Source: Gloeocapsa sp. PCC 7428
GTDB taxonomy: Bacteria > Cyanobacteriota > Cyanobacteriia > Cyanobacteriales > Chroococcidiopsidaceae
DNA: 64,000 nucleotides
Assembly (NCBI RefSeq): GCF_000317555.1
Contig: NC_019745.1
Span: 3,038,001 to 3,102,000, forward strand
Direction of reading: 5' to 3'
Part shown: positions 1 through 64,000 of the stretch, in pieces
Numbering within the stretch: the stretch's first letter is position 1
How the letters are laid out: the number at the start of each line of letters is the position of its first letter
Notes under the pieces: model-generated
Database searches by the model: none
Seen by the model: only the letters and a program-made list of their open reading frames with translations
What the model was told of the DNA's origin: nothing
Position numbers and translations under genes: made by a program

Positions 1-793
1 CACCATTAGATTGCATAAACATTAAAGAGGGGTGAGGAGCGAGGGGTGAGGAGCGAGGGTCGTTAGTTATATTATTTAGGTTGGTTGCTTTACTGCTCAC
101 TGATAGCTGACTTGACACCTGATCGACATACCGGCGGAGGATCGGAGATAAGTAAGCATCAACAACTGTCGTATCGCCTCGACTAACTAATTTCATTAAC
201 GGGCTAACTTCGTGCGATACTGATACTTGAGTGTAGCCAATGGTCTTCGCTAAAGTGGCAATCTCCTGCTCATGCGCTGGAAAGCGATAACCGTGCATCA
301 ACACGATCGCACACGCACGGATACCATCTTCATAAGCTGCGTGTAATTCACTGCGTAGAGTATCAAGATCGAGCTTAATCAGTTCTTCGCCTTGAGCGGT
401 GTAGCGTTCTGCGACTTCAATGACGCGCTCGTAGAGCATTTCTGGTAAGATAATTTGTCGCGCAAAAATATCTGGGCGGTTTTGATAGCCAATCCGCAAA
501 GCATCGCCAAATCCTTTGGTAATGACTAAAACTGTGCGATCGCCTTTACGTTCGAGCAGTGCATTCGTCGCGACAGTTGTTCCCATCTTCACAACTGCGA
601 TTTGCTCGGCAGGAATGGGTGCATCAGATGCAATGCCTAAAATGTCTCGAATACCCTGGACAGGAGCATCAGTGTAGCGATCGGGATTTTCTGACAATAG
701 CTTATGAACTACCAACTTGCCTGTGGGACTTTTTGCCACAATATCGGTAAATGTACCGCCCCGATCAATCCAAAATTCCCAACAGGCATTCAT
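1..793 (-). CDS. Hydantoinase/5-oxoprolinase family protein, N-terminal 264 residues (runs off the left edge)
   Basis: I read this frame directly. It starts at the ATG at 791-793 and stays open to base 1. Residues 10-17 (DRGGTFTD) and 70-78 (MGTTVATNA) are the ATP-binding signatures of the HyuA/OxoA half of ATP-dependent oxoprolinases and hydantoinases, which open 5-oxoproline or hydantoin rings. The segment ending [13 protein letters not shown] and the later LMFMQSNG are also typical. Between them, residues 231-256 are a low-complexity insert encoded by a repeat that resembles spacer DNA (see findings). The C-terminal part and any hyuB-like half lie outside the window, so the substrate cannot be named. 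Confidence 0.85.
26..58. repeat. GGGGTGAGGAGCGA-type tandem repeat, in frame in the oxoprolinase gene
   Basis: About two copies of a 16-base unit (aggggtgaggagcgag). The complement, a ctcctcgctcct tract, occurs in spacers at 19916-19942 and 53604-53640. Here it encodes residues of the oxoprolinase-family protein without a stop. Confidence 0.75.
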
Positions 794-1063
794 GCTAACC
801 TCAACACAAATTTGACTTATTTCTTTAGTTATTATTCTTTACGTTATCAACAACCACAGAAAGTGATTCGCGATAACAATATCGTGCAAAGTCAAAATCT
901 TTTCTTAATACTTTGCAACAGATGCGAGTTCGCGTACAGTTTAATTTAACAATCGTTCATTACCACAGCGACACCAAATTTTTTCTGGTGAATCTGTGAT
1001 TCTTATGCTAAGTTGTAGCAGTTTTACGGTATCCAATTCAGAAGAGGTTATCAGAAATCGAGT

Positions 1064-2143
1064 ATGACGCAACGCAAGCGAGCGCTAATTACAGGGATTA
1101 CAGGTCAAGATGGCTCCTATTTAAGTGAGTTTTTACTTGAACAAGGATATGAAGTTCACGGCATTATCCGGCGGACATCAACATTCAACACTGACCGGAT
1201 CGATCATATCTACGAAGACCCACACAAAGAGGGAGTCAAGTTACTTTTACACTATGGCGATCTTACCGATGGCACAACGCTGCGACGGATTCTAGAAGAA
1301 ACTCAGCCGACCGAAATCTATAACCTCGGCGCACAATCACACGTACGCGTGAGCTTTGATTCACCTGAATATACTGTAGACTCAGTGGCGATGGGTACGC
1401 TGCGGCTGCTCGAAGCAATTCGCGATTATCAACAGCGTACAGGAATCGAAGTCCGCTTCTACCAAGCCGGTTCGTCAGAAATGTTTGGTTTGGTGCAAGA
1501 AGTTCCCCAGAAAGAAACCACACCATTTTACCCGCGCAGTCCCTATGCTTGTGCGAAAGTCTATGCACACTGGCAAACACTCAACTACCGCGAATCCTAT
1601 GGTTTGTTCGCGTGTAATGGCATTTTGTTTAATCACGAATCGCCACGCCGTGGAGAAACCTTTGTCACGCGCAAAATTACGCGAGCAGTAGCGCGAATTG
1701 TTGCAGGAAAGCAAAAGAAAATCTACATGGGCAATCTCGATGCTAAACGCGATTGGGGCTATGCGAAAGACTACGTACGCGCAATGTGGTTGATGCTACA
1801 ACAGCCCGAACCCGACGATTATGTGATTGCGACGGGGGAAACGCACTCGGTACGCGAATTTCTTGATTTAGCATTTGGCTATGTCAATCTCAATTGGCAA
1901 GATTATGTCGAGTTTGACGATCGTTATCTGCGACCCGCAGAAGTTGAGTTATTGATTGGCGATCCGACAAAAGCTAAACAAAAACTAGGTTGGCAACCAT
2001 CGGTTACATTTGAGCAGTTAGTCGCACTGATGGTAGAAGCTGATTTAAAAGCATTAGGTCAAGAGTCGCCTAATGGTAATGGTGCGCAAGTTGTTCAGGA
2101 TTTAGCTACGATTCGTCAAGAGTTGGGTAGTCTACACTTTTAG
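1064..2143 (+). CDS. gmd: GDP-mannose 4,6-dehydratase
   Basis: This enzyme converts GDP-D-mannose to GDP-4-keto-6-deoxy-D-mannose in the cytosol, the first step to GDP-L-fucose and related deoxyhexoses. It is a short-chain dehydrogenase of the extended type. The NADP-binding GITGQDG loop is at residues 11-17, the catalytic SSE triplet at 137-139, and the YxxxK pair is Y161/K165. Its 359 residues match the family. The next gene, 25 bases downstream on the same strand, is the GDP-fucose synthase, so the two form a pathway operon. No strong Shine-Dalgarno precedes the ATG, but the N-terminus aligns well with the family. Confidence 0.96.
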
Positions 2144-2168
2144 GCAAAACGGACAAGGAATTAAAAAA

Positions 2169-3113
2169 ATGACAGCCTTAGATTTAAAAGACAAACGCAT
2201 TCTTGTCACGGGTGGGGCTGGGTTCTTGGGTCGTCAAGTCATTGAGCAATTGCATTTTGCAGGAGCCGAACCGCAAAAAATTACAGTAACGCGATCGCAA
2301 GAATGTGACTTACGCACTTTAGAAAATTGCCAACGCGCAGTCGATCAGCAAGATATCGTCATTCACCTCGCCGCGCACGTTGGTGGTATTGGTTTAAATC
2401 AAGTCAAACCAGCAGAACTTTTTTACGATAATTTAATGATGGGCACGCAGTTAATTCACGCTGCGTATCAAGCTGGCGTAGAAAAATTCGTTTGTGTCGG
2501 CACAATCTGTGCTTATCCTAAATTTACACCAGTACCCTTCAAAGAAGACGACCTTTGGAATGGCTATCCAGAAGAAACAAATGCGCCCTATGGTGTAGCA
2601 AAAAAAGCGCTTTTAGTCCAGCTTCAAGCCTACAGGCAACAATACGACTTTAATGGTATTTACTTACTGCCAGTAAACTTGTACGGGCCAGAAGATAACT
2701 TTAATCCTGAAAGTTCTCATGTGATCCCTGCGCTGATTCGTAAGGTTTACGAAGCTCAACAAAACGGTGACAAAGAAATTCGCGTGTGGGGTGACGGTAG
2801 TCCTACGCGCGAGTTTCTCTATTCCCAAGATGCAGCACGGGGCATCGTTATGGGAACTGTCGCTTACAATGAGCCTGAACCTGTTAACTTAGGTACCGGC
2901 TATGAGATCTCCATCCGTGACTTGATTACTTTGATTTGCGAACTGATGGAGTTTGACGGCAAAATTGTTTACGAAACCGATAAACCCAACGGTCAACCGC
3001 GTCGTTGTTTAGATACAGAACGAGCCAAGCAAAAATTCGGCTTCACGGCTCAAGTTGATTTTAAACAAGGACTCAAAAACACGATTGATTGGTATCGGCA
3101 ACACGCTAGCTAA
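2169..3113 (+). CDS. fcl: GDP-L-fucose synthase (epimerase/reductase)
   Basis: This bifunctional NADPH-dependent 3,5-epimerase and 4-reductase turns GDP-4-keto-6-deoxymannose into GDP-L-fucose. The Rossmann motif GGAGFLG lies at residues 15-21 and the catalytic YGVAK at 141-145. The active-site segment reads VGTICAYPK (110-118). Thr112 therefore stands where the E. coli enzyme has its catalytic Ser, while Cys114, equivalent to the acid/base Cys, is kept. Length (314) is normal. It follows gmd by 25 bases with an AAGGA upstream of the ATG, and is surely co-transcribed. The stop is followed at once by a GGTCAGA-type repeat. Confidence 0.95.
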
Positions 3114-3118
3114 AGTAA

Positions 3119-3150
3119 GGGGTCAGAGGTCAGAGGTCAGGGGTCAGGGA
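3119..3150. repeat. GGTCAGA heptamer-type tandem repeat
   Basis: A run of ggggtcagaggtcagaggtc and similar 7-8 base units directly after the fucose synthase stop. The same word recurs, in either orientation, near 25112-25141, 45573-45598, 51416-51440, 53505-53535 and 63161-63206. It resembles the short tandem heptanucleotide repeats described in cyanobacteria. Confidence 0.8.
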
Positions 3151-3218
3151 TAATACCTTTAAAATTATATAATGACCTCACCTTCCCCTCTATTGATGTA
3201 GATTAACGACAGGGCAAA

Positions 3219-3698
3219 TTAGATAAATTTATACCGAGAAAAAACCGCAGCTTGACCCCATTTTTGGTTTTCAGCGTCAACAACATTCCAAATTATCCCA
3301 TCTTCGATATAGAATCGCTGGCCAGTTTTTGAGATGCGGACACCAGAATAGTGACAATAGCCTTTATGAGTTGTTTCTGCAAGTAGGCGATCGCGTTCCT
3401 GTTGTACCATCTCCTCAGCAGATTTGCGCGAAGGCAATGTCGTAAATTCTTCCCAAGAAAACTCCCACAGTGTTAATGCTTGCTGATTACCATAGTTGAA
3501 AATTGGATCGGCTTGTATACCATGCGAAACGACAACAAACGGTGCAGTAAACAAAGCTTGGGCAATTTCCGCTGGTGTTCCCGTAATATCGAGTAAGGCA
3601 TTCCCCGTCCAGTACTCAAAACTGTACATTAATCGCTGACTTTGACAGATAACTTCCTTCTGCTGCCAAACAAACATAGACAATCCACAATGTGTCAA
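3219..3698 (-). CDS. MEKHLA domain-containing (PAS-like) protein
   Basis: A 159-residue single-domain protein with segments typical of MEKHLA proteins: FNYGNQQALTLWEFSWEEF near residues 66-84, and a C-terminal stretch around KTGQRFYIEDGIIWNV. The MEKHLA fold is PAS-like and is also found at the C-terminus of plant HD-ZIP III factors; its ligand in bacteria is not established. No signal peptide or membrane segment is visible. A start at Met8 (3677) is equally possible because neither start has a clear ribosome-binding site. The tandem repeat at 3717-3766 lies just upstream, in the spacer shared with the end of uvrB. Confidence 0.8.
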   Translation of the reverse strand: MTHCGLSMFVWQQKEVICQSQRLMYSFEYWTGNALLDITGTPAEIAQALFTAPFVVVSHGIQADPIFNYGNQQALTLWEFSWEEFTTLPSRKSAEEMVQQERDRLLAETTHKGYCHYSGVRISKTGQRFYIEDGIIWNVVDAENQKWGQAAVFSRYKFI

Positions 3699-3716
3699 CC
3701 ATCAACCATACTGTAC

Positions 3717-3766
3717 GCGATCGGTAACGCAATCCCACCGTCAGCGATCGGTAACGCAATCCCACC
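3717..3766. repeat. Two tandem copies of a 23-base repeat, period 27
   Basis: The sequence gcgatcggtaacgcaatccc followed by acc occurs at 3717-3739 and again at 3744-3766. It sits between the 3' end of uvrB and the start of the MEKHLA gene. Confidence 0.85.
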
Positions 3767-3774
3767 ATAAGTAA

Positions 3775-3795
3775 GGGTTTGGCAATGCCAAACCC
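3775..3795. terminator. Palindrome GGGTTTGGCA-a-TGCCAAACCC after uvrB
   Basis: A perfect 10-bp stem around one central base, 11 bases beyond the uvrB stop. It lacks a clear T-run, so it may be a dispersed palindromic repeat acting as a transcript 3' end rather than a classical terminator. It is related to the GGGCAAGGCA palindromes elsewhere in the window. Confidence 0.55.
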
Positions 3796-3806
3796 CTGCA
3801 TATCCC

Positions 3807-5804
3807 TCAATGTCCCAATAACTTATCGCGCAGATGCTTAATGCGATCGCGATACTTCGCTGCTTCCTCAAACTCCAAATTCTTCGCGGCTTCCTTCATC
3901 TGGGCTTCTAACTGCGTAATCAATTCTGGAATATCCGCTAACGGTAAATCATCGGCTTGTTCGTAAGCTTCTTCGAGTTGTTGCGAATTCAACCGCCGCG
4001 ACACTTCTAAAAACGACAAAATCGCATTATTGGTGCGCTTGACAATCGGTTGCGGTGTAATGCCGTGTTTCTCATTGTATTCTAGCTGAATTGCGCGGCG
4101 TCGCTCGGTTTCTGAGATCGCTTTGATCATGCTATCCGTCAGATTATCTGCATATAGAATTGCTTGTCCGCGAACGTGACGTGCAGCCCTACCAATTGTT
4201 TGAATCAGCGATCGCTCCGCCCGTAAGAAACCTTCTTTATCTGCATCCAAAATCGCTACTAAGGAAACCTCCGGTAAATCTAATCCTTCGCGCAGCAAGT
4301 TCACCCCGACTAAAACATCAAAATTGCCTTGGCGCAACTCTTGCAAAATCTCAATCCGCTCAATCGAGTTAATTTCGGAATGCAGATACCGCACGCGGAT
4401 TCCCTGATCTTGCAAATATTCTGTTAAATCTTCCGCCATGCGCTTTGTCAAAGTTGTCACTAAAACTCGTTCGCGGCGCTCAACGCGTTCTTTCACTTCT
4501 CCTAAAAGATCGTCAATTTGCCCTTCGGTAGGACGTACAAAGATTTCCGGATCGACAACACCAGTAGGACGAATCACTTGTTCAACAACTCGACCTTCTG
4601 AAAGTTCTATCTCCCAATCGCCTGGCGTTGCTGATACAAAAATACACTGATTAACCTTCGACCAAAACTCGTCAGCCTTTAACGGGCGGTTATCGGCGGC
4701 GCTGGGTAAGCGAAATCCATGCTCAATTAAGACTCGCTTCCGCGCTTGGTCGCCATTGTACATCCCGCGAATTTGTGGAACGGTGACGTGCGATTCATCG
4801 ACCACAAGTAACCAGTCGTCAGGGAAGTAGTCGATCAAACACTCTGGTGGTTCGCCTGGTTGACGCCCCGCTAAGTGACGCGAATAGTTTTCGACGCCGT
4901 TGCAGTAACCGACTTCGCGTAACATTTCCAAGTCATACCGCGTCCGCTGATCCAAGCGCTGGGCTTCTAAGAGTTTACTTGCTTGCTCTAATTCAGCTTT
5001 GCGTTGCTTAAGTTCGGCTTCAATTGCATCGCACGCCGCTTCTAAGCGTTCTTCTGGTGTAACAAAGTGACGCGCTGGGTAGATATTAACCGCAGACAAG
5101 CTTTGAATAATTTCACCCGTTACCGGATCGACGTAGCGAATTGCATCAATTTCATCGCCAAAAAACTCAACGCGAATAATCCGATCTTCGTAAGCAGGAC
5201 CAATTTCTAACACATCACCGCGTACCCGAAACCGTCCTCGCCCCATTTCGACATCGTTGCGGCTATATTGTACCGTAGCCAAATCGCGCAGAATCTGTCT
5301 TTGATCGACTTCCATTCCCATTTTCAAGGGAATTGCGGCTTTGAGATACTCCGAGGGAATCCCTAAACCATAGATACAGCTAATCGAAGCAACAACGATC
5401 GCATCGCGGCGTTCAAATAGCGATCGCGTCGCGGAGTGTCGCAACATATCGATTTCATCGTTGATCGAAGCACTCTTTTCAATATAAGTATCTGTGACTG
5501 GAATGTACGCCTCCGGCTGATAGTAATCGTAGTAGCTGACAAAATACTCTACTGCATTGTTCGGGAAGAACTCGCGTAACTCGTTGCATAGTTGTGCGGC
5601 GAGCGTTTTATTGTGCGCAAGCACGAGTGTTGGTTTCCCAATTTTTTCAATCACCGCAGCAACGGTAAATGTCTTTCCGGTTCCCGTCGCGCCAAGTAAG
5701 GTTTGGTACTGATTTCCTTGTTTGACGTGTCGAGTCAGTTGGGCGATCGCGTGAGGTTGATCGCCAGTCGGTTGAAACGGTGCTTGGAGACAAAATTCTG
5801 TCAT
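3807..5804 (-). CDS. uvrB: Excinuclease ABC subunit B
   Basis: UvrB is the damage-verifying helicase-like subunit of nucleotide excision repair; it is loaded by UvrA and recruits UvrC. Walker A (GATGTGKT) is at residues 38-45 and is followed by the beta-hairpin region [12 protein letters not shown]. The DESH helicase motif and the C-terminal helicase motifs ([18 protein letters not shown]) are intact. The UVR domain that contacts UvrC occupies about residues 628-665. Length (665) is normal. It stands alone on the minus strand, and no LexA-type box was recognised. Confidence 0.98.
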
Positions 5805-5972
5805 ACAGTTTTATGAATCCCTTTACTTATCTTTACATATTTAGTTTTATTTATGCATACCATGTGAACTTATTTAGACCTAAATAATGCTTTTTCCAGT
5901 ACACTCAAAATCAATCGCAAAAACAATTTTTCTAATTATTAACAAAAATTTGATATCAAGAGGGATAAAACT

Positions 5973-6434
5973 ATGGTTGCAAGTAGCACCGCTGAAGCAA
6001 ACGAAACGCTTAGCAATGCAAATTCCAGTTCAGAATTATCCACGCAAATCAAAAGCGATCGCGTTCCATCAAGCCCCTTACCAGGTCAGCGCCCTATCGC
6101 GTCTAGCACGTTTGAAATTCGCGATACAGTTAATATTTTAGGGATGCGTCCAATTGTCTCCAGCGATTTGCAAGTTTCTGATACAATTAACTTAGCCGGA
6201 GTGCGTCCAATTGTCTCCAGCGATTTGCAAGTTTCTGATACAATTAATTTAGCCGGAGTGCGCCCGATTGGGTCGAGTGATTTACAGGTTTCTAGCACTA
6301 TAGACTTACTGGGTATTCGTCCTATCGCTTCAAGTGGAATACAGTTTTCTAAAACAATTACAACATCTGGAATTCGCCCAATCGCTGCAAATAGCCTAGA
6401 AAAATATGACGATCTTATGGGTTACATAGATTAG
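5973..6434 (+). CDS. Cyanobacterial 19-residue (RPIxSSxLQVSxTI) repeat protein
   Basis: Function unknown. After a Ser/Thr/Glu-rich N-terminus of about 38 residues come six units with an exact 19-residue period. The RPI triplet falls at 40, 59, 78, 97, 116 and 135, with consensus RPIxSSdLQVSdTInlxGv, and the C-terminus ends LMGYID. Two central units are virtually identical in DNA (6147-6203 and 6204-6260), showing recent duplication or homogenisation. No signal peptide or membrane segment is seen. The alternating polar and hydrophobic pattern could form a small beta-solenoid (inference). AGAGGGA precedes the ATG. I recall similar RPV/RPI repeat proteins as hypothetical proteins in other cyanobacteria. 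Confidence 0.8.
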   Translation: MVASSTAEANETLSNANSSSELSTQIKSDRVPSSPLPGQRPIASSTFEIRDTVNILGMRPIVSSDLQVSDTINLAGVRPIVSSDLQVSDTINLAGVRPIGSSDLQVSSTIDLLGIRPIASSGIQFSKTITTSGIRPIAANSLEKYDDLMGYID

Positions 6435-6693
6435 TTTAAAAATTAATAGCGACGTCTTGGTAACTGGTGTTGTAAAAATGCCAGTTTTTTTGTGTATAAG
6501 TATGATTCTCTTCATTTAGGCATAGTCGTAAACAAACTGCGACTTTTCTCATTCTTTATACTGATAACTTTAATATGTCTTCTGACAGAAGCCTGCATTG
6601 TCGTATTTCGGATAAGTTGTAAACGTAAGCACAAACAAACTTCAAGGTTGCTAGATAACACGAAAAGTTTGTTTAGGAACAAGGAGAAGAAAA

Positions 6694-6876
6694 ATGAGTT
6701 TAGAAGATAGAGCTAAAGCTACTGGTAAAAATATCGAAGGTAAAGCTCAAGAAGCTTGGGGAAACGTTACAGGAGATCCCCAAGATAAAGCAGAAGGCAA
6801 AGCAAAGCAAGCAGAAAGCGAAGTACGTCATGGTGTAGAAGACGTAAAAGATAATGTCAAAGAGAAGCTTGACTAA
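6694..6876 (+). CDS. CsbD family stress-response protein
   Basis: A 60-residue, highly charged, Lys/Glu-rich protein with the CsbD layout: SLEDRAKATGKNIEGKAQEA, then WGNVTGDPQ, then DKAEGKAKQAE. CsbD-like proteins are general-stress proteins of unknown mechanism. A good AAGGAG lies seven bases upstream of the ATG. A hairpin follows the stop at 6897-6919. It is the second of four small plus-strand genes between uvrB and rpe. Confidence 0.92.
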   Translation: MSLEDRAKATGKNIEGKAQEAWGNVTGDPQDKAEGKAKQAESEVRHGVEDVKDNVKEKLD

Positions 6877-6896
6877 TTGCTAATTAATTAACTTAA

Positions 6897-6919
6897 AAGG
6901 TCTAGTTTTTCTAGACCTT
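6897..6919 (+). terminator. Hairpin terminator after the CsbD gene
   Basis: A perfect 9-bp stem AAGGTCTAG/CTAGACCTT with a ttttt loop, 20 bases after the CsbD stop. The downstream T-run is weak (catcattta). Confidence 0.65.
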
Positions 6920-7000
6920 CATCATTTATAAAGTCTCATAAAATTGAACTCAAATAAGCAATGAGCTTTGCAATTCTGTAAAAATGGGAGGAAAATTAAA

Positions 7001-7441
7001 GTGAATTTTATGCAGAGATTTCGTAAAGTTCTGACAGCGCTAACATTAGTGTTAGTTCTTACGATGTCTGTTGCTTGCAGCAGCGCAGTTAATGCCAAAG
7101 CACCAACAACAAGTTTACCACCAGCCGCAGACACAACCGGAAACTATGCTTTGTTAGAGCGTGGTAACACTTCCGCCGGACAAGACTTTGGCAACTGGGT
7201 AGTCCAGACAGGGAGAGGTTTAGTCCAAGATGCCTATGTACGCGACCAAAACAAATTGGGTGTCGTTATTACACCACAAGTTCGTCCTAATGAGGTAAGA
7301 CCTTTAGCGAAATCATTACTTCAAGGCTTTCATCGGACTTTCCCAAATCAAGATTTAACAGTTTTGATGTACGCTCCTGATAAAAAACTGATTCTGACTG
7401 CTCAGTACGACACTCAATCGAATCAGATCAAGTATCAATAA
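7001..7441 (+). CDS. Small lipoprotein of unknown function
   Basis: I prefer the GTG at 7001 because GGGAGG lies nine bases upstream; the ATG at 7010 is an alternative. Residues 5-25 form a lipoprotein signal (basic FRK, then a hydrophobic stretch) ending in the lipobox SVAC, with Cys26 as the lipidation site. The mature part of about 120 residues is hydrophilic and contains GNWVVQTGRGLVQDAYVRDQ, VVITPQVRPNEVRPLAKSLL and VLMYAPDKKLI. It has the look of a small periplasmic alpha/beta domain, but I do not recognise the family. A hairpin follows the stop at 7459-7483. Confidence 0.75.
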   Translation: MNFMQRFRKVLTALTLVLVLTMSVACSSAVNAKAPTTSLPPAADTTGNYALLERGNTSAGQDFGNWVVQTGRGLVQDAYVRDQNKLGVVITPQVRPNEVRPLAKSLLQGFHRTFPNQDLTVLMYAPDKKLILTAQYDTQSNQIKYQ

Positions 7442-7458
7442 TGCGGTAGATGATTCAT

Positions 7459-7483
7459 CCTTAGCTTGAGCAATTAGCTAAGG
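7459..7483 (+). terminator. Hairpin after the lipoprotein gene
   Basis: Perfect 8-bp stem CCTTAGCT/AGCTAAGG with a 9-base loop, 18 bases past the stop, followed by aaaattt. Confidence 0.5.
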
Positions 7484-7535
7484 AAAATTTGAAAGCACAA
7501 TGCGCGACAACGCAATTTAAGCAAGGAGAGGAAAA

Positions 7536-8057
7536 ATGTATAACAGCGAGCAATACAAACGCCAAATTATGGATGACTTGGCGCAAGGTGATACCGAAAC
7601 AATGGAAGAAGTATCAACAAACGAGCGCCAATACGAAAACTTTGATGATTTTGCACAACGCTCATCGCACGCAGAACGCCGTCAACTATTTGGACGTTCT
7701 TTGCACCCCGATCGCATTCCTCCCAGCCAAATGGAGCCAGAATTGCAAAAAGCGATCGCACAAATTAAGCCGAATGAAAGAGATGATGTCGCCCGCGCGT
7801 TCTTCAAGCACCTGAAAGAAAGAGGACTAAGCGATCGCCAGCTAGAACAACAGCTAGCTTTATCAACGCATCATCCCAACAAAATGAGTGCAGATGATGT
7901 CAGCAAGCTGGCTACGTTTGTCTATCACAATCATCCTGATATCTTCCAAGAAGTCATGGCAGAGCAACCAGGAATCATCAAGTTCCTCAGCAATCCTCTA
8001 GTTGCTGCTGTTCTAGGAATCGCGGCGGCTAAATGGTTAGGTAGTCAACGCAAATAA
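7536..8057 (+). CDS. Conserved hypothetical protein with a C-terminal hydrophobic helix
   Basis: A 173-residue protein with a clear ribosome-binding site (AAGGAGAGG, seven bases before the ATG). The N-terminal two thirds are charged, with HAERRQLFGRSLHPDRIPPS near 60-79 and KPNERDDVARAFFKHLKERG near 98-117. The C-terminus has a weak hydrophobic helix, about 152-168 (PLVAAVLGIAAAKWLG), that could touch a membrane. I do not recognise a characterised family and assign no function. It completes a run of small plus-strand genes (repeat protein, CsbD, lipoprotein, this one), but the hairpins between them suggest separate transcripts. Confidence 0.75.
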   Translation: MYNSEQYKRQIMDDLAQGDTETMEEVSTNERQYENFDDFAQRSSHAERRQLFGRSLHPDRIPPSQMEPELQKAIAQIKPNERDDVARAFFKHLKERGLSDRQLEQQLALSTHHPNKMSADDVSKLATFVYHNHPDIFQEVMAEQPGIIKFLSNPLVAAVLGIAAAKWLGSQRK

Positions 8058-8102
8058 CAGCGTCAGAACTTAGGCAATAGCTACCCCAAACAATCACTAC
8101 TT

Positions 8103-8231
8103 CACGAGTAGCCCTTTTTGGAGGGGGTTTGGGGGACGCAACCGTGAGCCAGCGCGTTGCGGGGGTTCCCCCCGTTGTAGCGACTGGCGTCCCCCGATGG
8201 AGGGAATGTGGGGAAGCCCCCCCAACTCGTG
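8103..8231. repeat. Palindromic dispersed element with nested inverted repeats
   Basis: The outer arms are CACGAGT (8103-8109) and ACTCGTG (8225-8231). Inside these are GGGGGACGC (8131-8139) and GCGTCCCCC (8187-8195), then GCCAG/CTGGC, and an innermost GGGGG-tt-CCCCC. The whole could fold into one long hairpin. The core word agc(c)agcgcgttg...gcgactg is shared with the spacer near 58347. No ORF within it is credible. Confidence 0.75.
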
Positions 8232-8295
8232 GTTTTATAAGATTGCATAAGTGATAAATGTATAGAATAGGCATCGTGCCTTCTCATTAATAACC

Positions 8296-8337
8296 AAAAA
8301 GAGAGTAGATCATAACCACGATCTGCTCTCTTTTTTT
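8296..8337. terminator. Bidirectional terminator between the 173-aa gene and rpe
   Basis: A-rich left arm aaaaagagagtagatc and T-rich right arm gatctgctctctttttt pair almost perfectly (one G-T) around an 8-base loop. A T-run is present on either strand. It lies 15 bases beyond the rpe stop and also downstream of the converging plus-strand gene. Confidence 0.85.
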
Positions 8338-8351
8338 AGAAAACTATAATT

Positions 8352-9056
8352 TTAAACAGTTGCCAATTCTGGAGTCGGACGCTTGCTGTTGCGAATACCC
8401 TCGATCGCTTCAGCATAATCTTTAGCATTAAATACCGCAGACCCAGCAACGATCGCATTCGCACCCGCTTCAATCACTTGCCAAGTATTATTTGCTTTTA
8501 AGCCGCCATCAACTTCAATCCAAGGATCGAGACCGCGATCGTCGAGCATTTGACGCAGTTTGCGAATCTTAGGCAATACAGCAGGAATAAAACTTTGACC
8601 GCCAAAGCCAGGGTTGACACTCATGATCAAAATCATGTCACAAAGCTCTAGCACGTATTCGATTAACTCTAGCGGAGAACTAGGATTTAAAACAACACCG
8701 GCTTTTTTGCCCAACTCTCTAATTTGACCGAGCGTGCGGTGCAAGTGCGGTGAAGCATTGTGTTCAGCATGAACGTAAATGTGGTCGGCTCCAGCCTTCG
8801 CAAAATCTTCGACATACTTTTCTGGTTCCACAATCATCAAGTGGACATCCAGCGGCTTTTGAGTAACAGGACGAATCGCTTCTACGATTAATGGACCAAT
8901 CGTAATGTTGGGAACAAACCGCCCATCCATCACATCAACATGAATCCAGTCGGCTCCTGCTGCATCTACTGCCCGAATTTCGTCACCTAGGCGCGAAAAA
9001 TCTGCTGATAGTATAGATGGAGCAACTACAATAGGCTTTTTGCTGGCTTGGGTCAT
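8352..9056 (-). CDS. rpe: Ribulose-phosphate 3-epimerase
   Basis: This TIM-barrel enzyme interconverts ribulose-5-phosphate and xylulose-5-phosphate in the Calvin and pentose phosphate cycles. The signatures are all present: [14 protein letters not shown] at the first strand, [12 protein letters not shown] with metal-binding His/Asp, [14 protein letters not shown], and the phosphate-binding VDGGL and GSAVF. Length 234 is slightly above the usual 225-230. It stands alone on the minus strand and ends in a strong terminator. The start is the first ATG, followed by [19 protein letters not shown]. Confidence 0.97.
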
Positions 9057-9299
9057 GCTACTCGTTCTCCTGCTTCCTCGATTGTATGCATTTTAACAAA
9101 ATCTTTAGTATTAAACGTGCGATCGCCAAAACTTCTCATAGCAATATTGCACCTCTAATAAAACAAAATTTCTTATCAATTTATGCAACGGCTTAAAAGA
9201 CTCGCTACAAAATAAAGAAGTGAGGAGCAAGATCTTATCAACGAGTTAGCAGTAGTTAATTATATTTTTTTGCCCAAAACTGAGTGAATTTAGAAATCA

Positions 9300-10895
9300 A
9301 TGGTAAGAAAACTTGTCTGGCTAGTAGGAGGACTAAGCGCTTCCTGTATCAGTCTTCCTGTCCTCGCGTTAGAAACAACCTCAGTAGGAGAAGCAGGAAT
9401 TAATGCATTGCGGTTACACGGTGCGCCTTACAACCTAATTGGTCGCAAAATCGGTATTGGTCAAGTAGAAATTGGACGTCCTGGACAATTTGGCTTAGAT
9501 AAAGCTGTAGTGCGCAATCAACGCATGAGTTTAGCAGGTGTCTTTTTGCGCAACCAGCCAGCAAAACCTAACACGAATATTGACCCGCACGCGCAAAACG
9601 TTGCGAGTGTGATGATTAGTACCGATAAAGCCGTACGAGGTGTCGCACCAGGCGCGCGACTTTATTCAACTGCGGTTGGTTCGCTGAGAACAGGTGGTCA
9701 GCCAGAAGAGTGTTTATCTGCACAACACATTGCGCAGCAAAACGGCGGTGATGTCCGCGCGATCAACTTTAGCTTCGGCGAAACGCTCGATCGCGATCCG
9801 CGACCGAATGCACTTTTAGATGGTCAAGCCTTACTGACGCAATGCATCGATTGGTCTGCCCGCGTTCACAATGTGGTGTATGCGATCGCTGGTAATCAAG
9901 GCAAAGGCGGAATTCCCATCCCTACGGATAACTTTAATGGTATTAACGTTGCGTTTACCACTCGCAGGCAAGGAATCTTCACGCGGCTGGATGTGTCTAA
10001 TTTAAGCGATGCGATTTCTGGTGGCGTTGGCGGTAGACTCAACGGTCGAGAAGTCAACTTAGGTCCACGGCGGGCGATCGGTTTAGTCGCTCCTGGAAAT
10101 AAAATTACGTTGCTCAATCCAGATGGTAAAACGACGCAAGTCACTGGGACAAGTTTTGCCGCACCTCATGTTACCGCAACGGTTGCGTTACTACAAGAAT
10201 ACGGCGACAAGCAACTGAGTTCGCGTCAGCGTAACTGGAGTTTAGATGCGCGGCGTCAGGAAGTCATGAAAGCCGTAATGCTCAATTCGGCGGATAAATA
10301 CCGAGATCCAGGCAATGGATTACTGCTAGGAATGAGCAAAACTATTTTAGATAAACAAAATCAGCACTGGTTAAATTCAGACGCTTACCGCGATCCGACA
10401 ATTCCCCTACAAGCACAGATGGGAACAGGTCAACTTAATGCCTATCGCGCTTATCAGCAATTTAGTGCAGGTCAATGGCACCCCGCAAGACCTGTACCCG
10501 CGATTGGCTGGGATTATCGGACGGTTAATGCGACAGCACATCATGATTACGTCTTAGCGCAACCATTACAGCAAGGTAGTTTTGTATCGGTTACTTTGAA
10601 TTGGAATCGCTTGGTAGAGTTGAACGATACCAACAAAAATGGCAGATTTGACGTAGGCGAAACTTTTCGCGATCGCGGTTTAAATAACCTTGACCTTTAC
10701 TTGCTTAATGCTGATTCCGGCGCAATTGTTGATACAACTTGCACTTCCACAAGCGAAGTCGATAGCGTCGAACACGTTTTTTGTCGAGTTCCCAACACTG
10801 GTAGATACAAAGTCCGCGTTCAGTTTCGCCAAAAAGTAAATCACGCCGTTCAACCTTATGCGCTGGCGTGGTGGAGTGTACCTGTGAGAAATTAA
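9300..10895 (+). CDS. Exported subtilase-like (S8) protein with Glu at the usual Asp position
   Basis: A 531-residue protein with a signal peptide at 1-24 (basic VRK, hydrophobic core, ALA cleavage motif). The S8 fold is shown by His98 in DPHAQNVASVM, oxyanion Asn199 in IAGNQ, and nucleophile Ser285 in GTSFAAPH. The first triad segment, usually DTG or DSG, reads GQVEIG, so Glu57 occupies the Asp position. The C-terminal 130 residues contain a calcium-loop-like stretch (NDTNKNGRFDVGETF) and look like a P-domain-type jelly roll. Activity is uncertain. A serpin gene follows 94 bases downstream. Confidence 0.85.
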   Translation: MVRKLVWLVGGLSASCISLPVLALETTSVGEAGINALRLHGAPYNLIGRKIGIGQVEIGRPGQFGLDKAVVRNQRMSLAGVFLRNQPAKPNTNIDPHAQNVASVMISTDKAVRGVAPGARLYSTAVGSLRTGGQPEECLSAQHIAQQNGGDVRAINFSFGETLDRDPRPNALLDGQALLTQCIDWSARVHNVVYAIAGNQGKGGIPIPTDNFNGINVAFTTRRQGIFTRLDVSNLSDAISGGVGGRLNGREVNLGPRRAIGLVAPGNKITLLNPDGKTTQVTGTSFAAPHVTATVALLQEYGDKQLSSRQRNWSLDARRQEVMKAVMLNSADKYRDPGNGLLLGMSKTILDKQNQHWLNSDAYRDPTIPLQAQMGTGQLNAYRAYQQFSAGQWHPARPVPAIGWDYRTVNATAHHDYVLAQPLQQGSFVSVTLNWNRLVELNDTNKNGRFDVGETFRDRGLNNLDLYLLNADSGAIVDTTCTSTSEVDSVEHVFCRVPNTGRYKVRVQFRQKVNHAVQPYALAWWSVPVRN

Positions 10896-10989
10896 CCTCC
10901 TACAACTGTTGTTGCAAAAAACGTAACCACGCTGCGATCGCTACCACAACGATGGCATAGTTCGCATAAAGAACTATGGTGACAGTAGA

Positions 10990-12303
10990 ATGCAGCCTTT
11001 CCTGCTAAGACGCTATGCAATTCGCCTCGGAAGACGATATGTCCTTGCGGCGACAGGCATCATTTTTCTCGGAATCATGGGATGTTCCAGAATCGATGCG
11101 ATCGATTCGGTTGTCGCCCAGCCTCGCTCTTTGAATCGTCAAGATCCCGACAATATACAAGTGACACCATCGGCAGTGGATAACAAATTAGTTGCAGCGA
11201 ATACACGATTTGGGTTTAAACTCTTTTCGGAGATCTTGAGACAACAAAGCGATCGCAATATTTTCCTCTCACCGACTAGTGTCGCGATTCTGCTAGAAAT
11301 GCTCTACAACGGTGCTGGTGGCGAAACGCAACAAGCAATGGCGAAAACCCTAGAAGTACAAGGCATTAGCCTCCAAGATATTAACGCTGCCAACACCGCG
11401 CTGCTCAATACTCTGACAAATCCCGATGCGAATGTACAACTGGCGATCGCGAACTCACTTTGGGCAAAGCAAGAATACCCCATCCGACCCGATTTTTTAC
11501 AGCGAACTCAAAGCTTTTACAAAGCACAAGTCAGCAATTTAGACTTTGATTCCCCCGATGCGACAAATACAATTAATCAATGGGTAAACCAAAACACGAA
11601 TGGCAGAATTGAGCAGATTGTAGACGAGATTAATCCTGAAGATGTGCTGTTTTTGATCAACGCGATTTACTTTAAAGGTCAATGGACCGACGAGTTCGAC
11701 AAAAGCCAAACAACAGATGCGCCATTTTATCTAACAAGCGGTACGCCGAAACAACACCCGCTGATGTCGCAAACGGGTAGATACCGATACTACGAAAATC
11801 CACAGTTTCAAGCCGTTAGCCTACCCTACGGCGAAAATGGCAGACTCAGTTTATACGTCTTCTTACCTCGTCAAAACTCAAATTTATCAAACTTTTATCA
11901 ACAACTCAATTCGGCTAACTGGGAACAGTGGCTAACTCAATTTAACTTGCGTGAAGGCACAGTACGGCTACCGCGTTTTCAAATGGAATATGATGTAACA
12001 CTCAACGATACCCTTAAAGCTTTAGGTATGGGAGTTGCCTTTGCAGACAATGCCAACTTTTCGGGTGTCGGTGACGATTTAGCGCTGAGTGAAGTCAAGC
12101 ATAAAACTTTTGTCGAAGTGAATGAAGAAGGAACCGAAGCGGCGGCTGTGACATCGGGAAGAGTGATGGCGGTATCTGCACCCGTTGCAGAACCTTTCGA
12201 GATGACGGTGAATCGTCCTTTCTTCTGTGCAATTCGCGATAACCAAACAGGAACCGTTTTATTTATGGGTTCTATCGTCGAACCGCAAGCAATTAGCAAT
12301 TAG
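10990..12303 (+). CDS. Serpin (serine protease inhibitor), predicted lipoprotein
   Basis: This 437-residue protein has a signal sequence ending in the lipobox IMGC (Cys32), so it is probably anchored to the outer face of a membrane. The serpin core starts near residue 60 and ends with the usual NRPFFCAIRD...TGTVLFMGSIVEP. The hinge of the reactive loop, EEGTEAAAVTSG (379-390), has the small residues needed for loop insertion, so it should be inhibitory. Counting from the hinge places P1-P1' at about Val395-Ser396, suiting elastase- or subtilisin-like proteases (inference). It is 94 bases after a subtilase gene. The last codons and stop (AISN) lie in a gcaattagcaattagc repeat. Confidence 0.93.
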   Translation: MQPFLLRRYAIRLGRRYVLAATGIIFLGIMGCSRIDAIDSVVAQPRSLNRQDPDNIQVTPSAVDNKLVAANTRFGFKLFSEILRQQSDRNIFLSPTSVAILLEMLYNGAGGETQQAMAKTLEVQGISLQDINAANTALLNTLTNPDANVQLAIANSLWAKQEYPIRPDFLQRTQSFYKAQVSNLDFDSPDATNTINQWVNQNTNGRIEQIVDEINPEDVLFLINAIYFKGQWTDEFDKSQTTDAPFYLTSGTPKQHPLMSQTGRYRYYENPQFQAVSLPYGENGRLSLYVFLPRQNSNLSNFYQQLNSANWEQWLTQFNLREGTVRLPRFQMEYDVTLNDTLKALGMGVAFADNANFSGVGDDLALSEVKHKTFVEVNEEGTEAAAVTSGRVMAVSAPVAEPFEMTVNRPFFCAIRDNQTGTVLFMGSIVEPQAISN

Positions 12304-12445
12304 CTTTTTTGAAAGCTTTGTCTTGAAAACTCCCCTCAACGCTCTTAACCCGCGCACAGGGGTTTTCACTGTGGCAACGGAGACTCAGGATTATAAATGT
12401 CCTCATCTTAATACGTCTTGCTATAGCAATGAAGGAAGTACAAAT

Positions 12446-13297
12446 ATGTCTCCAATTATGGGGTTGTTGCCTTTTGTTGTCGCGATCGCTTGGACTTCAC
12501 CGGAGCATTTTAGCAGTGTTGAATTGCCAACAAAAAATCAGCAGCGAACGCAGCAGCTAACTCAAGCACGTTGGCAAGAACGATCCGACTTTAGTAAATA
12601 CTTTCAACAAGCTGGAGTTGAAGGCACATTTATTCTCTACGACCTTCAGCAAGATCAATATCTTGTCTATAATTCTGACCGCGCCAACACGCGGTTTCTT
12701 CCCGCCTCAACTTTTAAAATTTTTAACTCTTTGGTTGCGCTTGAACTTGGCACAATCAAGGACGAAAATCAAGTTTTGAAATGGGATGGCGTAACCCGCA
12801 AGTTTCCTGATTGGAACAAAGACCAAACAATGCGAACTGCGATTAAAGACTCTGTGATTTGGTTCTATCAAGAGATGGCAAGGCGTATCGGTCAAGAACG
12901 AATGCAATGCTACATCAACTTGACGAATTACGGTAATCGAGACATTAGCGGTGGCATCGATCAATTTTGGCTACAAGGCGAATTGCGCATTAGTGCCAAA
13001 GAGCAGATTGATTTTTTGGTGAAGTTGTACCGCAATCAGCTGCCATTTTCCCAAAAAACAATGGACACGGTCAAAGACATTTTGATTGATGAACAAACAG
13101 ACAACCACGTATTGCGTGGAAAAACGGGTTGGTTGTGGGATATTTCTCCAGAACTGGGGTGGTATGTCGGCTATCTCGAACGCAGCGATCGTGTTTACTT
13201 TTTGGCTATGAATATTGATATGTCGCGTCCTGAAGATCGACAGGCAAGAATTGGCATTACTCAACAGATCCTACAAAATCTGAAGTTGCTGGAATAA
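12446..13297 (+). CDS. Class D (OXA-type) beta-lactamase family protein
   Basis: I place the start at the ATG at 12446, which has AAGGA upstream and a signal-peptide-like N-terminus (MGLLPFVVAIAW). The open frame extends upstream to 12227, but that part overlaps the serpin gene. All class D motifs are present in the 283-residue product: STFK at 88-91 (Ser nucleophile, Lys to be carboxylated), SVI at 136-138, YGN at 162-164 and KTG at 226-228. Such periplasmic enzymes hydrolyse penicillins. A chromosomal copy in a cyanobacterium is probably intrinsic, though a BlaR-like sensor domain or a penicillin-binding role cannot be excluded. It is third in a run of exported proteins. Confidence 0.92.
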   Translation: MSPIMGLLPFVVAIAWTSPEHFSSVELPTKNQQRTQQLTQARWQERSDFSKYFQQAGVEGTFILYDLQQDQYLVYNSDRANTRFLPASTFKIFNSLVALELGTIKDENQVLKWDGVTRKFPDWNKDQTMRTAIKDSVIWFYQEMARRIGQERMQCYINLTNYGNRDISGGIDQFWLQGELRISAKEQIDFLVKLYRNQLPFSQKTMDTVKDILIDEQTDNHVLRGKTGWLWDISPELGWYVGYLERSDRVYFLAMNIDMSRPEDRQARIGITQQILQNLKLLE

Positions 13298-13313
13298 CCT
13301 GTTTATTACCTTT

Positions 13314-14489
13314 CTACACCTGATACGAACCTTTCGGAGGAAGATCTTCAGCAGCTTTTTGTTGCGTGACTTCTACGGTTGTTTGCGAGGCATCACGGCT
13401 TGGTTCGGCGGGGACATCATGTACTGCTTCGGGTTCAGAAGAACGTACCGCACTTAGAGCCGTTTTAATCACAACAGCAGTCGGTACGGCGACAATCACA
13501 CCCAATAAACCACCGATTCTCGCTCCGGTTAAGACCGAAACTAATACCCACACAGGATTTAAACCTGTCACACTCCCCAAAATGCGCGGCGCTACTAAGT
13601 TATCTAAAATTTGCTGCACAATCACTGCCGCAATCAAAACGCGCGAACCTAGCCAAAAGTCTTGCAATGCGACCAATAATGTGGTAATGGCAATACCCAC
13701 AGTTCCCCCAAAGGGAACCAACGCCATAATACCAATCGTGATACCAAACAGTAACCCAAAGGGTACTTTTAACCATAGAAAGATCGCCGTGAGCGAAGAC
13801 CCCATGCACAAACCGAAAATCAGCTGTCCAATAAAGAAATTTTGGAAGCTAAGGCGTAATGTTTGCGAAAAAGGAGTACGAAGCTTTGTCGGTAGCCATT
13901 GAACTAAACTTTGCCAGAGGTCATCGCCATGCTGCAATAAGTAAAATGCCAACACCATCGTTAGCAAAAAGTCTAGCAGGCTTGTGAGCGTGACAACCGC
14001 GAGATTTAAAACTTGCACCGCGATCGCTTGCAGTTGCCCTTTGACGCGATCGTTAATTTGTACCACCAAAGCATCAAGATTCAATGGTAAACCTTGATTT
14101 TCTGCCCACTCATTCAACAACATCAACTGATGTCGCCCCGAATCAATTAACTCTGGCAGCCGCGCTACGAGTTGTTGGGCTTGCATCAATACTAAGGGGA
14201 CGAGCGTCACCCCCACCGCAAGCAATATCGATAACGTTAGCAAAAACACCAAAACCGCAACCTGTTCGCGCCTTGCGCCTTGGCGTTCCATCCAACTAAC
14301 GGGATAATTCAGCAAAAATGCTAACAGTGATGCCCCGACTAAAATCACAATCAACGAGTGGAAGTAATCAAAAATCGTCGATACTGCCAAAGCATTTAAA
14401 ACAAGCAGGGGAGCGAATAGCGCGATCGCTAACAGCCGCCCAGTCGGCGTCATCACCTGCCACCAATTTAGGAGTTTGCGTGTTTGCAT
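13314..14489 (-). CDS. AI-2E family transporter (PerM/TqsA-like permease)
   Basis: A 391-residue polytopic membrane protein. Paired hydrophobic segments at the N-terminus (LLAIALFAPLLVLNALAVSTIF and a second hairpin) are followed by an amphipathic middle region and a C-terminal cluster of about four segments with the family-typical QQILDNLVAPRILGS and VLVSVLTGARIGGLLGVIVAVP. The last 45 residues are a charged cytoplasmic tail. Family members export autoinducer-2 or exchange ions; the substrate here is unknown. It converges with the beta-lactamase gene with 16 bases between the stops. Confidence 0.92.
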   Translation of the reverse strand: MQTRKLLNWWQVMTPTGRLLAIALFAPLLVLNALAVSTIFDYFHSLIVILVGASLLAFLLNYPVSWMERQGARREQVAVLVFLLTLSILLAVGVTLVPLVLMQAQQLVARLPELIDSGRHQLMLLNEWAENQGLPLNLDALVVQINDRVKGQLQAIAVQVLNLAVVTLTSLLDFLLTMVLAFYLLQHGDDLWQSLVQWLPTKLRTPFSQTLRLSFQNFFIGQLIFGLCMGSSLTAIFLWLKVPFGLLFGITIGIMALVPFGGTVGIAITTLLVALQDFWLGSRVLIAAVIVQQILDNLVAPRILGSVTGLNPVWVLVSVLTGARIGGLLGVIVAVPTAVVIKTALSAVRSSEPEAVHDVPAEPSRDASQTTVEVTQQKAAEDLPPKGSYQV

Positions 14490-14597
14490 TTACCAACTGC
14501 CAAATAGAACAAACTCAATTTCTTTTTCCTTGCAGCCTATTATCTCTAACTCTATCGCTTTGACTCATCCCTCTACCTCAGGATTCTGAAAACTGTT

Positions 14598-15134
14598 ATG
14601 AACGATCGTCGAATCAAGGTGAATAGCCCCAGTCGGTTCGCTCAACACGAGCAAATCGCTAGCGCAAAGTTACTAGACAATGCATCGGTAACTTCCTCTC
14701 AACGTCAGCAGCCGACTCAAAACCAATTTGCACATTCTGTGACTGATCCTTATAATAATTTCCTCTTCGCTGATTCCCACTTCCCAACTCCTCCTAACCG
14801 TCTATTGCTATTGTTCTATCTCATTCCTGTGATTGGCTTTTTTCCATCGCTTTGGACTTTGTATCGCCGTCAAGGTAGCAAAGAACAATTTGCGCTTAGC
14901 CGTCTATCGATTACCTTAGCAGGTACTTGGTTGTTAGGTTATCTGTTAATAGGTTTTGGCGCGGAAACTTCTGAGTTTCTAGCACTGCGCTTATTAATCT
15001 TAAACAGCTTTTTGACTTCGGGTTATTTTCTAGTCAGTCTTTGGCTGATGTTTTTACTGATTCAAGGTAAAGCTGTGCGTTTACCAGGATTGAGCCAATG
15101 GGCAGAGCGCACTTTAAGTAAGCATTTACCCTAA
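14598..15134 (+). CDS. Hypothetical membrane protein
   Basis: A 178-residue protein. The first 65 residues are hydrophilic and Gln/Ser-rich. They are followed by three or four hydrophobic segments: about 72-92 (LLLLFYLIPVIGFFPSLW), 108-128 (ITLAGTWLLGYLLIGFG) and 133-160 (LALRLLILNSFLTSGYF continuing into LVSLWLMFLLIQG). A short cytoplasmic tail ends the protein. I do not recognise a characterised family. It is divergent from the AI-2E permease gene and upstream of the LCP gene. Confidence 0.75.
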   Translation: MNDRRIKVNSPSRFAQHEQIASAKLLDNASVTSSQRQQPTQNQFAHSVTDPYNNFLFADSHFPTPPNRLLLLFYLIPVIGFFPSLWTLYRRQGSKEQFALSRLSITLAGTWLLGYLLIGFGAETSEFLALRLLILNSFLTSGYFLVSLWLMFLLIQGKAVRLPGLSQWAERTLSKHLP

Positions 15135-15139
15135 TTCAA

Positions 15140-15228
15140 TAGTTTTCAGTGATGAGTGATGAATGATATAAAACACTATTCTTCCTCTGCTCCCTCTGCA
15201 CCCCTGCTTCCTCTGCTTCTTCTACTGA
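15140..15228. repeat. Dispersed spacer repeat (gatataaaacactattc plus TCTGCTCCC tract)
   Basis: agttttcagtgatgagtg, then atataaaacactattc, then a pyrimidine-rich ttcctctgctccctctgc tract. A closely similar block occurs at 23017-23090, also right after a stop codon, and a partial copy lies at 25020-25045. Confidence 0.75.
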
Positions 15229-15428
15229 GGGTGGTTAATCTGCACAAATCCAGTTAAACTCCAAACAGCAAAAACTCAAATTTCTAGCGAAAGTTCCGAT
15301 ATCCTGCGAGATGTGTCATAGTTATTGCTATTTATAGCTCACTACAGTTGATAATTGAGGGCTAGCTTGATCTAACGTCTTTTGCTCTCTTGTTCTTAAA
15401 TGAACTGCTGTATTTGTTACGTGTGAGG

Positions 15429-16835
15429 ATGTCTGTGCCATTTCATAAAATTTCTGTTCGCAATCCCTCTGTAACTGCGTCTCCCCGAATCGTCAACACC
15501 AAGTATTCCTCAGCTAAGTCAGGGCGTTGGCTATGGTTTTGGGTGGCAATGAGTGGTATCGCAATGTTGTCAGCAACCGCTGGAGCGCTGTTAGCTGTAT
15601 CTTTATCGAGTACCCCGTTAATGCAATCGCGGCTTAGCCCAGAAGAAAAAGCAGTTTTTGGGCGGGGCGATCGCATTTCTAAAACAGGCTTACGCCTTGC
15701 TGAATTGACTCGTCCTGTGAATATTCTGGTTTTGGGCGTCAAGGTTCTCTCTTCTGATGTTGACGATCCTGAGATTAGGTCAGAAGACTTAGGCTATCAC
15801 GCACTGGTTAATTCTTTTGAAGGTCTTTCGGATACGATGCTGCTGCTGCGGTTTGACCCAGAAACCGAAAAATTAGCAGTACTTTCAATTCCTAGAGATA
15901 CGCGTACCGAAGTTGAAGGACTAGGTGTTACAAAAATTAATGCTGCAAATGCTCAAGGTGGTCCAGCGTTGAGTGCGCAGGCTGTTAGCGACCTTTTAAA
16001 TGGTGTACCCATCGACCGCTACATCCGCATTAATGTTCAAGGCGTTGAAAAACTCGTCGATGCTTTGGGTGGTGTCACAGTTTATGTCCCCAAAGATATG
16101 AAGTATCAAGATGACAGTCAACACTTGTATATCAATTTGAAAGCAGGAAAACATCATCTCGACGGCAATCAAGCGCTGCAATTACTACGCTTCCGTTACG
16201 ATGAAAACGGCGATATTGGTCGCATCCAACGGCAGCAAATGTTGATGAGGGCATTGATGGAACAGGCTCTAAACCCTGCAACCCTAGCACGAGTACCACA
16301 GATTATGTCGGTGATTCAAACGCATATTGATACTAACTTGACGGTAGAAGAGTTAATGGCACTCGTCGGTTTTGGTGTCCAAACTCAACGTTCGGATGTC
16401 GAAATGCTGCTTGTCCCAGGGACTTTTAGCACGCCAGATCAGTACGTTGCAAGTTATTGGCTACCCGATGAAGAACGAATTGCCACGATGATGGCAAAGC
16501 ACTTTAATGTGCCTACCGATTCGGAGTTGAGTGAAGTCGATCCGGCAAGGTTGCGAATCGCTATTCAAGATAGTACAGGAAGCGATCGCGCGATCCAATC
16601 GCTGGCTAACGTTCTCCAATCATCTGGATATCAACGCGTTTACGTTGCAAACCCTTGGGACGAACCATTAGAAGTGACGCGGATTGTTGCGCAACAAGGT
16701 GATGTTGATAGCGCCCAAGCGATTCGCAATGCTTTGGGATTTGGTGAAATCCGCGTGGAAAGCACGGGTAATCTGCGTTCGGATGTGACGATTCAACTCG
16801 GTCAAGATTGGCTGCGATCGCGCGAAGCGCAGTAA
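15429..16835 (+). CDS. LytR-CpsA-Psr (LCP) family protein with LytR C-terminal domain
   Basis: LCP proteins transfer polyprenyl-linked glycopolymers to the cell wall at the outer face of the plasma membrane. The 468-residue product has one N-terminal membrane anchor (about 35-59). An LCP domain at about 95-285 includes RPVNILVLGV, SDTMLLLRFD, LSIPRDTR, INAANAQGG and LRFRYDENGDIGRIQRQQ. A LytR_C domain lies at about 375-465. I use the ATG at 15429, since upstream codons of the open frame begin with TTG. It converges on the alpha/beta hydrolase gene with one base between the stops. A role in exopolysaccharide or wall-polymer attachment is the likely one in cyanobacteria. Confidence 0.93.
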   Translation: MSVPFHKISVRNPSVTASPRIVNTKYSSAKSGRWLWFWVAMSGIAMLSATAGALLAVSLSSTPLMQSRLSPEEKAVFGRGDRISKTGLRLAELTRPVNILVLGVKVLSSDVDDPEIRSEDLGYHALVNSFEGLSDTMLLLRFDPETEKLAVLSIPRDTRTEVEGLGVTKINAANAQGGPALSAQAVSDLLNGVPIDRYIRINVQGVEKLVDALGGVTVYVPKDMKYQDDSQHLYINLKAGKHHLDGNQALQLLRFRYDENGDIGRIQRQQMLMRALMEQALNPATLARVPQIMSVIQTHIDTNLTVEELMALVGFGVQTQRSDVEMLLVPGTFSTPDQYVASYWLPDEERIATMMAKHFNVPTDSELSEVDPARLRIAIQDSTGSDRAIQSLANVLQSSGYQRVYVANPWDEPLEVTRIVAQQGDVDSAQAIRNALGFGEIRVESTGNLRSDVTIQLGQDWLRSREAQ

Positions 16836-16836
16836 A

Positions 16837-17724
16837 TTAGATTTGCTGTGCAATCCATTCTTGTAATATCGGATTGACTTTTTCGGGTGCTTCATCTTGG
16901 GGACAATGCCCAACACCTTCAATGGGAATAAACGCTTTTACTTGTGGGTAGTTCGCTAATTGTTTACCCAATTCAAATGGTTCCCACGGATCGGCAGTTC
17001 CCCACAACATAATTGCTGGACATGGTAGCTGTGGTAACAAATCTTCGGGTAATGGTCCGGAAGAATACGCCGTGAAAGCTAAAAATACGGCGACAGCACC
17101 TGGATCTTTGGCTGGTGCCATCAAAATATCAACGAGTTCATCTGTCACCACTTCCGCATTCGCATACGCCTGTAGCAAAATCTTGCGGACGGTTTTTGGC
17201 TTGGCAATTTGATTGAAGAAAAAGTTGCCAATCGGCTTGAGGGCGAGGATTCGTTGCACCAGGGGCGCACCAAAACGGCGATACCAAGGCAAGGTTGCCC
17301 GTTTGCGATCGTGAAGCAGTCGCAACGAACAGTTTAACAGCGCAATACTTCTCGCAATTTCTGGATGATCGACAACGGCTTGCATCACTGCAATACAACC
17401 AATCGAATTTCCCACTAAAAACGCCGGTTCGCCCACAACCTCGCGGCAAAAATCGGCAATTTGCTGTCCCCACGTTTCAAACGTGTAGTGCATTTCTTCT
17501 GTGGGTTCCGGTTTGGCAGAACCACCAAAGCCAATCAAATCAATCGCATAGACACGGCAAGTTTCAGCAAGTACGGGAATGTTTTTGCGCCAATGCCACC
17601 AAGAAGCACCAAAGCCATGAATTAACACAACCGCAGGTCCTGTTGTGCCTTGTGTTTGATAGCAAATCGGAAATCCTTGCCAAGTCCAAGTTTTCGTCGC
17701 GGTGAAGGATAAAGTAGAAGTCAT
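16837..17724 (-). CDS. Alpha/beta fold hydrolase
   Basis: A 295-residue cytosolic-type alpha/beta hydrolase. The oxyanion segment HGFGAS is at 36-41, the nucleophile elbow GNSIG at 105-109 (Ser107), the acid Asp245 in GTADPW and His273 in GVGHCPQ. The cyanobacterial group with FGASWWHWRKN and IDLIGFGGSAKP is often labelled haloalkane-dehalogenase-like or chlorophyll-related hydrolase. The nucleophile is Ser rather than Asp, so a dehalogenase is excluded and an esterase or lipase-like role is more likely. The substrate cannot be read from the sequence. Confidence 0.92.
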   Translation of the reverse strand: MTSTLSFTATKTWTWQGFPICYQTQGTTGPAVVLIHGFGASWWHWRKNIPVLAETCRVYAIDLIGFGGSAKPEPTEEMHYTFETWGQQIADFCREVVGEPAFLVGNSIGCIAVMQAVVDHPEIARSIALLNCSLRLLHDRKRATLPWYRRFGAPLVQRILALKPIGNFFFNQIAKPKTVRKILLQAYANAEVVTDELVDILMAPAKDPGAVAVFLAFTAYSSGPLPEDLLPQLPCPAIMLWGTADPWEPFELGKQLANYPQVKAFIPIEGVGHCPQDEAPEKVNPILQEWIAQQI

Positions 17725-17736
17725 AGTAGGGGTTGG

Positions 17737-17874
17737 GGGTCAGGGTTCAGAGGGGCAAGGCAATGCCTTGCCCGTATCGGGGGTCAGAGGGTCAGGGTTC
17801 AGAGGGGCAAGGCAATGCCTTGCCCGTATCGGGGGTCAGAGGGTCAGAGCAATGCCTTGCCCGTATCAGGGTTA
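17737..17874. repeat. Tandem 52-base repeat with GGGCAAGGCA palindromes
   Basis: Two full copies (ggggcaaggcaatgccttgc, then ccgtatcgggggtcagaggg, then tcagggttcaga) and a third truncated copy ending gcaatgccttgcccgtatca. Each unit combines the GGGCAAGGCA/TGCCTTGCCC palindrome with GGTCAGA-type words. It fills the spacer between the divergent hydrolase and ArsR-ClpN genes. Confidence 0.85.
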
Positions 17875-17880
17875 AATAAA

Positions 17881-17979
17881 TATTTCTATTAGTATCAATA
17901 GGCGATCGCCCTCATTATATTGTGACAATTCTTCACAAAATTTTAAATTTTATTTTATTATTTCTATTAGACTAGAAAT
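17881..17979. promoter_or_regulatory. Two TATTTCTATTAG boxes with inverted symmetry: likely operator of the ArsR-ClpN gene
   Basis: The exact 12-mer TATTTCTATTAG occurs at 17881-17892 and 17959-17970. The second box is part of the palindrome ATTTCTA-ttagac-TAGAAAT (17960-17979), which ends at the base before the start codon. The first extends into TATTAGTATCAATA, also a near palindrome. ArsR-family regulators bind such 12-2-12-like sites in their own promoters (family knowledge), so autoregulation is inferred. No Shine-Dalgarno is present, and the operator would cover the translation start region. Confidence 0.6.
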
Positions 17980-18837
17980 ATGGAATCAAGCACGGCAAAA
18001 TATGCAGATTTATTTGCGGCACTTGCGTCAGAACCTCGGCTAGAAATTATGCGATTACTCTTTGCAACTTATCCGCAAGGAATGATCGTGAGTGATATTC
18101 AAGCCAAATTACAAATTCCCAATTCAACACTGTCGCATCATCTAGAGAAATTGCGACAAGAGCATCTCATTAGTTCTAGAAAAGAAAAGCAATATATCTG
18201 GTACGCAGTCAACACCAAGACAATCGAAGAGTTATTAGCTTTTCTCTTTAACGGCTGTGCGATCGCTAACCCTCGCAGTAGACAAGACAAGCTAGACCCT
18301 GTTCGCAATCCATTCACGGAGGCAGGATTTATGTTTGAAGGATTCTTAAACTCCATCGAAAGCCTATTTGGTAGTGTGTTTGACCGGATTGTGCTTCCCA
18401 GAGGTTTTGAACGATTTACGCAAAAAGCAACGCAAGTCATTGCGCTAGCCCAAGATGAATCGCGCCGTTTGGGACATCAATACGTTGGTACTGAACAACT
18501 TTTATTAGGACTACTCGGAGAAGGAACCGGAACCGCCGCACAAATTCTTTTAGCCGAAGGACTCAACGTAGAAAATCTGCGAATAGAAGTCGAGAAACGC
18601 ATTGGACGTGGAAAAGGAACGCCGCTGGATATTCCTTTTACACCGAGAGCCAAAAGAGTTTTAGAGCTTTCTGTTGAACAATCGCAGCGCCTAGGCGATC
18701 AATACATTGGTACTGAACACTTACTGTTAGGAATTTTGCGCGAACGTGGTGGCATGGCAGTTCGCGTCCTCGAAAGCTTAGGAGTTAACCTGTATAGCTT
18801 AGAACAGCGAATTCTGCGCTGGAATGGATCTCATTAG
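17980..18837 (+). CDS. ArsR-type HTH regulator fused to a double Clp N-terminal domain
   Basis: Residues 6-90 are an ArsR-like winged helix (LFAALASEPRLEIMRLLF, then IPNSTLSHHLEKLRQ and LISSRKEKQYIWY). The metal-binding ELCVCDL motif of ArsR/SmtB is absent, and the only Cys is Cys93. After a linker (about 95-143), residues 144-275 match the N-domain of ClpC: FERFTQKATQVIALAQDESR, GTEQLLLGLLGEGTG, then IPFTPRAKRVLEL and GTEHLLLGIL. No AAA ATPase follows. Clp N-domains bind adaptors, substrates or arginine-phosphorylated proteins in ClpC systems. This may be a regulator whose activity is set by a ClpC-type ligand, or one that mimics ClpC. The 285-residue frame is uninterrupted. Confidence 0.88.
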   Translation: MESSTAKYADLFAALASEPRLEIMRLLFATYPQGMIVSDIQAKLQIPNSTLSHHLEKLRQEHLISSRKEKQYIWYAVNTKTIEELLAFLFNGCAIANPRSRQDKLDPVRNPFTEAGFMFEGFLNSIESLFGSVFDRIVLPRGFERFTQKATQVIALAQDESRRLGHQYVGTEQLLLGLLGEGTGTAAQILLAEGLNVENLRIEVEKRIGRGKGTPLDIPFTPRAKRVLELSVEQSQRLGDQYIGTEHLLLGILRERGGMAVRVLESLGVNLYSLEQRILRWNGSH

Positions 18838-18867
18838 TCGTGCAGCGATCGCCTGGAGTATGCCAGG

Positions 18868-19821
18868 ATGGTTCGTGTTGTGTTCCTGTTAAACTCATTT
18901 GTCATGCTGGCTCAAACTTCTACAGCGGTTACACCTTTTTTGGGCGCAGACGTTGCGGCGGATTATGCTGCGGCGCAGGTTGTCATTTTACCAATTCCCT
19001 ACGAAGCAACAACAACGTATCGGCGTGGCTGTGAAACCGGACCTGATGCAATTCTCGCAGCTTCGCAGCAAGTGGAATACTATGATGAGGAACTCGACTG
19101 GGAAACGGGACTTGATGTAGGTATCTACACGCATCCAGCGATCGCGGATACTAGAAGCGGGGCTGTCACCTCCGAGGAAATGTTGCAAGTTACCAGAGAA
19201 ACTGTTTTCAAGCTCGTGCGAGATGGCAAATTTGTCATTTCTTTAGGCGGCGAACACAGTATTACCACAGGCATTGTGGAGGCGTACCGCCAAGCGTATC
19301 CAGATGAATCATTTACCGTTGTGCAAATTGACGCGCATGGAGATTTGCGCCACGAGTACGAAGGCTCGATTCATAACCATGCTTGCGTGATGCGACGGAT
19401 TGTTGATATGAAATTACCAACGGTTCAAATTGGCATTCGGGCGATTTGTAAAGAAGAAGCTGATCTGATCAAAGAAAAAAATCTCACCGTGTTTCGCGCG
19501 CGAGAAATTGCCGCACAACCAAATTGGATCGAAAATGCGATCGCCGCAATTCCCACAGAAAAGGTATTTCTGACGATTGACTTAGATGGCATCGACCCCA
19601 CACTGATTCCTGGTGTTGGAACTCCTGAACCTGGTGGTTTGAATTGGTACGCACTGACAACATTTCTGTGTGGCGTCTTTGACAAACATCAAGTCATTGG
19701 CTGTGATGTGATGGAATTAGCCCCAGTGACTGATTCAGTCGTTTCAGAATTTACCGCCGCTAAGCTTGTTTACAAACTCATTGGCTATCACGCAAAGGGG
19801 CGAGGAGCGAGTACAAGATAG
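18868..19821 (+). CDS. speB: Agmatinase / ureohydrolase family enzyme
   Basis: A Mn-dependent ureohydrolase of 317 residues. The metal ligands are in GGEHS, DAHGDLRHEYEG...HAC and DLDGIDPTLIPGVGTPEPGG. The pattern fits agmatinase (agmatine to putrescine and urea), although some cyanobacterial members act on other guanidino compounds, so the substrate is provisional. GGAG nine bases upstream supports the ATG at 18868; the ATG at 18904 gives 305 residues and is closer to the usual N-terminus. It follows the ArsR-ClpN gene by 30 bases on the same strand and could share its transcript. Confidence 0.9.
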   Translation: MVRVVFLLNSFVMLAQTSTAVTPFLGADVAADYAAAQVVILPIPYEATTTYRRGCETGPDAILAASQQVEYYDEELDWETGLDVGIYTHPAIADTRSGAVTSEEMLQVTRETVFKLVRDGKFVISLGGEHSITTGIVEAYRQAYPDESFTVVQIDAHGDLRHEYEGSIHNHACVMRRIVDMKLPTVQIGIRAICKEEADLIKEKNLTVFRAREIAAQPNWIENAIAAIPTEKVFLTIDLDGIDPTLIPGVGTPEPGGLNWYALTTFLCGVFDKHQVIGCDVMELAPVTDSVVSEFTAAKLVYKLIGYHAKGRGASTR

Positions 19822-19915
19822 GGAGTAGCGCGGTACGAAGAGCCAAAAATTACGCTGAGCAAGACAATTAAGATAAATTTCTCTATTCGCTAATCACTCG
19901 TTTACTCTTTCACTA

Positions 19916-19942
19916 ACCCCTCGCTCCTCGCTCCTCATCCCT
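19916..19942. repeat. CTCCTCG tandem tract
   Basis: The sequence acccctcgctcctcgctcct continues into catccct. It is the same word family as the tract inside the oxoprolinase gene (26-58) and the spacer at 53604-53640. Confidence 0.75.
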
Positions 19943-20019
19943 AAAGTAACTAGAGACACAGAACCCCTCTACTGCTATCTTAAATTGGAGGCAATTGCAA
20001 TCAAATTTATCCTAAATGC

Positions 20020-20748
20020 ATGGGAAAACCTTACCGGCGGATTTTACTAAAACTGAGCGGTGAAGCCTTGATGGGCGACCTGGGCTATGGGATCGACCCG
20101 ACCATCGTTCAAGAAATTGCGGCAGAAGTCGCAGAAGTAGTAAATAGTGGCGTACAAGTAGCTATTGTAGTAGGTGGTGGCAACATCTTTCGTGGCGTCA
20201 AAGCGTCAGCTGCTGGAATGGATCGGGCAACTGCCGACTACATTGGTATGATTGCAACTGTGATGAATGCGCTCACGCTCCAAGATGCCTTGGAACGGAT
20301 GGAAGTGCAAACACGCGTGCAAACTGCGATCGCCATGCAAGAAGTAGCGGAACCGTATATCCGGCGTCGAGCAATTCGCCATCTCGAAAAAGGACGAGTG
20401 GTGATTTTTGGCGCAGGTTCGGGAAATCCGTTCTTCACAACCGATACGACAGCAGCGCTGCGAGCCGCTGAAATTGACGCTGAGGTGATTTTTAAAGCCA
20501 CCAAAGTTGACGGAGTATACGATTCCGATCCCCATAAAAATCCTGAGGCTAAACGCTATCAAACGCTTAACTATGTCCACGTTTTGACTCAGGATCTGCG
20601 GGTAATGGATAGTACTGCGATCGCTTTATGTAAAGAAAACAATATTCCGATTCTTGTCTTTGACCTGTCGGTACGGGGTAACATCCGCCGCGCGGTGACA
20701 GGAGAATCGATCGGAACCCTTGTGGGAGGTTTCTGTGAAGTTAGCTGA
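20020..20748 (+). CDS. pyrH: Uridylate kinase (UMP kinase)
   Basis: This hexameric amino-acid-kinase-fold enzyme phosphorylates UMP to [18 protein letters not shown] opens the protein. GGGNIFRG, the UMP-binding [14 protein letters not shown] and [15 protein letters not shown] are all intact. Length (242) is typical. Its 3' end overlaps the start of frr by 14 bases, the conserved pyrH-frr pair of cyanobacteria and many other bacteria. Confidence 0.98.
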
Positions 20749-21283
20749 AGCTGAGAGTACGATGCAAAAAGCCGTTGAAGCAACACAACGCGCTTTTAAT
20801 ACAATCCGCACTGGTCGCGCTAATGCGAGTTTACTTGACCGCGTGATGGTGGAATACTACGGTACTCCCACCGCGCTCAAATCACTGGCGAATATTAGTA
20901 CGCCTGATGCTACAACAATTACGATTCAACCGTATGACCGTAGCAGTCTAAATCTTATTGAAAAGGCGATTTCGATGTCGGATGTCGGGTTAACTCCGAA
21001 CAATGACGGTTCAATGATTCGTCTAAACATTCCGCCACTCACGAGCGATCGCCGTAAAGAACTGGTGAAACTCGCCGCGAAGTATGCGGAAGAAGGACGC
21101 GTTTCGATTCGGAATATTCGCCGCGATGCTCTTGATACCATCCGCAAACAAGAGAAAAACAGCGAAATTTCAGAAGATGAAGCGCAAGATCTTCAAGATA
21201 AACTGCAAAAATTGACGAACAAATACACCAGCAAAATAGATGAATTACTAGCAGAAAAAGAGAAAGATATCACAACTGTTTAA
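20735..21283 (+). CDS. frr: Ribosome recycling factor
   Basis: RRF splits post-termination ribosomes together with EF-G. I choose the GTG at 20735: GGGAGG lies five bases upstream and the resulting 182-residue protein ([20 protein letters not shown]...) has the standard length. Family motifs include [31 protein letters not shown] and the C-terminal coiled helix. The start lies inside the pyrH 3' end, so translational coupling is likely. A terminator-like hairpin follows at 21316-21356. Confidence 0.97.
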
Positions 21284-21833
21284 GCTTGTGATATTAGCTA
21301 TAGCTAATAAATAATAAGGGGTAAAAAGTGAAGTTTTTTACTGACCTTTTCCCCTTAATTTCCTATGTAGTTTTTAGATACAGTAGGATAAAGTTAATCA
21401 AATTGCAATTGGTAGTAGTTCATGCAAGTAGTATTAGTATTATGGAACGCATAAATATCTATCGATATTGAGCGCTGAATAAGTGGAGAAAGCCGCTAAA
21501 GTAGCGTTTTCTATGACATACAGATTTACAAAAACTTTATCAAATTTAGCTATAATTCATTAAATCTTTATAGATTAAACGAATCAAATAGAAATTATAA
21601 ATATGGTAATTTAAATGTTAAGTTCAACTTAATGAAGGAGATTGTTACAACTTAATTGCCTGATAATCAACAAAAAACGCATCTAAAAATACTGCTAAAA
21701 ATCACAAAATGAACTAGTTTTGAGCGGGTAACTTGTGAGTTGAGGCGATCGCATTGCCACGATTGACGGGCAAAATGAGTTAAAACCTGCTTAAGAATAA
21801 AGTTAGCGAACTTAGGAGCAAAACTGTAGCATC
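21284..21833. other. 550-base spacer between frr and the GGR-family gene
   Basis: AT-rich, with no credible ORF. It holds the frr terminator (21316-21356) and a small hairpin, agaaagccgctaaagtagcg followed by ttttct, at about 21488-21513. The rest carries no signal I recognise. Confidence 0.6.
21316..21356 (+). terminator. Terminator-like hairpin after pyrH-frr
   Basis: AAGGGG at 21316-21321 pairs with CCCCTT at 21351-21356. An inner GTAAAAA/TTTTTTAC hairpin is nested within it. It lies 33 bases past the frr stop. Confidence 0.5.
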
Positions 21834-22967
21834 ATGTACGATTGCATAATTGTCGGTGCCGGACCTGCTGGCGGTACAGCAGCCTATCATTTAGCTAAAC
21901 GAGGACATTCAGTATTAGTTTTAGAGAAAGAATCGCTGCCACGCTACAAGCCTTGTGGAGGTGGAGTTTCACCCGCGATCGCCAAATGGTTTGACTTTGA
22001 TTTTTCGCCAGCAATTTCCACAAAGGTCAATACCATTCGCTACACCTGGAAAATGGGCGATCCGGTGCAAGCCAAATTGCAAACCCCCGAACCGATGTGG
22101 ATGGTACGGCGCGACGTGTTTGACCACTTCCTAGTGCAGCAAGCGCAAAAACAAGGAGCCGAACTCCGCGATAACACCGAAGTGAAAGGAATTCAGTTTA
22201 AAAGCGACCATTGGCAAGTTGATACGGTAAATGGTCCTGTCACAGGTCGTTATATCATCGCCGCAGACGGTGCGAAAGGACCAATGGCGAAGTGGTTAGG
22301 CTTTAAAGACCGCAAACGCCGTTTAGCAGGTGCCTTAGAAGCCGAAGCACCAGCTAAGGTCGAAGATGGTCATATTGCCCATTTCGAGTTTGGGATGGTC
22401 AAAAACGGCTACATTTGGAACTTCCCGAAAGCCGACGGTTACTCAATTGGCGTCGGGACATTTATTGGCGGCGAACCTCAAGATTTTAAAGGCATTTTGA
22501 GCGAGTACGGTAACTTATTCGGCTTAGATATCAAAACCTGCAAGCAATACGGTCACGCGCTGTGTTTGTGGAATGGCAATCAAAAGCTACATACGCAAAA
22601 CGCCGTATTAGCAGGCGAAGCCGCGTGTGTCGTCGATCCCTTGACCGCCGAAGGCATTCGCCCATCGATCTTTAGTGGTGTCAAAGCCGCAGAAGCCATT
22701 GATCGCGCGATCGCGGGTGACATTAATGCCCTAGAGCGCTACTCGCAAGCGATCAGCGACGAGTGGGGTGCTGATATGGCGTGGGCGCAAAAACTAGCCG
22801 GAGTCTTCTACCGCGTTCCTGGTATTGGTTACAAAGTCGGCGTGAAACGTCCCACAGCAACACAACGCATGGGTCAAATCCTGTGTGGGGAAATGAGCTA
22901 TGGTGATGTCGCCGGTCGCGCCCTCAAGCGCCTCAGTGGTAGCTTAATTCCAGGAATGGGAGGATAA
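21834..22967 (+). CDS. Geranylgeranyl-reductase-family FAD-dependent oxidoreductase
   Basis: A 377-residue flavoprotein of the PHBH fold. The dinucleotide motif IVGAGPAGGTAAYHL is at 6-20, PCGGGVSPAIAKWF at 41-54 is a GGR-family signature, and the second FAD motif is LAGEAACVVDPLTAEGIRPS. Family members saturate isoprenoid double bonds (ChlP, archaeal GGR). This one is shorter than ChlP, which usually exceeds 400 residues, and I do not equate them. It may act on another isoprenoid or carotenoid-like substrate. It stands alone with no obvious operon partner. Confidence 0.88.
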   Translation: MYDCIIVGAGPAGGTAAYHLAKRGHSVLVLEKESLPRYKPCGGGVSPAIAKWFDFDFSPAISTKVNTIRYTWKMGDPVQAKLQTPEPMWMVRRDVFDHFLVQQAQKQGAELRDNTEVKGIQFKSDHWQVDTVNGPVTGRYIIAADGAKGPMAKWLGFKDRKRRLAGALEAEAPAKVEDGHIAHFEFGMVKNGYIWNFPKADGYSIGVGTFIGGEPQDFKGILSEYGNLFGLDIKTCKQYGHALCLWNGNQKLHTQNAVLAGEAACVVDPLTAEGIRPSIFSGVKAAEAIDRAIAGDINALERYSQAISDEWGADMAWAQKLAGVFYRVPGIGYKVGVKRPTATQRMGQILCGEMSYGDVAGRALKRLSGSLIPGMGG

Positions 22968-23016
22968 AAGAAGGAACTAGGGGTGAGAAAGTAGGAATGT
23001 GGGAGTGTGGGTAATA

Positions 23017-23090
23017 GAGTTTTGAGTGGTGAGTTATATAAAACACTATTCTATTCTTCCTCTGCTCCCTCTGCTGCCTCTGCACCTCTA
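23017..23090. repeat. Second copy of the atataaaacactattc / TCTGCTCCC spacer repeat
   Basis: agttttgagtggtgagtt, atataaaacactattcta, then ttcctctgctccctctgctg and cctctgca. It closely matches 15140-15228 and lies between the GGR-family gene and the converging carbonic anhydrase gene. Confidence 0.75.
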
Positions 23091-23798
23091 TCCCTTTCCA
23101 TTTCCTTTAGCCGATGCTCCTGAGCCTTGATATATACGCTGCTGTTGCTCAGGAGTTAACCACGCGGCTCTGGGTAGTCGAGTTTCAGGCGATACAAATT
23201 GACGTCGTACTGGGTCGTATTCGAGAACCTCTCCAGTTTCAATATGATATACCCAGCCGTGTAGGTGAATTTGACCAGAGTGCAATCGGGAATGAATCAC
23301 AGGGTACGTACGTAAATTTTCGAGTTGAGTCAGAACATTTTCTTCGACGGTTGCTTGCAGCAGTTTTTCGCCTTCGTAGTCTTGATAATTTTCCTTCATC
23401 ATCCGGCGAGTTGCTTCGGCGTGTTTGAGCCATTGATAAACTGATGGCATTTCTTCTTCTAACTTATCGAGCTTGAGCAATCCTTTCATCGCGCCACAGT
23501 GCGAGTGACCGCACACGATGACTTCTTTAATACCCAAAGCATGAATTGCATACTCAACCGCCGCACATTCTCCACCGTTCGTTGCACCGTAGGGCGGAAT
23601 GATGTTACCTGCATTGCGAATGATAAACATTTCCCCAGGTTCGGCTTGCGTGATTAAGTTCGGGTCAATCCGCGAGTCAGAGCAAGTAATAAATAAAATT
23701 CGTGGATGCTGACCTTGCGACAGCAACTCGAACATCTCGCGGTGGGTACTCACATAATTGGTTTGAAACGAATGAATACCCTGAATCAGCTTTTTCAT
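23088..23798 (-). CDS. Beta-class carbonic anhydrase
   Basis: Interconverts CO2 and bicarbonate. The zinc ligands Cys39, His98 and Cys101 and the Asp41/Arg43 dyad sit in ITCSDSRIDP and VCGHSHCGAMKG. IIRNAGNIIPPYG is also typical. At 236 residues it lacks the C-terminal extension of the carboxysomal CcaA/IcfA type, and no carboxysome gene is nearby, so I leave the symbol blank. A role in inorganic carbon supply or pH balance is likely. The C-terminus (LTPEQQQRIYQGSGASAKGN) is a species-variable tail. Confidence 0.95.
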   Translation of the reverse strand: MKKLIQGIHSFQTNYVSTHREMFELLSQGQHPRILFITCSDSRIDPNLITQAEPGEMFIIRNAGNIIPPYGATNGGECAAVEYAIHALGIKEVIVCGHSHCGAMKGLLKLDKLEEEMPSVYQWLKHAEATRRMMKENYQDYEGEKLLQATVEENVLTQLENLRTYPVIHSRLHSGQIHLHGWVYHIETGEVLEYDPVRRQFVSPETRLPRAAWLTPEQQQRIYQGSGASAKGNGKG

Positions 23799-24072
23799 AC
23801 ATATTCCCCTAACGGCGCTTTGCGCAGCACCTTCTTACTTAACTTAAGTTTATGAAATAATCGCCCCTGAAATGCTAAAGAAAGATTTTTTCTTAAAATT
23901 ACTTTGATTAAAATGTGAAATCACACCAAGAAATATCGAGATTTCCTGACGCTGAAGTTGATTGTGAATCGAGAAAACTTTGAAGATCTTGACTAATTCC
24001 CAAAATAAATCACTCAAATAAGTATATGTTCCCCTAAAATAAGGAGCGAGTAAGCGTAAAGTATTATTATTT

Positions 24073-25017
24073 ATGCGAGTAGTAGCCCTAGTCCCTGGCG
24101 GCATCGGCGATCAAATCCTATTTTTTCCCACCCTTGATGACCTAAAACAAAATTATCCTAATGCTCAAATTGATGTCGTGGTAGAACCACGCGCCAAAGA
24201 AGCATACCGCATCTGCAAGGCAGTCAATAATGTTCTAGCATTTGATTACAAAGACCGGAACAGCGCGGCGGATTGGGTCAATTTAGTAGGTATTCTACGC
24301 GATCGCGAGTATGATGTCGTGATTTCAGTAGGGCAACGTTGGTTTGTCGGTTTATTGCTGTGGTTAACCGGAATTCCTACCCGTATCGGCTACAAAGGTG
24401 CAGGTAATATGTTCCTCACGAATGCTGTACCTCTGAAATCACAGCAATACGATGCAGCAATGTACCACGATTTGCTGCAAGGGTTAGGAATTAATTCTCC
24501 TTGTCCAGAGTTGACAGTTAATGTGCCAGCCGCAGATATTGACTGGGCGGAAGCTGAAAAGAAACACTTGGGAATTCAAAGCAGCGGCTATGTTTTACTG
24601 TCGGATAGTTTTGAGCAATCTACGCCGGATAAAAGCTACCCCATGGAAAGTTGGCGGCAAATTATCCAAGATTTTCGCCAGAAACAGCCTGAATTGCCTT
24701 TAGTCGCACTTCAATCATCAGATGATATGCGATGGACACAGCTAGCACAAGCGAATCCTGAGCTTAAACTCACATCGCCTCCTGATGTAGGTAAGTTAGC
24801 CGCAATGATTGCGGGCGCGGATTTGTTATTGTGTATCGAGGGCGTGCCACTACAGCTAGCCGTCGCGGTACAAACGTATGCGATCGCCCTATTCGGACTG
24901 ACAGACCCCGCAAAATTATTACCAAAAAGCGATCGCTATATCCCGATTAAATCTCCTAGCGGACAAGTTGCGGATATCACACCCCAAACTGTTTTAGAAC
25001 GAATTTGGCGGGGCTAA
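24073..25017 (+). CDS. Glycosyltransferase family 9 (heptosyltransferase-like) protein
   Basis: A GT-B protein of 314 residues. The N-terminal Rossmann domain begins VALVPGGIGDQILFFPTLDDL and contains YDVVISVGQRWFVGLLLW. The C-terminal domain has YVLLSDSFEQSTPDKSYP and ends with the nucleotide-binding segment VGKLAAMIAGADLLLCIEG (residues near 237-256). GT9 enzymes add heptose or other sugars to LPS cores or surface glycans from ADP- or related donors. The donor is unknown. It is shorter than the classical E. coli enzymes but complete. Confidence 0.88.
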   Translation: MRVVALVPGGIGDQILFFPTLDDLKQNYPNAQIDVVVEPRAKEAYRICKAVNNVLAFDYKDRNSAADWVNLVGILRDREYDVVISVGQRWFVGLLLWLTGIPTRIGYKGAGNMFLTNAVPLKSQQYDAAMYHDLLQGLGINSPCPELTVNVPAADIDWAEAEKKHLGIQSSGYVLLSDSFEQSTPDKSYPMESWRQIIQDFRQKQPELPLVALQSSDDMRWTQLAQANPELKLTSPPDVGKLAAMIAGADLLLCIEGVPLQLAVAVQTYAIALFGLTDPAKLLPKSDRYIPIKSPSGQVADITPQTVLERIWRG

Positions 25018-25111
25018 AAGCGTTTTGAGTGATAAGTTTTAATATAGCCCTAGTTAATAAAGTTAAGACATCATCGCAGGTCATAGTGATTTCCCTTGTC
25101 TAGAGTAAAAA

Positions 25112-25141
25112 CCTGACCCCTGATCCCTGACCGCTGACCGC
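25112..25141. repeat. GGTCAGA-type repeat (reverse orientation)
   Basis: cctgacccctgatccctgac followed by cgctgaccgc, directly before the stop of the CRR6 gene (minus strand). Confidence 0.75.
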
Positions 25142-25612
25142 TCAAAACATTTCAAAGAACGTATCCTCTAAGTCATAGCCAAACATTTGTCCTATAGACT
25201 TGAGGCGCGATCGACTGGGGATACCTTGCTGCTGCATCCAATCGTGCAAAATAAAAATTTTGTGCATCAAGAAAATTTCCAAGGCTTCAGGATTATACTG
25301 AATGCCTTCTTTAGCGCTAAATTGATGCGGTACGAGCATTGCAGTATAGCGGGCAAGTTCCCCTGTCCAATCGAGTAAAAATGGCAACCAAGGATACTGC
25401 GCGTCTAGACGAATAAACCACAGCCGAATCTCTGGAATCTCAGAAAGTTCTCGCGGATCGTCAGGTTCGCGCGGATAGTCAATCTCAAAGCGCAACTGTT
25501 GCTCGTGGGTAGCAATTGTTCCTGCTTGCAGTAGGTTTTCGATCGCCGTTTGCGCCGGAGATAAATCTAAGGTATTGATTTGCTCGAAATGGAGTGCGAT
25601 CGCCAACGTCAT
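25142..25612 (-). CDS. CRR6 family NDH-1 (NdhI) maturation factor
   Basis: A 156-residue soluble protein that matches the CRR6/DUF1817 family. The segment YPREPDDPRELSEIPEIRLW, the block around YPWLPFLLDWTGELARYTAM and EGIQYNPEALEIFLMHKIF are hallmark stretches. In plants CRR6 is needed to assemble the NdhI-containing subcomplex of the chloroplast NDH complex, and cyanobacterial homologues are linked to NdhI maturation (family knowledge). It is a single gene on the minus strand with no ndh genes nearby. Confidence 0.85.
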   Translation of the reverse strand: MTLAIALHFEQINTLDLSPAQTAIENLLQAGTIATHEQQLRFEIDYPREPDDPRELSEIPEIRLWFIRLDAQYPWLPFLLDWTGELARYTAMLVPHQFSAKEGIQYNPEALEIFLMHKIFILHDWMQQQGIPSRSRLKSIGQMFGYDLEDTFFEMF

Positions 25613-25676
25613 GGAATAACCAAAATCTCAAGGTAAATTCATTGTCGCATTAAGCGCGTGTTTAGAATTTACGCTA

Positions 25677-27365
25677 TCAATTTCCGACATTTCTATACAC
25701 ATTCATAGACTTTAGTTTAGGCGTCCGTTCTTTATCTACCAACTTGTTGTATAAAGCTGTACGCGGTAAGACGCGGAGAACTTCCTCCACTGTTGTTAAA
25801 CCATTCATCACTTTTTCGACCGCCGCAGTGCGGAACGAAGCAAAATGAATTTCGCGTAAGTAACGATGTAGCTGTGTCACTGTACCTTCATAAATAATTT
25901 CCCGCACGGTATCATCGACATCCAATAACTCAACAACTGCTTCGCGTCCTAAAAAACCAGAATTGAAACATATCCCACAACCTCTACCCTTACGCCATTG
26001 CCCATTATGCGCGTGTTGCGAGTCAATTCCGAGTACGCGTAAATCAGCTTCTGTCGGGGTGTAAGGTTCGCTACAATGCGGACACACGCGGCGAACAAGT
26101 CGCTGTGCCACAATTCCTAATAACGCATCACTGAGTAATCCAGGATCGGGACCAATATCGCGCAATCGCGGAATCGCACCTACTGCATCGTTGGTGTGTA
26201 GTGTTGTAAATACCAAGTGTCCTGTCAGTGCGGCACGTACCGCCGTTTCTGCGGTCTCGTGGTCGCGAATTTCTCCCACCATGATAATATCAGGGTCTTG
26301 ACGTAAAATGGCGCGTAAACCCGCTGCAAACGTCATCCCTGCGGCTTCGTTAACTTGTGTTTGCGTAATTCGTGGCAAGATGTACTCGACAGGATCTTCG
26401 ACCGTTACAACGTTGACATTTTCGGTGGCTACAGCTTGCAAACTTGTATAAAGAGTACTTGTTTTACCCGAACCTGTAGGACCTGTAAGGATAATCATCC
26501 CCTGCGGTTGTTTCAGCCAAGATTTATACACCTCTAGCGTTTGTTGCGTGAATCCCAAATTTTCGAGTTGTGAGAACGGATTTTCACGCGGTAGTAAGCG
26601 AATCACTGCCTTTTCGCCGTTGACGCAAGGAAGCGTACTGACACGCATATCCATGCCCATTTCTGCGTGTTCGTCAATCGTGTATTTTTCTTCGATGCGT
26701 CCATCTTGCGGGCGGCGACTTTCAGAAATGTCCATTTTTGACATCACTTTAATCGCCACAATCACGCGACGGCTTAACTCTTGAGGTAGCATTGTGATAT
26801 CGCGTAGCACTCCGTCAATGCGGTAGCGCACGCGCAAACCTTCGGTTGTAGGTTCGAGGTGGATGTCGCTTGCGCGATTGCGTAACGCCCCAGAAAGCAA
26901 CGTTTTGATGCGTTCAATTTGGTCAGCCGATCGCGACAAATATATTTGCGTCGTTTCGGTAATGTTTTCGGCTTCTTGCTCGCCTGTGAGTGGATTGACA
27001 AACGGTGTCGCTGTGATGCGGTTGGTGTTGTGATTTTGAGTGTGATACCAAGTACGGTAACTGTTATCGGATATAGGAATTATTTTGATGCTGCTACCAG
27101 TGCGTTCAGCTAAGAAAGCGATCGCTTGCGAATCAATATCGACTGGACTCCCTAAATAGTAACAACCGCGCCACAATAACAACGGAATCACCGGAGGAAC
27201 GGTGCTTTTGTCAGGAAAGTGACGTAAAAATCGTGAGTTCACATCGCGGTCGAGTAATTCCGTGTTAACGCTTCCGCGATCGTCTACTAGTAGCTTGAGT
27301 GCTTCAGCACAGCTAATTTCTTGATTTTTGAGTCTTTGCCAAGCCGAGGGGGTTGCCGATTGCAT
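25677..27365 (-). CDS. GspE/PulE (PilB-like) secretion ATPase
   Basis: A hexameric motor ATPase of the type II secretion/type IV pilus family, 562 residues. It has an MshEN-like N-terminal region, then the Asp box region (SDIHLEPTTEGLRVRYRIDG), Walker A GPTGSGKTST at 295-304, Walker B/His box GEIRDHETAETAVRAALTGH, and a tetracysteine zinc site (CPHC...CGIC) in the C-terminal domain. It is shorter than the main pilus extension motor PilB1, usually near 670 residues, and has no pilT or pilC beside it. It may be a second PilB paralogue. The perfect palindrome ATTAATTTAAATTAAT abuts its start codon. Confidence 0.92.
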   Translation of the reverse strand: MQSATPSAWQRLKNQEISCAEALKLLVDDRGSVNTELLDRDVNSRFLRHFPDKSTVPPVIPLLLWRGCYYLGSPVDIDSQAIAFLAERTGSSIKIIPISDNSYRTWYHTQNHNTNRITATPFVNPLTGEQEAENITETTQIYLSRSADQIERIKTLLSGALRNRASDIHLEPTTEGLRVRYRIDGVLRDITMLPQELSRRVIVAIKVMSKMDISESRRPQDGRIEEKYTIDEHAEMGMDMRVSTLPCVNGEKAVIRLLPRENPFSQLENLGFTQQTLEVYKSWLKQPQGMIILTGPTGSGKTSTLYTSLQAVATENVNVVTVEDPVEYILPRITQTQVNEAAGMTFAAGLRAILRQDPDIIMVGEIRDHETAETAVRAALTGHLVFTTLHTNDAVGAIPRLRDIGPDPGLLSDALLGIVAQRLVRRVCPHCSEPYTPTEADLRVLGIDSQHAHNGQWRKGRGCGICFNSGFLGREAVVELLDVDDTVREIIYEGTVTQLHRYLREIHFASFRTAAVEKVMNGLTTVEEVLRVLPRTALYNKLVDKERTPKLKSMNVYRNVGN

Positions 27366-28176
27366 AATTAATTTAAATTAATAAGTTTGAACTAGTCGTG
27401 TAAAATAACTTCTTTATGAAGTTGTTCGATTACGTAATAGCACTTCTTCTTTACTTATACCTTGACACTACTCAAGCAGCTACTTGAAAATTAGTCAACC
27501 GCATTTAATCTTGTAAGTAGATTTCTCTATCTCATTTCTAATAGATTTTTAATATCTATCTTTGAAAATTGAGATTTTTTAGCTATTTACAACTATTATT
27601 AATTATATTTTCTGATAAAAAAACTATCTATTTTCCAAATCTCAATTACCACAATTATTGAAGTAAGAATGTTTGTCTTGATTAGAAGATTATAGTAAAT
27701 TCTTTTGTCAACGCGTTCAATAGTTAAATCTTCTGATCAGAAGTCATTTAAGAAAGAAATAATTTTGCAACAGTTAAATAAATTAAAAATAAGTAAAAAT
27801 ATGGCAATATCTATTTATTTAACTTTAGTCAATATGCAAAAAGTACGTTTTCTCAAGCGATCGCTATCATGATTGAGTATCTTTACTCATAACCACAACC
27901 GAATTCGCGGCAGGTTAAGCGAGTCAGGCTAAGGCTTGTAGACATTTATGGCAAATTTAAGTTAAAGTTGTAATGAGTTTGTTTACCAAATAACATCTTA
28001 AGCTGCTCACGAGGTCGATAGCAGGTGGCATTTCATTGCCAAGGCGTTCAAGGTAGCAACTCGCGGGTAAATAGCAGTTTAGATGGAACGCAATTAGCTC
28101 CAATACGATTACCCGTTTCGGTAAAATAATAAACAAGGGGTAGATTCACTACCCGATCGCAAAAGAAGTTTCAGCC
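27366..28176. other. 811-base AT-rich spacer and leader of the fur-family gene
   Basis: No credible ORF. It contains the 16-base palindrome ATTAATTTAAATTAAT at 27367-27382, beside the GspE-like start. The last 200 bases are less AT-rich, with several short hairpins (GGCAtttcatTGCC near 28029, ACCCG/CGGT near 28111, GGGTAG/CTACCC at 28138-28154). These suggest a structured 5' leader or a small RNA, but I cannot name one. Confidence 0.5.
28138..28154 (+). promoter_or_regulatory. Hairpin in the 5' leader of the fur-family gene
   Basis: GGGTAG-attca-CTACCC, a perfect 6-bp stem ending 22 bases before the ATG. It overlaps the region where ribosome binding would be expected. Confidence 0.4.
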
Positions 28177-28620
28177 ATGCAAAAAGAAGCGGCAGCTACC
28201 AAACCAATTCGTTCACTTGAAGATGCTGTTGCTCAGTGCCAAGCACTGGGTATGCGCTTGAGTCGCCAGCGTCGCTTCATCTTGGAGCTACTTTGGCAAG
28301 CGCAAGAACACCTATCAGCAAGAGAAATTTACGATCGCCTCAATCAGCAAGGAAAAGAGATCGGACACACATCGGTGTATCAAAACTTAGAAGCACTTTC
28401 GAGTCAAGGTATCATTGAGTGCGTTGAACGCTCAGACGGACGCCTCTACGGAAACATCAGCGATTCGCACAGCCATGTGAATTGCTTAGATACTAACCAG
28501 ATTTTGGATGTAGAAGTAGAACTTCCAGAAGATTTGCTAGAGGAAGTCGAAAGAAGAACCGGAGTCAAAATCACAGATTATAGTATTAACTTTTACGGAT
28601 ATCGACAGACACAAGTGTAA
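28177..28620 (+). CDS. Fur family transcriptional regulator lacking the CxxC zinc site
   Basis: A 147-residue regulator with the Fur winged helix (LSRQRRFILELLWQAQEHLS, HTSVYQNLEALSSQGII). The hinge carries a metal-site-like DSHSHVNC (96-103). The second Cys of the usual CxxC is replaced by Thr106 (CLDT) and the C-terminal CxxC pair is missing, so the structural zinc site is lost. This argues against a classical Fur or Zur. A PerR-like peroxide sensor or a divergent member is more likely. The DUF3685 gene follows by about 41 bases and is probably co-transcribed. Confidence 0.92.
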   Translation: MQKEAAATKPIRSLEDAVAQCQALGMRLSRQRRFILELLWQAQEHLSAREIYDRLNQQGKEIGHTSVYQNLEALSSQGIIECVERSDGRLYGNISDSHSHVNCLDTNQILDVEVELPEDLLEEVERRTGVKITDYSINFYGYRQTQV

Positions 28621-28661
28621 GATGTGCGCGTACGCTGAATGTGGAGGCACTATCGAACACA

Positions 28662-30434
28662 ATGAGCGATCGCACCATCAAGTTATTATTAGTTGAGCCT
28701 GACCCAATTTTTCGGATGGGATTTTCGCGGCTCATCGTTGAATCTTACGCTGATATCCAAATCGTTGCCGAAGCTGAAGCGGGTTCTTCGGCAAGAAAAA
28801 TCTTAGCAGACCTGGCGAGAGAAACTGCTACGGCGTTCTCTAGTGGTTTACCTTCAGATACCGCAGTCAATTTAGTTGTATTAGAGCTACAGCTAGGGCT
28901 AGAACTTTGCCAGCAGCTAAAATCGCATTATCCTGACTTGCCGATATTAATTCTCAGTTCGGTGCAGGAAACAGCCTTGTTAGCTTCAGCTAAGGCTATA
29001 GGGGTGGAAGGTTACTGTCCTAAAGGAACTTCGATTGTTGAGGTAGTTGCAGCTATTCGCCAAGTCGCCGCAGGAAGGAATTATTGGATGGAAGCTGAAG
29101 CGCTGCAAAATCCTTTAGCGGCACCAAGTATTCTTGCCTTAGTCCGAAATCACCTACGATGGACGGGATTACAGCAAATTGATACAACTTTAGCAGCGGT
29201 CACAGCGCGATTACAAGTTCCTGGTTTGTCATTGCTCGATCGTGCCTTTTTAGCCGGACAACGTCGAGAACTCCTCGCCTCGCGCTGGCTCGTGACGCAT
29301 TTATTACCTATCCCAGAAGGGAAAAGTTACACTAAAATTGCGAATAATTCCTCAATAGCAGGAAATATCGCTTCATCATTCGAGACAGACGCTAGTGAAG
29401 ATGTCTCCGCATTATCGCCGCAGACAAGCACGCCTTCAGTATCAATTGTCCGATTAGAAAATGGTAACTTGAGCCGCCGAGTTGAAGCAAATGAGATTTT
29501 AGAGGTCACTTCGGCTAAGCTTGAACTAAGTTTGCAAAACTTGACAACGATAACGCTCGAAACCGATATTTTTCGGGAAGGAAAGAAGCGCGAGTTACTC
29601 AAAACTATCTTACAAAAAGTTGTAGAAGTTTTAGAAGATTTACGTTTTGCGCAAGTACAGCCGGAACAGTTAGTTGAAATGCAGCGCTTGATTCTCCGCG
29701 ATTTGTGGCAAGGCGCAACTGTAGACTTTTTTGGTAGATATGCGATGCTACAAGTAGGCGATCGCAACTTAGAAATTGTAAATCTTCTTCTACAAGATGT
29801 CGAAATTGTTCAAGTTGAAATTCTCAATAAAATTCCCTTAGTCAGTGACTTGTTTTCGTTTTTATTATTTCAAACCCCACTAGTCATTGATAATTTCCCA
29901 TATAAAGCAGATACGCCAGAAGCAAAAGCACGCGCTGAAATAATTTTACACAATCTCTTGATTCATGTAGCGAATGCTGTAGCACAGCCTTTGTTAAATA
30001 GGCTGGCTGATGTAGAAATTATTAAGCAAAACTTTTATGACAGTCGATTAATTTCTACGCGGGAAATTGAAAGGTTTAGAAATAATTTATCTTGGAGATA
30101 TCGCTGGAATAAGTATTATATTGAACCCAAGGCAATATTTGAAAGTCGCTACGATTTATTGATTTTTATCAGTAGAGGTATTGCTAAAACATCAATTTAT
30201 GCACCGCGCGGTCAGGAATTACAGCAACTTTCTGGGATTCCGCAATTAGTGACTTTAGCACTCGAATTACGCGATGCGATCGCGCCTCGGTTTCGTGCTG
30301 TCATCGCGTTTTTAGGAAGTGGTGTTGTTTATGTCTTGACACAAGTTATTGGGCGTGCTATTGGCTTAGTTGGTCGCGGTATTCTCCAAGGAATTGGTGG
30401 TTCAGTATCGGAAGGAAGAAAGAAGAAATTTTAA
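28662..30434 (+). CDS. Receiver-like domain plus DUF3685 (Ycf55-type) protein
   Basis: A 590-residue protein. Residues about 5-135 form a response-regulator receiver fold: acidic pair Glu12/Asp14 in LLLVEPDPIFRMGF and conserved Lys121 in GYCPKGTS. The phosphoacceptor site reads VVLELQLG, so Glu75 replaces Asp. The rest matches the DUF3685/Ycf55 family, kept in cyanobacteria and in some algal plastids (Ycf55), whose function is unsettled. A hydrophobic segment at about 558-585 suggests membrane association. A GTG at 28641 would add seven residues; I prefer the ATG. It is on the same transcript as the Fur-family gene, judging by spacing. Confidence 0.85.
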   Translation: MSDRTIKLLLVEPDPIFRMGFSRLIVESYADIQIVAEAEAGSSARKILADLARETATAFSSGLPSDTAVNLVVLELQLGLELCQQLKSHYPDLPILILSSVQETALLASAKAIGVEGYCPKGTSIVEVVAAIRQVAAGRNYWMEAEALQNPLAAPSILALVRNHLRWTGLQQIDTTLAAVTARLQVPGLSLLDRAFLAGQRRELLASRWLVTHLLPIPEGKSYTKIANNSSIAGNIASSFETDASEDVSALSPQTSTPSVSIVRLENGNLSRRVEANEILEVTSAKLELSLQNLTTITLETDIFREGKKRELLKTILQKVVEVLEDLRFAQVQPEQLVEMQRLILRDLWQGATVDFFGRYAMLQVGDRNLEIVNLLLQDVEIVQVEILNKIPLVSDLFSFLLFQTPLVIDNFPYKADTPEAKARAEIILHNLLIHVANAVAQPLLNRLADVEIIKQNFYDSRLISTREIERFRNNLSWRYRWNKYYIEPKAIFESRYDLLIFISRGIAKTSIYAPRGQELQQLSGIPQLVTLALELRDAIAPRFRAVIAFLGSGVVYVLTQVIGRAIGLVGRGILQGIGGSVSEGRKKKF

Positions 30435-30436
30435 TA

Positions 30437-30488
30437 GGGGCAATGAGGGGCAAGGCAGTGCAATGAGGGGCAAGGCACTGCCTTGCCC
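30437..30488. repeat. GGGCAAGGCA palindromic repeat, one and a half copies
   Basis: ggggcaatgaggggcaaggc and agtgcaatga, followed by the perfect palindrome GGGCAAGGCA-c-TGCCTTGCCC. It lies between the converging DUF3685 and CheR genes and may serve as a shared transcript end. Confidence 0.8.
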
Positions 30489-30490
30489 TA

Positions 30491-31885
30491 TTATCTAGCG
30501 CCCTCAGAGCTTTGATTCCTCTTATGTGTATCTTCAGCAAGAATGTGAATTTCTTGGCGCGCGGATTCCAATTCAGTTTGTGTTGTTTGAAGTGCTTCAG
30601 AAACTCTTTTTAACTCTGCGTTTGTGTATTCAAGTTTATCTTTTAGCCGCTTGCAGTCAGTTTTATTAACAAACGTCAGTATGCTTCCTAGTAACTGCTT
30701 TTTAGCGTTTAAGACAGGTGCGATCGCTACGTCAAAGTATTGAGTACCTTGTGAAGTTTTTCGCTCAATATCCTTCAGTATCGCGGGGCGACGATGACAA
30801 TAAAAGGTTTTTACTGAAGTGTGAGCAGCAATGAGTTTTCCAGGTTCAAGTTGGTGAAACGGGTAGTTCCAGTCATCAAGCGTTAAACCAAATAAAATAT
30901 TTGCTTGCTCATTTGCACCAACTAAGCAACCACTAATATCGACAGCAAATTGCGCAACAGTGTTAGTTTCAAATGCGGTTTGCCAGAATTGAGTTTGGCT
31001 TGTCAGCGATTCGGCTAATTGCCCTTTACTAGATTTAGGGTTAATCGCTAAATGATCTTCTAGATCCAACTTTAAGCCTTTGGTATAAATTTGATGCTTC
31101 ATATGCACAGGTGTAAAAATTTGCCTACGGTTGACGAGGGTTTCTGACTTGCCTAGAAATAAAAAGCCAGTCTTTTTGAGTGCGAAATGAAAGCGAACTA
31201 GGATAGAGGCTTGAGCTTCAGGATTGAAATAGATCAGTACATTACGGCACATTAGTAAGTCAATCTTGGAAATAGGAGCATCTTGAGTCAAGTCATGACG
31301 ACCAAAGATGATGTTTTGACGCAGGATTGGGCGAATAACATAACCTTGGTCAGTTTGTTCAAAGTATTTTTGGAGTAAATCGCGCGGAACGCTACTCACT
31401 TCTAAATCGCTGTAAGTAGCTTGGCGTGCCTGTTTTAAGGCAGCTTCATCAGCATCCGTTGCGTAGCACTGGACTCGTTGCAGACAGGATTCGATACCGA
31501 GTGTTTCGGCTAATAAGATCAGGAGACTGTAGATTTCTTGTCCGGCGGCACAACCTGCACTCCAAACTCGAATTGGTTCATTGGGTTGTTTGCTCGCAAT
31601 AATTTTAGGAATAATGTCGGTAGCTAAATAATCCCAGGCATCGCGATCGCGAAAGAAACTGGTGAAGTTGATGAGAACATCGTTGAGCAGCACGAGGTAC
31701 TCTTGCGAATGACGTTGTAAATAGTGTAAGTATTTTTGATAGCTATCAATACTGAGGTTCTGCATTCGGTGTCCAAACCGCCGCATTAAGGTCGAGCGTT
31801 TGTAGCCCGTCAAGTCACATCCTCGGTTATGCTTGAGGTAGTTTAATAACGCTTCAAATTCGGGATTGGCTTCGGGCAAGCTCAT
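30491..31885 (-). CDS. CheR-type methyltransferase with PAS domain and coiled coil
   Basis: Residues 1-275 are a CheR methyltransferase: the N-terminal all-alpha part (YKRSTLMRRFGHRM), SAM-binding GCAAGQE at 111-117 and CRNVLIYF at 213-220. It would methylate glutamates of a receptor using S-adenosylmethionine. Residues about 295-405 form a PAS domain (NTVAQFAVDISGCLVGANEQ) and 405-455 a coiled coil. No CheB is fused and no chemoreceptor is adjacent. It is the last gene of a minus-strand signalling operon, 32 bases after the large kinase gene, so the methylation target may be a PAS/GAF kinase rather than a chemoreceptor (inference). Confidence 0.9.
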   Translation of the reverse strand: MSLPEANPEFEALLNYLKHNRGCDLTGYKRSTLMRRFGHRMQNLSIDSYQKYLHYLQRHSQEYLVLLNDVLINFTSFFRDRDAWDYLATDIIPKIIASKQPNEPIRVWSAGCAAGQEIYSLLILLAETLGIESCLQRVQCYATDADEAALKQARQATYSDLEVSSVPRDLLQKYFEQTDQGYVIRPILRQNIIFGRHDLTQDAPISKIDLLMCRNVLIYFNPEAQASILVRFHFALKKTGFLFLGKSETLVNRRQIFTPVHMKHQIYTKGLKLDLEDHLAINPKSSKGQLAESLTSQTQFWQTAFETNTVAQFAVDISGCLVGANEQANILFGLTLDDWNYPFHQLEPGKLIAAHTSVKTFYCHRRPAILKDIERKTSQGTQYFDVAIAPVLNAKKQLLGSILTFVNKTDCKRLKDKLEYTNAELKRVSEALQTTQTELESARQEIHILAEDTHKRNQSSEGAR

Positions 31886-31917
31886 GACATAGGAATTGGG
31901 GAATCGGTGGTCTGCAA

Positions 31918-34900
31918 CTATGAGTTACTGGTTTTTAAAAGCGGTAGTCTGACGATGAAAGTTGCTCCTTGCGCTTCTCCGGCACTTTCAGCATAAATCG
32001 TGCCGTTGTGAAGTTCGACTAAATGGCGGGCGATCGCAAGTCCTAGTCCCAATCCACCGGCTGAACCTGATTCGGCTTGACGAAAGCGATCGAAGACATA
32101 AGGAAGAAATTCACTAGCGATGCCAATGCCAGTGTCGATGACGCGAATTTCAGCAAACGAGACATCAGAATTTTTACCTTTAATCCTTGCTAGTTCAACC
32201 GTAATGCTCCCTGATGGGGTAAATTTAATTGCATTAGTTAGTAGATTGCAAACAATTTGCTGGAGCCGATTTGCATCACCCAAAACCCAGGTACTCGCAC
32301 TACTCGCAATAGCTGGTTCATCAGTGGGTTTCTCGAATTCTACACGAATGCTTTTCGCGATCGCCGCAGTCAAGACTGCGGCGATCGCCGTTTCAATCAC
32401 CGATTCCAGTTCGATCGGCTCTAACCTCAATCGCAGTTTGCCTGCGGTAATGCGCGAGATATCCAGCAAGTCTTGAACGAGCTTGGCTTGCAATGTGGCA
32501 TTGCGCTCGATCGTGTCTAATGCCTTCGCTAACACGGATGTACTGGGGGGCTTGCTCCGCAGCAAGCGCGTCCAACCGAGAATCGACACGAGGGGAGTGT
32601 TCAGTTCGTGGGAAACCGTGGAGAGTAATTCGTCTTTTTGGCGATTGATGGCTCGTTCGTGCTGGAGTGCTTCCCCGCGCAGGTGTACCATGTGGAGATG
32701 AGCATTGACGCGAGAAACGAGTTCCTGTGCTGAGAAGGGTTTGATGAGGTAGTCATCTGCACCTGCTTCTAATCCTTCGACGATCGCTGCTTCTCCTGCA
32801 CGCGCAGATAGCAAAATAATCGGAATTTCTCTAGTACGCGGATCAGATCGCAAAGCTTGCAGCAATTCAAAGCCGTCTAAGTTTGGCATCATCACATCGC
32901 TGAGGATCAAATCTGGAAGTTGTGCTTGCACCGATGACAGCGCTGCTGCTCCGTCTGCAACGGCTGCAACTTGAGCGTGTTTGCTCAAGATGCGAGTGAG
33001 GTAATCGCGTATATCTGGATTGTCATCCACTAAAAGGATGCGAGCCGTTTGAGAGTTTTGAGTTAAAGAGTTTTTTTCTAACTCAGAACTTAACACTGAG
33101 AACTCAACACTCGCCTCTTTAGTGGGAAGCAAAAGTTCTGCCTCTTGCACGTAAGCAGTCGCCTCGACTGAGGTTGACGTGAGCGTACGCGATGCTTTGA
33201 TCCGCTCCTGCGGTAAGTGTTCTACTCCAAAAGGCAGCGTAATTGTAAAACAACTTCCTTGACAAGGCGTACTGCTGACGTTAATGGTTCCACCTTGTAA
33301 TTGCACCAGTTCGCGTACAAGCGCTAAGCCAATGCCAGATCCTTCATGAAATCGCGCTTGTGTTCCCCGCACTTGATAGAATCGCTCAAACAAATGCGGC
33401 AATTCTTCCAGCGCAATTCCGGTTCCAGTATCTTGAACCTCAAAAATAACGTGATGATTGACGGGATGAAGGCTAACTCTGATTTCACCGTTTAACGTAA
33501 ACTTAAACGCATTCGAGATCAGATTGAGGACAATCTTTTCCCACATTTCGCGATCGACATACACAGGTTCAGGCAACGGTAGACAATCGACAATTAGCCG
33601 TAAACCTGCTTGCTCGATCGCCGAACGAAATACTGAAGCTAACTCAGCGGTGAATCTTGATAGATCAGTCGGTTCATAAACGGCTTCGATGCGTCCGGCT
33701 TCGATGCGCGAGAAGTCGAGGAGCGTATTGACTAATTTCAGCAGGCGCAAACTGTTGCGCTGGGCAAGTTCTAGGCGTTCCCGATGAATGGGAAGCAGGG
33801 GATGAGTGCGATCGCTTAACGCATCTTGCAATGGAGCCAATAGCAGCGTTAGCGGTGTGCGAAATTCGTGGCTGACGTTACTGAAAAAGAGGGTTTTGGC
33901 GCGATCAAGTTCTGCCAGAGTCTCGGCGCGTTGGTGTTCTTGTTCGCGGGCAGATTGTTCTCGAATAAGTTGCAGTCGTTCGGCTTCAGCTTGTTTGCGA
34001 TCGTTGATGTTCTGGAAAACGATCGTCACTTGTCGATCTTGTGGATTGCCATAGGGCAACACATCGACTTCAAACCAGATATTGAGATACTCCTGGTACA
34101 CCTCAAAGTGAACCAGGGCGTTAGTGACAAGCGCCTGATGGTAGTGTTCAAACCAATCTGACTCAACAGACGGGATGAGTTCTCTCAAGGTTTTGCCTTG
34201 AGCCTGGGGCAATCCAGTTTGGGTCTCAAACGAGGGACTGACTTCTAAAAAGCGGCAATCGATGGGTCTATTGTCATCGTCATACAGCACTTCGAGCAGC
34301 GCAAAGGCATCGTTAATTGACTCAAACAGCGATCGATATTTCGCTTCTGATTCTCGTAGGGTTGCTTCGGCGCGGGCGCGTTCTATGGCAGCCCAGACAT
34401 ACTCGCCGACTTCCTCCAGCAGCACCCGCTCAGACTCGTTCCAGTGACGGGGTGTGGTCATGGCGGCTGCCATTGCCCAGATGACTTGGTGTTGCCCCTT
34501 TCGCAATGCCACAATCAGCAGTGCTCGCAGGTGCAACTGGTCCAGCAGTGCCTTCTCAAACTCCGAGAAGGCACTGCTGGTTACATCGTGGATGACCATC
34601 GGCTGGGTCGCAAGCTGCCGCATCGTTTCGGGGTAATCCGACAGCCGAAAGACACCCGACATCGGGGGCAGATCCGGTCGGTGGTATTCTGGGCCGACTG
34701 TGGAAATGTCCTGCTGCTCAAACACCTCGCTCAGCCAAAAGCGATCGAGGTGCAGATGTTCGGCAAGCATCCGAACCGCTCGGTTCGCTACGGAGTTTGC
34801 ATCGGGTTCCGCACGCAGCGTGTCGCCCAATTTCAGCAGAAACGCCTGCCGAGCCTCGCGTTCACGCAACGTTTGCTCTGCGCGTTTGCGATCGCTAATG

Positions 34901-37900
34901 TCGGAGAAGACGATCGCAACAAAGCGCCCGTTATCGTCAATGCGTGAGAAGTAGACATCGAACCAGCGGTCAACGTCCTGCTGATAGTTTTCTTCCCGCA
35001 CGGATTCGCCGGTTCTCGCAACCCGATTGTACAGGTCGAGCCAGTAATCCTCGACGCTGGGGATAACGTCGAAGATCGAACGCCCGACGACATTGTAAAC
35101 GCCACCATGACGTTCGTAGGCGCGATTCACCTGGCGGAAGATGATATCGACGATCTCGCCCTGGTCGTCGTAGATCATCTCAACAATGGCTAACCCCTCA
35201 TCGATCGAGTCGAACAAAGTGCGGTATTTCTGTTCCGATTCATGCAGAGCAGTTTCAGCATGGGCGCGTTGGATATCTGCCCAAATGCGTTCGGCGGTTT
35301 CACGCACCAGTTCAACTTCCGCCTCTGTCCACTCGCGGGGCGTGGGTTCGTTCAAGGTGAGTGCACCGACTAATACCTCTCCCTTGATCAGCGGCAGGGC
35401 AACAAACCCAACCATTTGGAGCATCGCCATCGCTGCCCGTTCAGCATCGGGAACGAGGTTTGAGGATTGCGTATCTGCAACAACGATAGTTTCGCCCCTT
35501 CGCATAATTTGCATACTCCACCCGTATTCCGCCAGCGGGTACTCTCCGACGATCGAAGGCGAGTCGCCACGCGAATAATGTCGATTGACGCGGGCGTACC
35601 CCTCCGCCTCGTGGACTTCGACGTAGTAGGCACGGTCAACGCCCAACTGTTCGCCCAAGAGACGGCACGCTTCTGCCTGAATTTCAACGGGATCTGTGAG
35701 CGATCGCAACGCATCCGACAACTTGACTCGAAAGGCATCCATGTCAGCCGCGCGGCGCAATTGTTCTTCTGAGCGTTTGCGATCGCTGATATCGTTGAAC
35801 ACCACAGCAAGGTGACGGCTCCCTGCACCGCCAATCCGCGAGGCATAGACAGTATACCAATGGTCAGTGGAGGCTGTGTAGTATTCGGTACGCCTCCCTC
35901 TGCCGGAAATTACGACATCACTGTAAAAATCAAGTAGCTGCTGTTCCAAATTGGGGGCGATTTCCAACAGCGTCTTGCCGGCTGCATCGGTTAAGCCAGT
36001 TTGTTGCTCCCAGGCTGGATTCGTTTCCACAATCCGAAAATCAGCGGGATGACCCGACGAGTCGGGAATCATTTCCAGCAGGGTAAAGCCTTCATCAATT
36101 GATGTGAATAGTGTTCGATATTTCGCTTCCGACTCGTCGCGTAATGTTTCCAGGGCAACCCGTTGCTCATGAATATCGGTCGCCGCACTGTACATCTTGA
36201 TCACCTTGCCACTCTCATCCTTGAGCGGCGAAGCCTTGACGACGAACCAGCGATAGGTTCCATCATGCCGACGAATGCGGTGTTCCTGTAAGAGCAGCAT
36301 CCCCTGTTCGACGGCTTCCCGGTAACGCCGCGCTGACCCTTGGCGATCGTCTGGGTGAATGGCATCCCTCCAACCCCAGCCGATCGCCTGCTCGAAGGTT
36401 TGCCCCGTGTATTCCATCCAGCGCTGGTTATACCAGTTGGTCGAGCCGTTCGGTTCGCTGTCCCACAGCAGGTCGGGAACGAGGTTGGCGATCAACTGCA
36501 AGCGGGCTTGGGATTCGCGCGGGGCTTGCTCAGCTTGTTTGCGATCGCTAATGTCATAAGAGACCGCAAGCACCGCATAAATCTCGCCATTTTCAGCCCG
36601 CAGCGGCATTCCGCGCGAGATGTAGGTGCGATCGTGGGCGTTGTGCTCATGCTCAAACGACTCACCGAAGAGAGCTTTTTGGTACATTGCCTCGTATTTT
36701 GGCACTAATTCGGGCGGCATCACCTCGAAAATTGTATGCCCAATGAGATCTTCAGGTTTAAATCCCGCGACAGCCAACGCTTCGCCTTCAGCAAGTAGAT
36801 AGCGCAAATCGCGGTCAACGACAAACACTGCCCCACCTGGCAGATTTTCAACCAGCACCCGCAAGCGTTGTTCCGATTCGCGTAATGCTTCATTTATTAA
36901 GCGCTGTTCGTGAATGTCGATCGCGGCTCCAAACCACTGAGTCACTTGCCCATCGGCATCAAAAGTTGGCTCCGCCTGGACTTGAAACCAGCGATAATTG
37001 CCATCTTTACCTCGGATGCGGTGTTCTTGGCGCAGGGGACGACGCTGATCCACCGCGTTCTGAAAATTGGTGAGGGATTGAGCGCGATCGCTCGGATGAA
37101 TCACCTTGAGCCAGCCATAGCCCTGCGCTTCTTCCAGCGTTTGCCCAGTGTAGTCGAGCCAGCGATCGTTATACCAACTCGTGTTGCCTGTAGCGTCATT
37201 GCGCCAGAGCATATCGGGGACTAAGTTGGCGATCGCCCGAAAATACGCTTCTGCTTCTCGCGCCGTCTTTTCGGTGCGTTTGCGTTCAATAATCTCAGCC
37301 TCTAGTTGGGCATTCTTTGCGAGTAATTCCTGAGTTTGTCGCTGTTGCAGATGCAAGTTAGCCGCCGTAAAATCTGCCAGGCTCGTCATCACCCGCACGT
37401 CTTCCGAATCAAAATGTCGAGTAGAATCGTGCGACATGATCCAGATTGTACCGAGAACATGGTTATCTGCAATCAAAGGCAATACTAAACCTTCGACAAT
37501 TAGGGTATTAGCTGCTTGAAAGTAGGTGAAATACCGTTCGGGATGGGCAAAAAGTACAAGTGTGCCGCGATCAAGACAAACTCCACAAGGGCTAAAGTTA
37601 CGGGGAATAGTACCACCGACGGATTGTGCTAATGTTCCGGCTAATACAGTCCAACGAAAAACTTCGCCATCAGCCGTGGCTTCCAGCAAACTTACTCCTA
37701 CAGTTCCAGCACTGCATAAATCGAGTGCCATGTCAACTAAGGTTTGGAGCATTGTTTCTGGCTGATGCACCAATTGCCGTGCCAAGGTATGCAATGCCTG
37801 ATTTTCGGCGAGCAAGTTGGGGAGACGATCTGGTCGCTGCGACAACTCCTCGGTAATTAAAATGTCGTCCAGGGTAACGGTTTCGCGCTGAGGTCGTTGC

Positions 37901-37902
37901 AT
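31918..37902 (-). CDS. Giant hybrid sensor kinase: GAF/PAS array, kinase core, receiver, second kinase core
   Basis: A soluble 1994-residue kinase. Order: GAF (about 45-195), four PAS (220-715), GAF (730-890), PAS (895-1015), GAF (1020-1175), PAS (1180-1300), HisKA with His1345 ([10 protein letters not shown]), HATPase, receiver with Asp1669 (LSDVMMP) and intact KPFS, second HisKA with His1765 ([10 protein letters not shown]) and a second HATPase. No membrane segment is visible. I prefer the ATG at 37902, five bases after the upstream kinase gene's stop, with GGGAG upstream; an overlapping GTG at 37914 exists. The C-terminal HisKA-HATPase-REC-HisKA-HATPase half is paralogous to the preceding gene. 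The PAS/GAF block from about 34300 to 37250 is distinctly GC-richer. Confidence 0.92.
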
Positions 37903-37907
37903 AGCAC

Positions 37908-40900
37908 TTAACACTCCCGCCCTTGGGCATCAGCGTTGATTAATGGCAGCCTAACGGTAAATGTTGCTCCTCGTCCTTCTCCCTCACTCGCTACCTCGAT
38001 CGTACCCTGGTGCAATTCAACGAAAAGACGCGCGATCGCAAGTCCAATACCCACACCACCAGGCGCGTGACGGCTGGGAACTTCAGCTTGTGTAAAGCGA
38101 TCAAAAACATAGGGAAGAAAGTCAGGCGCAATACCGATGCCAGTGTCTTTGATTTGGATTTGAGCGCAGGTGGTCATTGATTGCTTGCTATCTTTACCAA
38201 AGACTGATGAGTCATTATTCATTACTTCTAATTTCACTTCTACCTGTCCTCCTGAAGGTGTGAATTTGATTGCATTGGACAGTAAATTATTGATGATTTG
38301 TTTAAGGCGATCGCCTTCTCCAGAAACGGCGATCGCTGTCGCTGGCAACGTCTCGACGAGTTGAATGTGCTTTTCCTGCGCCGTCGGACGCAACATCGCA
38401 ACAACTTTTTTTGTGAGAGCAACTAGCTCAACGCTTTGAGGCTGTAATTGATACTTACCAGCGAGGATGCTGGCAACATCCAACAAATCTTTCACGAGTT
38501 TGGCTTCAACTGTAGCATTGCGCTCGATTGTGGCTAGCGCCCGTGCCGCCCTAGAGGAGTCAAACAGTTGGCTTTGCAATAAGCGTGTCCAAGCAAGAAT
38601 CGCTGCTAGCGGGGCTTGCAGTTCATGCGTCACGGTCATGAGAAATTCATTCTTGAAGCGGTTAGCGGATCGGTCTTGGCGCAGGCGTGCCATTTGTAAC
38701 TGTGTATTAACACGTGCCGTTAGTTCGCGAGCAGAGAGTTTGACTAGGTAGTCGTTGGCTCCCGCTTCCAATCCTGCGATCGCCGCTTCTTCCCCCGCGC
38801 GTGCAGATAGCAGAATGACCGGAATACTTTTAGTTTGCGGATCGGATCGCAGTGCGTGCAGTAATTGAAATCCGTCTAATTCTGGCATCATGACATCGCT
38901 CAACACCAAATCAGGCGGATCGTTTTGGATCGTCGCTAAGGCGATCGCGCCATTGGCAGCTGTCTCGACTTGCCAGTGCTGACTCAACAACTGCCGCAGG
39001 TAATCGCGCATATCGGCGTTGTCATCCACAAGGAGAATGCGCGCCGAAGAGGAGCTAGGGGCTAGAGGTTGGGGGCGAGTAGAAGATTTTTCCTCGACCC
39101 CTTCTTCGGGTAGCCACCGCAACGCTTCTTCTATATAAGAAATTGCTTCGGTTGCTGTTGACGTTAGCGTTCGAGTTGCTTTAATCTGCGCTTGGGGAAG
39201 ATGCGCCGAGCCGAGCGGAATCGATACTGTGAAGCAACTACCTTCTTGCTCAATACTGCTTGCCTGAATCGTTCCACCATGCAGTTTCACCAATTCCTGC
39301 ACCAGCGATAAACCAATCCCCGATCCTTCAAACGTGTGTCCCTGTGCCCCTTTGACGCGATGAAATCGTTTAAACAGATGGGGAATTTCTGCGGCTGGAA
39401 TCCCGATGCCTGTATCTTTTACAGCAAGCTCAACCCGATCGCTGACTAGGCGTAATCTAACTGTAATCTCGCCTGTCAAGGTAAATTTGAACGCATTGGA
39501 AATCAAATTGAGAACGATCTTTTCCCACATCTCGCGGTCAACATAAACCGGCTCAGGCAACGGTGGACAATCGACGATGAAGCGCAAATTTGCCCGTTCG
39601 ATTGCGGAGCGAAACACCCTGGCTAATTCAGCTGTAAAGGTTGCTAAGTCCGTCGGTTCATAAACAGCAGACAAGCGATCGCTTTCGATCCGCGAGAAAT
39701 CGAGCAGGGTGTTGACCAGTTTCAGCAGGCGTAACCCGTTACGCTGTATAACTTCAAGGCGCTGTCGTTGATGCGGCGGCAAGGGATTGCTTTGATCTGC
39801 TAAAGCATCTTCAGCAGGACCCAGCATCAGGGTTAGCGGGGTGCGAAACTCGTGAGAAACGTTGTTAAAGAAGGTGGTTTTGGCTCGGTCTAATTCTGCT
39901 AGAGCCTCGGCGCGTTGACGTTCTTCCTCGTAAGCTAAGGTATTGGCGATCGCTGTCGTTACCTGTCCAGCAACCAGTTCAAAAAAGCCTCGGTAATCAT
40001 CATCAAGCGGTCTATACGGGCTAATACCAGCAATCAAGACTCCTAGTTCTTGTCCAGGTCGGGTCAAGGGCAGGACGATCGCACTGTTGGGCGATTCATC
40101 CCACGCGCCGCCTGGAAGCGCTCCAAAGCGATCAATTAAATGGTCAATCACGCGGATTTCTCCAGCGGCTAAAATCGAATTGAGCGACCAGCAATCTGAT
40201 GTTTCACTGATTCGAGAAAGTTCGATGATACTGGGGCTAACAGTCGTGTTAATTGCTAAATTGGCCGTACTCGCAAGTTGAGCTTGTTGGCGGTCTTTGT
40301 CGAGGCGGTAAATCAGCGCAAAGGGAATGTCACGGGGGTTATTGGCTAATACAGTAGCGGAAATCTGGCAGGCTTCGTCTACTGTCTTAGCATGGGCTGT
40401 CTCTACACCTAATTCGCGTAGCGTTCGCAGGCGGCGATCGTCTAATACTCGCCTGGTGTCTTCGGTGCAGGCGCAAAAAATTCCCCCCACGCCACCGTCA
40501 TCTGTGCTAATGGGACTGTAGGAAAAAGTAAAGTAGGTTTCCTCTCGATAGCCATTGCGCTCCATAATCTCTAGGAATTCTTCATTCCAGGATGGTGTGC
40601 CGCGCTCCAACACATCATCTGCTAGCGGACTCAATATGTGCCAAATCTCTGACCAGATATCACTCGCCGATTCACCTAAAGCTTTGGGATGCCGCTTTCC
40701 TAACATGGGAATATAAGCATCGTTGTAGAAGTTGATTAGGTCTTGCCCCCACCAGATGAACATTGGGTAACGAGAGCCTAAGATAATCTGAATTCCCGTT
40801 TTTAAGCTTTGTGACCAGGTTTCAACAGGACCAAGCACGCTTTGCGACCAATCGTGCGATCGCATCAACGCTCCCATTTCACTACCCCCTGCAAAAATTG

Positions 40901-40940
40901 TTTCAGCCAAGGTGCTTTGGGGTTCAGAGGTTATCGTCAT
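37908..40940 (-). CDS. Hybrid sensor kinase: PAS, GAF, kinase core, receiver, second kinase core
   Basis: A 1010-residue soluble kinase with a PAS-like domain (about 25-150; [20 protein letters not shown]), GAF (165-335), HisKA with His363 ([10 protein letters not shown]), HATPase, receiver with Asp682 (LSDVMMP), a second HisKA with His772 ([10 protein letters not shown]) and a second HATPase with DTGIGI and [10 protein letters not shown]. The receiver's conserved Lys segment reads LVKLSAREL where the paralogue has [10 protein letters not shown]: the PF is lost and the loop is one residue shorter. The ATG at 40940 has GAGG upstream; the open frame reaches a TTG at 40961. It lies between the PAS-receiver gene and the giant kinase in one operon. 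Confidence 0.93.
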
Positions 40941-41014
40941 ACCTGGTCCTCGCTGTGACAATATATTTGGCTGTTCAAGATTTCATTGAATACTTAAAAC
41001 TGAGTCAACATCTT

Positions 41015-42025
41015 TTAAGTTCGTCCAGCCAATTGCGCCACCATCTTAATCAAATCGGTGGGTTGCGCTAGTTTGTGCAAATGTGCCTCAAACCCAGCAC
41101 TCAGAGCTTTTTCTCGATCCTCGTCTAGATAAGCTGTAATTGCAGCAGCTGGAATATGCCCTCCCTGAAGCGCTTCCCAGGCGCGGATTCGCTGAATCAA
41201 ACTGTACCCATCCTCACCAGGCATCCGAATGTCACTCACCAACACATCAGGATGAAATTGTTCTAACTCCTCTAACGCGGCGGCTGCACTGGCAACTGCC
41301 CTTACACCAATGCCATAAGGCTCTAAAATCGCTGTGATAAATTCACGGACATCCGGTTCGTCATCGACAACGAGTACCCGTAAACCGTCAAGCGACTGCG
41401 GTAATTGCGACTTGAGTATCGTTCCTTCTGCTTGGATTGCTTCTGGGTTCAGGTGTTGCGAGCGAGTCGTTTCCTGAGGTTGAATTCTGGTGTACACTGC
41501 AATCCGCAGTTCAATCGAGCCAGCATCACTACGTACTGTACTAACATACAACTCAACGGCAAGCAGAGCATCTTCTCGCGGGCAGAAATTCATCTGCCAA
41601 ACTTGGATGTCGCTATTTTGGGATCGATTGAGCTTGGTATAAAAGTCGCGGCGTTCTCCTTCTGCCACATAAACCGCTAGTGGTTTGCCTAATAGATAGC
41701 GTTGCGGCACTTTTAGCAATTGGGCGATCGCTTGGTTTGCTTCCAAAATTAAGCCATTGGCATCTGTCACTAAGTAGGCGATCGGTGAAGTTTGAAACAA
41801 GTTGTAATAATACTGATACGCCGCAGCGATTTGCTGATTTTGCTGAAGAAGAGTTTGCTCAACAACCTCGGCTGCTTCCAAATTTGTCTGCATCTCCTCA
41901 TGAATCAGTTGCAACCCGTCAAGTGCCTCCGCAATTTCGCTCCAATCGCTCGCGGGTTCCTCTTTCAGTTGTGCAATTTGCTTTTGGATCGTTCTAATAT
42001 ATTGTCTAAACTGCTTGCTACTCAT
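41015..42025 (-). CDS. PAS domain and C-terminal receiver protein
   Basis: A 336-residue protein: N-terminal coiled coil (about 1-70), PAS domain (about 75-185; YYNLFQTSPIAYLVTDANGL) and receiver (about 213-336; RVLVVDDEPDVREF, phosphoacceptor in VLVSDIRMPGEDG, conserved Lys in HLHKLAQP). It has no output domain, so it may act as a phosphorelay partner of the two hybrid kinases that follow 74 bases downstream. I use the ATG at 42025; a TTG at 42073 would add 16 residues. It is the first gene of the operon. Confidence 0.88.
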   Translation of the reverse strand: MSSKQFRQYIRTIQKQIAQLKEEPASDWSEIAEALDGLQLIHEEMQTNLEAAEVVEQTLLQQNQQIAAAYQYYYNLFQTSPIAYLVTDANGLILEANQAIAQLLKVPQRYLLGKPLAVYVAEGERRDFYTKLNRSQNSDIQVWQMNFCPREDALLAVELYVSTVRSDAGSIELRIAVYTRIQPQETTRSQHLNPEAIQAEGTILKSQLPQSLDGLRVLVVDDEPDVREFITAILEPYGIGVRAVASAAAALEELEQFHPDVLVSDIRMPGEDGYSLIQRIRAWEALQGGHIPAAAITAYLDEDREKALSAGFEAHLHKLAQPTDLIKMVAQLAGRT

Positions 42026-42368
42026 AATTCTTAGCTGATGATGTTGCCTATTCACTGGAAATCTACCTGGCAACTAATCCCAGAGATCCTATTCTCAAGA
42101 GCGACACAGGGAAGTTTCAGCAGATAAGGAATTCTTTCAGTCTAGCGAATTGTTAACAGGTGCGGAGCAGACTGCTAAATCCCTCGCCCCTCTCTATCTG
42201 GGGAAGAACAAGAGCCTTAAATTTCCTGCGTGAATCATAGATGCCCTTCGACTCCCTTCGGGGCTACTCAAACGAAGTTGACGAGCGCACACTATAGCAG
42301 GGGTCAGCGATCAGAGGATTGCTTTCTGCTATCATGTTCTGAGCAGCCCTGCAATTGCTATGTAATTT

Positions 42369-42465
42369 AGAACCTACGCAGTTGAATCAATTCCGCTTCT
42401 AAGATTGGGTGTGTCCGCGCCCTGTAGCACGTGGCGTGGATTTAGGGGGCAAGTGTGTCACTCCT
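42369..42465. mobile_element. Decayed MITE-like element
   Basis: Begins agaacctacgcagttgaatc and ends ggatttagggggcaagtgtg then tcactcct. These match the two ends of the 58089-58251 element (aggacttacgcagttgaatc and ggcaagtgcgtaactcct) with several substitutions and a shortened middle. Confidence 0.65.
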
Positions 42466-42470
42466 AACAG

Positions 42471-42530
42471 AGGTGGACAAGGCTCATCTAGTAGCGAATT
42501 TATTCGCACTTCTTTTTATGCAGGAAGTCC
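42471..42530. repeat. Dispersed element with gaatttattcgc core
   Basis: aggtggacaaggctcatcta, then gcgaatttattcgc, then atgcaggaagtcc. The reverse complement recurs at 56733-56793 (cgaataaattcg...aaaccctgtccacc), and atgcaggaagtc recurs at 56901-56912. Confidence 0.65.
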
Positions 42531-42535
42531 ATGAG

Positions 42536-43942
42536 TCACCAACGGCGGAAAGTCGTTAAAATCTTATCCCAAATTGAAGCACGGTTTAAGTGTGTTTGGT
42601 ACGCTAACGCCGCGATCTGAGCGAAAATTTCTGAAAAACTAGGATAAATCGGAGCAAGCTGCGCAAGCTTATTAATTTTGATACGCTGTGCGATCGCCAA
42701 ACTGAAAACATGAATCAATTCTGCGGCGTAAGCACCGACAATAGTCGCACCTAAAATTTCTCCATTAGGTAAAAGTACGACTTGACAAACTCCCGTTGTT
42801 ACTATCTCGATTTGCGCAGCGGCGACGCTTTTGAAATACTGACGCAGCACCACTATATCACCGAACAGATGTCGAGCTTGCGTTTCGGTAAGTCCGACTC
42901 GTGCTAACTGCGGATCGGAAAAAATTGCCCAAGGAATGCTACTGTAATCGACCTGATCGCGCGCCAAACCCAACGCATTTTTTAAGGCGATCGCCGCTTC
43001 ATAATGCGCAACGTTCGTCAATGGATAGCCGCCGATTGCTTCGCCACAAGCATAGATTCGAGGATGTGTTGTTTGCAGTTTCGCGTTTACGACTAAACGA
43101 TGACGATGCGATCGCACACCGACAACTTCTAAGTTGAGATGCGCCAAATCCGGCTGTTGTCCAGCACACAATAAAATCTCATCGGTTTCAATTGCTTGAT
43201 TACCCGCTTGCATCCATTTTTTACCTTGTATCTGCTTGATTTGAGTGACAGGTGATTCTGTTAAAAGCCGCACGCCTTCCGCTTCCAACGCTGCTTGAAT
43301 CAGTTGCGCAATTGCCGGATCTTCTTGGGGTAAGATATGCGAATGCTGAACGATCAAAGTCACATCTAAACCAAAACGTGTCAGGATTTGCGCCATTTGA
43401 ATTCCCGATGGATCGCCGCCAACGATCGCCCATTGAGTTGGTGGGTTAGCACTGAGTACGAGTAAAATATCTGCGATAGTGTAATAACCTGTTGCTTGCA
43501 ATCCCTCAATATTGGGGATAATCGGACGCGAACCTGTAGCAAGTAGATAACTGCGCGATTTCAGTTGACGCCGATTCACGCTAAAAGTTAATGCAGGCGA
43601 TCGCGCAAACTGTCCAACACCTGAAATCAGATCAACTCCCAACGCAGCTAAAACAGCAGGGGAATATTGTTCTTCTACATCGGTGACGACACCTTTAACT
43701 TGCGGTGATATATCTGCCCACTGCACAGCGTTTTTATTGTCCGCAGTCATTCCCCATAGCATGGCATCAAGCTGCTGGTGTTTCCCTAGATAAGCCAATG
43801 CATGAGGTGTCAAAAGATTATGAAAAATCGTTTGTTGCGGAGGTTCTACTAGCGCAACTTTAGCGTTAAGTTGAGTCGCCAGAATCGCTGCATAGCGCCC
43901 TGTAAGACTGCCACCAATAATTACAACATCATAGTCAATCAT
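42536..43942 (-). CDS. Pyridine-nucleotide FAD oxidoreductase without the redox disulfide
   Basis: A 468-residue flavoprotein of the dihydrolipoamide dehydrogenase/mercuric reductase fold. FAD motif VIIGGSLTGRYAA is near 7-19, the NAD(P) motif is in WAIVGGDPSGIQMAQIL, the second FAD motif is IYACGEAIGGYPLT, and a dimerisation domain ends the protein. The CxxxxC of the family is absent; that region reads QQTIFHNLLTPHALAYLG. The C-terminal active-site HP is replaced by Tyr-Pro (IYPSFSE). It cannot therefore be a disulfide or mercuric reductase of the usual type and may be a transhydrogenase-like or quinone-linked enzyme. It follows cobD by 16 bases in an apparent hup-cobD operon. Confidence 0.9.
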   Translation of the reverse strand: MIDYDVVIIGGSLTGRYAAILATQLNAKVALVEPPQQTIFHNLLTPHALAYLGKHQQLDAMLWGMTADNKNAVQWADISPQVKGVVTDVEEQYSPAVLAALGVDLISGVGQFARSPALTFSVNRRQLKSRSYLLATGSRPIIPNIEGLQATGYYTIADILLVLSANPPTQWAIVGGDPSGIQMAQILTRFGLDVTLIVQHSHILPQEDPAIAQLIQAALEAEGVRLLTESPVTQIKQIQGKKWMQAGNQAIETDEILLCAGQQPDLAHLNLEVVGVRSHRHRLVVNAKLQTTHPRIYACGEAIGGYPLTNVAHYEAAIALKNALGLARDQVDYSSIPWAIFSDPQLARVGLTETQARHLFGDIVVLRQYFKSVAAAQIEIVTTGVCQVVLLPNGEILGATIVGAYAAELIHVFSLAIAQRIKINKLAQLAPIYPSFSEIFAQIAALAYQTHLNRASIWDKILTTFRRW

Positions 43943-43958
43943 AATATTTAGCTAATAG

Positions 43959-45008
43959 CTAATTGCTAATCGCTAGTAGCTGAAACAATGCTTGCAACAA
44001 ACGTTCATTTTCTTCATTTGAGCGTACCGCAATGCGGAAAAAGCGATCGCCTAAGGTAGGAAAACTCAAACAATCGCGAATTAAAATTTTATAATGCTGT
44101 AACAACTGCTGTTGTAAAATTTGACTTGATTCGCATTGCACCAGTAAAAAGTTAGCGGTACTTTCTAAAGGCTGCAACCCTGGTATTTGCGCTAAACCGT
44201 CAAACAATTGCACTCTTGCGGGTGGTAGCCATGCCCAAGTTCGCTGTTGAAATTCGCTGTCATGAATCGCGGCGATCGCCGCCGCTGCTGCAAGGGTATT
44301 AACCGTCCACGGATCGCGTCGTTGTTGCCAGCTTTGTAGACGGTCTGGGTGCGCGATCGCATATCCGAGTCGCAGCCCAGGTAAACTGTAAAATTTGGTG
44401 AGCGATCGCAAAATGACTAAATTGGGATACTTCTGTACCAGAGGAATCAAACTTTGTTCTTCACCAGGCGGCAGAAAATCCATAAACGCTTCATCCACCA
44501 CAACCAAAGCAAATTGCTCAAGATAAGGCAGAATGGTTTCCCGCAAAAACATCTGCCCTGTAGGGTTGTGAGGATTATTCAAAAGTAAGCCGCACTTTGA
44601 TGCTGCAACGTTACTCCCGATCTTTAGTTCTAACGGACATTCCTGCACTGTCGCACCAAAAGCCTTCAAAGCGCGATAGTAATCGGCAAAGGCTGGGGTA
44701 TATAAGTAAGTTTTAGCAAGTTGTGCTAAATCCCAGCCTGCCCAGGTAAGTAATTCTGCCGAGCCATTCCCCGGCAGAATCCATTCGGGTGGTAATTGAT
44801 GCCATTGACCTAACGCGGTGCGTAGTTCCCCATAGTTGGGGTCTGGATAAGCGCTTAGATCCCCTAGATGCGCTTGAATTGCTGCGATCGCACTCTTGGG
44901 CGGTCCCAAGGGGTTGATACTTGCAGAAAAATCCAGAATATCGCTAGGGGAACAGCCAGCAACTGCTGCTGCCCAGGCTAAATTCCCCCCGTGAATAGGT
45001 CGCATCAA
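43959..45008 (-). CDS. cobD: Threonine-phosphate decarboxylase (cobalamin synthesis)
   Basis: This PLP enzyme decarboxylates L-threonine-O-3-phosphate to the aminopropanol phosphate linker of cobalamin. It shows the CobD N-terminus (RPIHGGN), NPHNPTG at 145-151, Asp172 in VVDEAF and the PLP-binding Lys205 in SLTKFYSLPGLRLGY. It is close to histidinol-phosphate aminotransferase, but the HGGN start favours CobD. Length 349. It follows hup by 17 bases. The last codons and stop (LLAISN) lie in a tagctaattgctaatcgc repeat. Other cobalamin genes are not adjacent, except cobK 12 kb away. Confidence 0.88.
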   Translation of the reverse strand: MMRPIHGGNLAWAAAVAGCSPSDILDFSASINPLGPPKSAIAAIQAHLGDLSAYPDPNYGELRTALGQWHQLPPEWILPGNGSAELLTWAGWDLAQLAKTYLYTPAFADYYRALKAFGATVQECPLELKIGSNVAASKCGLLLNNPHNPTGQMFLRETILPYLEQFALVVVDEAFMDFLPPGEEQSLIPLVQKYPNLVILRSLTKFYSLPGLRLGYAIAHPDRLQSWQQRRDPWTVNTLAAAAAIAAIHDSEFQQRTWAWLPPARVQLFDGLAQIPGLQPLESTANFLLVQCESSQILQQQLLQHYKILIRDCLSFPTLGDRFFRIAVRSNEENERLLQALFQLLAISN

Positions 45009-45025
45009 GTATGTGAGCAGTTTTA

Positions 45026-45310
45026 CTAGTCTTTGCCTGGTGACACTTTTTCGCGGAAAAGCTTCCCAGCGGAGAATGCAGGCACCTTTGTTGCTGGGAT
45101 ATCCATTTTATCACCTGTTTTCGGGTTACGACCTTCACGGGCTTTGCGCTCGCGTGGCTCGAACGAACCGAAACCTACCAGCGTGACTTTATCACCAGAA
45201 GAAACCGCTTCGATGATTGTTTCTAAAGCTGCGGTTAAAACTGCATCGGCTTGCTTTTTGGTAACGCTTGCCTTATCTGCGATCGCGTCAACTAATTCAC
45301 CTTTGTTCAT
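45026..45310 (-). CDS. hup: HU family DNA-binding protein
   Basis: A 94-residue nucleoid protein. MNKGELVDAIADKASVTKKQ, VGFGSFEPRERKAREGRNP (the DNA-binding arm) and TKVPAFSAGKLFREKV are all present. AAGGAG lies seven bases before the ATG. It heads an apparent operon with cobD (17-base gap) and the cysteine-less flavoprotein (16-base gap), although hup itself is likely transcribed far more strongly. Confidence 0.97.
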   Translation of the reverse strand: MNKGELVDAIADKASVTKKQADAVLTAALETIIEAVSSGDKVTLVGFGSFEPRERKAREGRNPKTGDKMDIPATKVPAFSAGKLFREKVSPGKD

Positions 45311-45624
45311 GTGGATCTCCTTAGAGTTTACAGATTAGATTTGACGAAACTACCGAATCTCAGGATGTGTGGAGACTCAGCTTGTAGTCGAGCAAGAGGC
45401 TTCATTTCAAGACAATCGCTGAAACTCTCCTAGGCTCGATATTTCAATGCCCTATTCTAAGGCGTGCTAGCTCGATATGGATCGGTGAAACCTTTAAGAT
45501 ATATGGATTTCAACATTTTTTAGGTATTTTCACCCAAAAAAAGTGACATTTTTGCCTGAAAAAATGGGTGTAGGAGGGGTCAGAGGTCAGGGATGGGGAA
45601 TTCTCCTCGGAACTTTAAGCCTAA
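45311..45624. other. 314-base spacer between hup and pilQ
   Basis: It holds the hup promoter region and the 3' flank of pilQ. A CACCCA...TGGGTG inverted pair (45531-45570) with A- and T-rich inner segments could form a weak hairpin. It is followed by a GGTCAGA word at 45573-45598. No ORF. Confidence 0.5.
45573..45598. repeat. GGTCAGA-type repeat downstream of pilQ
   Basis: ggaggggtcagaggtcaggg followed by atgggg, 27 bases beyond the pilQ stop. Confidence 0.7.
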
Positions 45625-47967
45625 TTACCTTGGCGCCTGAAAACGTTGGCGTTCTAATACTTCTCTGGCATCGGGGCTAGGAGTATAGTTGTAGCCAAAC
45701 GAGGCGTTTTGCGAATCATCGATGATTTGAGGTGTGAGTAACACAATGACTTCTTGACGCGAGTTCGTTATTCTTCTACTTCTAAATAACGCTCCTAGGA
45801 TGGGAATGTCACCCAAAATCGGAACTTTGGTCGCCTCAACGCGGTCTGATTCCTGAATGATGCCGGATAAGATCAGAGTCTGGCGATCGCGCAAACGCAG
45901 TTGTCCTGAAGTTAACTGACGTGATGATAGCAGCGTAATTGTTCCTTGCGGCGTTGTCTGTTCCCCTGTAATTGCTGAAACTGTTGGCGCAACGGACAAC
46001 GAGACAAACCCATTGTCGTCGATGCGATCCACTCTGACTTGTAAAATTAAACCTGCTTGCTTGATGATCGGTTCTTGAACTTGAGTTGTTAAGTTTGTTG
46101 TCGGGTCGGTCTGCGTTTGTAATCTAAATCCTCCAAATACTTCTTGTGTGAGGTTAACAATCGCTGTTTGTCCTTCTTGCACTGTCAGCGTTGGATCAGT
46201 CAGGATTTTGGCATTGCCATTCGTCACCACAGCTTGGAGACGCGAAAGAAATCTACTCGGATATTGAAATAAGGTTGGTAAGCTAAACTCAATCGGACCT
46301 GTCTCAGGGATATTTGTGACTCCAGGTTGCAGAGGATTGTTGTTGGTTCCAAACGGAGGGCGAGGATACGTACCAAATCCATTTTGAACATTACCCCCTT
46401 GTAATGGCGGATTCGCAAATTGCTGTGGAGCACCTGTGCCAAAAGGCGCATTCGGCTGGGCTTCAAGGAACGGTTGTCCTTCAGCAAAAGGATTGGGAAT
46501 GACAGGGCGACCAAACAGGTTTGTTTGCGCAGTACCTGCTGACGGTGGATTAGTCCCGCCAAAATTAAAGACAGCCGAACCGCCATCGCTCACAAAGAAA
46601 CTGTCTCCGATGCCAAATGAGAAACTCGTGTTGACATTATCTGTATTTAGCAGGTTAACATCAACAATCTTGACGTTAACAGCGACTTGACGCCTACGCG
46701 AATCGATTTGCACCAATTGCGCCGTCGCAATCTCAACTTGCCGAGGAGTACCAATTAAGCTGACAGAGTTTGTGCGTTCGTCACCGACAACTTGTAAACC
46801 GCGTAAAAGTGGTATCGAGTCTTGGAAGTCAATTCGCTGCGTTTCGACTCGCGTTTCTGTACTCGTTTGCGTTTGCGTGACAGGCGTTGCGGAACCTCCC
46901 ACCGGAACCGCATTCACACTTGTGACAACACGTTCGCGGCTGACGGCACTTTCGGCACCCATGGCGACTAAAAAGTTTAAAGCACTTCCCACATTGATTT
47001 GATTGAGTCGCAAGCTGCGGACAATGACATTACGCGCTTCATTCGTCAAGCGTGGCGCAACAAAAATCGTGCGTCCTGTGCGGTTCGCTTGTAGTCCGCT
47101 GATCCGCAAGACGTAGTTAAAAACATCTTGTACCGACTCGTTTTCAATATCTAACGAAATTCTTGGTCCTTCCTCGCCCCCAGGAGTCGGCTCAGCTTGC
47201 GCTTGCTGTGTACCAGGTGCGGGAGCCGCACTAAACGCGAGGTTGAGTCCAGCCGCCCGCGCGAGGAGGGCTAGCACTTCTCTCACCGGCGCATCGCGTA
47301 AGACCAAGCGCGGTACGCGTTCGTTGGTTTCTAAATCAATCGCTGAGGCAGAAGAATCAACGTTGGAAACCGCGATATCGCCTACTGGTGGGGCGATCGC
47401 ACGTGGTAAGAAGGGGGGTGGTGTTGGTGTTCCAGGTTGGGGCGTGGGTGCGCCTTGAATTTGCACATCAGGATTGGGAACGAGTACTCCAGGAGCTTGA
47501 CTAGGAGCTTGTGCAGGTGGTTGTTGCGGGGCTGGCGCTTGTGCAACAGGTGCAGCGCCAGATGTCGGACTAATGCTGAAGAGGATTCCTTGGGCATTTT
47601 TAGCCGCAGGCTGACTCGTAGGAGTGCTGGTACTTCCAACAACGACTAACCGGACGCTATTGCGGTCAAGTTGAGTGACACTGACTGCGGTAATACCAGG
47701 GGCTGGGTTATCTTGACGAAAGCTATTGCCTTGTGGTAAACGCAACTGCGTATTGATGATATCTGCGACTAAGGCGTTACCTCGGCTGCTCGTGAAAATT
47801 TGCGGGCGATCGCCTGCGGCAGTCTCTAGAATGACATTCAACCCGCGATTTGTTGGATTCAGCCGTACTGCTGTCACCTGTGTTGCTGCTGCCCACACGG
47901 GCTGTGCTGCTAGCAACGTTATTGTTGCTCCAGCTAATATCACTCCACTACCTGGAAGCTGTCTCAC
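45625..47967 (-). CDS. pilQ: Type IV pilus secretin PilQ
   Basis: The outer-membrane gate of the type IV pilus. The 780-residue protein has a signal peptide (1-27, ending AQPVWAAA) and an AMIN domain (about 30-130) that binds peptidoglycan. A Pro/Gln-rich linker (140-195), an STN/secretin N domain (ISLDIENESVQDVFNYVLRI) and N1-type domain follow. A Pro/Asn-rich loop (about 465-560) precedes the secretin barrel (about 570-770; VPILGDIPILGALFRS). It starts with GTG preceded by AGGAG. It is the last gene of the pil operon, but 486 bases separate it from pilO. Confidence 0.95.
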   Translation of the reverse strand: MRQLPGSGVILAGATITLLAAQPVWAAATQVTAVRLNPTNRGLNVILETAAGDRPQIFTSSRGNALVADIINTQLRLPQGNSFRQDNPAPGITAVSVTQLDRNSVRLVVVGSTSTPTSQPAAKNAQGILFSISPTSGAAPVAQAPAPQQPPAQAPSQAPGVLVPNPDVQIQGAPTPQPGTPTPPPFLPRAIAPPVGDIAVSNVDSSASAIDLETNERVPRLVLRDAPVREVLALLARAAGLNLAFSAAPAPGTQQAQAEPTPGGEEGPRISLDIENESVQDVFNYVLRISGLQANRTGRTIFVAPRLTNEARNVIVRSLRLNQINVGSALNFLVAMGAESAVSRERVVTSVNAVPVGGSATPVTQTQTSTETRVETQRIDFQDSIPLLRGLQVVGDERTNSVSLIGTPRQVEIATAQLVQIDSRRRQVAVNVKIVDVNLLNTDNVNTSFSFGIGDSFFVSDGGSAVFNFGGTNPPSAGTAQTNLFGRPVIPNPFAEGQPFLEAQPNAPFGTGAPQQFANPPLQGGNVQNGFGTYPRPPFGTNNNPLQPGVTNIPETGPIEFSLPTLFQYPSRFLSRLQAVVTNGNAKILTDPTLTVQEGQTAIVNLTQEVFGGFRLQTQTDPTTNLTTQVQEPIIKQAGLILQVRVDRIDDNGFVSLSVAPTVSAITGEQTTPQGTITLLSSRQLTSGQLRLRDRQTLILSGIIQESDRVEATKVPILGDIPILGALFRSRRITNSRQEVIVLLTPQIIDDSQNASFGYNYTPSPDAREVLERQRFQAPR

Positions 47968-48453
47968 TGTTTTCTCCTCAGCCTTTTTACTTTGTTACTC
48001 AATTTGTTTAGGTTTAGAAAATGTTATATACTTCTTGCGAAAACTGGTAAAACAACGAATACCAAGTTTGAATAATGAGCGTAACACTGAGTTGCTGAAA
48101 AAGATGTTTATTAAATCGTTGGCAATTCAAATTAGTATAATTAATTGCTCACTAATTAACTATTTCCAGCTAGCTTTATATCACAAAATATAAAAAAAAT
48201 AACGCTATCTATCCTTTGTGTCCAAGAGCAATTCCACCGACAATGCATAAGAAATTTAATATATTGAATATTAAAATTTCAGTGGAAATACGGTAGAGGG
48301 GCAAGGCAGTGCCTTGCTCATAGTGGTCAACGTTAAAATAAAGGGTGAATATTCCTTTGCCTGTAATGGGGAAATAGTTTTATCTTTTGACAAAGTTCTA
48401 ACCATACAGGCGATCGCTAGAATCCGAAAATCAGAATTTTTTCTACAATTTAC
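47968..48453. other. 486-base spacer between pilO and pilQ
   Basis: AT-rich, with no credible ORF. It holds the GGGCAAGGCA palindrome at 48298-48319. The length suggests pilQ may have its own promoter, but no strong -35/-10 pair stands out. Confidence 0.5.
48298..48319. repeat. GGGCAAGGCA palindrome
   Basis: ggggcaaggcagtgccttgc then tc, a near-perfect copy of the palindrome found at 17753, 17805 and 30468. It lies within the pil operon spacer. Confidence 0.75.
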
Positions 48454-49206
48454 TTACTGTTGATTCTGGTTACTTGCTGCTGCGGCTGCTTCGGCGGGGC
48501 TAGCTGGCATTAAGGCTTCTAACTGAAAAGATGTTGTAATAACTGCGCCTCGTGGCTGCACAACACCAGGTTGCTGACTGTCTCCGGTTTGTGCCAGGGA
48601 TGATTGATAATCTTTAACTATCAATAATGGCTGTAGCCGCTCAATATTGCGAATGATTGATTGCGTTTGCTCGAAAGTGCCTTCTAGCTCAATATTGACA
48701 ACTTGGCGCTTGAGTTTTCCATTGACAGCCCCTCCAAGGCTACCATCTGAAACAATTTCTGGTGACTGATTAACGGGGACAAATCGCTTCAGTTTTGCCC
48801 TAGGGGCATTTTGTACTTGGGCATTACCTGATTCTACAACACGGTTCAAATCCAATAACAAGGTATCTAACGTGCGCTCGTCAGCAAACAATGTGAGAAC
48901 TTGAGCATTTTGCTGTTTGACTTGGGCTAACTCGGCTCTAACTTGTTCGGTTTGTTGAATCGCAAGTTGTTTTTGTTCAACCAGCGCATTTTTTTCATCG
49001 CGACTTGTTTGCAATTCTTGGTGTCTTTGCCACGTTGGCATTAACAAATTAACAACCAAGTAAACACTTCCTGCTAGCCCTAACAGCGCAATCAGCACAC
49101 CGCTTACCGCCGGAGTCAGCGTCACGCCAAATGCTTTAGGGTAACTTGGCGCTACTGGTTGAAACTCAATGCTTTCTTCAGGAATAAAGTCTTCAGTCAC
49201 CGTCAT
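48454..49206 (-). CDS. pilO: Type IV pilus inner-membrane alignment protein PilO-like
   Basis: A 250-residue bitopic protein: cytoplasmic N-terminus, one membrane helix at about 33-53 (VSGVLIALLGLAGSVYLVVN), a coiled coil (about 58-110; LQTSRDEKNALVEQKQLAIQ) and a ferredoxin-like periplasmic domain. The tail is Ala/Gln-rich. It starts in an ATGA overlap with the pilN stop, implying translational coupling. In the pilus machine PilN and PilO link PilM to the secretin. Confidence 0.9.
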   Translation of the reverse strand: MTVTEDFIPEESIEFQPVAPSYPKAFGVTLTPAVSGVLIALLGLAGSVYLVVNLLMPTWQRHQELQTSRDEKNALVEQKQLAIQQTEQVRAELAQVKQQNAQVLTLFADERTLDTLLLDLNRVVESGNAQVQNAPRAKLKRFVPVNQSPEIVSDGSLGGAVNGKLKRQVVNIELEGTFEQTQSIIRNIERLQPLLIVKDYQSSLAQTGDSQQPGVVQPRGAVITTSFQLEALMPASPAEAAAAASNQNQQ

Positions 49207-50075
49207 TGTTGAATCACACCTTTCTGTTGCAGTGTGCGAATGCGAGTTACCAATCCTAATGTACCCTTACGCTCTAGTTCTCTTAACAACTCTGAGGCAG
49301 GAACATCGCTCAACGTTGATTGAATTGTATATCTTACAGCTTGAGGCGTCACTACTGCGGTGGCATTTGCTTGGGGTACAGCGACTGTCCCTGGTTCGGC
49401 AATATCTACCAACTCAGCCGTTACAATTCTTGTATCCGTCGGTTTGAGAAATGCTGATTGTTGCAGTGTTAGTAAGAAATCGTTGACATCGTTGAAAGAA
49501 CGAGCAATTCCGGCAATTTCAATATTACCTGCGGGGACTTGTGCTGGTTGCTGGTTCGCTTGCTGTTGTTGCTGCTGTTCAGCGTTTTGTTGATCTTGTC
49601 CTTCTTGTTGTTGCTGTTGCTGGTTATTGTTATTATTCGCAGCTTGCGGACTGGGTTGGGGAGTTGCAGCAGCGGTTTGGCGGATAGTTTCAATTTGGAC
49701 TGCACGCGGAATGCGATCGCGCATATCCTGTAACATCGCTGACCACGGACGGATTTGATTGAATACCGTAGCTAAAGCTTGGGTTTCTGTGCGAATTTGA
49801 TTAATTTGGGCTTGCGTTGTTTGAATTTCTTGTTCTTGCAGTCCCAAGCGGCTTAATTCAGCATCAAGCTCGGCATTTTCGGCTTCAAGTTGCCCAATGC
49901 GCGTTTGCATGATTAACCACGCGCCACCAATCATCGCAGGTAAAATAACGCCAATCGCAATTCCCAAATACAAGGGGGTTGTATCGCTAGCGAGTAGCTT
50001 TAATTTCTTAGCACCAGCGTTTTTTAAGGTGTACTCTGGGCGATCGCGAATAAAGTTAATGTCTAGACTGTACAT
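49203..50075 (-). CDS. pilN: Type IV pilus assembly protein PilN with a Gln/Asn-rich insert
   Basis: A 290-residue bitopic protein. The N-terminal MYSLDINFIRDRP is the cytoplasmic PilM-binding motif of PilN. A membrane helix (about 35-56) and coiled coil (60-105) follow, then the periplasmic domain. Between them, residues 147-176 are almost purely Gln/Asn, an unusual low-complexity insert. I use the ATG at 50075; a TTG at 50114 exists upstream. The gene lies 44 bases after pilM and overlaps pilO by four bases. Confidence 0.92.
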   Translation of the reverse strand: MYSLDINFIRDRPEYTLKNAGAKKLKLLASDTTPLYLGIAIGVILPAMIGGAWLIMQTRIGQLEAENAELDAELSRLGLQEQEIQTTQAQINQIRTETQALATVFNQIRPWSAMLQDMRDRIPRAVQIETIRQTAAATPQPSPQAANNNNNQQQQQQEGQDQQNAEQQQQQQANQQPAQVPAGNIEIAGIARSFNDVNDFLLTLQQSAFLKPTDTRIVTAELVDIAEPGTVAVPQANATAVVTPQAVRYTIQSTLSDVPASELLRELERKGTLGLVTRIRTLQQKGVIQQ

Positions 50076-50119
50076 AAAATTTAGTGTTGATCGTGATGGA
50101 TAGCTGACAGGCAAGTTAA

Positions 50120-51250
50120 CTAAATCTCGCGCATTCCTAAACCAAGAACAATTCCGAGTCCTGGGCGTTGTCCAGGAGTAATTTTTTTCTCATCAACTTC
50201 TAATGACAAAGCTGCCACAGGATCGATTTGTACGGTGGGAATGTTTACTCGTTGTTGGAAAAACTCATCTAAGTTTACTAATCCGCCACCAGGTCCTGCC
50301 AAGAGAATTTGGGCAACTTCGAGATTTTCACTTTGACTGAGATAAAAATCGAGCGATCGCCGTAATTCGTCAATCAACTCTCCCATCACGCGCAACATTG
50401 CCGCGGTACCAGGGTCAACTGTCGTACTGATGACTCCTCCCATTTCATCAGTTGTCGTGGTGGGAATAATCACCGACTGTAGTAAGACTTGTGTATCTCT
50501 AGACATTGGTAAGTGCAGTGCTCGCAACAGCGCACTTTGCAGATGAAATGTACCAATCGGGACAGTCCGCGAAAACTGCGGTATTCCATCTACAATAATG
50601 GCAATTTCAGTGTTGTCAAATTCAATATCAACCAAAACAACGGCTTCTTGCGAAGGAAATTCGCGCAGTTTCTCCCGAATCGTGCGTAACAACGCAAAAC
50701 TATTAATTTCTAAAACATCAACTTGTAACCCTGCTTGTTGAAATGTATCGATGTAAGTATCCGTAACTTCTTTGCGCGTAGCAACTAACAAGACTTGTAC
50801 CTTTTCAATTCCGTCCTCATCCACAAAATACCCAAGTTTTTGATAATCGACATCAGCTTCTTCACGCGGATACGGGAGATACAAACCCGCTTCGTGATTG
50901 AGTACCATTTCGCGTAATTCTTGGTCATCTAACTCGGCAGGTAAAGGAATTAAACGCACGAGTGAATCTCTTCCAGGAACAGCGGTAGCAACTCGCTTAG
51001 CTTTTATTTTGCTTTGGGCTAAGGCGGATCGAATAATTTCAGCAAGCGCTGGTGGATCAATAATTTGACCATCCTGAAAAATTCCTTCGGGTACGGGAAC
51101 CGAGGTAAACGCTGCCAGTCTTATTCCCTGTCCTTGTTTGCGTAGCTGGGCAATATTAATCCGTTCAGGAGCCAGTTCAACGCCAACTCCTTTAGTTCGT
51201 TTTGGCAGTATTTGTAAGCGGTTAGGTAGTGTCTGGAAGCGGTTAAGCAC
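50120..51250 (-). CDS. pilM: Type IV pilus assembly protein PilM
   Basis: A cytoplasmic actin-like ATPase that binds the N-terminus of PilN. The 376-residue protein has the FtsA-like core: GVELAPERINIAQLRKQGQG near 22-41, VATAVPGRDSLVRLIPLPAE, VVLVDIEFDNTEIAIIVDG and ILLAGPGGGLVNLDEFF. The start is a GTG without a clear ribosome-binding site, so the exact N-terminus is uncertain. It is the first gene of pilM-N-O-Q; cyanobacteria lack pilP, as here. Confidence 0.94.
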   Translation of the reverse strand: MLNRFQTLPNRLQILPKRTKGVGVELAPERINIAQLRKQGQGIRLAAFTSVPVPEGIFQDGQIIDPPALAEIIRSALAQSKIKAKRVATAVPGRDSLVRLIPLPAELDDQELREMVLNHEAGLYLPYPREEADVDYQKLGYFVDEDGIEKVQVLLVATRKEVTDTYIDTFQQAGLQVDVLEINSFALLRTIREKLREFPSQEAVVLVDIEFDNTEIAIIVDGIPQFSRTVPIGTFHLQSALLRALHLPMSRDTQVLLQSVIIPTTTTDEMGGVISTTVDPGTAAMLRVMGELIDELRRSLDFYLSQSENLEVAQILLAGPGGGLVNLDEFFQQRVNIPTVQIDPVAALSLEVDEKKITPGQRPGLGIVLGLGMREI

Positions 51251-51415
51251 AGTTTTGCTGGTTGTCTAGAGGGTAAAAAGAAACTGAGAGTGAGAGACTT
51301 ATAGCAATGGTCAATATCGTTAGGGCATCATAGAGGCTGAGGATCATTGTCTGGTAACATTTGTTGAACAAAGGATCTTCGCACACGATTTTCCGCTACT
51401 CCAAATAACTATTAA

Positions 51416-51440
51416 CCCTGACCCCTGACCTCTGACCTCT
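51416..51440. repeat. GGTCAGA-type repeat (reverse orientation)
   Basis: ccctgacccctgacctctga then cctct, in the divergent spacer between pilM and the solute-binding protein gene. Confidence 0.75.
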
Positions 51441-51516
51441 ACTATAAAAAGTGAATGGTTGCTACTTTAGCTTAGAATTGCTTTGCTCGTATAAGTCAGC
51501 ACGTGACGTTTGAAAA

Positions 51517-52839
51517 ATGCCGATAGTATCAGTCTTTTTTAGCAAAATCAGAGGTTGGAAACGCCTCGGAATTTTCGCTTTGTTAGGTTTAACTCTGAGT
51601 TGGGTTGTCAGTTGTGGTACTGGTAACGTCAATAATAGTACCCAGCAATCGGCGTCAGGTAACACTAATGTGGAATTTTGGACAATGCAACTCCAGCCAC
51701 AATTTACAGATTTCTTCAACAACCTCATCAGTGCTTTTGAAGCTGAAAACCCTGGAATTGAAGTTAACTGGGTTGATGTTCCCTGGTCAGCAATGGAAAG
51801 TAAAATTCTGACTGCAATGTCCGCACGCACCGCACCGGATGTTGTCAACTTAAACCCTGGTTTTGCTTCGCAGCTAGCAACGCGGAATGCTTGGTTAGAT
51901 TTAGATGCCAAAGTCAGTGCGGATGTTCGCCAAACTTACCTCCCTAATATTTGGAAAGCAAGCACGATCAATGGCAAAAGTTTTGGTTTACCTTGGTATC
52001 TCACAACACGCCTAACAATTTATAACACTGATTTATTAAATCAAGCAGGAGTGAGTCAACCGCCAGCGACGTATGCAGAATTAGCATCAGTGGCGCGACA
52101 AGTTAAAGAAAGAACTGGCAAGTATGCCTTTTTTACAACGTTTGTTCCTGAAGATTCTGCCGAAGTCTTAGAATCTTTTGTGCAAATGGGAGTTAATTTG
52201 GTAGACGCGCAAGGCAACGCCGCGTTTAATACTCCTGAAGGTCGGGCTGTCTTTCAGTATTGGGTAGACTTGTATCGCAACGAACTGATTCCACCCGAAG
52301 TATTGACACAAGGGCATAGGTATGGTATAGAACAGTACCAAGCAGGACAAACTGCGTTATTAGCTTCAGGCCCAGAATTCTTAAGAACGATCGCTAAAAA
52401 TGCACCAGCGATCGCAGAAGTTTCAGCTACCGCACCACAAATAACAGGTTCTACAGGCAAGAAAAACGTTGCGGTCATGAACTTAGTCATTCCTGCCAAC
52501 ACCGACCAACCAGATGCAGCGTTAAAATTTGCGCTGTACGTCACAAATAATCAAAATCAGCTTGCCTTTGCCAAAGCTGCCAATGTCTTACCCTCAACAG
52601 TAGCAGCACTCTCAGACGGCTACTTTAAGTCAGTACCAAATGATGCGCCAACAGTCGAAAAAGCCCGCGTTGTCAGCGCTAGTCAATTGCAGCAAGCTGA
52701 AGTTTTAGTTCCCGCAATGGAAAACCGCAATGTCTTGCAACGCGCAATTTATGACAATCTACAAGCCGCCATGTTAGGCGAAAAAACCGTAGACCAAGCT
52801 GTTGCTGACGCTGCGGCGGAGTGGGATAGTAGAGGGTAG
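51517..52839 (+). CDS. ABC transporter sugar-binding lipoprotein (orphan)
   Basis: A 440-residue family 1 extracellular solute-binding protein. The signal peptide ends in lipobox VVSC (Cys33). The mature part has WTMQLQPQFTDFFNNLISAF, GIEVNWVDVPWSAMESKI, APDVVNLNPGFASQLA and GLPWYLTTRLTIYNTDLL, typical of sugar or glycerol-phosphate binding subunits. No permease or ATPase genes adjoin, so the partner is elsewhere. The ligand is unknown. The stop lies at the beginning of a gggtagg/cccac repeat. Confidence 0.92.
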   Translation: MPIVSVFFSKIRGWKRLGIFALLGLTLSWVVSCGTGNVNNSTQQSASGNTNVEFWTMQLQPQFTDFFNNLISAFEAENPGIEVNWVDVPWSAMESKILTAMSARTAPDVVNLNPGFASQLATRNAWLDLDAKVSADVRQTYLPNIWKASTINGKSFGLPWYLTTRLTIYNTDLLNQAGVSQPPATYAELASVARQVKERTGKYAFFTTFVPEDSAEVLESFVQMGVNLVDAQGNAAFNTPEGRAVFQYWVDLYRNELIPPEVLTQGHRYGIEQYQAGQTALLASGPEFLRTIAKNAPAIAEVSATAPQITGSTGKKNVAVMNLVIPANTDQPDAALKFALYVTNNQNQLAFAKAANVLPSTVAALSDGYFKSVPNDAPTVEKARVVSASQLQQAEVLVPAMENRNVLQRAIYDNLQAAMLGEKTVDQAVADAAAEWDSRG

Positions 52840-52933
52840 GCGGGTAGGTGGGTAGTAGGGTAGTAGGGAAAAAAGCAATTAAATCTCTCCCACACTCCCA
52901 CTCTCCTACTCTCCCACTAGTCACTCGCTCCTC
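52834..52933. repeat. G-rich/C-rich inverted low-complexity block between converging genes
   Basis: agagggtaggcgggtaggtg, then ggtagtagggtagtaggg, a short A-rich middle, then the opposite-strand version cccacactcccactctccta then ctctcccac. The two halves could pair imperfectly. It lies between the solute-binding and ssb stops. Confidence 0.6.
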
Positions 52934-53476
52934 CTAAAACGGAATATCGTCGATATCCTGGTCTTCGCTAGATGGTAGCGGTGCTGACGATGTTCTTACA
53001 GGTGGCTCATAAGTCGCAAAGTCAGCTATGACATCAGTTCGATTTGTTGTCGAAGTCGCCGTTGCGGTACGAGTCATCGTGTCTGAATCAACATTCTTGG
53101 CAGCTTTTTCAGAACGCGAACTTACAGCAGCGGGTGCAGCTTTGGGGTTAGCTTTTGTCGCCGTTGTATCTACAGTTTTATCGACTGCGTGAATTCGTTG
53201 TACTGTCAACTCAGCACGTTTTTCTTTGAAGCCTTCAGATCGCTCAAAAGTACTCATGCTTAAACGACCTTCAATGATGACGCGATCGCCTTGCTGATAA
53301 TTTTGTTCAATCTCTTGCGCCAAGTTTCCCCAGCCGACAGCTTTTAATGTCGCAGGGGAATCTTCTGCGCGTAAACCTGGAAATTGAATCAGCATTTCCG
53401 CTAATGCCATGTTGTCAGACGTATAACGCAGTTGTGGCGCTTGCACAATTTCTGCCATCAAAATACAGCTATTCAT
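52934..53476 (-). CDS. ssb: Single-stranded DNA-binding protein
   Basis: A 180-residue SSB: an OB fold at about 1-100 (MAEIVQAPQLRYTSDNMALA, WGNLAQEIEQNYQQGDRVII, LSMSTFERSEGFKEKRAELT), a Ser/Thr/Ala-rich linker and the conserved acidic tip DIDDIPF that binds partner proteins. GGAG precedes the ATG. An internal Met7 is also a possible start. It is distinct from shorter cyanobacterial SSB-like proteins in having the full acidic tail. Confidence 0.92.
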   Translation of the reverse strand: MNSCILMAEIVQAPQLRYTSDNMALAEMLIQFPGLRAEDSPATLKAVGWGNLAQEIEQNYQQGDRVIIEGRLSMSTFERSEGFKEKRAELTVQRIHAVDKTVDTTATKANPKAAPAAVSSRSEKAAKNVDSDTMTRTATATSTTNRTDVIADFATYEPPVRTSSAPLPSSEDQDIDDIPF

Positions 53477-53504
53477 TCGCTTCTCCTATGTGTTCGCTTT
53501 AATT

Positions 53505-53641
53505 AGGGGTCAAGGGTTGGAGGTCGGAGGTCAAGTTTTTTTTAGAGTAGGGGAGCAAGGGAGCCTTATGATACGGGTAAGACATACCTTACCTCTTTAA
53601 ATTCCACTCGCTCCTCGCCCCTCACTCCTCACCCCTTACTC
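53505..53641. repeat. Composite spacer: GGTCAGA-type words, GGGTAAG palindrome, CTCCTCG tract
   Basis: ggggtcaagggttggaggtc (53505 on), a gggtaag-acatac-cttacc hairpin (53576-53594) and actcgctcctcgcccctcac (53607 on). Three repeat families are stacked between ssb and the GDP-mannose enzyme gene. Confidence 0.65.
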
Positions 53642-56200
53642 TTAACTCACGATTGACTGCTGAGGGCTGTTGCTGTAAGCTTCCACTCCTTGTTGTTGTT
53701 CAATAAATGATTGAACGCGGGTGCGGTATTCCCTCAGCGATTCATCTACCCAATTACGATCATTACTGTTAGCGAACAAATGTACCAGTGGTTCACCCGC
53801 ATCGGGCAAAATCAGTATCCAATTATCATCTTCAAAGCGGATTTTCACGCCATCAACTAACTCTAGATTCTCCTCGTTGTGGGTTTCGACTAGATGGCGC
53901 ATCAATGCTCCCTTAACTGTCCAAGGACAGCGTACAGTGTAGCTGCGGTGGCTCACTTGTGGTAAGTCGTCATCGCGAATTGACGCGAGCGATCGCTCTT
54001 GAACCGTCAACATCTCAATCACTTTCGCAATGCAGAACATCGCGTCAAACCCAGGATGCAACTGCGGGAAGATAAATCCCATATCCCCACTACCAGCAAG
54101 AACGACATTCGGGTTAGCACTTGGCAAAGAAGCTTCCATGAGTGCGGTAGGACTTGCCTTAGTGCGAATTACCTTACCATCATGGCGACGGGCAATTTGT
54201 TCGACAGCACTCGATGTATGAATGGGGACAACGACAGTTCCGCGAGGGTGTGCGGTGAGAATCATGTTCACCATCAGGGCGGTTAACATTTCACCGCGAA
54301 TCGGCGTTCCCAACTTATCAACCAAAATTAGTTGTTCTCCGTTAGCGGATACCTGGACGCCAAAAGTCGCTCGCAATGCTTCGACAACATGACCAAGCTG
54401 CTGTAAGAGTGCTTCTTTCTCTACTGAAGAAACCGCCGTTTGTTTCAAACTGGCATTCAACACTACAGCATCGCAACCAAATTTCGCTAAAAGTTGCGGC
54501 AAAACCGCACCCGATACGGCATACGTGTAATCAATGACAACTTTCGAGTTACTATGGCGAATGGCTTCTACGTTTAAATTTTTCTCAAAAGCATTGCAGT
54601 AAGTGTCGATCATCTGAATCGGATAGACAACATTACCAATCTCATGTATCTGCACCCGTCGGAAGTCTTCTTTGAAGTACGCGCCCTCAATTTTCTTTTC
54701 GAGTGCTTTCGAGATATTGACGCCTTTGTTGTCAATGAATTCAATCAACAGGTAATCAGGTCGATCGGGGTGCAGTCGTACGTGAATTCCGCCAGCGACG
54801 CCCAAAGTTGGCACAACAGTCCGCGACATTGGTACTGCGGTAGCATCCAAGTTTTGAATATTGACACCTACAGACATTAAACCCGCAATTAGCGATCGCG
54901 TCGCCATTCGGGAAATGCTGCGTTGATCGCGGGATATCATCACCTGTGAGCCAGGCTTCAATGTCGAGCCGTAAGCTGCGCCTAACTTCACGGCAAATTC
55001 GGGTGTGATGTCAATATTGGCTAACCCCGTAACCCCACGCTGACCAAATAAATTGCGTTGTGCGGTTTGTCCCCAAATTAAATTAATGTTTAATATTGCG
55101 CCTGATTCAATTTGTTTACTTGGCCAAACACGAACATTAGGACTAATTTGCGCTTCTTCTCCAACGGTAGAAAGCGAACCAACGACCGCACCTTCTAATA
55201 CTTGCGCGCGGCGATCTACGCGTGTCCCGCGACCAATAACACACGCTCGCAGTTCTGCATCTTCGCCGACAATTCCACCATTCCAGATAATTGGTCGTTT
55301 TAAATCAGCATCCGCACCAATCGTCACGTTATCCCCGATTACCGTTCCAGCATCAATCCGCACTCGCGGTCCAATTCGGCAATTGTGACCAATCAATACC
55401 GGAGGACAAATTTCAACACTCGGATCGATATAAGTATTTTGACCTTCCCAAAGTCCTGGCTTTGTCTCGGTGTACGCAAAGTCAAGTTTTACCTTGCCAA
55501 ACAAGCCGTCGTACTGACTTTCGCGGTACGCATCAAGATGTCCGACATCACACCAGTACCCTTGCGCAATGTAGCCATACATCGGCTCGCCTTTTTCTAG
55601 CAACAACGGAAACAAATCTTTAGAAAAGTCAGATTCTTGATTTGCTGGTAAATACTCTAAAACTGACGGTTCCAAAATGTATATACCCGTGTTCACCGTA
55701 TCCGAGAAGATCTCGCTTGTGGATGGCTTTTCTAGAAATCTCCGAATTCGATAGTCTTCGTCAGTAATCACGACCCCAAATTCGATCGGATTGGGAACGC
55801 GAGTGAGAACTAAGGTTGCTTTGGCTTGTTTGCGTTTATGGAACTCAATCGCTGCGGTGAGGTCAAAATCTGTAACGCTATCACCACTAATCACTAAAAA
55901 TGTTTCATTGAGTAATTCCGCAATGTTCTTCACGCAGCCTGCGGTACCCAAGGGTTGATCTTCTTCAACGGCATAAATCAAATCTACGCCAAAGTCAGTG
56001 CCATCTTGAAAATAATCGCGAATGACTTCAGGTAGATAATGCAGTGTGGCAATAACCTCGGTTATTTGATGTCGTTTGAGAAGATTGATAATATGTTCCG
56101 CAATTGGTCTGTTTAAAATAGGTACCATCGGTTTAGGAAGATCACAAGTCAGCGGTCTTAACCGCGTTCCAGACCCTCCAGCCATCAGCACTGCACGCAT
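53642..56200 (-). CDS. Mannose-1-phosphate guanylyltransferase / phosphomannomutase fusion
   Basis: An 852-residue bifunctional protein. Residues 1-235 are a nucleotidyltransferase (MRAVLMAGGSGTRLRPLT, EEDQPLGTAGCVKN). A left-handed beta-helix of hexapeptide repeats (about 245-370) follows, then the phosphoglucomutase/phosphomannomutase domains (about 380-830; phosphoserine loop ISRDQRSISR, metal-loop region around GSGDMGF). The mutase metal loop is not the canonical DGDGDR, so mutase activity may be reduced. It would convert mannose-6-P to GDP-mannose, the substrate for gmd at 1.1 kb. A strong AAGGAGG precedes the ATG. Confidence 0.88.
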   Translation of the reverse strand: MRAVLMAGGSGTRLRPLTCDLPKPMVPILNRPIAEHIINLLKRHQITEVIATLHYLPEVIRDYFQDGTDFGVDLIYAVEEDQPLGTAGCVKNIAELLNETFLVISGDSVTDFDLTAAIEFHKRKQAKATLVLTRVPNPIEFGVVITDEDYRIRRFLEKPSTSEIFSDTVNTGIYILEPSVLEYLPANQESDFSKDLFPLLLEKGEPMYGYIAQGYWCDVGHLDAYRESQYDGLFGKVKLDFAYTETKPGLWEGQNTYIDPSVEICPPVLIGHNCRIGPRVRIDAGTVIGDNVTIGADADLKRPIIWNGGIVGEDAELRACVIGRGTRVDRRAQVLEGAVVGSLSTVGEEAQISPNVRVWPSKQIESGAILNINLIWGQTAQRNLFGQRGVTGLANIDITPEFAVKLGAAYGSTLKPGSQVMISRDQRSISRMATRSLIAGLMSVGVNIQNLDATAVPMSRTVVPTLGVAGGIHVRLHPDRPDYLLIEFIDNKGVNISKALEKKIEGAYFKEDFRRVQIHEIGNVVYPIQMIDTYCNAFEKNLNVEAIRHSNSKVVIDYTYAVSGAVLPQLLAKFGCDAVVLNASLKQTAVSSVEKEALLQQLGHVVEALRATFGVQVSANGEQLILVDKLGTPIRGEMLTALMVNMILTAHPRGTVVVPIHTSSAVEQIARRHDGKVIRTKASPTALMEASLPSANPNVVLAGSGDMGFIFPQLHPGFDAMFCIAKVIEMLTVQERSLASIRDDDLPQVSHRSYTVRCPWTVKGALMRHLVETHNEENLELVDGVKIRFEDDNWILILPDAGEPLVHLFANSNDRNWVDESLREYRTRVQSFIEQQQGVEAYSNSPQQSIVS

Positions 56201-56732
56201 AATTCCTCCTTAGATGATTTGCCCTCATCACTGACATCAAGTCAATGACTCTGGCAAAAAGCAAGTCTTGTTATAGTTTCCTACGTATCTTGAAACTTAA
56301 GGTACTTCCACAGGATACATCCGTTAAGCGTAAACTTCATTAGGCATATATGTCAGTGTAGAGACGTACAACTATGCGTCTATCGAGAACAAGTCAATGT
56401 CGTTGCGAGATAAGAGTAGTACTGTTTTACTTTAGGGCTGATACATACGGGGAGCAGTATTTGTAGTTCTCATTTAGTGAAATGGTATAATGGCTCCGTG
56501 CATGAAAGTTTGAGCGCTAGACAACTATTGATATCATCTTCGATTAAATAACCAGACTATTGCTATCGTTGTTAGTGGTTAGTTGTAATGACATACCCTT
56601 TCAGGAACAGAAAACTTAGTAGTCAAGGTTTTTAGAGTTCGACACGTATGCTAACTTAATTTGCTATTACACCTAGTCACTACTTACACTAGTCACCTTT
56701 ACCCACCAGATAAGCGGCTAAGTTAATAGACC

Positions 56733-56793
56733 TCCTACGTGAAGCGAATCGCGAATAAATTCGTCAGCTAAATAAACCCTGTCCACCGACCTG
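56733..56793. repeat. Reverse copy of the gaatttattcgc dispersed element
   Basis: gtgaagcgaatcgcgaataa attcg...aaataaaccctgtccacc reads as the reverse complement of 42471-42530 with scattered changes. Confidence 0.6.
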
Positions 56794-56799
56794 GACTAC

Positions 56800-56819
56800 G
56801 GGTAAGACCTGCCTTACCC
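56800..56819. repeat. GGGTAAG palindrome
   Basis: GGGTAAG-acctgc-CTTACCC, a perfect 7-bp stem and a sequence variant of the GGGCAAGGCA palindromes. It matches 53576-53594 in context (acgggtaagac...cttacc). Confidence 0.7.
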
Positions 56820-57083
56820 TCTCAAAAATCTTGTTTGAGTGTACCTTCGTACACTTTGCCTGGATAGCCCTTGACTTTAGTCGGAGGGCGTCTGTGATTC
56901 ATGCAGGAAGTCTAATGTATTGCGAATGACCATGTTTTTGAGCTACAACTAACTCAAAGTGACTGATGTTGCTCGCTATAAAGATTTCTCTGGGCTAATT
57001 TACACTAAGAGTAGTGGGAGAGGAAATTCAGCTTAAGATACCAATTTTGACTTTGCGATCCGTTGTACAGGTGGTTTAAGGCA

Positions 57084-57272
57084 ATGAACTTAATTGTGTT
57101 TGGCTTGATTGTTGTATATGCAATAGGTACTTGGAAATTTTGGAAGGGGTTTCATCGCACTACGTTTTCGCGTAGTTTTTCCAATCGCTTGTCTTTATCA
57201 TTATTATGGCCTGCATTGTTAATCTCTAATAAATCTTATCGACAAAACTTCCGGAAAGCACTAAAAGGCTAG
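57084..57272 (+). CDS. Small single-pass membrane protein, unknown
   Basis: A 62-residue protein starting at the ATG at 57084 (a TTG at 57063 lies upstream). A membrane helix occupies about 3-20 (LIVFGLIVVYAIGTWKFW). The rest is basic (KGFHRTTFSRSFSNRLSLSL, ISNKSYRQNFRKALKG), and the C-terminus resembles small conserved cyanobacterial proteins. I do not recognise a function. cobK begins five bases after its stop, so they are probably co-transcribed. Confidence 0.6.
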   Translation: MNLIVFGLIVVYAIGTWKFWKGFHRTTFSRSFSNRLSLSLLWPALLISNKSYRQNFRKALKG

Positions 57273-57277
57273 CTGCG

Positions 57278-58105
57278 TTGCGTATTCCTCCCGTTTTTGC
57301 TCAGTCACTTCCAACTTGTAAACCAGCGTATGGCAAGTTGTGGTTGATTGGCGGGACTCAAGAAAGTGTTGAAATTGCGGCGGCGATCGCGAACTTCAAT
57401 ATCCGCTGTATTATTTCTGTAACAACTTCTGCGGCGCGATCGCTCTACAATCCTGCACCGTGTTTAACAGTTTGGGTAGGGCGTTTAACTGGCGCTCAAA
57501 TTCCTGAATTTGTCAAACAGCAACAAATCATAGCGATTGTGGATGCTTCACATCCTTATGCTGTCGAAGTTTCGCAAAATGCGATCGCGGCGGCGCAACA
57601 CCTACAAATTCCTTATTTGCGCTATGAACGCCCAATCTTATCATCTACTGTAGATGGCACCGAGCATTTCGATAGCTTTGAAGCTTTATTATCAACAAAC
57701 CGCTTGCAAAACAAATGCGTCTTATTAACTGTAGGTTACAGACCACTACACCTATTTCAAGCTTGGCACGATCGCGCCACGTTATTTGCGAGAATTCTCC
57801 CGTCTGCGATCGCCCTTGAAGCCGCAACAAAAGCAGGTTTTACCCCAGAGCGCTTAATCTGTTTGCGTCCTCCGATTTCTGCTGAATTAGAACTTGCGCT
57901 TTGGCGTCAGTGGAAAATTCAACTTGTCATTACCAAAGCCTCAGGAAAACCAGGGGGTGAAGATACAAAACGCCTTGTCGCAACTCAACTCGGTATCCCA
58001 TTAATGACAATCAGTAGACCAACCGTTAACTATCCCCAGCAAACCAGCGATTTAGCTGTTGCACTCGACTTTTGTCATCAATACCTACAGGACTTACGCA
58101 GTTGA
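57278..58105 (+). CDS. cobK: Precorrin-6A (cobalt-precorrin-6A) reductase
   Basis: This enzyme reduces the corrin macrocycle in cobalamin synthesis using NADPH. The 275-residue frame has the CobK/CbiJ signatures: LWLIGGTQESVEIAAAI at the nucleotide-binding start, VWVGRLTGAQIPEFVKQQ, IVDASHPYAVEVSQNAIAAA, and ITKASGKPGGEDTKRLVATQ in the C-terminal half. The start is uncertain: the TTG at 57278 is used because no ATG lies near the N-terminus. The last codons and TGA are provided by the left end of a MITE at 58089. The small membrane protein gene precedes it by five bases. Confidence 0.88.
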   Translation: MRIPPVFAQSLPTCKPAYGKLWLIGGTQESVEIAAAIANFNIRCIISVTTSAARSLYNPAPCLTVWVGRLTGAQIPEFVKQQQIIAIVDASHPYAVEVSQNAIAAAQHLQIPYLRYERPILSSTVDGTEHFDSFEALLSTNRLQNKCVLLTVGYRPLHLFQAWHDRATLFARILPSAIALEAATKAGFTPERLICLRPPISAELELALWRQWKIQLVITKASGKPGGEDTKRLVATQLGIPLMTISRPTVNYPQQTSDLAVALDFCHQYLQDLRS

Positions 58106-58251
58106 ATCTATTCCGCCCCCCTAGCCCCAAACACAAAAGTTTCATCCTTATCTTCTCCCCCATGCATTGGGGGAGAGTGAGAGGGGGTGGGGGGAATCTG
58201 AGTTGAAGTCCCCCACTCATGGGGGATTTAGGGGGCAAGTGCGTAACTCCT
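58089..58251. mobile_element. MITE-like element with AGGACTTACGCAGTT ends
   Basis: The left end AGGACTTACGCAGTT and the inverted right end AGGAGTTACGCACTT match at 13 of 15 positions. The 163-base interior holds the hairpin CTCCCCCA-tgcat-TGGGGGAG (58155-58175) and no ORF. A clean TA target duplication is not evident. The left end overlaps the cobK stop. A decayed relative lies at 42369-42465. The ends resemble those of non-autonomous cyanobacterial elements of the IS630/Tc1 type (recalled, not checked). Confidence 0.75.
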
Positions 58252-58307
58252 AACCTAAACTAAAGCCCTTTTGATTAGTTCGTATTATCTAATACTTACG
58301 CAAAATA

Positions 58308-58460
58308 ACGAACCATAAAGAACACATAGACGCGTCAGCAGTGAGCAGCGCGTTGGGCGGTGCCGACTTGAAGCGACTGCGAACCCGAAGGGCTTCTCGT
58401 AGGGAGGACACCAAGGAATAAGAGTTTTATTTCTTCGCGTTCTTCGCGCCTTAGTGGTTC
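58308..58460. repeat. Element with gaaccataaagaacac / gttcttcgcgccttagtggttc ends
   Basis: The left end gaaccataaagaacacatag and the right end, inverted (tgaaccactaaggcgcgaag), are imperfectly complementary. The middle has the agcagcgcgttgggcggtgc and gcgactgcgaacccgaaggg words, related to the palindromic element at 8103-8231. Confidence 0.6.
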
Positions 58461-58469
58461 ACTTCCTCC

Positions 58470-58739
58470 TTAAAAAGCTTGAATCCACTCTTTAATAAAG
58501 TACTCAGTCCAAACACCATTTTTCCAATAAGGATCGGCTTCAACAAGTTGACGAACTGTTGCTTCATCTTCAGCTTCGTAGATGCCAAAAACCTTTGTTA
58601 AATCCTTTGTTGGACCAATAGTAATCAATACACCTGACTCTTTTTGCGCAGCTAGCCCGTCGAGATGAGCTTGTCGATGAGGAGCGCGTTTTTCTAGCAC
58701 ATCCTCGCAATAACTTCCCCACATTACGTATTTAGGCAT
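58470..58739 (-). CDS. YciI family protein
   Basis: An 89-residue single-domain protein of the YciI-like fold. KRAPHRQAHLDGLAAQKESG at 17-36 carries the conserved His region, followed by GVLITIGP and DEATVRQLVEADPYWKNGVW. Family members are small dimeric proteins, some with dehalogenase-like or hydrolytic activity, most uncharacterised. It is 9 bases after pheT on the same strand, so it should be in the pheT transcript. Confidence 0.92.
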   Translation of the reverse strand: MPKYVMWGSYCEDVLEKRAPHRQAHLDGLAAQKESGVLITIGPTKDLTKVFGIYEAEDEATVRQLVEADPYWKNGVWTEYFIKEWIQAF

Positions 58740-58748
58740 AACACAAGC

Positions 58749-61193
58749 TCAACTGCGCAGATTCACACCAAATTTTTCTACCAAAGATTTTCGCACTTTT
58801 TGGTGTACAGGTTCGATGTCCTCATCCGTCAAAGTGCGATTTTGGGCGCGATACACTAAGCGAAACGCTAAACTTCTTTGTCCTTGGGGAACGTGTTCGC
58901 CGCGATATTCATCGAATAATTCAACTGATTCGAGCAATTCTCCCGCCGCAAGTGCGATCGCGCGTTCTATTTCCGCAACAGAAACGTCGAGATGCGCGAA
59001 AAATGCGATATCTCTGGGTGACGGTGGATATGTAGAATACGAACGGAATTTTGGTACTAAAACTTCGTCGCGATCCCAGTAATCTAAAATCACATCTAAA
59101 TCAAGTTGAAACGCATAAACCGCATCTGGTAAGCCTTTTTCTTGGCGTAGTTGCGGATGAACTTGTCCAAAATCACCTAAGCGATTTCCCTGCAACCACA
59201 ACGACGCTGTACGCCCTGGATGTAGGCGCGAATCTTGATGACTTGGTTGGTACTCTACCTTTAACCCTAAGCGTTGAAAAACGCTTTCTAAAATGCCTTT
59301 AGCTTCAAACCATGTCAGCGGACGCTCTTTTCCACCCGATGTCCACTTTCCTTGAGTTGGATCGCCGCCTAAAATACCACCAATAGCCTCAGCTTCGAGC
59401 AATCCATCTTCTTCTTGCCAGAAAATGCGCCCAATTTCAAAACCATTGAGGCTACCATTACCCTGCTCTAGGTTGTACTGAAAAGCATCGATTAAACCAG
59501 AAATCAAATCGGTACGCAGCGCTGAATATTCAACAAAAATCGGGTTGGTAAGGACAATTTGTCGATCTTGTCCTGGTTTGACGAGCGAGTAATGAATTAA
59601 TTCCGTCAGCCCAGCGGCGCGGAAAGCTTCGCGAAATTGGCGGGTAAGTTGCTGTTCTAAGGAAAGATAACCAGGTTCTGTTTTTTCAGGTAAAGTATCG
59701 CAAAAGCGATCGTAGCCATAAAGCCGCGAAATTTCTTCAATTAAGTCAATTTCACGCTCTAGATCGCGATGACGATATGGCGGGACAGTTACAGTCAAAA
59801 CTTTTTGTTGTTCAGATGATGGTTTTACCTGACATCCGAGGGCGGTAAGAATTTGCTGGATCGTTGCTGGTTGAAGTTCGCCAGTCGTGTCTTCTAAGTC
59901 GATTGGTCCTAAAATTTGGTTGACGCGATCAAGCCGTAATTCAATCGAACGTGACGTTGCGCCAATCTCAGGTCGTGCGTCAGCAAATTCTTGTTGCACA
60001 GGAACGCCGCCAGCCAGTTCCTGAATAAGCATTATGGCTCGACGACAGGCTAATTCTAATTCAGCCGCGTTGATTCCCCGCTCGTATCTTGCAGAAGCTT
60101 CGGTACGTAAACCTTGGCTGCGCGCCGACCGCCGAATCGCGACAGGATCGAACAGTGCGGCTTCTAAAACGAGATTTTGCGTACCTTCATGTACTTCGGT
60201 TGCTTCGCCGCCCATAACTCCCGCTAACGCAACTGGTTCGTCGTGTGCGGTAATGAGTAAAGCTTGACTGGAAAGCGTGCGCATTTGACCATCGAGCGTT
60301 TTGAGTGTTTCGCCATGCGCAAACCGGACGCCAATTGTTAAGTCTGATTGAGTTCCACTGACGGCTAAGAGGCGATCGCGATCAAATGCATGAAGCGGTT
60401 GACCCCATTCGAGCAGAATGTAATTAGTAATATCAACAACGTTGTTAATCGGGCGAGTTCCCGCAGCTTGCAGTCGCTGTTGTAACCACGCAGGCGAAGG
60501 AGCAATTTTAACTGACTCGATCGCTGTACCAATATACGCAGGGCAAGCTTGCGACTGCGAGATTTTGAGTGTTAAATTCTTCTGAGTATCAGAAATCGAG
60601 ATTTCTGGTGCTTCTGGTAGTTGCACTGTTTTTCCTGTGATTGCGGCGACTTCGCGCGCGACACCCACCATGCTTAACGCATCAGCACGATTTGCAGTTG
60701 CTGTCAAGTCTAAAATGACATCATCTAAACCAAGCAACGGGCGCACATCACTTCCTAATTCGAGTTCCTGCTCAAAAATATGAATTCCTGCGGATTCTTT
60801 AGCAAGTCCTAACTCAGCTAAAGAGCAAATCATGCCTTCAGAACGGACTCCGCGTAGTTTTGCTGCTTTAATTTTGACGTCGATTTTGGGCAGGTAAGTA
60901 CCAACTGTGGCGACGGGTACATATATTCCCGCACGGACATTCGGCGCACCGCAGACAATATTTAATGGTTCTGGGGAAGCTGTTCCGACATCGACTTTAG
61001 TAACACTGAGTTTATCCGCATTCGGATGGCGATCGCACTCTAACACTTTCCCAACAACAACACCCTTTGCCCATGCACGGCGATCTTCAATTTCTTCTAC
61101 TTCAAATCCTGCCATTGTCAACGTTTCCGCCAATTCTTCAGGAGAAAGCGTCAACTCAACCAGTTCTTGCAGCCAATTCAGAGAAATACGCAT
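58749..61193 (-). CDS. pheT: Phenylalanyl-tRNA synthetase beta subunit
   Basis: The beta chain of the (alpha-beta)2 enzyme that charges tRNA-Phe and carries the editing site. Its 814 residues contain an EMAP-like tRNA-binding domain (about 39-150; [20 protein letters not shown]), B3/B4 editing domain (about 210-390), B5 domain, catalytic-like core, and the C-terminal anticodon-binding FDX-ACB domain (about 720-814; [20 protein letters not shown]). pheS is not adjacent, as is common in cyanobacteria. The YciI-like gene follows by 9 bases. Confidence 0.97.
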
Positions 61194-61821
61194 GGAGTGT
61201 GCTTGCTTAGACCTTAGCCAGACTATCTTATCAAAATTATTGCAAAGCTTTGAAGAGATTACCGCACCGTAGCAGGCATATGATGCGCTGCAATTGTGTC
61301 AACGTCTGCGAACGCAACTAAGAATTTTTGTTGCTTACTTTCTTTGCAACCAGATTCATGACAGCAATGCGCATGGTAATTAAGAATAAATATAGCTGCT
61401 ATCGAGTCCACCCGTCAGGCACAGTTGAGGCAAATGCAATCAATCCGCAACGAGTTTTCCTGCAACTCGTTGTAAGTTGTTTCACGTGGTAGTGGTATTG
61501 CTTGGCTACAACAGACAGCAACGGAACACCAAACTGGAATCAAGGACTGCTTTAAGCATTAATTACCCATTTCGCTATGAGTATATAGTGAAAATCAGTT
61601 TTTGCTTGATAAAACTAACCATCCAGAAGCCTTAGAGATGAGGGCTGAAACAGCTTATTTTTAAGCACTACAGCCTTAAACCAGTTTTCTGTTCCGATAC
61701 TTGTTGCTACCTTAGCTAGTGTATTTAATCAGGGAAAGATTTTTTAAGATAATCTTGGTTAAACTGTCTCACGTCAACTCAACAAAACCTGTTGATGTCC
61801 TCTTCCCTGACAAGGTTACTT
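61194..61821. other. 628-base spacer upstream of pheT
   Basis: No credible ORF. It contains a perfect 9-bp hairpin at 61448-61472 (CAACGAGTT/AACTCGTTG, 7-base loop) and a short TCAACA/TGTTGA pair near 61779. The pheT promoter and the 3' end of the LEA-like transcript must lie here. Confidence 0.5.
61448..61472. terminator. Perfect hairpin CAACGAGTT-ttcctgc-AACTCGTTG
   Basis: 9-bp stem and 7-base loop. It has no T-run on either side, so it may be an RNA structure or binding site rather than a classical terminator. Confidence 0.35.
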
Positions 61822-62811
61822 TTACACATCAGTTCTCCGATCGCGAATTTCTACCGGAGTAACTTTCCGTTCTTGTAAGTCTGCTTCGCTGGAAGCAACC
61901 AGCGTCTCAGTGTTTGTAGTTGTTGTTGGTAGCTCAACTTGCTTTTTCTTGATTGAGGATGGTTGAACCTCCTCAGTTGCACGCTTAGCTGAGTCAGCAA
62001 CACTTTTTGTTGCTTCCATCGCTGAGTTTGCGGCACTCTGTGCGGCTGGTTTGACATCTTCAACCGCACCTCTTACAGATTGAGCTACACCTTGTGTTGC
62101 ACCCTTAACTGAGTCTGCTGTGTCCTTTACAGAGTTAGCTACACTTCTTACGGCTGGCTTAGCCTCTTCGGATGCAGATTGGACAGCTTCTACAACAGCG
62201 GGTTTGGACTCCTGAACTGTCTCTTTGACTGCTTCTGCTGTGTCAACGATGGAAGGTCTTGCTTCCTCAATTGTCTCCTTGACTGAGTCTACTGTACCTT
62301 TTACCGAGTTAGCTACACTTCTTACGGCTGGCTTAGCCTCTTCGGATGCAGATTGGACAGCTTCTACAACAGCGGGTTTGGACTCCTGAACTGTCTCTTT
62401 GACTGCTTCTGCTGTGTCAACGATGGAAGGTTTTGCTTCCTCAATTGTCTCCTTGACTGAGTCTACTGCACCCTTTACAGAGGGCTTAACATACTCAGCT
62501 GTATCTTTTACTGCTTCGCCTACAACTTCTACAGTTTCGTTTACATTCTCGGCTACACTCTCTACAGCGTCTACTACACCTTCTACAGTCTTATTAACAG
62601 CCTCAGCGGTACCCCTACCAGCCATCGCCCCTGCTGCTGCACCTGCTACAGCACCAATGATTCCTCCAGTTCGACCGCCAAGTATAGCACCAATAGCCGC
62701 GCCAGCTGCCGCTGCACCCATACCCGAACTGCTTGGCTGCTCCTCCTGTTGCTGCATATTAGGTTCAATATTCTCGTCATCCTTATCAATTGGTTGCTTG
62801 TTCTCAGTCAT
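61822..62811 (-). CDS. LEA-like/amphipathic-helix repeat protein with a glycine-zipper segment
   Basis: A 329-residue protein. Residues 1-28 are Glu/Gln-rich and acidic; 30-68 are a Gly/Ala-rich zipper (GMGAAAAGAAIGAILGGRTG followed by GIIGAVAGAAAGAMAGRG) that could span or pack in a membrane. Residues 75-285 are Ala/Val/Lys/Glu amphipathic repeats (KETVQESKPAVVEAVQSASE). Two 58-residue units (118-175 and 176-233) are nearly identical at protein and DNA level (174 bp). The C-terminus is Thr/Glu-rich. It resembles LEA-like or apolipoprotein-like helical proteins linked to desiccation or envelope stress. AAGGA precedes the ATG. The family is not certain. Confidence 0.75.
   Translation of the reverse strand: MTENKQPIDKDDENIEPNMQQQEEQPSSSGMGAAAAGAAIGAILGGRTGGIIGAVAGAAAGAMAGRGTAEAVNKTVEGVVDAVESVAENVNETVEVVGEAVKDTAEYVKPSVKGAVDSVKETIEEAKPSIVDTAEAVKETVQESKPAVVEAVQSASEEAKPAVRSVANSVKGTVDSVKETIEEARPSIVDTAEAVKETVQESKPAVVEAVQSASEEAKPAVRSVANSVKDTADSVKGATQGVAQSVRGAVEDVKPAAQSAANSAMEATKSVADSAKRATEEVQPSSIKKKQVELPTTTTNTETLVASSEADLQERKVTPVEIRDRRTDV
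62113..62460. repeat. 174-base tandem duplication in the LEA-like gene
   Basis: Copies at 62287-62460 and 62113-62286 encode residues 118-175 and 176-233. They differ by only a few substitutions (for example EEAKPS versus EEARPS), showing a recent in-frame duplication. Confidence 0.85.
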
Positions 62812-63478
62812 CGCTTTTTCCTTTGAGTAAAGTATTCACCAACAATTTGTGGCAAGTTGACTAGTGCCAATTTAACGATTACAAAAAAGGACTTACACCT
62901 AACTGAGGGGGGACAACGCCAAATACATAGTTATCTAAAGTTAGAAATTTTAGAGCGAGTTGGTAGTATGGCTAGGCTCTGTTTTAAAACTACAGCCACA
63001 AGGAATAGGGACTACAGTCAACAACATAGCAAGGTAGTTTTAGTTGTCTGCAACAATACGATGGGACGCACTTAAGGACAACCGGAATCTGTTCGTTTGA
63101 CATCCAACTCTATATTTTTTGCTAACCCAGTTTTAAAACACGCTCTAGGAGCGATAGCAGAGGTTAGGAGTCAGAGGTCAGAGGTTAGAGGTCAGGGGTC
63201 AGAGATCAGTTGACAGTGAAGAGAGTGTGGGAAGACTTTGTCAACTGTCAACTATCAACTTAGCGTATTCGATGTCCTAATTACCCCAACGAGACTGCTA
63301 TAGGAGGGCAAGTATCTTACCTGCGCTGGGCAATTAATGAGTAAGGGAATACGGGTACTTAGAGCCGCATCTCTCGTTTTCCGTATAAATCACGTGGCTA
63401 TGAGTAATTTTTCTTTAAATAATTGAAGCAGGGTGCGATCGCTCCCAGTGTTACCTGAAACAGCGAGTAAACGCTCAT
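62812..63478. other. 667-base spacer between the LEA-like and kinase genes
   Basis: Divergent promoter region with no credible ORF. It holds GGTCAGA-type words (63161-63206) and an inverted pair GTTGACAGT (63209-63217) / ACTGTCAAC (63244-63252). The remaining sequence shows nothing I recognise. Confidence 0.55.
63161..63252. repeat. GGTCAGA-type tandem repeat plus GTTGACAGT/ACTGTCAAC inverted repeat
   Basis: aggttaggagtcagaggtca, then gaggttagaggtcaggggtc, followed by a perfect 9-bp inverted repeat with a 26-base loop and a caactgtcaactatcaac word. Confidence 0.7.
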
Positions 63479-64000
63479 ATGAGCTATTGCCTAAATCCCA
63501 ACTGTTCTCATCCGCAAAACTCAAGTTCTCGTCAAACGTGTGCAGCTTGTGGCGCTCAATTGGTATTACGCGATCGCTACCGCGCACTGCAAGCACTAGC
63601 ACAAGGTGGTTTCGGTGCGACGTTTTTAGCGCAAGATGTCACGTTACCTGGTGAACCTAAGTGCGTTGTTAAGCAGCTTCGCCCTTCGGCGACATCGCTA
63701 GAAGCGTTAGATATGGCGCGGAAGCTTTTTGCACGGGAAGCTAAAACTTTGGGTAAAATTGGCAGTCATCCGCAAGTTCCTAGGCTACTTGACTACTTTG
63801 AAGATTGCGAACAATTCTACTTGGTTCAAGAGTACATAAATGGTTTAACACTGCAACAGGAAATCAAACGCTCTGGTCCTTTTAGCGAAGCTGGGGTCAA
63901 ACAATTTTTAAGTGAAATTTTACCAACGCTGCAATATCTTCATAGCCAACAGGTGATTCACCGCGACATCAAACCCGCTAATATTATTCGTCGTCATGAG
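63479..64000 (+). CDS. Serine/threonine protein kinase with N-terminal zinc ribbon (partial)
   Basis: I read this frame from the ATG at 63479 to the right edge (174 codons, no stop). It begins with a four-Cys ribbon (MSYCLNPNC, then CAACGAQLVLRDRYR), typical of cyanobacterial Hanks-type kinases. The glycine loop ALAQGGFGATFLA follows, then the ATP-binding Lys in CVVKQLRP, QEYINGLTLQQEI and the catalytic loop HRDIKPANI at the end. The remainder of the kinase and any C-terminal repeat domain lie outside the window. Confidence 0.93.
   Translation, partial: MSYCLNPNCSHPQNSSSRQTCAACGAQLVLRDRYRALQALAQGGFGATFLAQDVTLPGEPKCVVKQLRPSATSLEALDMARKLFAREAKTLGKIGSHPQVPRLLDYFEDCEQFYLVQEYINGLTLQQEIKRSGPFSEAGVKQFLSEILPTLQYLHSQQVIHRDIKPANIIRRHE

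What the first reader, a model, noticed from the sequence alone, without database searches (positions are those of the whole stretch)
17980..18837. ArsR-type DNA-binding domain fused to a ClpC N-terminal domain without ATPase
The HTH (6-90) and both Clp-N repeats (144-275) are in one intact frame. Clp-N domains recognise adaptors, substrates or phospho-arginine in ClpC systems. A regulator carrying one could sense proteostasis status, compete with ClpC for substrates, or be delivered to the protease. The HTH lacks the ArsR metal site, so the Clp-N domain is the probable sensor.
Basis: partly seen in the sequence, partly recalled or inferred. Interest (0 to 1): 0.7.

Follow-up and report, generated by a model that had tools for sequence, protein, structure and literature searches.

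The report
ArsR repressor wearing a ClpC sensor
A cyanobacterial repressor gene of arsenic-sensor ancestry has swapped its metal-sensing end for the substrate-docking domain of a protein-degrading machine and keeps a likely switch site right in front of its own start codon, so it probably reports on the cell's protein-damage or Clp-protease state.

Summary
Window 17980-18837 (+) is one intact 285-aa frame: an ArsR-type winged helix (about residues 9-90), then a complete ClpC N-domain (143-283), no AAA module. I collected 37 such cyanobacterial genes and four held-out ones, one frame-broken; dN/dS is well below 1 in both domains in ten pairs. New: a 20-bp inverted repeat, ATTTCGATTATTCTAGAAAT, lies upstream of 27 of 27 main-group genes, ending at the ATG in 24, and of 0 of 10 in a divergent clade whose recognition helix also changed. 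In the window's genome this is the only clear copy. Stand-alone ArsR relatives, some beside arsenic genes, share the helix and a related box at their ATG, and carry a Cys pair that main-group fusions lost. Most likely it is an autorepressor with essentially one target, whose metalloid sensor was replaced by a ClpC N-domain. That works like actinobacterial ClpC2, a Clp_N protein that represses itself and is released by an N-domain ligand (PMC10030653), without being a member of that family. DNA binding, ligand and effect on ClpC are inferred, not shown.

The parts
17980..18837 (+). Fusion gene: ArsR-type HTH + linker + ClpC N-domain, 285 aa
18004..18249 (+). ArsR-type winged HTH, residues about 9-90; recognition helix NSTLSHHLEKLR at residues 48-59; no Cys pair (single C93 just behind it)
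18256..18402 (+). Variable linker, residues 93-141, least constrained of the three parts in nine of the ten pairs compared
   Evidence: alignment; dN/dS
18406..18828 (+). ClpC N-domain, two Clp_N repeats, residues 143-283
17960..17979 (+). Putative autoregulatory operator ATTTCTATTAGACTAGAAAT, ends at the base before the ATG
17956..17961 (+). Possible -10 (TATTAT, with TTCACA at 17932-17937 as -35), overlapping the operator edge; such sites are no commoner here than in shuffles
   Evidence: 2 found, shuffled mean 1.7
17920..17938 (+). Second inverted repeat TTGTGACAATTCTTCACAA, recognisable by eye in the seven loci that share the downstream arginase-family gene
   Evidence: upstreams printed; single exact copy in the genome plus one with 2 mismatches elsewhere

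Best explanation
An autorepressor in which an ArsR-type winged-helix dimer binds the inverted repeat that overlaps its own promoter and abuts its start codon. The ClpC N-domain, fused close to where stand-alone ArsR relatives carry their Cys pair, serves as the sensor. When N-domain ligands rise (unfolded or ClpC-bound substrates, adaptors such as ClpS, or a peptide toxin), they occupy Clp_N and release the HTH, and the cell makes more of the protein. The free Clp_N then competes with ClpC for those ligands. Shown by sequence: architecture, conservation, operator-like box, near-exclusive site, co-change of recognition helix and box, kinship with Cys-pair ArsR. Inferred: DNA binding, dimer, ligand, derepression, sponge or competitor role.
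For: Box within 4 mismatches upstream of 27 of 27 main-group genes: flush with the ATG in 24, 3 bp away in two (L013, L015), 24 bp away in one (L092); 9 of 11,100 shuffled upstreams. Box columns are 1.3-2.0 bits in 16 of 20 (rows anchored on the best match, near-copies kept). Held-out fusions from the class scan: 4 of 4 with 0-1 mismatch, three flush with a start codon and one (L147) 30 bp away (a fifth row, L146, has the contig length of L013's record and is not counted). Two tandem copies in L013 and L015, a second upstream copy in L096. In 27 genomes, 25 sites at up to 3 mismatches: 18 at a fusion, 1 at a frame-broken fusion, 6 elsewhere (all with 3 mismatches) against 11 for the reversed control pattern. 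TLSHHL helix and box together in 27 of 27 main-group fusions and in 8 of 8 HTH-only relatives (one weak, L113); neither in 10 of 10 of the divergent clade. Neighbours differ by lineage, so the conserved unit is gene plus box. Clp_N keeps both repeat glutamates (E172, E246) in all 27 and F220 and E229 in 0.89 each. ClpC2, a Clp_N protein, represses itself, has an operator 1-2 nt from its ORF, and is derepressed by the N-domain ligand cyclomarin and mildly by heat (PMC10030653 passages).
Against: The ten divergent-clade fusions have neither the box nor the helix, so they must work otherwise. TTGAC at -35 spacing is seen in 17 of 27 and not in the window's gene or its six nearest-placed relatives. 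In those seven loci an arginase-family gene lies 19-94 bp downstream on the same strand, so a second target by read-through is possible. With a slightly different pattern one further site with 3 mismatches appears in the window's genome, also present in G430. Two ClpS genes exist here, but nothing links them to this protein. F143, one of the three cyclomarin-face positions, is Phe in only 0.59 of the main group. In the Clp_N tree the divergent clade groups with ClpC rather than with the main group (98/91), so two fusion events are not excluded.
Confidence: 0.6

Rival explanations
1. Autorepressor in which Clp_N is not a ligand sensor but a handle: ClpC binds or degrades the repressor, or an adaptor brings it to ClpCP, so protease load sets repressor level.
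For: Clp_N is nearly a ClpC N-domain (63% identical to that of the genome's own ClpC), so it could dock the same adaptors; two ClpS genes are present.
Against: Isolated N-domains are docking receptors, not known degrons (recalled); the ligand-face positions are mostly kept.
Confidence: 0.2
2. The HTH is the sensor (metal, redox or thiol) and Clp_N is a dimerisation or cargo module.
For: NCBIfam calls the HTH a metalloregulator; stand-alone relatives carry a Cys pair and some sit beside arsenic genes; 9 of 10 divergent-clade fusions keep ECC.
Against: The Cys pair is absent in 27 of 27 main-group fusions, and the window protein's single Cys is missing in several of them, for example L010-L012.
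Confidence: 0.1
3. A regulator of other genes, for example the downstream arginase-family gene or distant proteostasis genes.
For: The arginase-family gene follows 19-94 bp downstream in seven loci, the window's included.
Against: Downstream neighbours are not conserved elsewhere; no other close copy of the box in the genome; 36 loose palindromes against 45 in the control.
Confidence: 0.1

Closest known systems
Actinobacterial ClpC2 (Rv2667 and the M. smegmatis homologue)
   Same: Clp_N protein without AAA; represses itself; operator 1-2 nt from the ORF; derepressed by an N-domain ligand (PMC10030653, passages read)
   Different: ClpC2 is reported to bind DNA through arginines of the Clp_N domain itself, has another N-terminal part and another operator (CGTCAAC-n5-GTTGACG); here a separate ArsR HTH and ATTTCGATTATTCTAGAAAT
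ArsR with type 2 As(III) site (AfArsR; Cys95/96/102, PMC11868830 passages)
   Same: Winged helix of the same family; cyanobacterial stand-alone relatives with an ECC pair share the recognition helix and a related box at the ATG
   Different: Cys pair absent in the main-group fusions, followed instead by linker plus ClpC N-domain; no arsenic gene was recognised among the neighbours looked at. That the ECC pair equals the AfArsR site is by motif and position only
Cyanobacterial/chloroplast ClpC N-domain
   Same: 63% identical to the N-domain of the ClpC of the same genome; repeat glutamates and most ligand-face residues kept
   Different: No AAA+ modules
Plant SMXL/D53 repressors (recalled; the one search, listed no paper)
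   Same: Clp-N-bearing transcriptional repressors
   Different: Eukaryotic, large, no ArsR HTH; resemblance recalled only

Membership tests
ArsR/SmtB family | Winged HTH scoring above the curated cut-off | tested here: met
   NF033788 67.9 bits, cut-off 55; HTH_5 33.5 bits, cut-off 22
Metalloid-sensing ArsR (Cys type) | Cys-based metal(loid) sensing site | tested here: not met
   No CXC or CC; one Cys (C93), not conserved. Excludes only a metalloid-type ArsR, not ArsR/SmtB membership (that some family members lack such a site is recalled)
ArsR/SmtB family | Inverted repeat at its own promoter | tested here: met
   sequence level only
ArsR/SmtB family | Binds DNA as dimer | not testable with these tools
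   structure prediction off
Actinobacterial ClpC2 | Clp_N domain without AAA+ | tested here: met
Actinobacterial ClpC2 | ClpC2 operator CGTCAAC-n5-GTTGACG | tested here: not met
   the conserved box at the start codon is ATTTCGATTATTCTAGAAAT
Actinobacterial ClpC2 | No ArsR HTH; DNA bound by Clp_N arginines | tested here: not met
   N-terminus here is an ArsR HTH; the arginine positions were not compared
Actinobacterial ClpC2 | Autorepression relieved by Clp_N ligand | not testable with these tools
   needs experiment
ClpC/HSP100 | AAA+ modules | tested here: not met
   ORF ends after Clp_N

The most novel reading that the evidence does not exclude
A sensor swap: a metalloid-type ArsR autorepressor became a dedicated sensor of ClpC N-domain ligands, giving cyanobacteria a self-inducing Clp_N decoy that buffers the ClpCP protease, convergent with mycobacterial ClpC2 but built from different DNA-binding parts.
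Probability: 0.5. Interest if true: 0.82.

Novelty: new variant of a known kind. Interest (0 to 1): 0.72.

Why it matters
It would be a bacterial transcription factor whose sensor is the substrate or adaptor receptor of a AAA+ protease, built from other parts than ClpC2. It gives a simple test for what ClpC N-domains recognise in vivo: a single-promoter reporter of N-domain occupancy. It also shows how an ArsR repressor can change signal while keeping helix and operator.

Tried and rejected
Looked for a conserved target neighbour: none across lineages. Seven loci, the window's included, share an arginase-family gene, pyrH and frr; elsewhere the aspartate-carbamoyltransferase-like cluster c1, peptide deformylase, or the methionine-aminopeptidase-like cluster c28 is near (c1, c28, pyrH and frr named by eye). 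Looked for a regulon with a looser palindrome: 36 sites against 45 in the control, no excess. Plasmid search: of 499 matching records, 0 where one place covers 80% of the query. Clp_N tree: the main group does not form one clean clade (4 changes); the divergent clade is one clade (100/100) and groups with ClpC (98/91); the ClpB rows and several fusions are very long branches, so one origin is neither shown nor excluded. Arginine kinase search uninformative. Papers: no paper on an ArsR-Clp_N fusion was seen in the listings (open PMC library only; only listings seen); the SMXL search listed none. A first version of the ClpC comparison mis-oriented loci on the minus strand and was replaced.

Full report
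Observation. Window 17980-18837 (+) is a single intact 285-aa frame. Pfam and NCBIfam put an ArsR-type winged helix at about residues 9-90 and two Clp_N repeats in the C-terminal half. The nearest solved structures of residues 143-283 are ClpC N-domains. There is no AAA module. In the same genome a ClpC-like 838-aa frame has an N-domain 63% identical to this one, and a second ClpC-like 830-aa frame one 51% identical.

Conservation. In genome contigs 7 of 9 confirmed loci span both domains. A profile of HTH plus linker (A2) run over 388 genomes of the order matched 40. I fetched 38 stretches from these genomes, leaving three weak or broken HTH-only rows (G629, G508 C28, G438) unfetched. With the window and the loci, 37 full fusions were recognised: 31 in 30 of the 388 genomes and 6 more from genome contigs. 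One genome (G522) has two copies. The HTH profile over 388 genomes of the class matched 48; full fusions outside the order were G694, G782, G856 and G718, and G880/L149 is frame-broken. G694's contig has the length of L013's record, so these are probably one genome. dN/dS in ten close main-group pairs was 0.02-0.28 (HTH), 0.14-0.43 (linker) and 0.02-0.15 (Clp_N). Two Clp_N-only loci, L107 with a frame-broken HTH and L016, lie inside the main-group part of the Clp_N tree, so they look like secondary losses of the HTH.

Operator-like box. Upstream regions showed a box touching the start codon. ATTTCGATTATTCTAGAAAT at up to 4 mismatches is found upstream of 27 of 27 main-group fusions (24 flush with the ATG, two 3 bp away, one 24 bp away) and 0 of 10 of a divergent clade (all from family f13), against 9 of 11,100 shuffled upstreams. 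Start codons were chosen by a rule, not known. Column information is 1.3-2.0 bits in 16 of 20 box columns and mostly below 0.5 in the 60 bases above it; rows were anchored on the best match and near-copies kept, which favours the box. It scores 7.1 of 10 complementary positions against 2.4 in background. A TTGAC at promoter spacing lies upstream in 17 of 27, placing a -10-like TATTCT inside the box in many and the expected transcript start at about the ATG; the window's gene and its six relatives with the arginase-family neighbour lack it and may use another promoter. L013 and L015 carry two copies and L096 a second one upstream. The four held-out fusions have it with 0-1 mismatch.

Near-single site. 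In the window genome the pattern at up to 3 mismatches occurs only at this gene (read on both strands), while the reversed control pattern has 3 hits. A slightly different pattern run over 27 genomes gave 25 sites: 18 at fusions, 1 at the frame-broken fusion of G334, 6 elsewhere (all with 3 mismatches; two of them are one sequence shared by G000 and G430), against 11 for the reversed control. G005 and G441 were missed there because their boxes have 4 mismatches. A looser palindrome gives no excess over control (36 against 45). Nearest genes differ between lineages, and in many main-group loci the next gene is on the other strand or far away. Seven loci of the window's family have the same downstream gene, an arginase-family protein.

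Origin. HTH-only relatives found by the same scans carry an ECC Cys pair near their C-terminus. Of the 8 fetched from the order, 5 have the neighbour cluster c14, which in L108 scores as ArsI/CadI, and 3 have c29, which in L108 scores as arsenate reductase; the permease beside L112, L114 and L115 stayed below the curated cut-offs. From the class scan I fetched 15 of about 40 HTH-only rows. All 8 and all 15 have the TLSHHL helix and the Cys pair. A related box ends at the ATG in 8 of 8 (L113 weak, 4 of 14 half-site mismatches) and in 14 of 15, at 3-6 mismatches to the fusion consensus; mismatch counts that high are weak alone, and the fixed position is the stronger sign. The main-group fusions keep helix and box and lack the Cys pair (0 of 27); the ten divergent-clade fusions keep ECC in 9 of 10 but have neither the TLSHHL helix nor the box. 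One held-out fusion, L150, has TMSHHL. The Clp_N domain is thus attached behind the place where the type 2 ArsR sensor lies (AfArsR Cys95/96/102 at the ends of the C-terminal helices; passages of PMC11868830). Equating the two sites is by motif and position, not structure.

Mechanism. ClpC2 of mycobacteria is a Clp_N protein that binds an operator 1-2 nt from its own ORF, represses itself, is derepressed by cyclomarin (263-fold clpC2 mRNA) and about twofold by heat, and in excess slows ClpC1-dependent casein degradation (passages of PMC10030653; later papers PMC12913811 and PMC10746685, passages). The fusion would have the same logic with a separate DNA-binding domain. The ClpC1 residues critical for cyclomarin (F2, F80, E89; PMC10030653) map, by the start and end offsets of the table, to F143, F220 and E229; the residue-by-residue alignment to that protein was not printed. 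All three are present here; across the 27 main-group fusions F143 is 0.59, F220 0.89, E229 0.89, and E172/E246 1.00. I therefore favour: ligand on Clp_N releases the HTH, the protein rises and competes with ClpC for ligands. The DNA-binding step rests on conservation; the ligand and decoy steps are by analogy.

Limits. No binding or expression data and no structure model. The Clp_N tree does not settle a single origin: the divergent clade groups with ClpC at 98/91. The divergent-clade proteins must work differently or may have lost DNA binding. The literature searches cover only the open PMC library.

Noticed in passing
G000:C1:1501734-1502171 (L004:1501-1938): A 145-aa stand-alone Clp_N protein lies just upstream of an 893-aa open frame with a ClpB-like N-domain in the same genome (ClpB by kinship in the tree and by eye).
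   Followed up: partly
window 17737-17871: Short tandem repeats (52 and 37 bp units) containing GGCAATGCCTTGCC or close to it, upstream of the gene.
   Followed up: no
window 17920-17938: TTGTGACAATTCTTCACAA, a second inverted repeat recognisable in the seven loci with the arginase-family neighbour; possible activator site.
   Followed up: partly
L087, L098, L100, L102: In these four divergent-clade loci the fusion lies 18-110 bp downstream of a gene of cluster c12 (peptide deformylase in L087, tested), in three of them with a dnaA-like cluster (named by eye) next to it; in L099 the c12 gene is two genes away.
   Followed up: partly
L107 (G334) and L149 (G880): Frame-broken fusions; the box in front of both is intact.
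   Followed up: partly
window 10990-13297: Serpin-like ORF and an ORF that reads like a class D beta-lactamase relative (by eye, recalled motifs).
   Followed up: no
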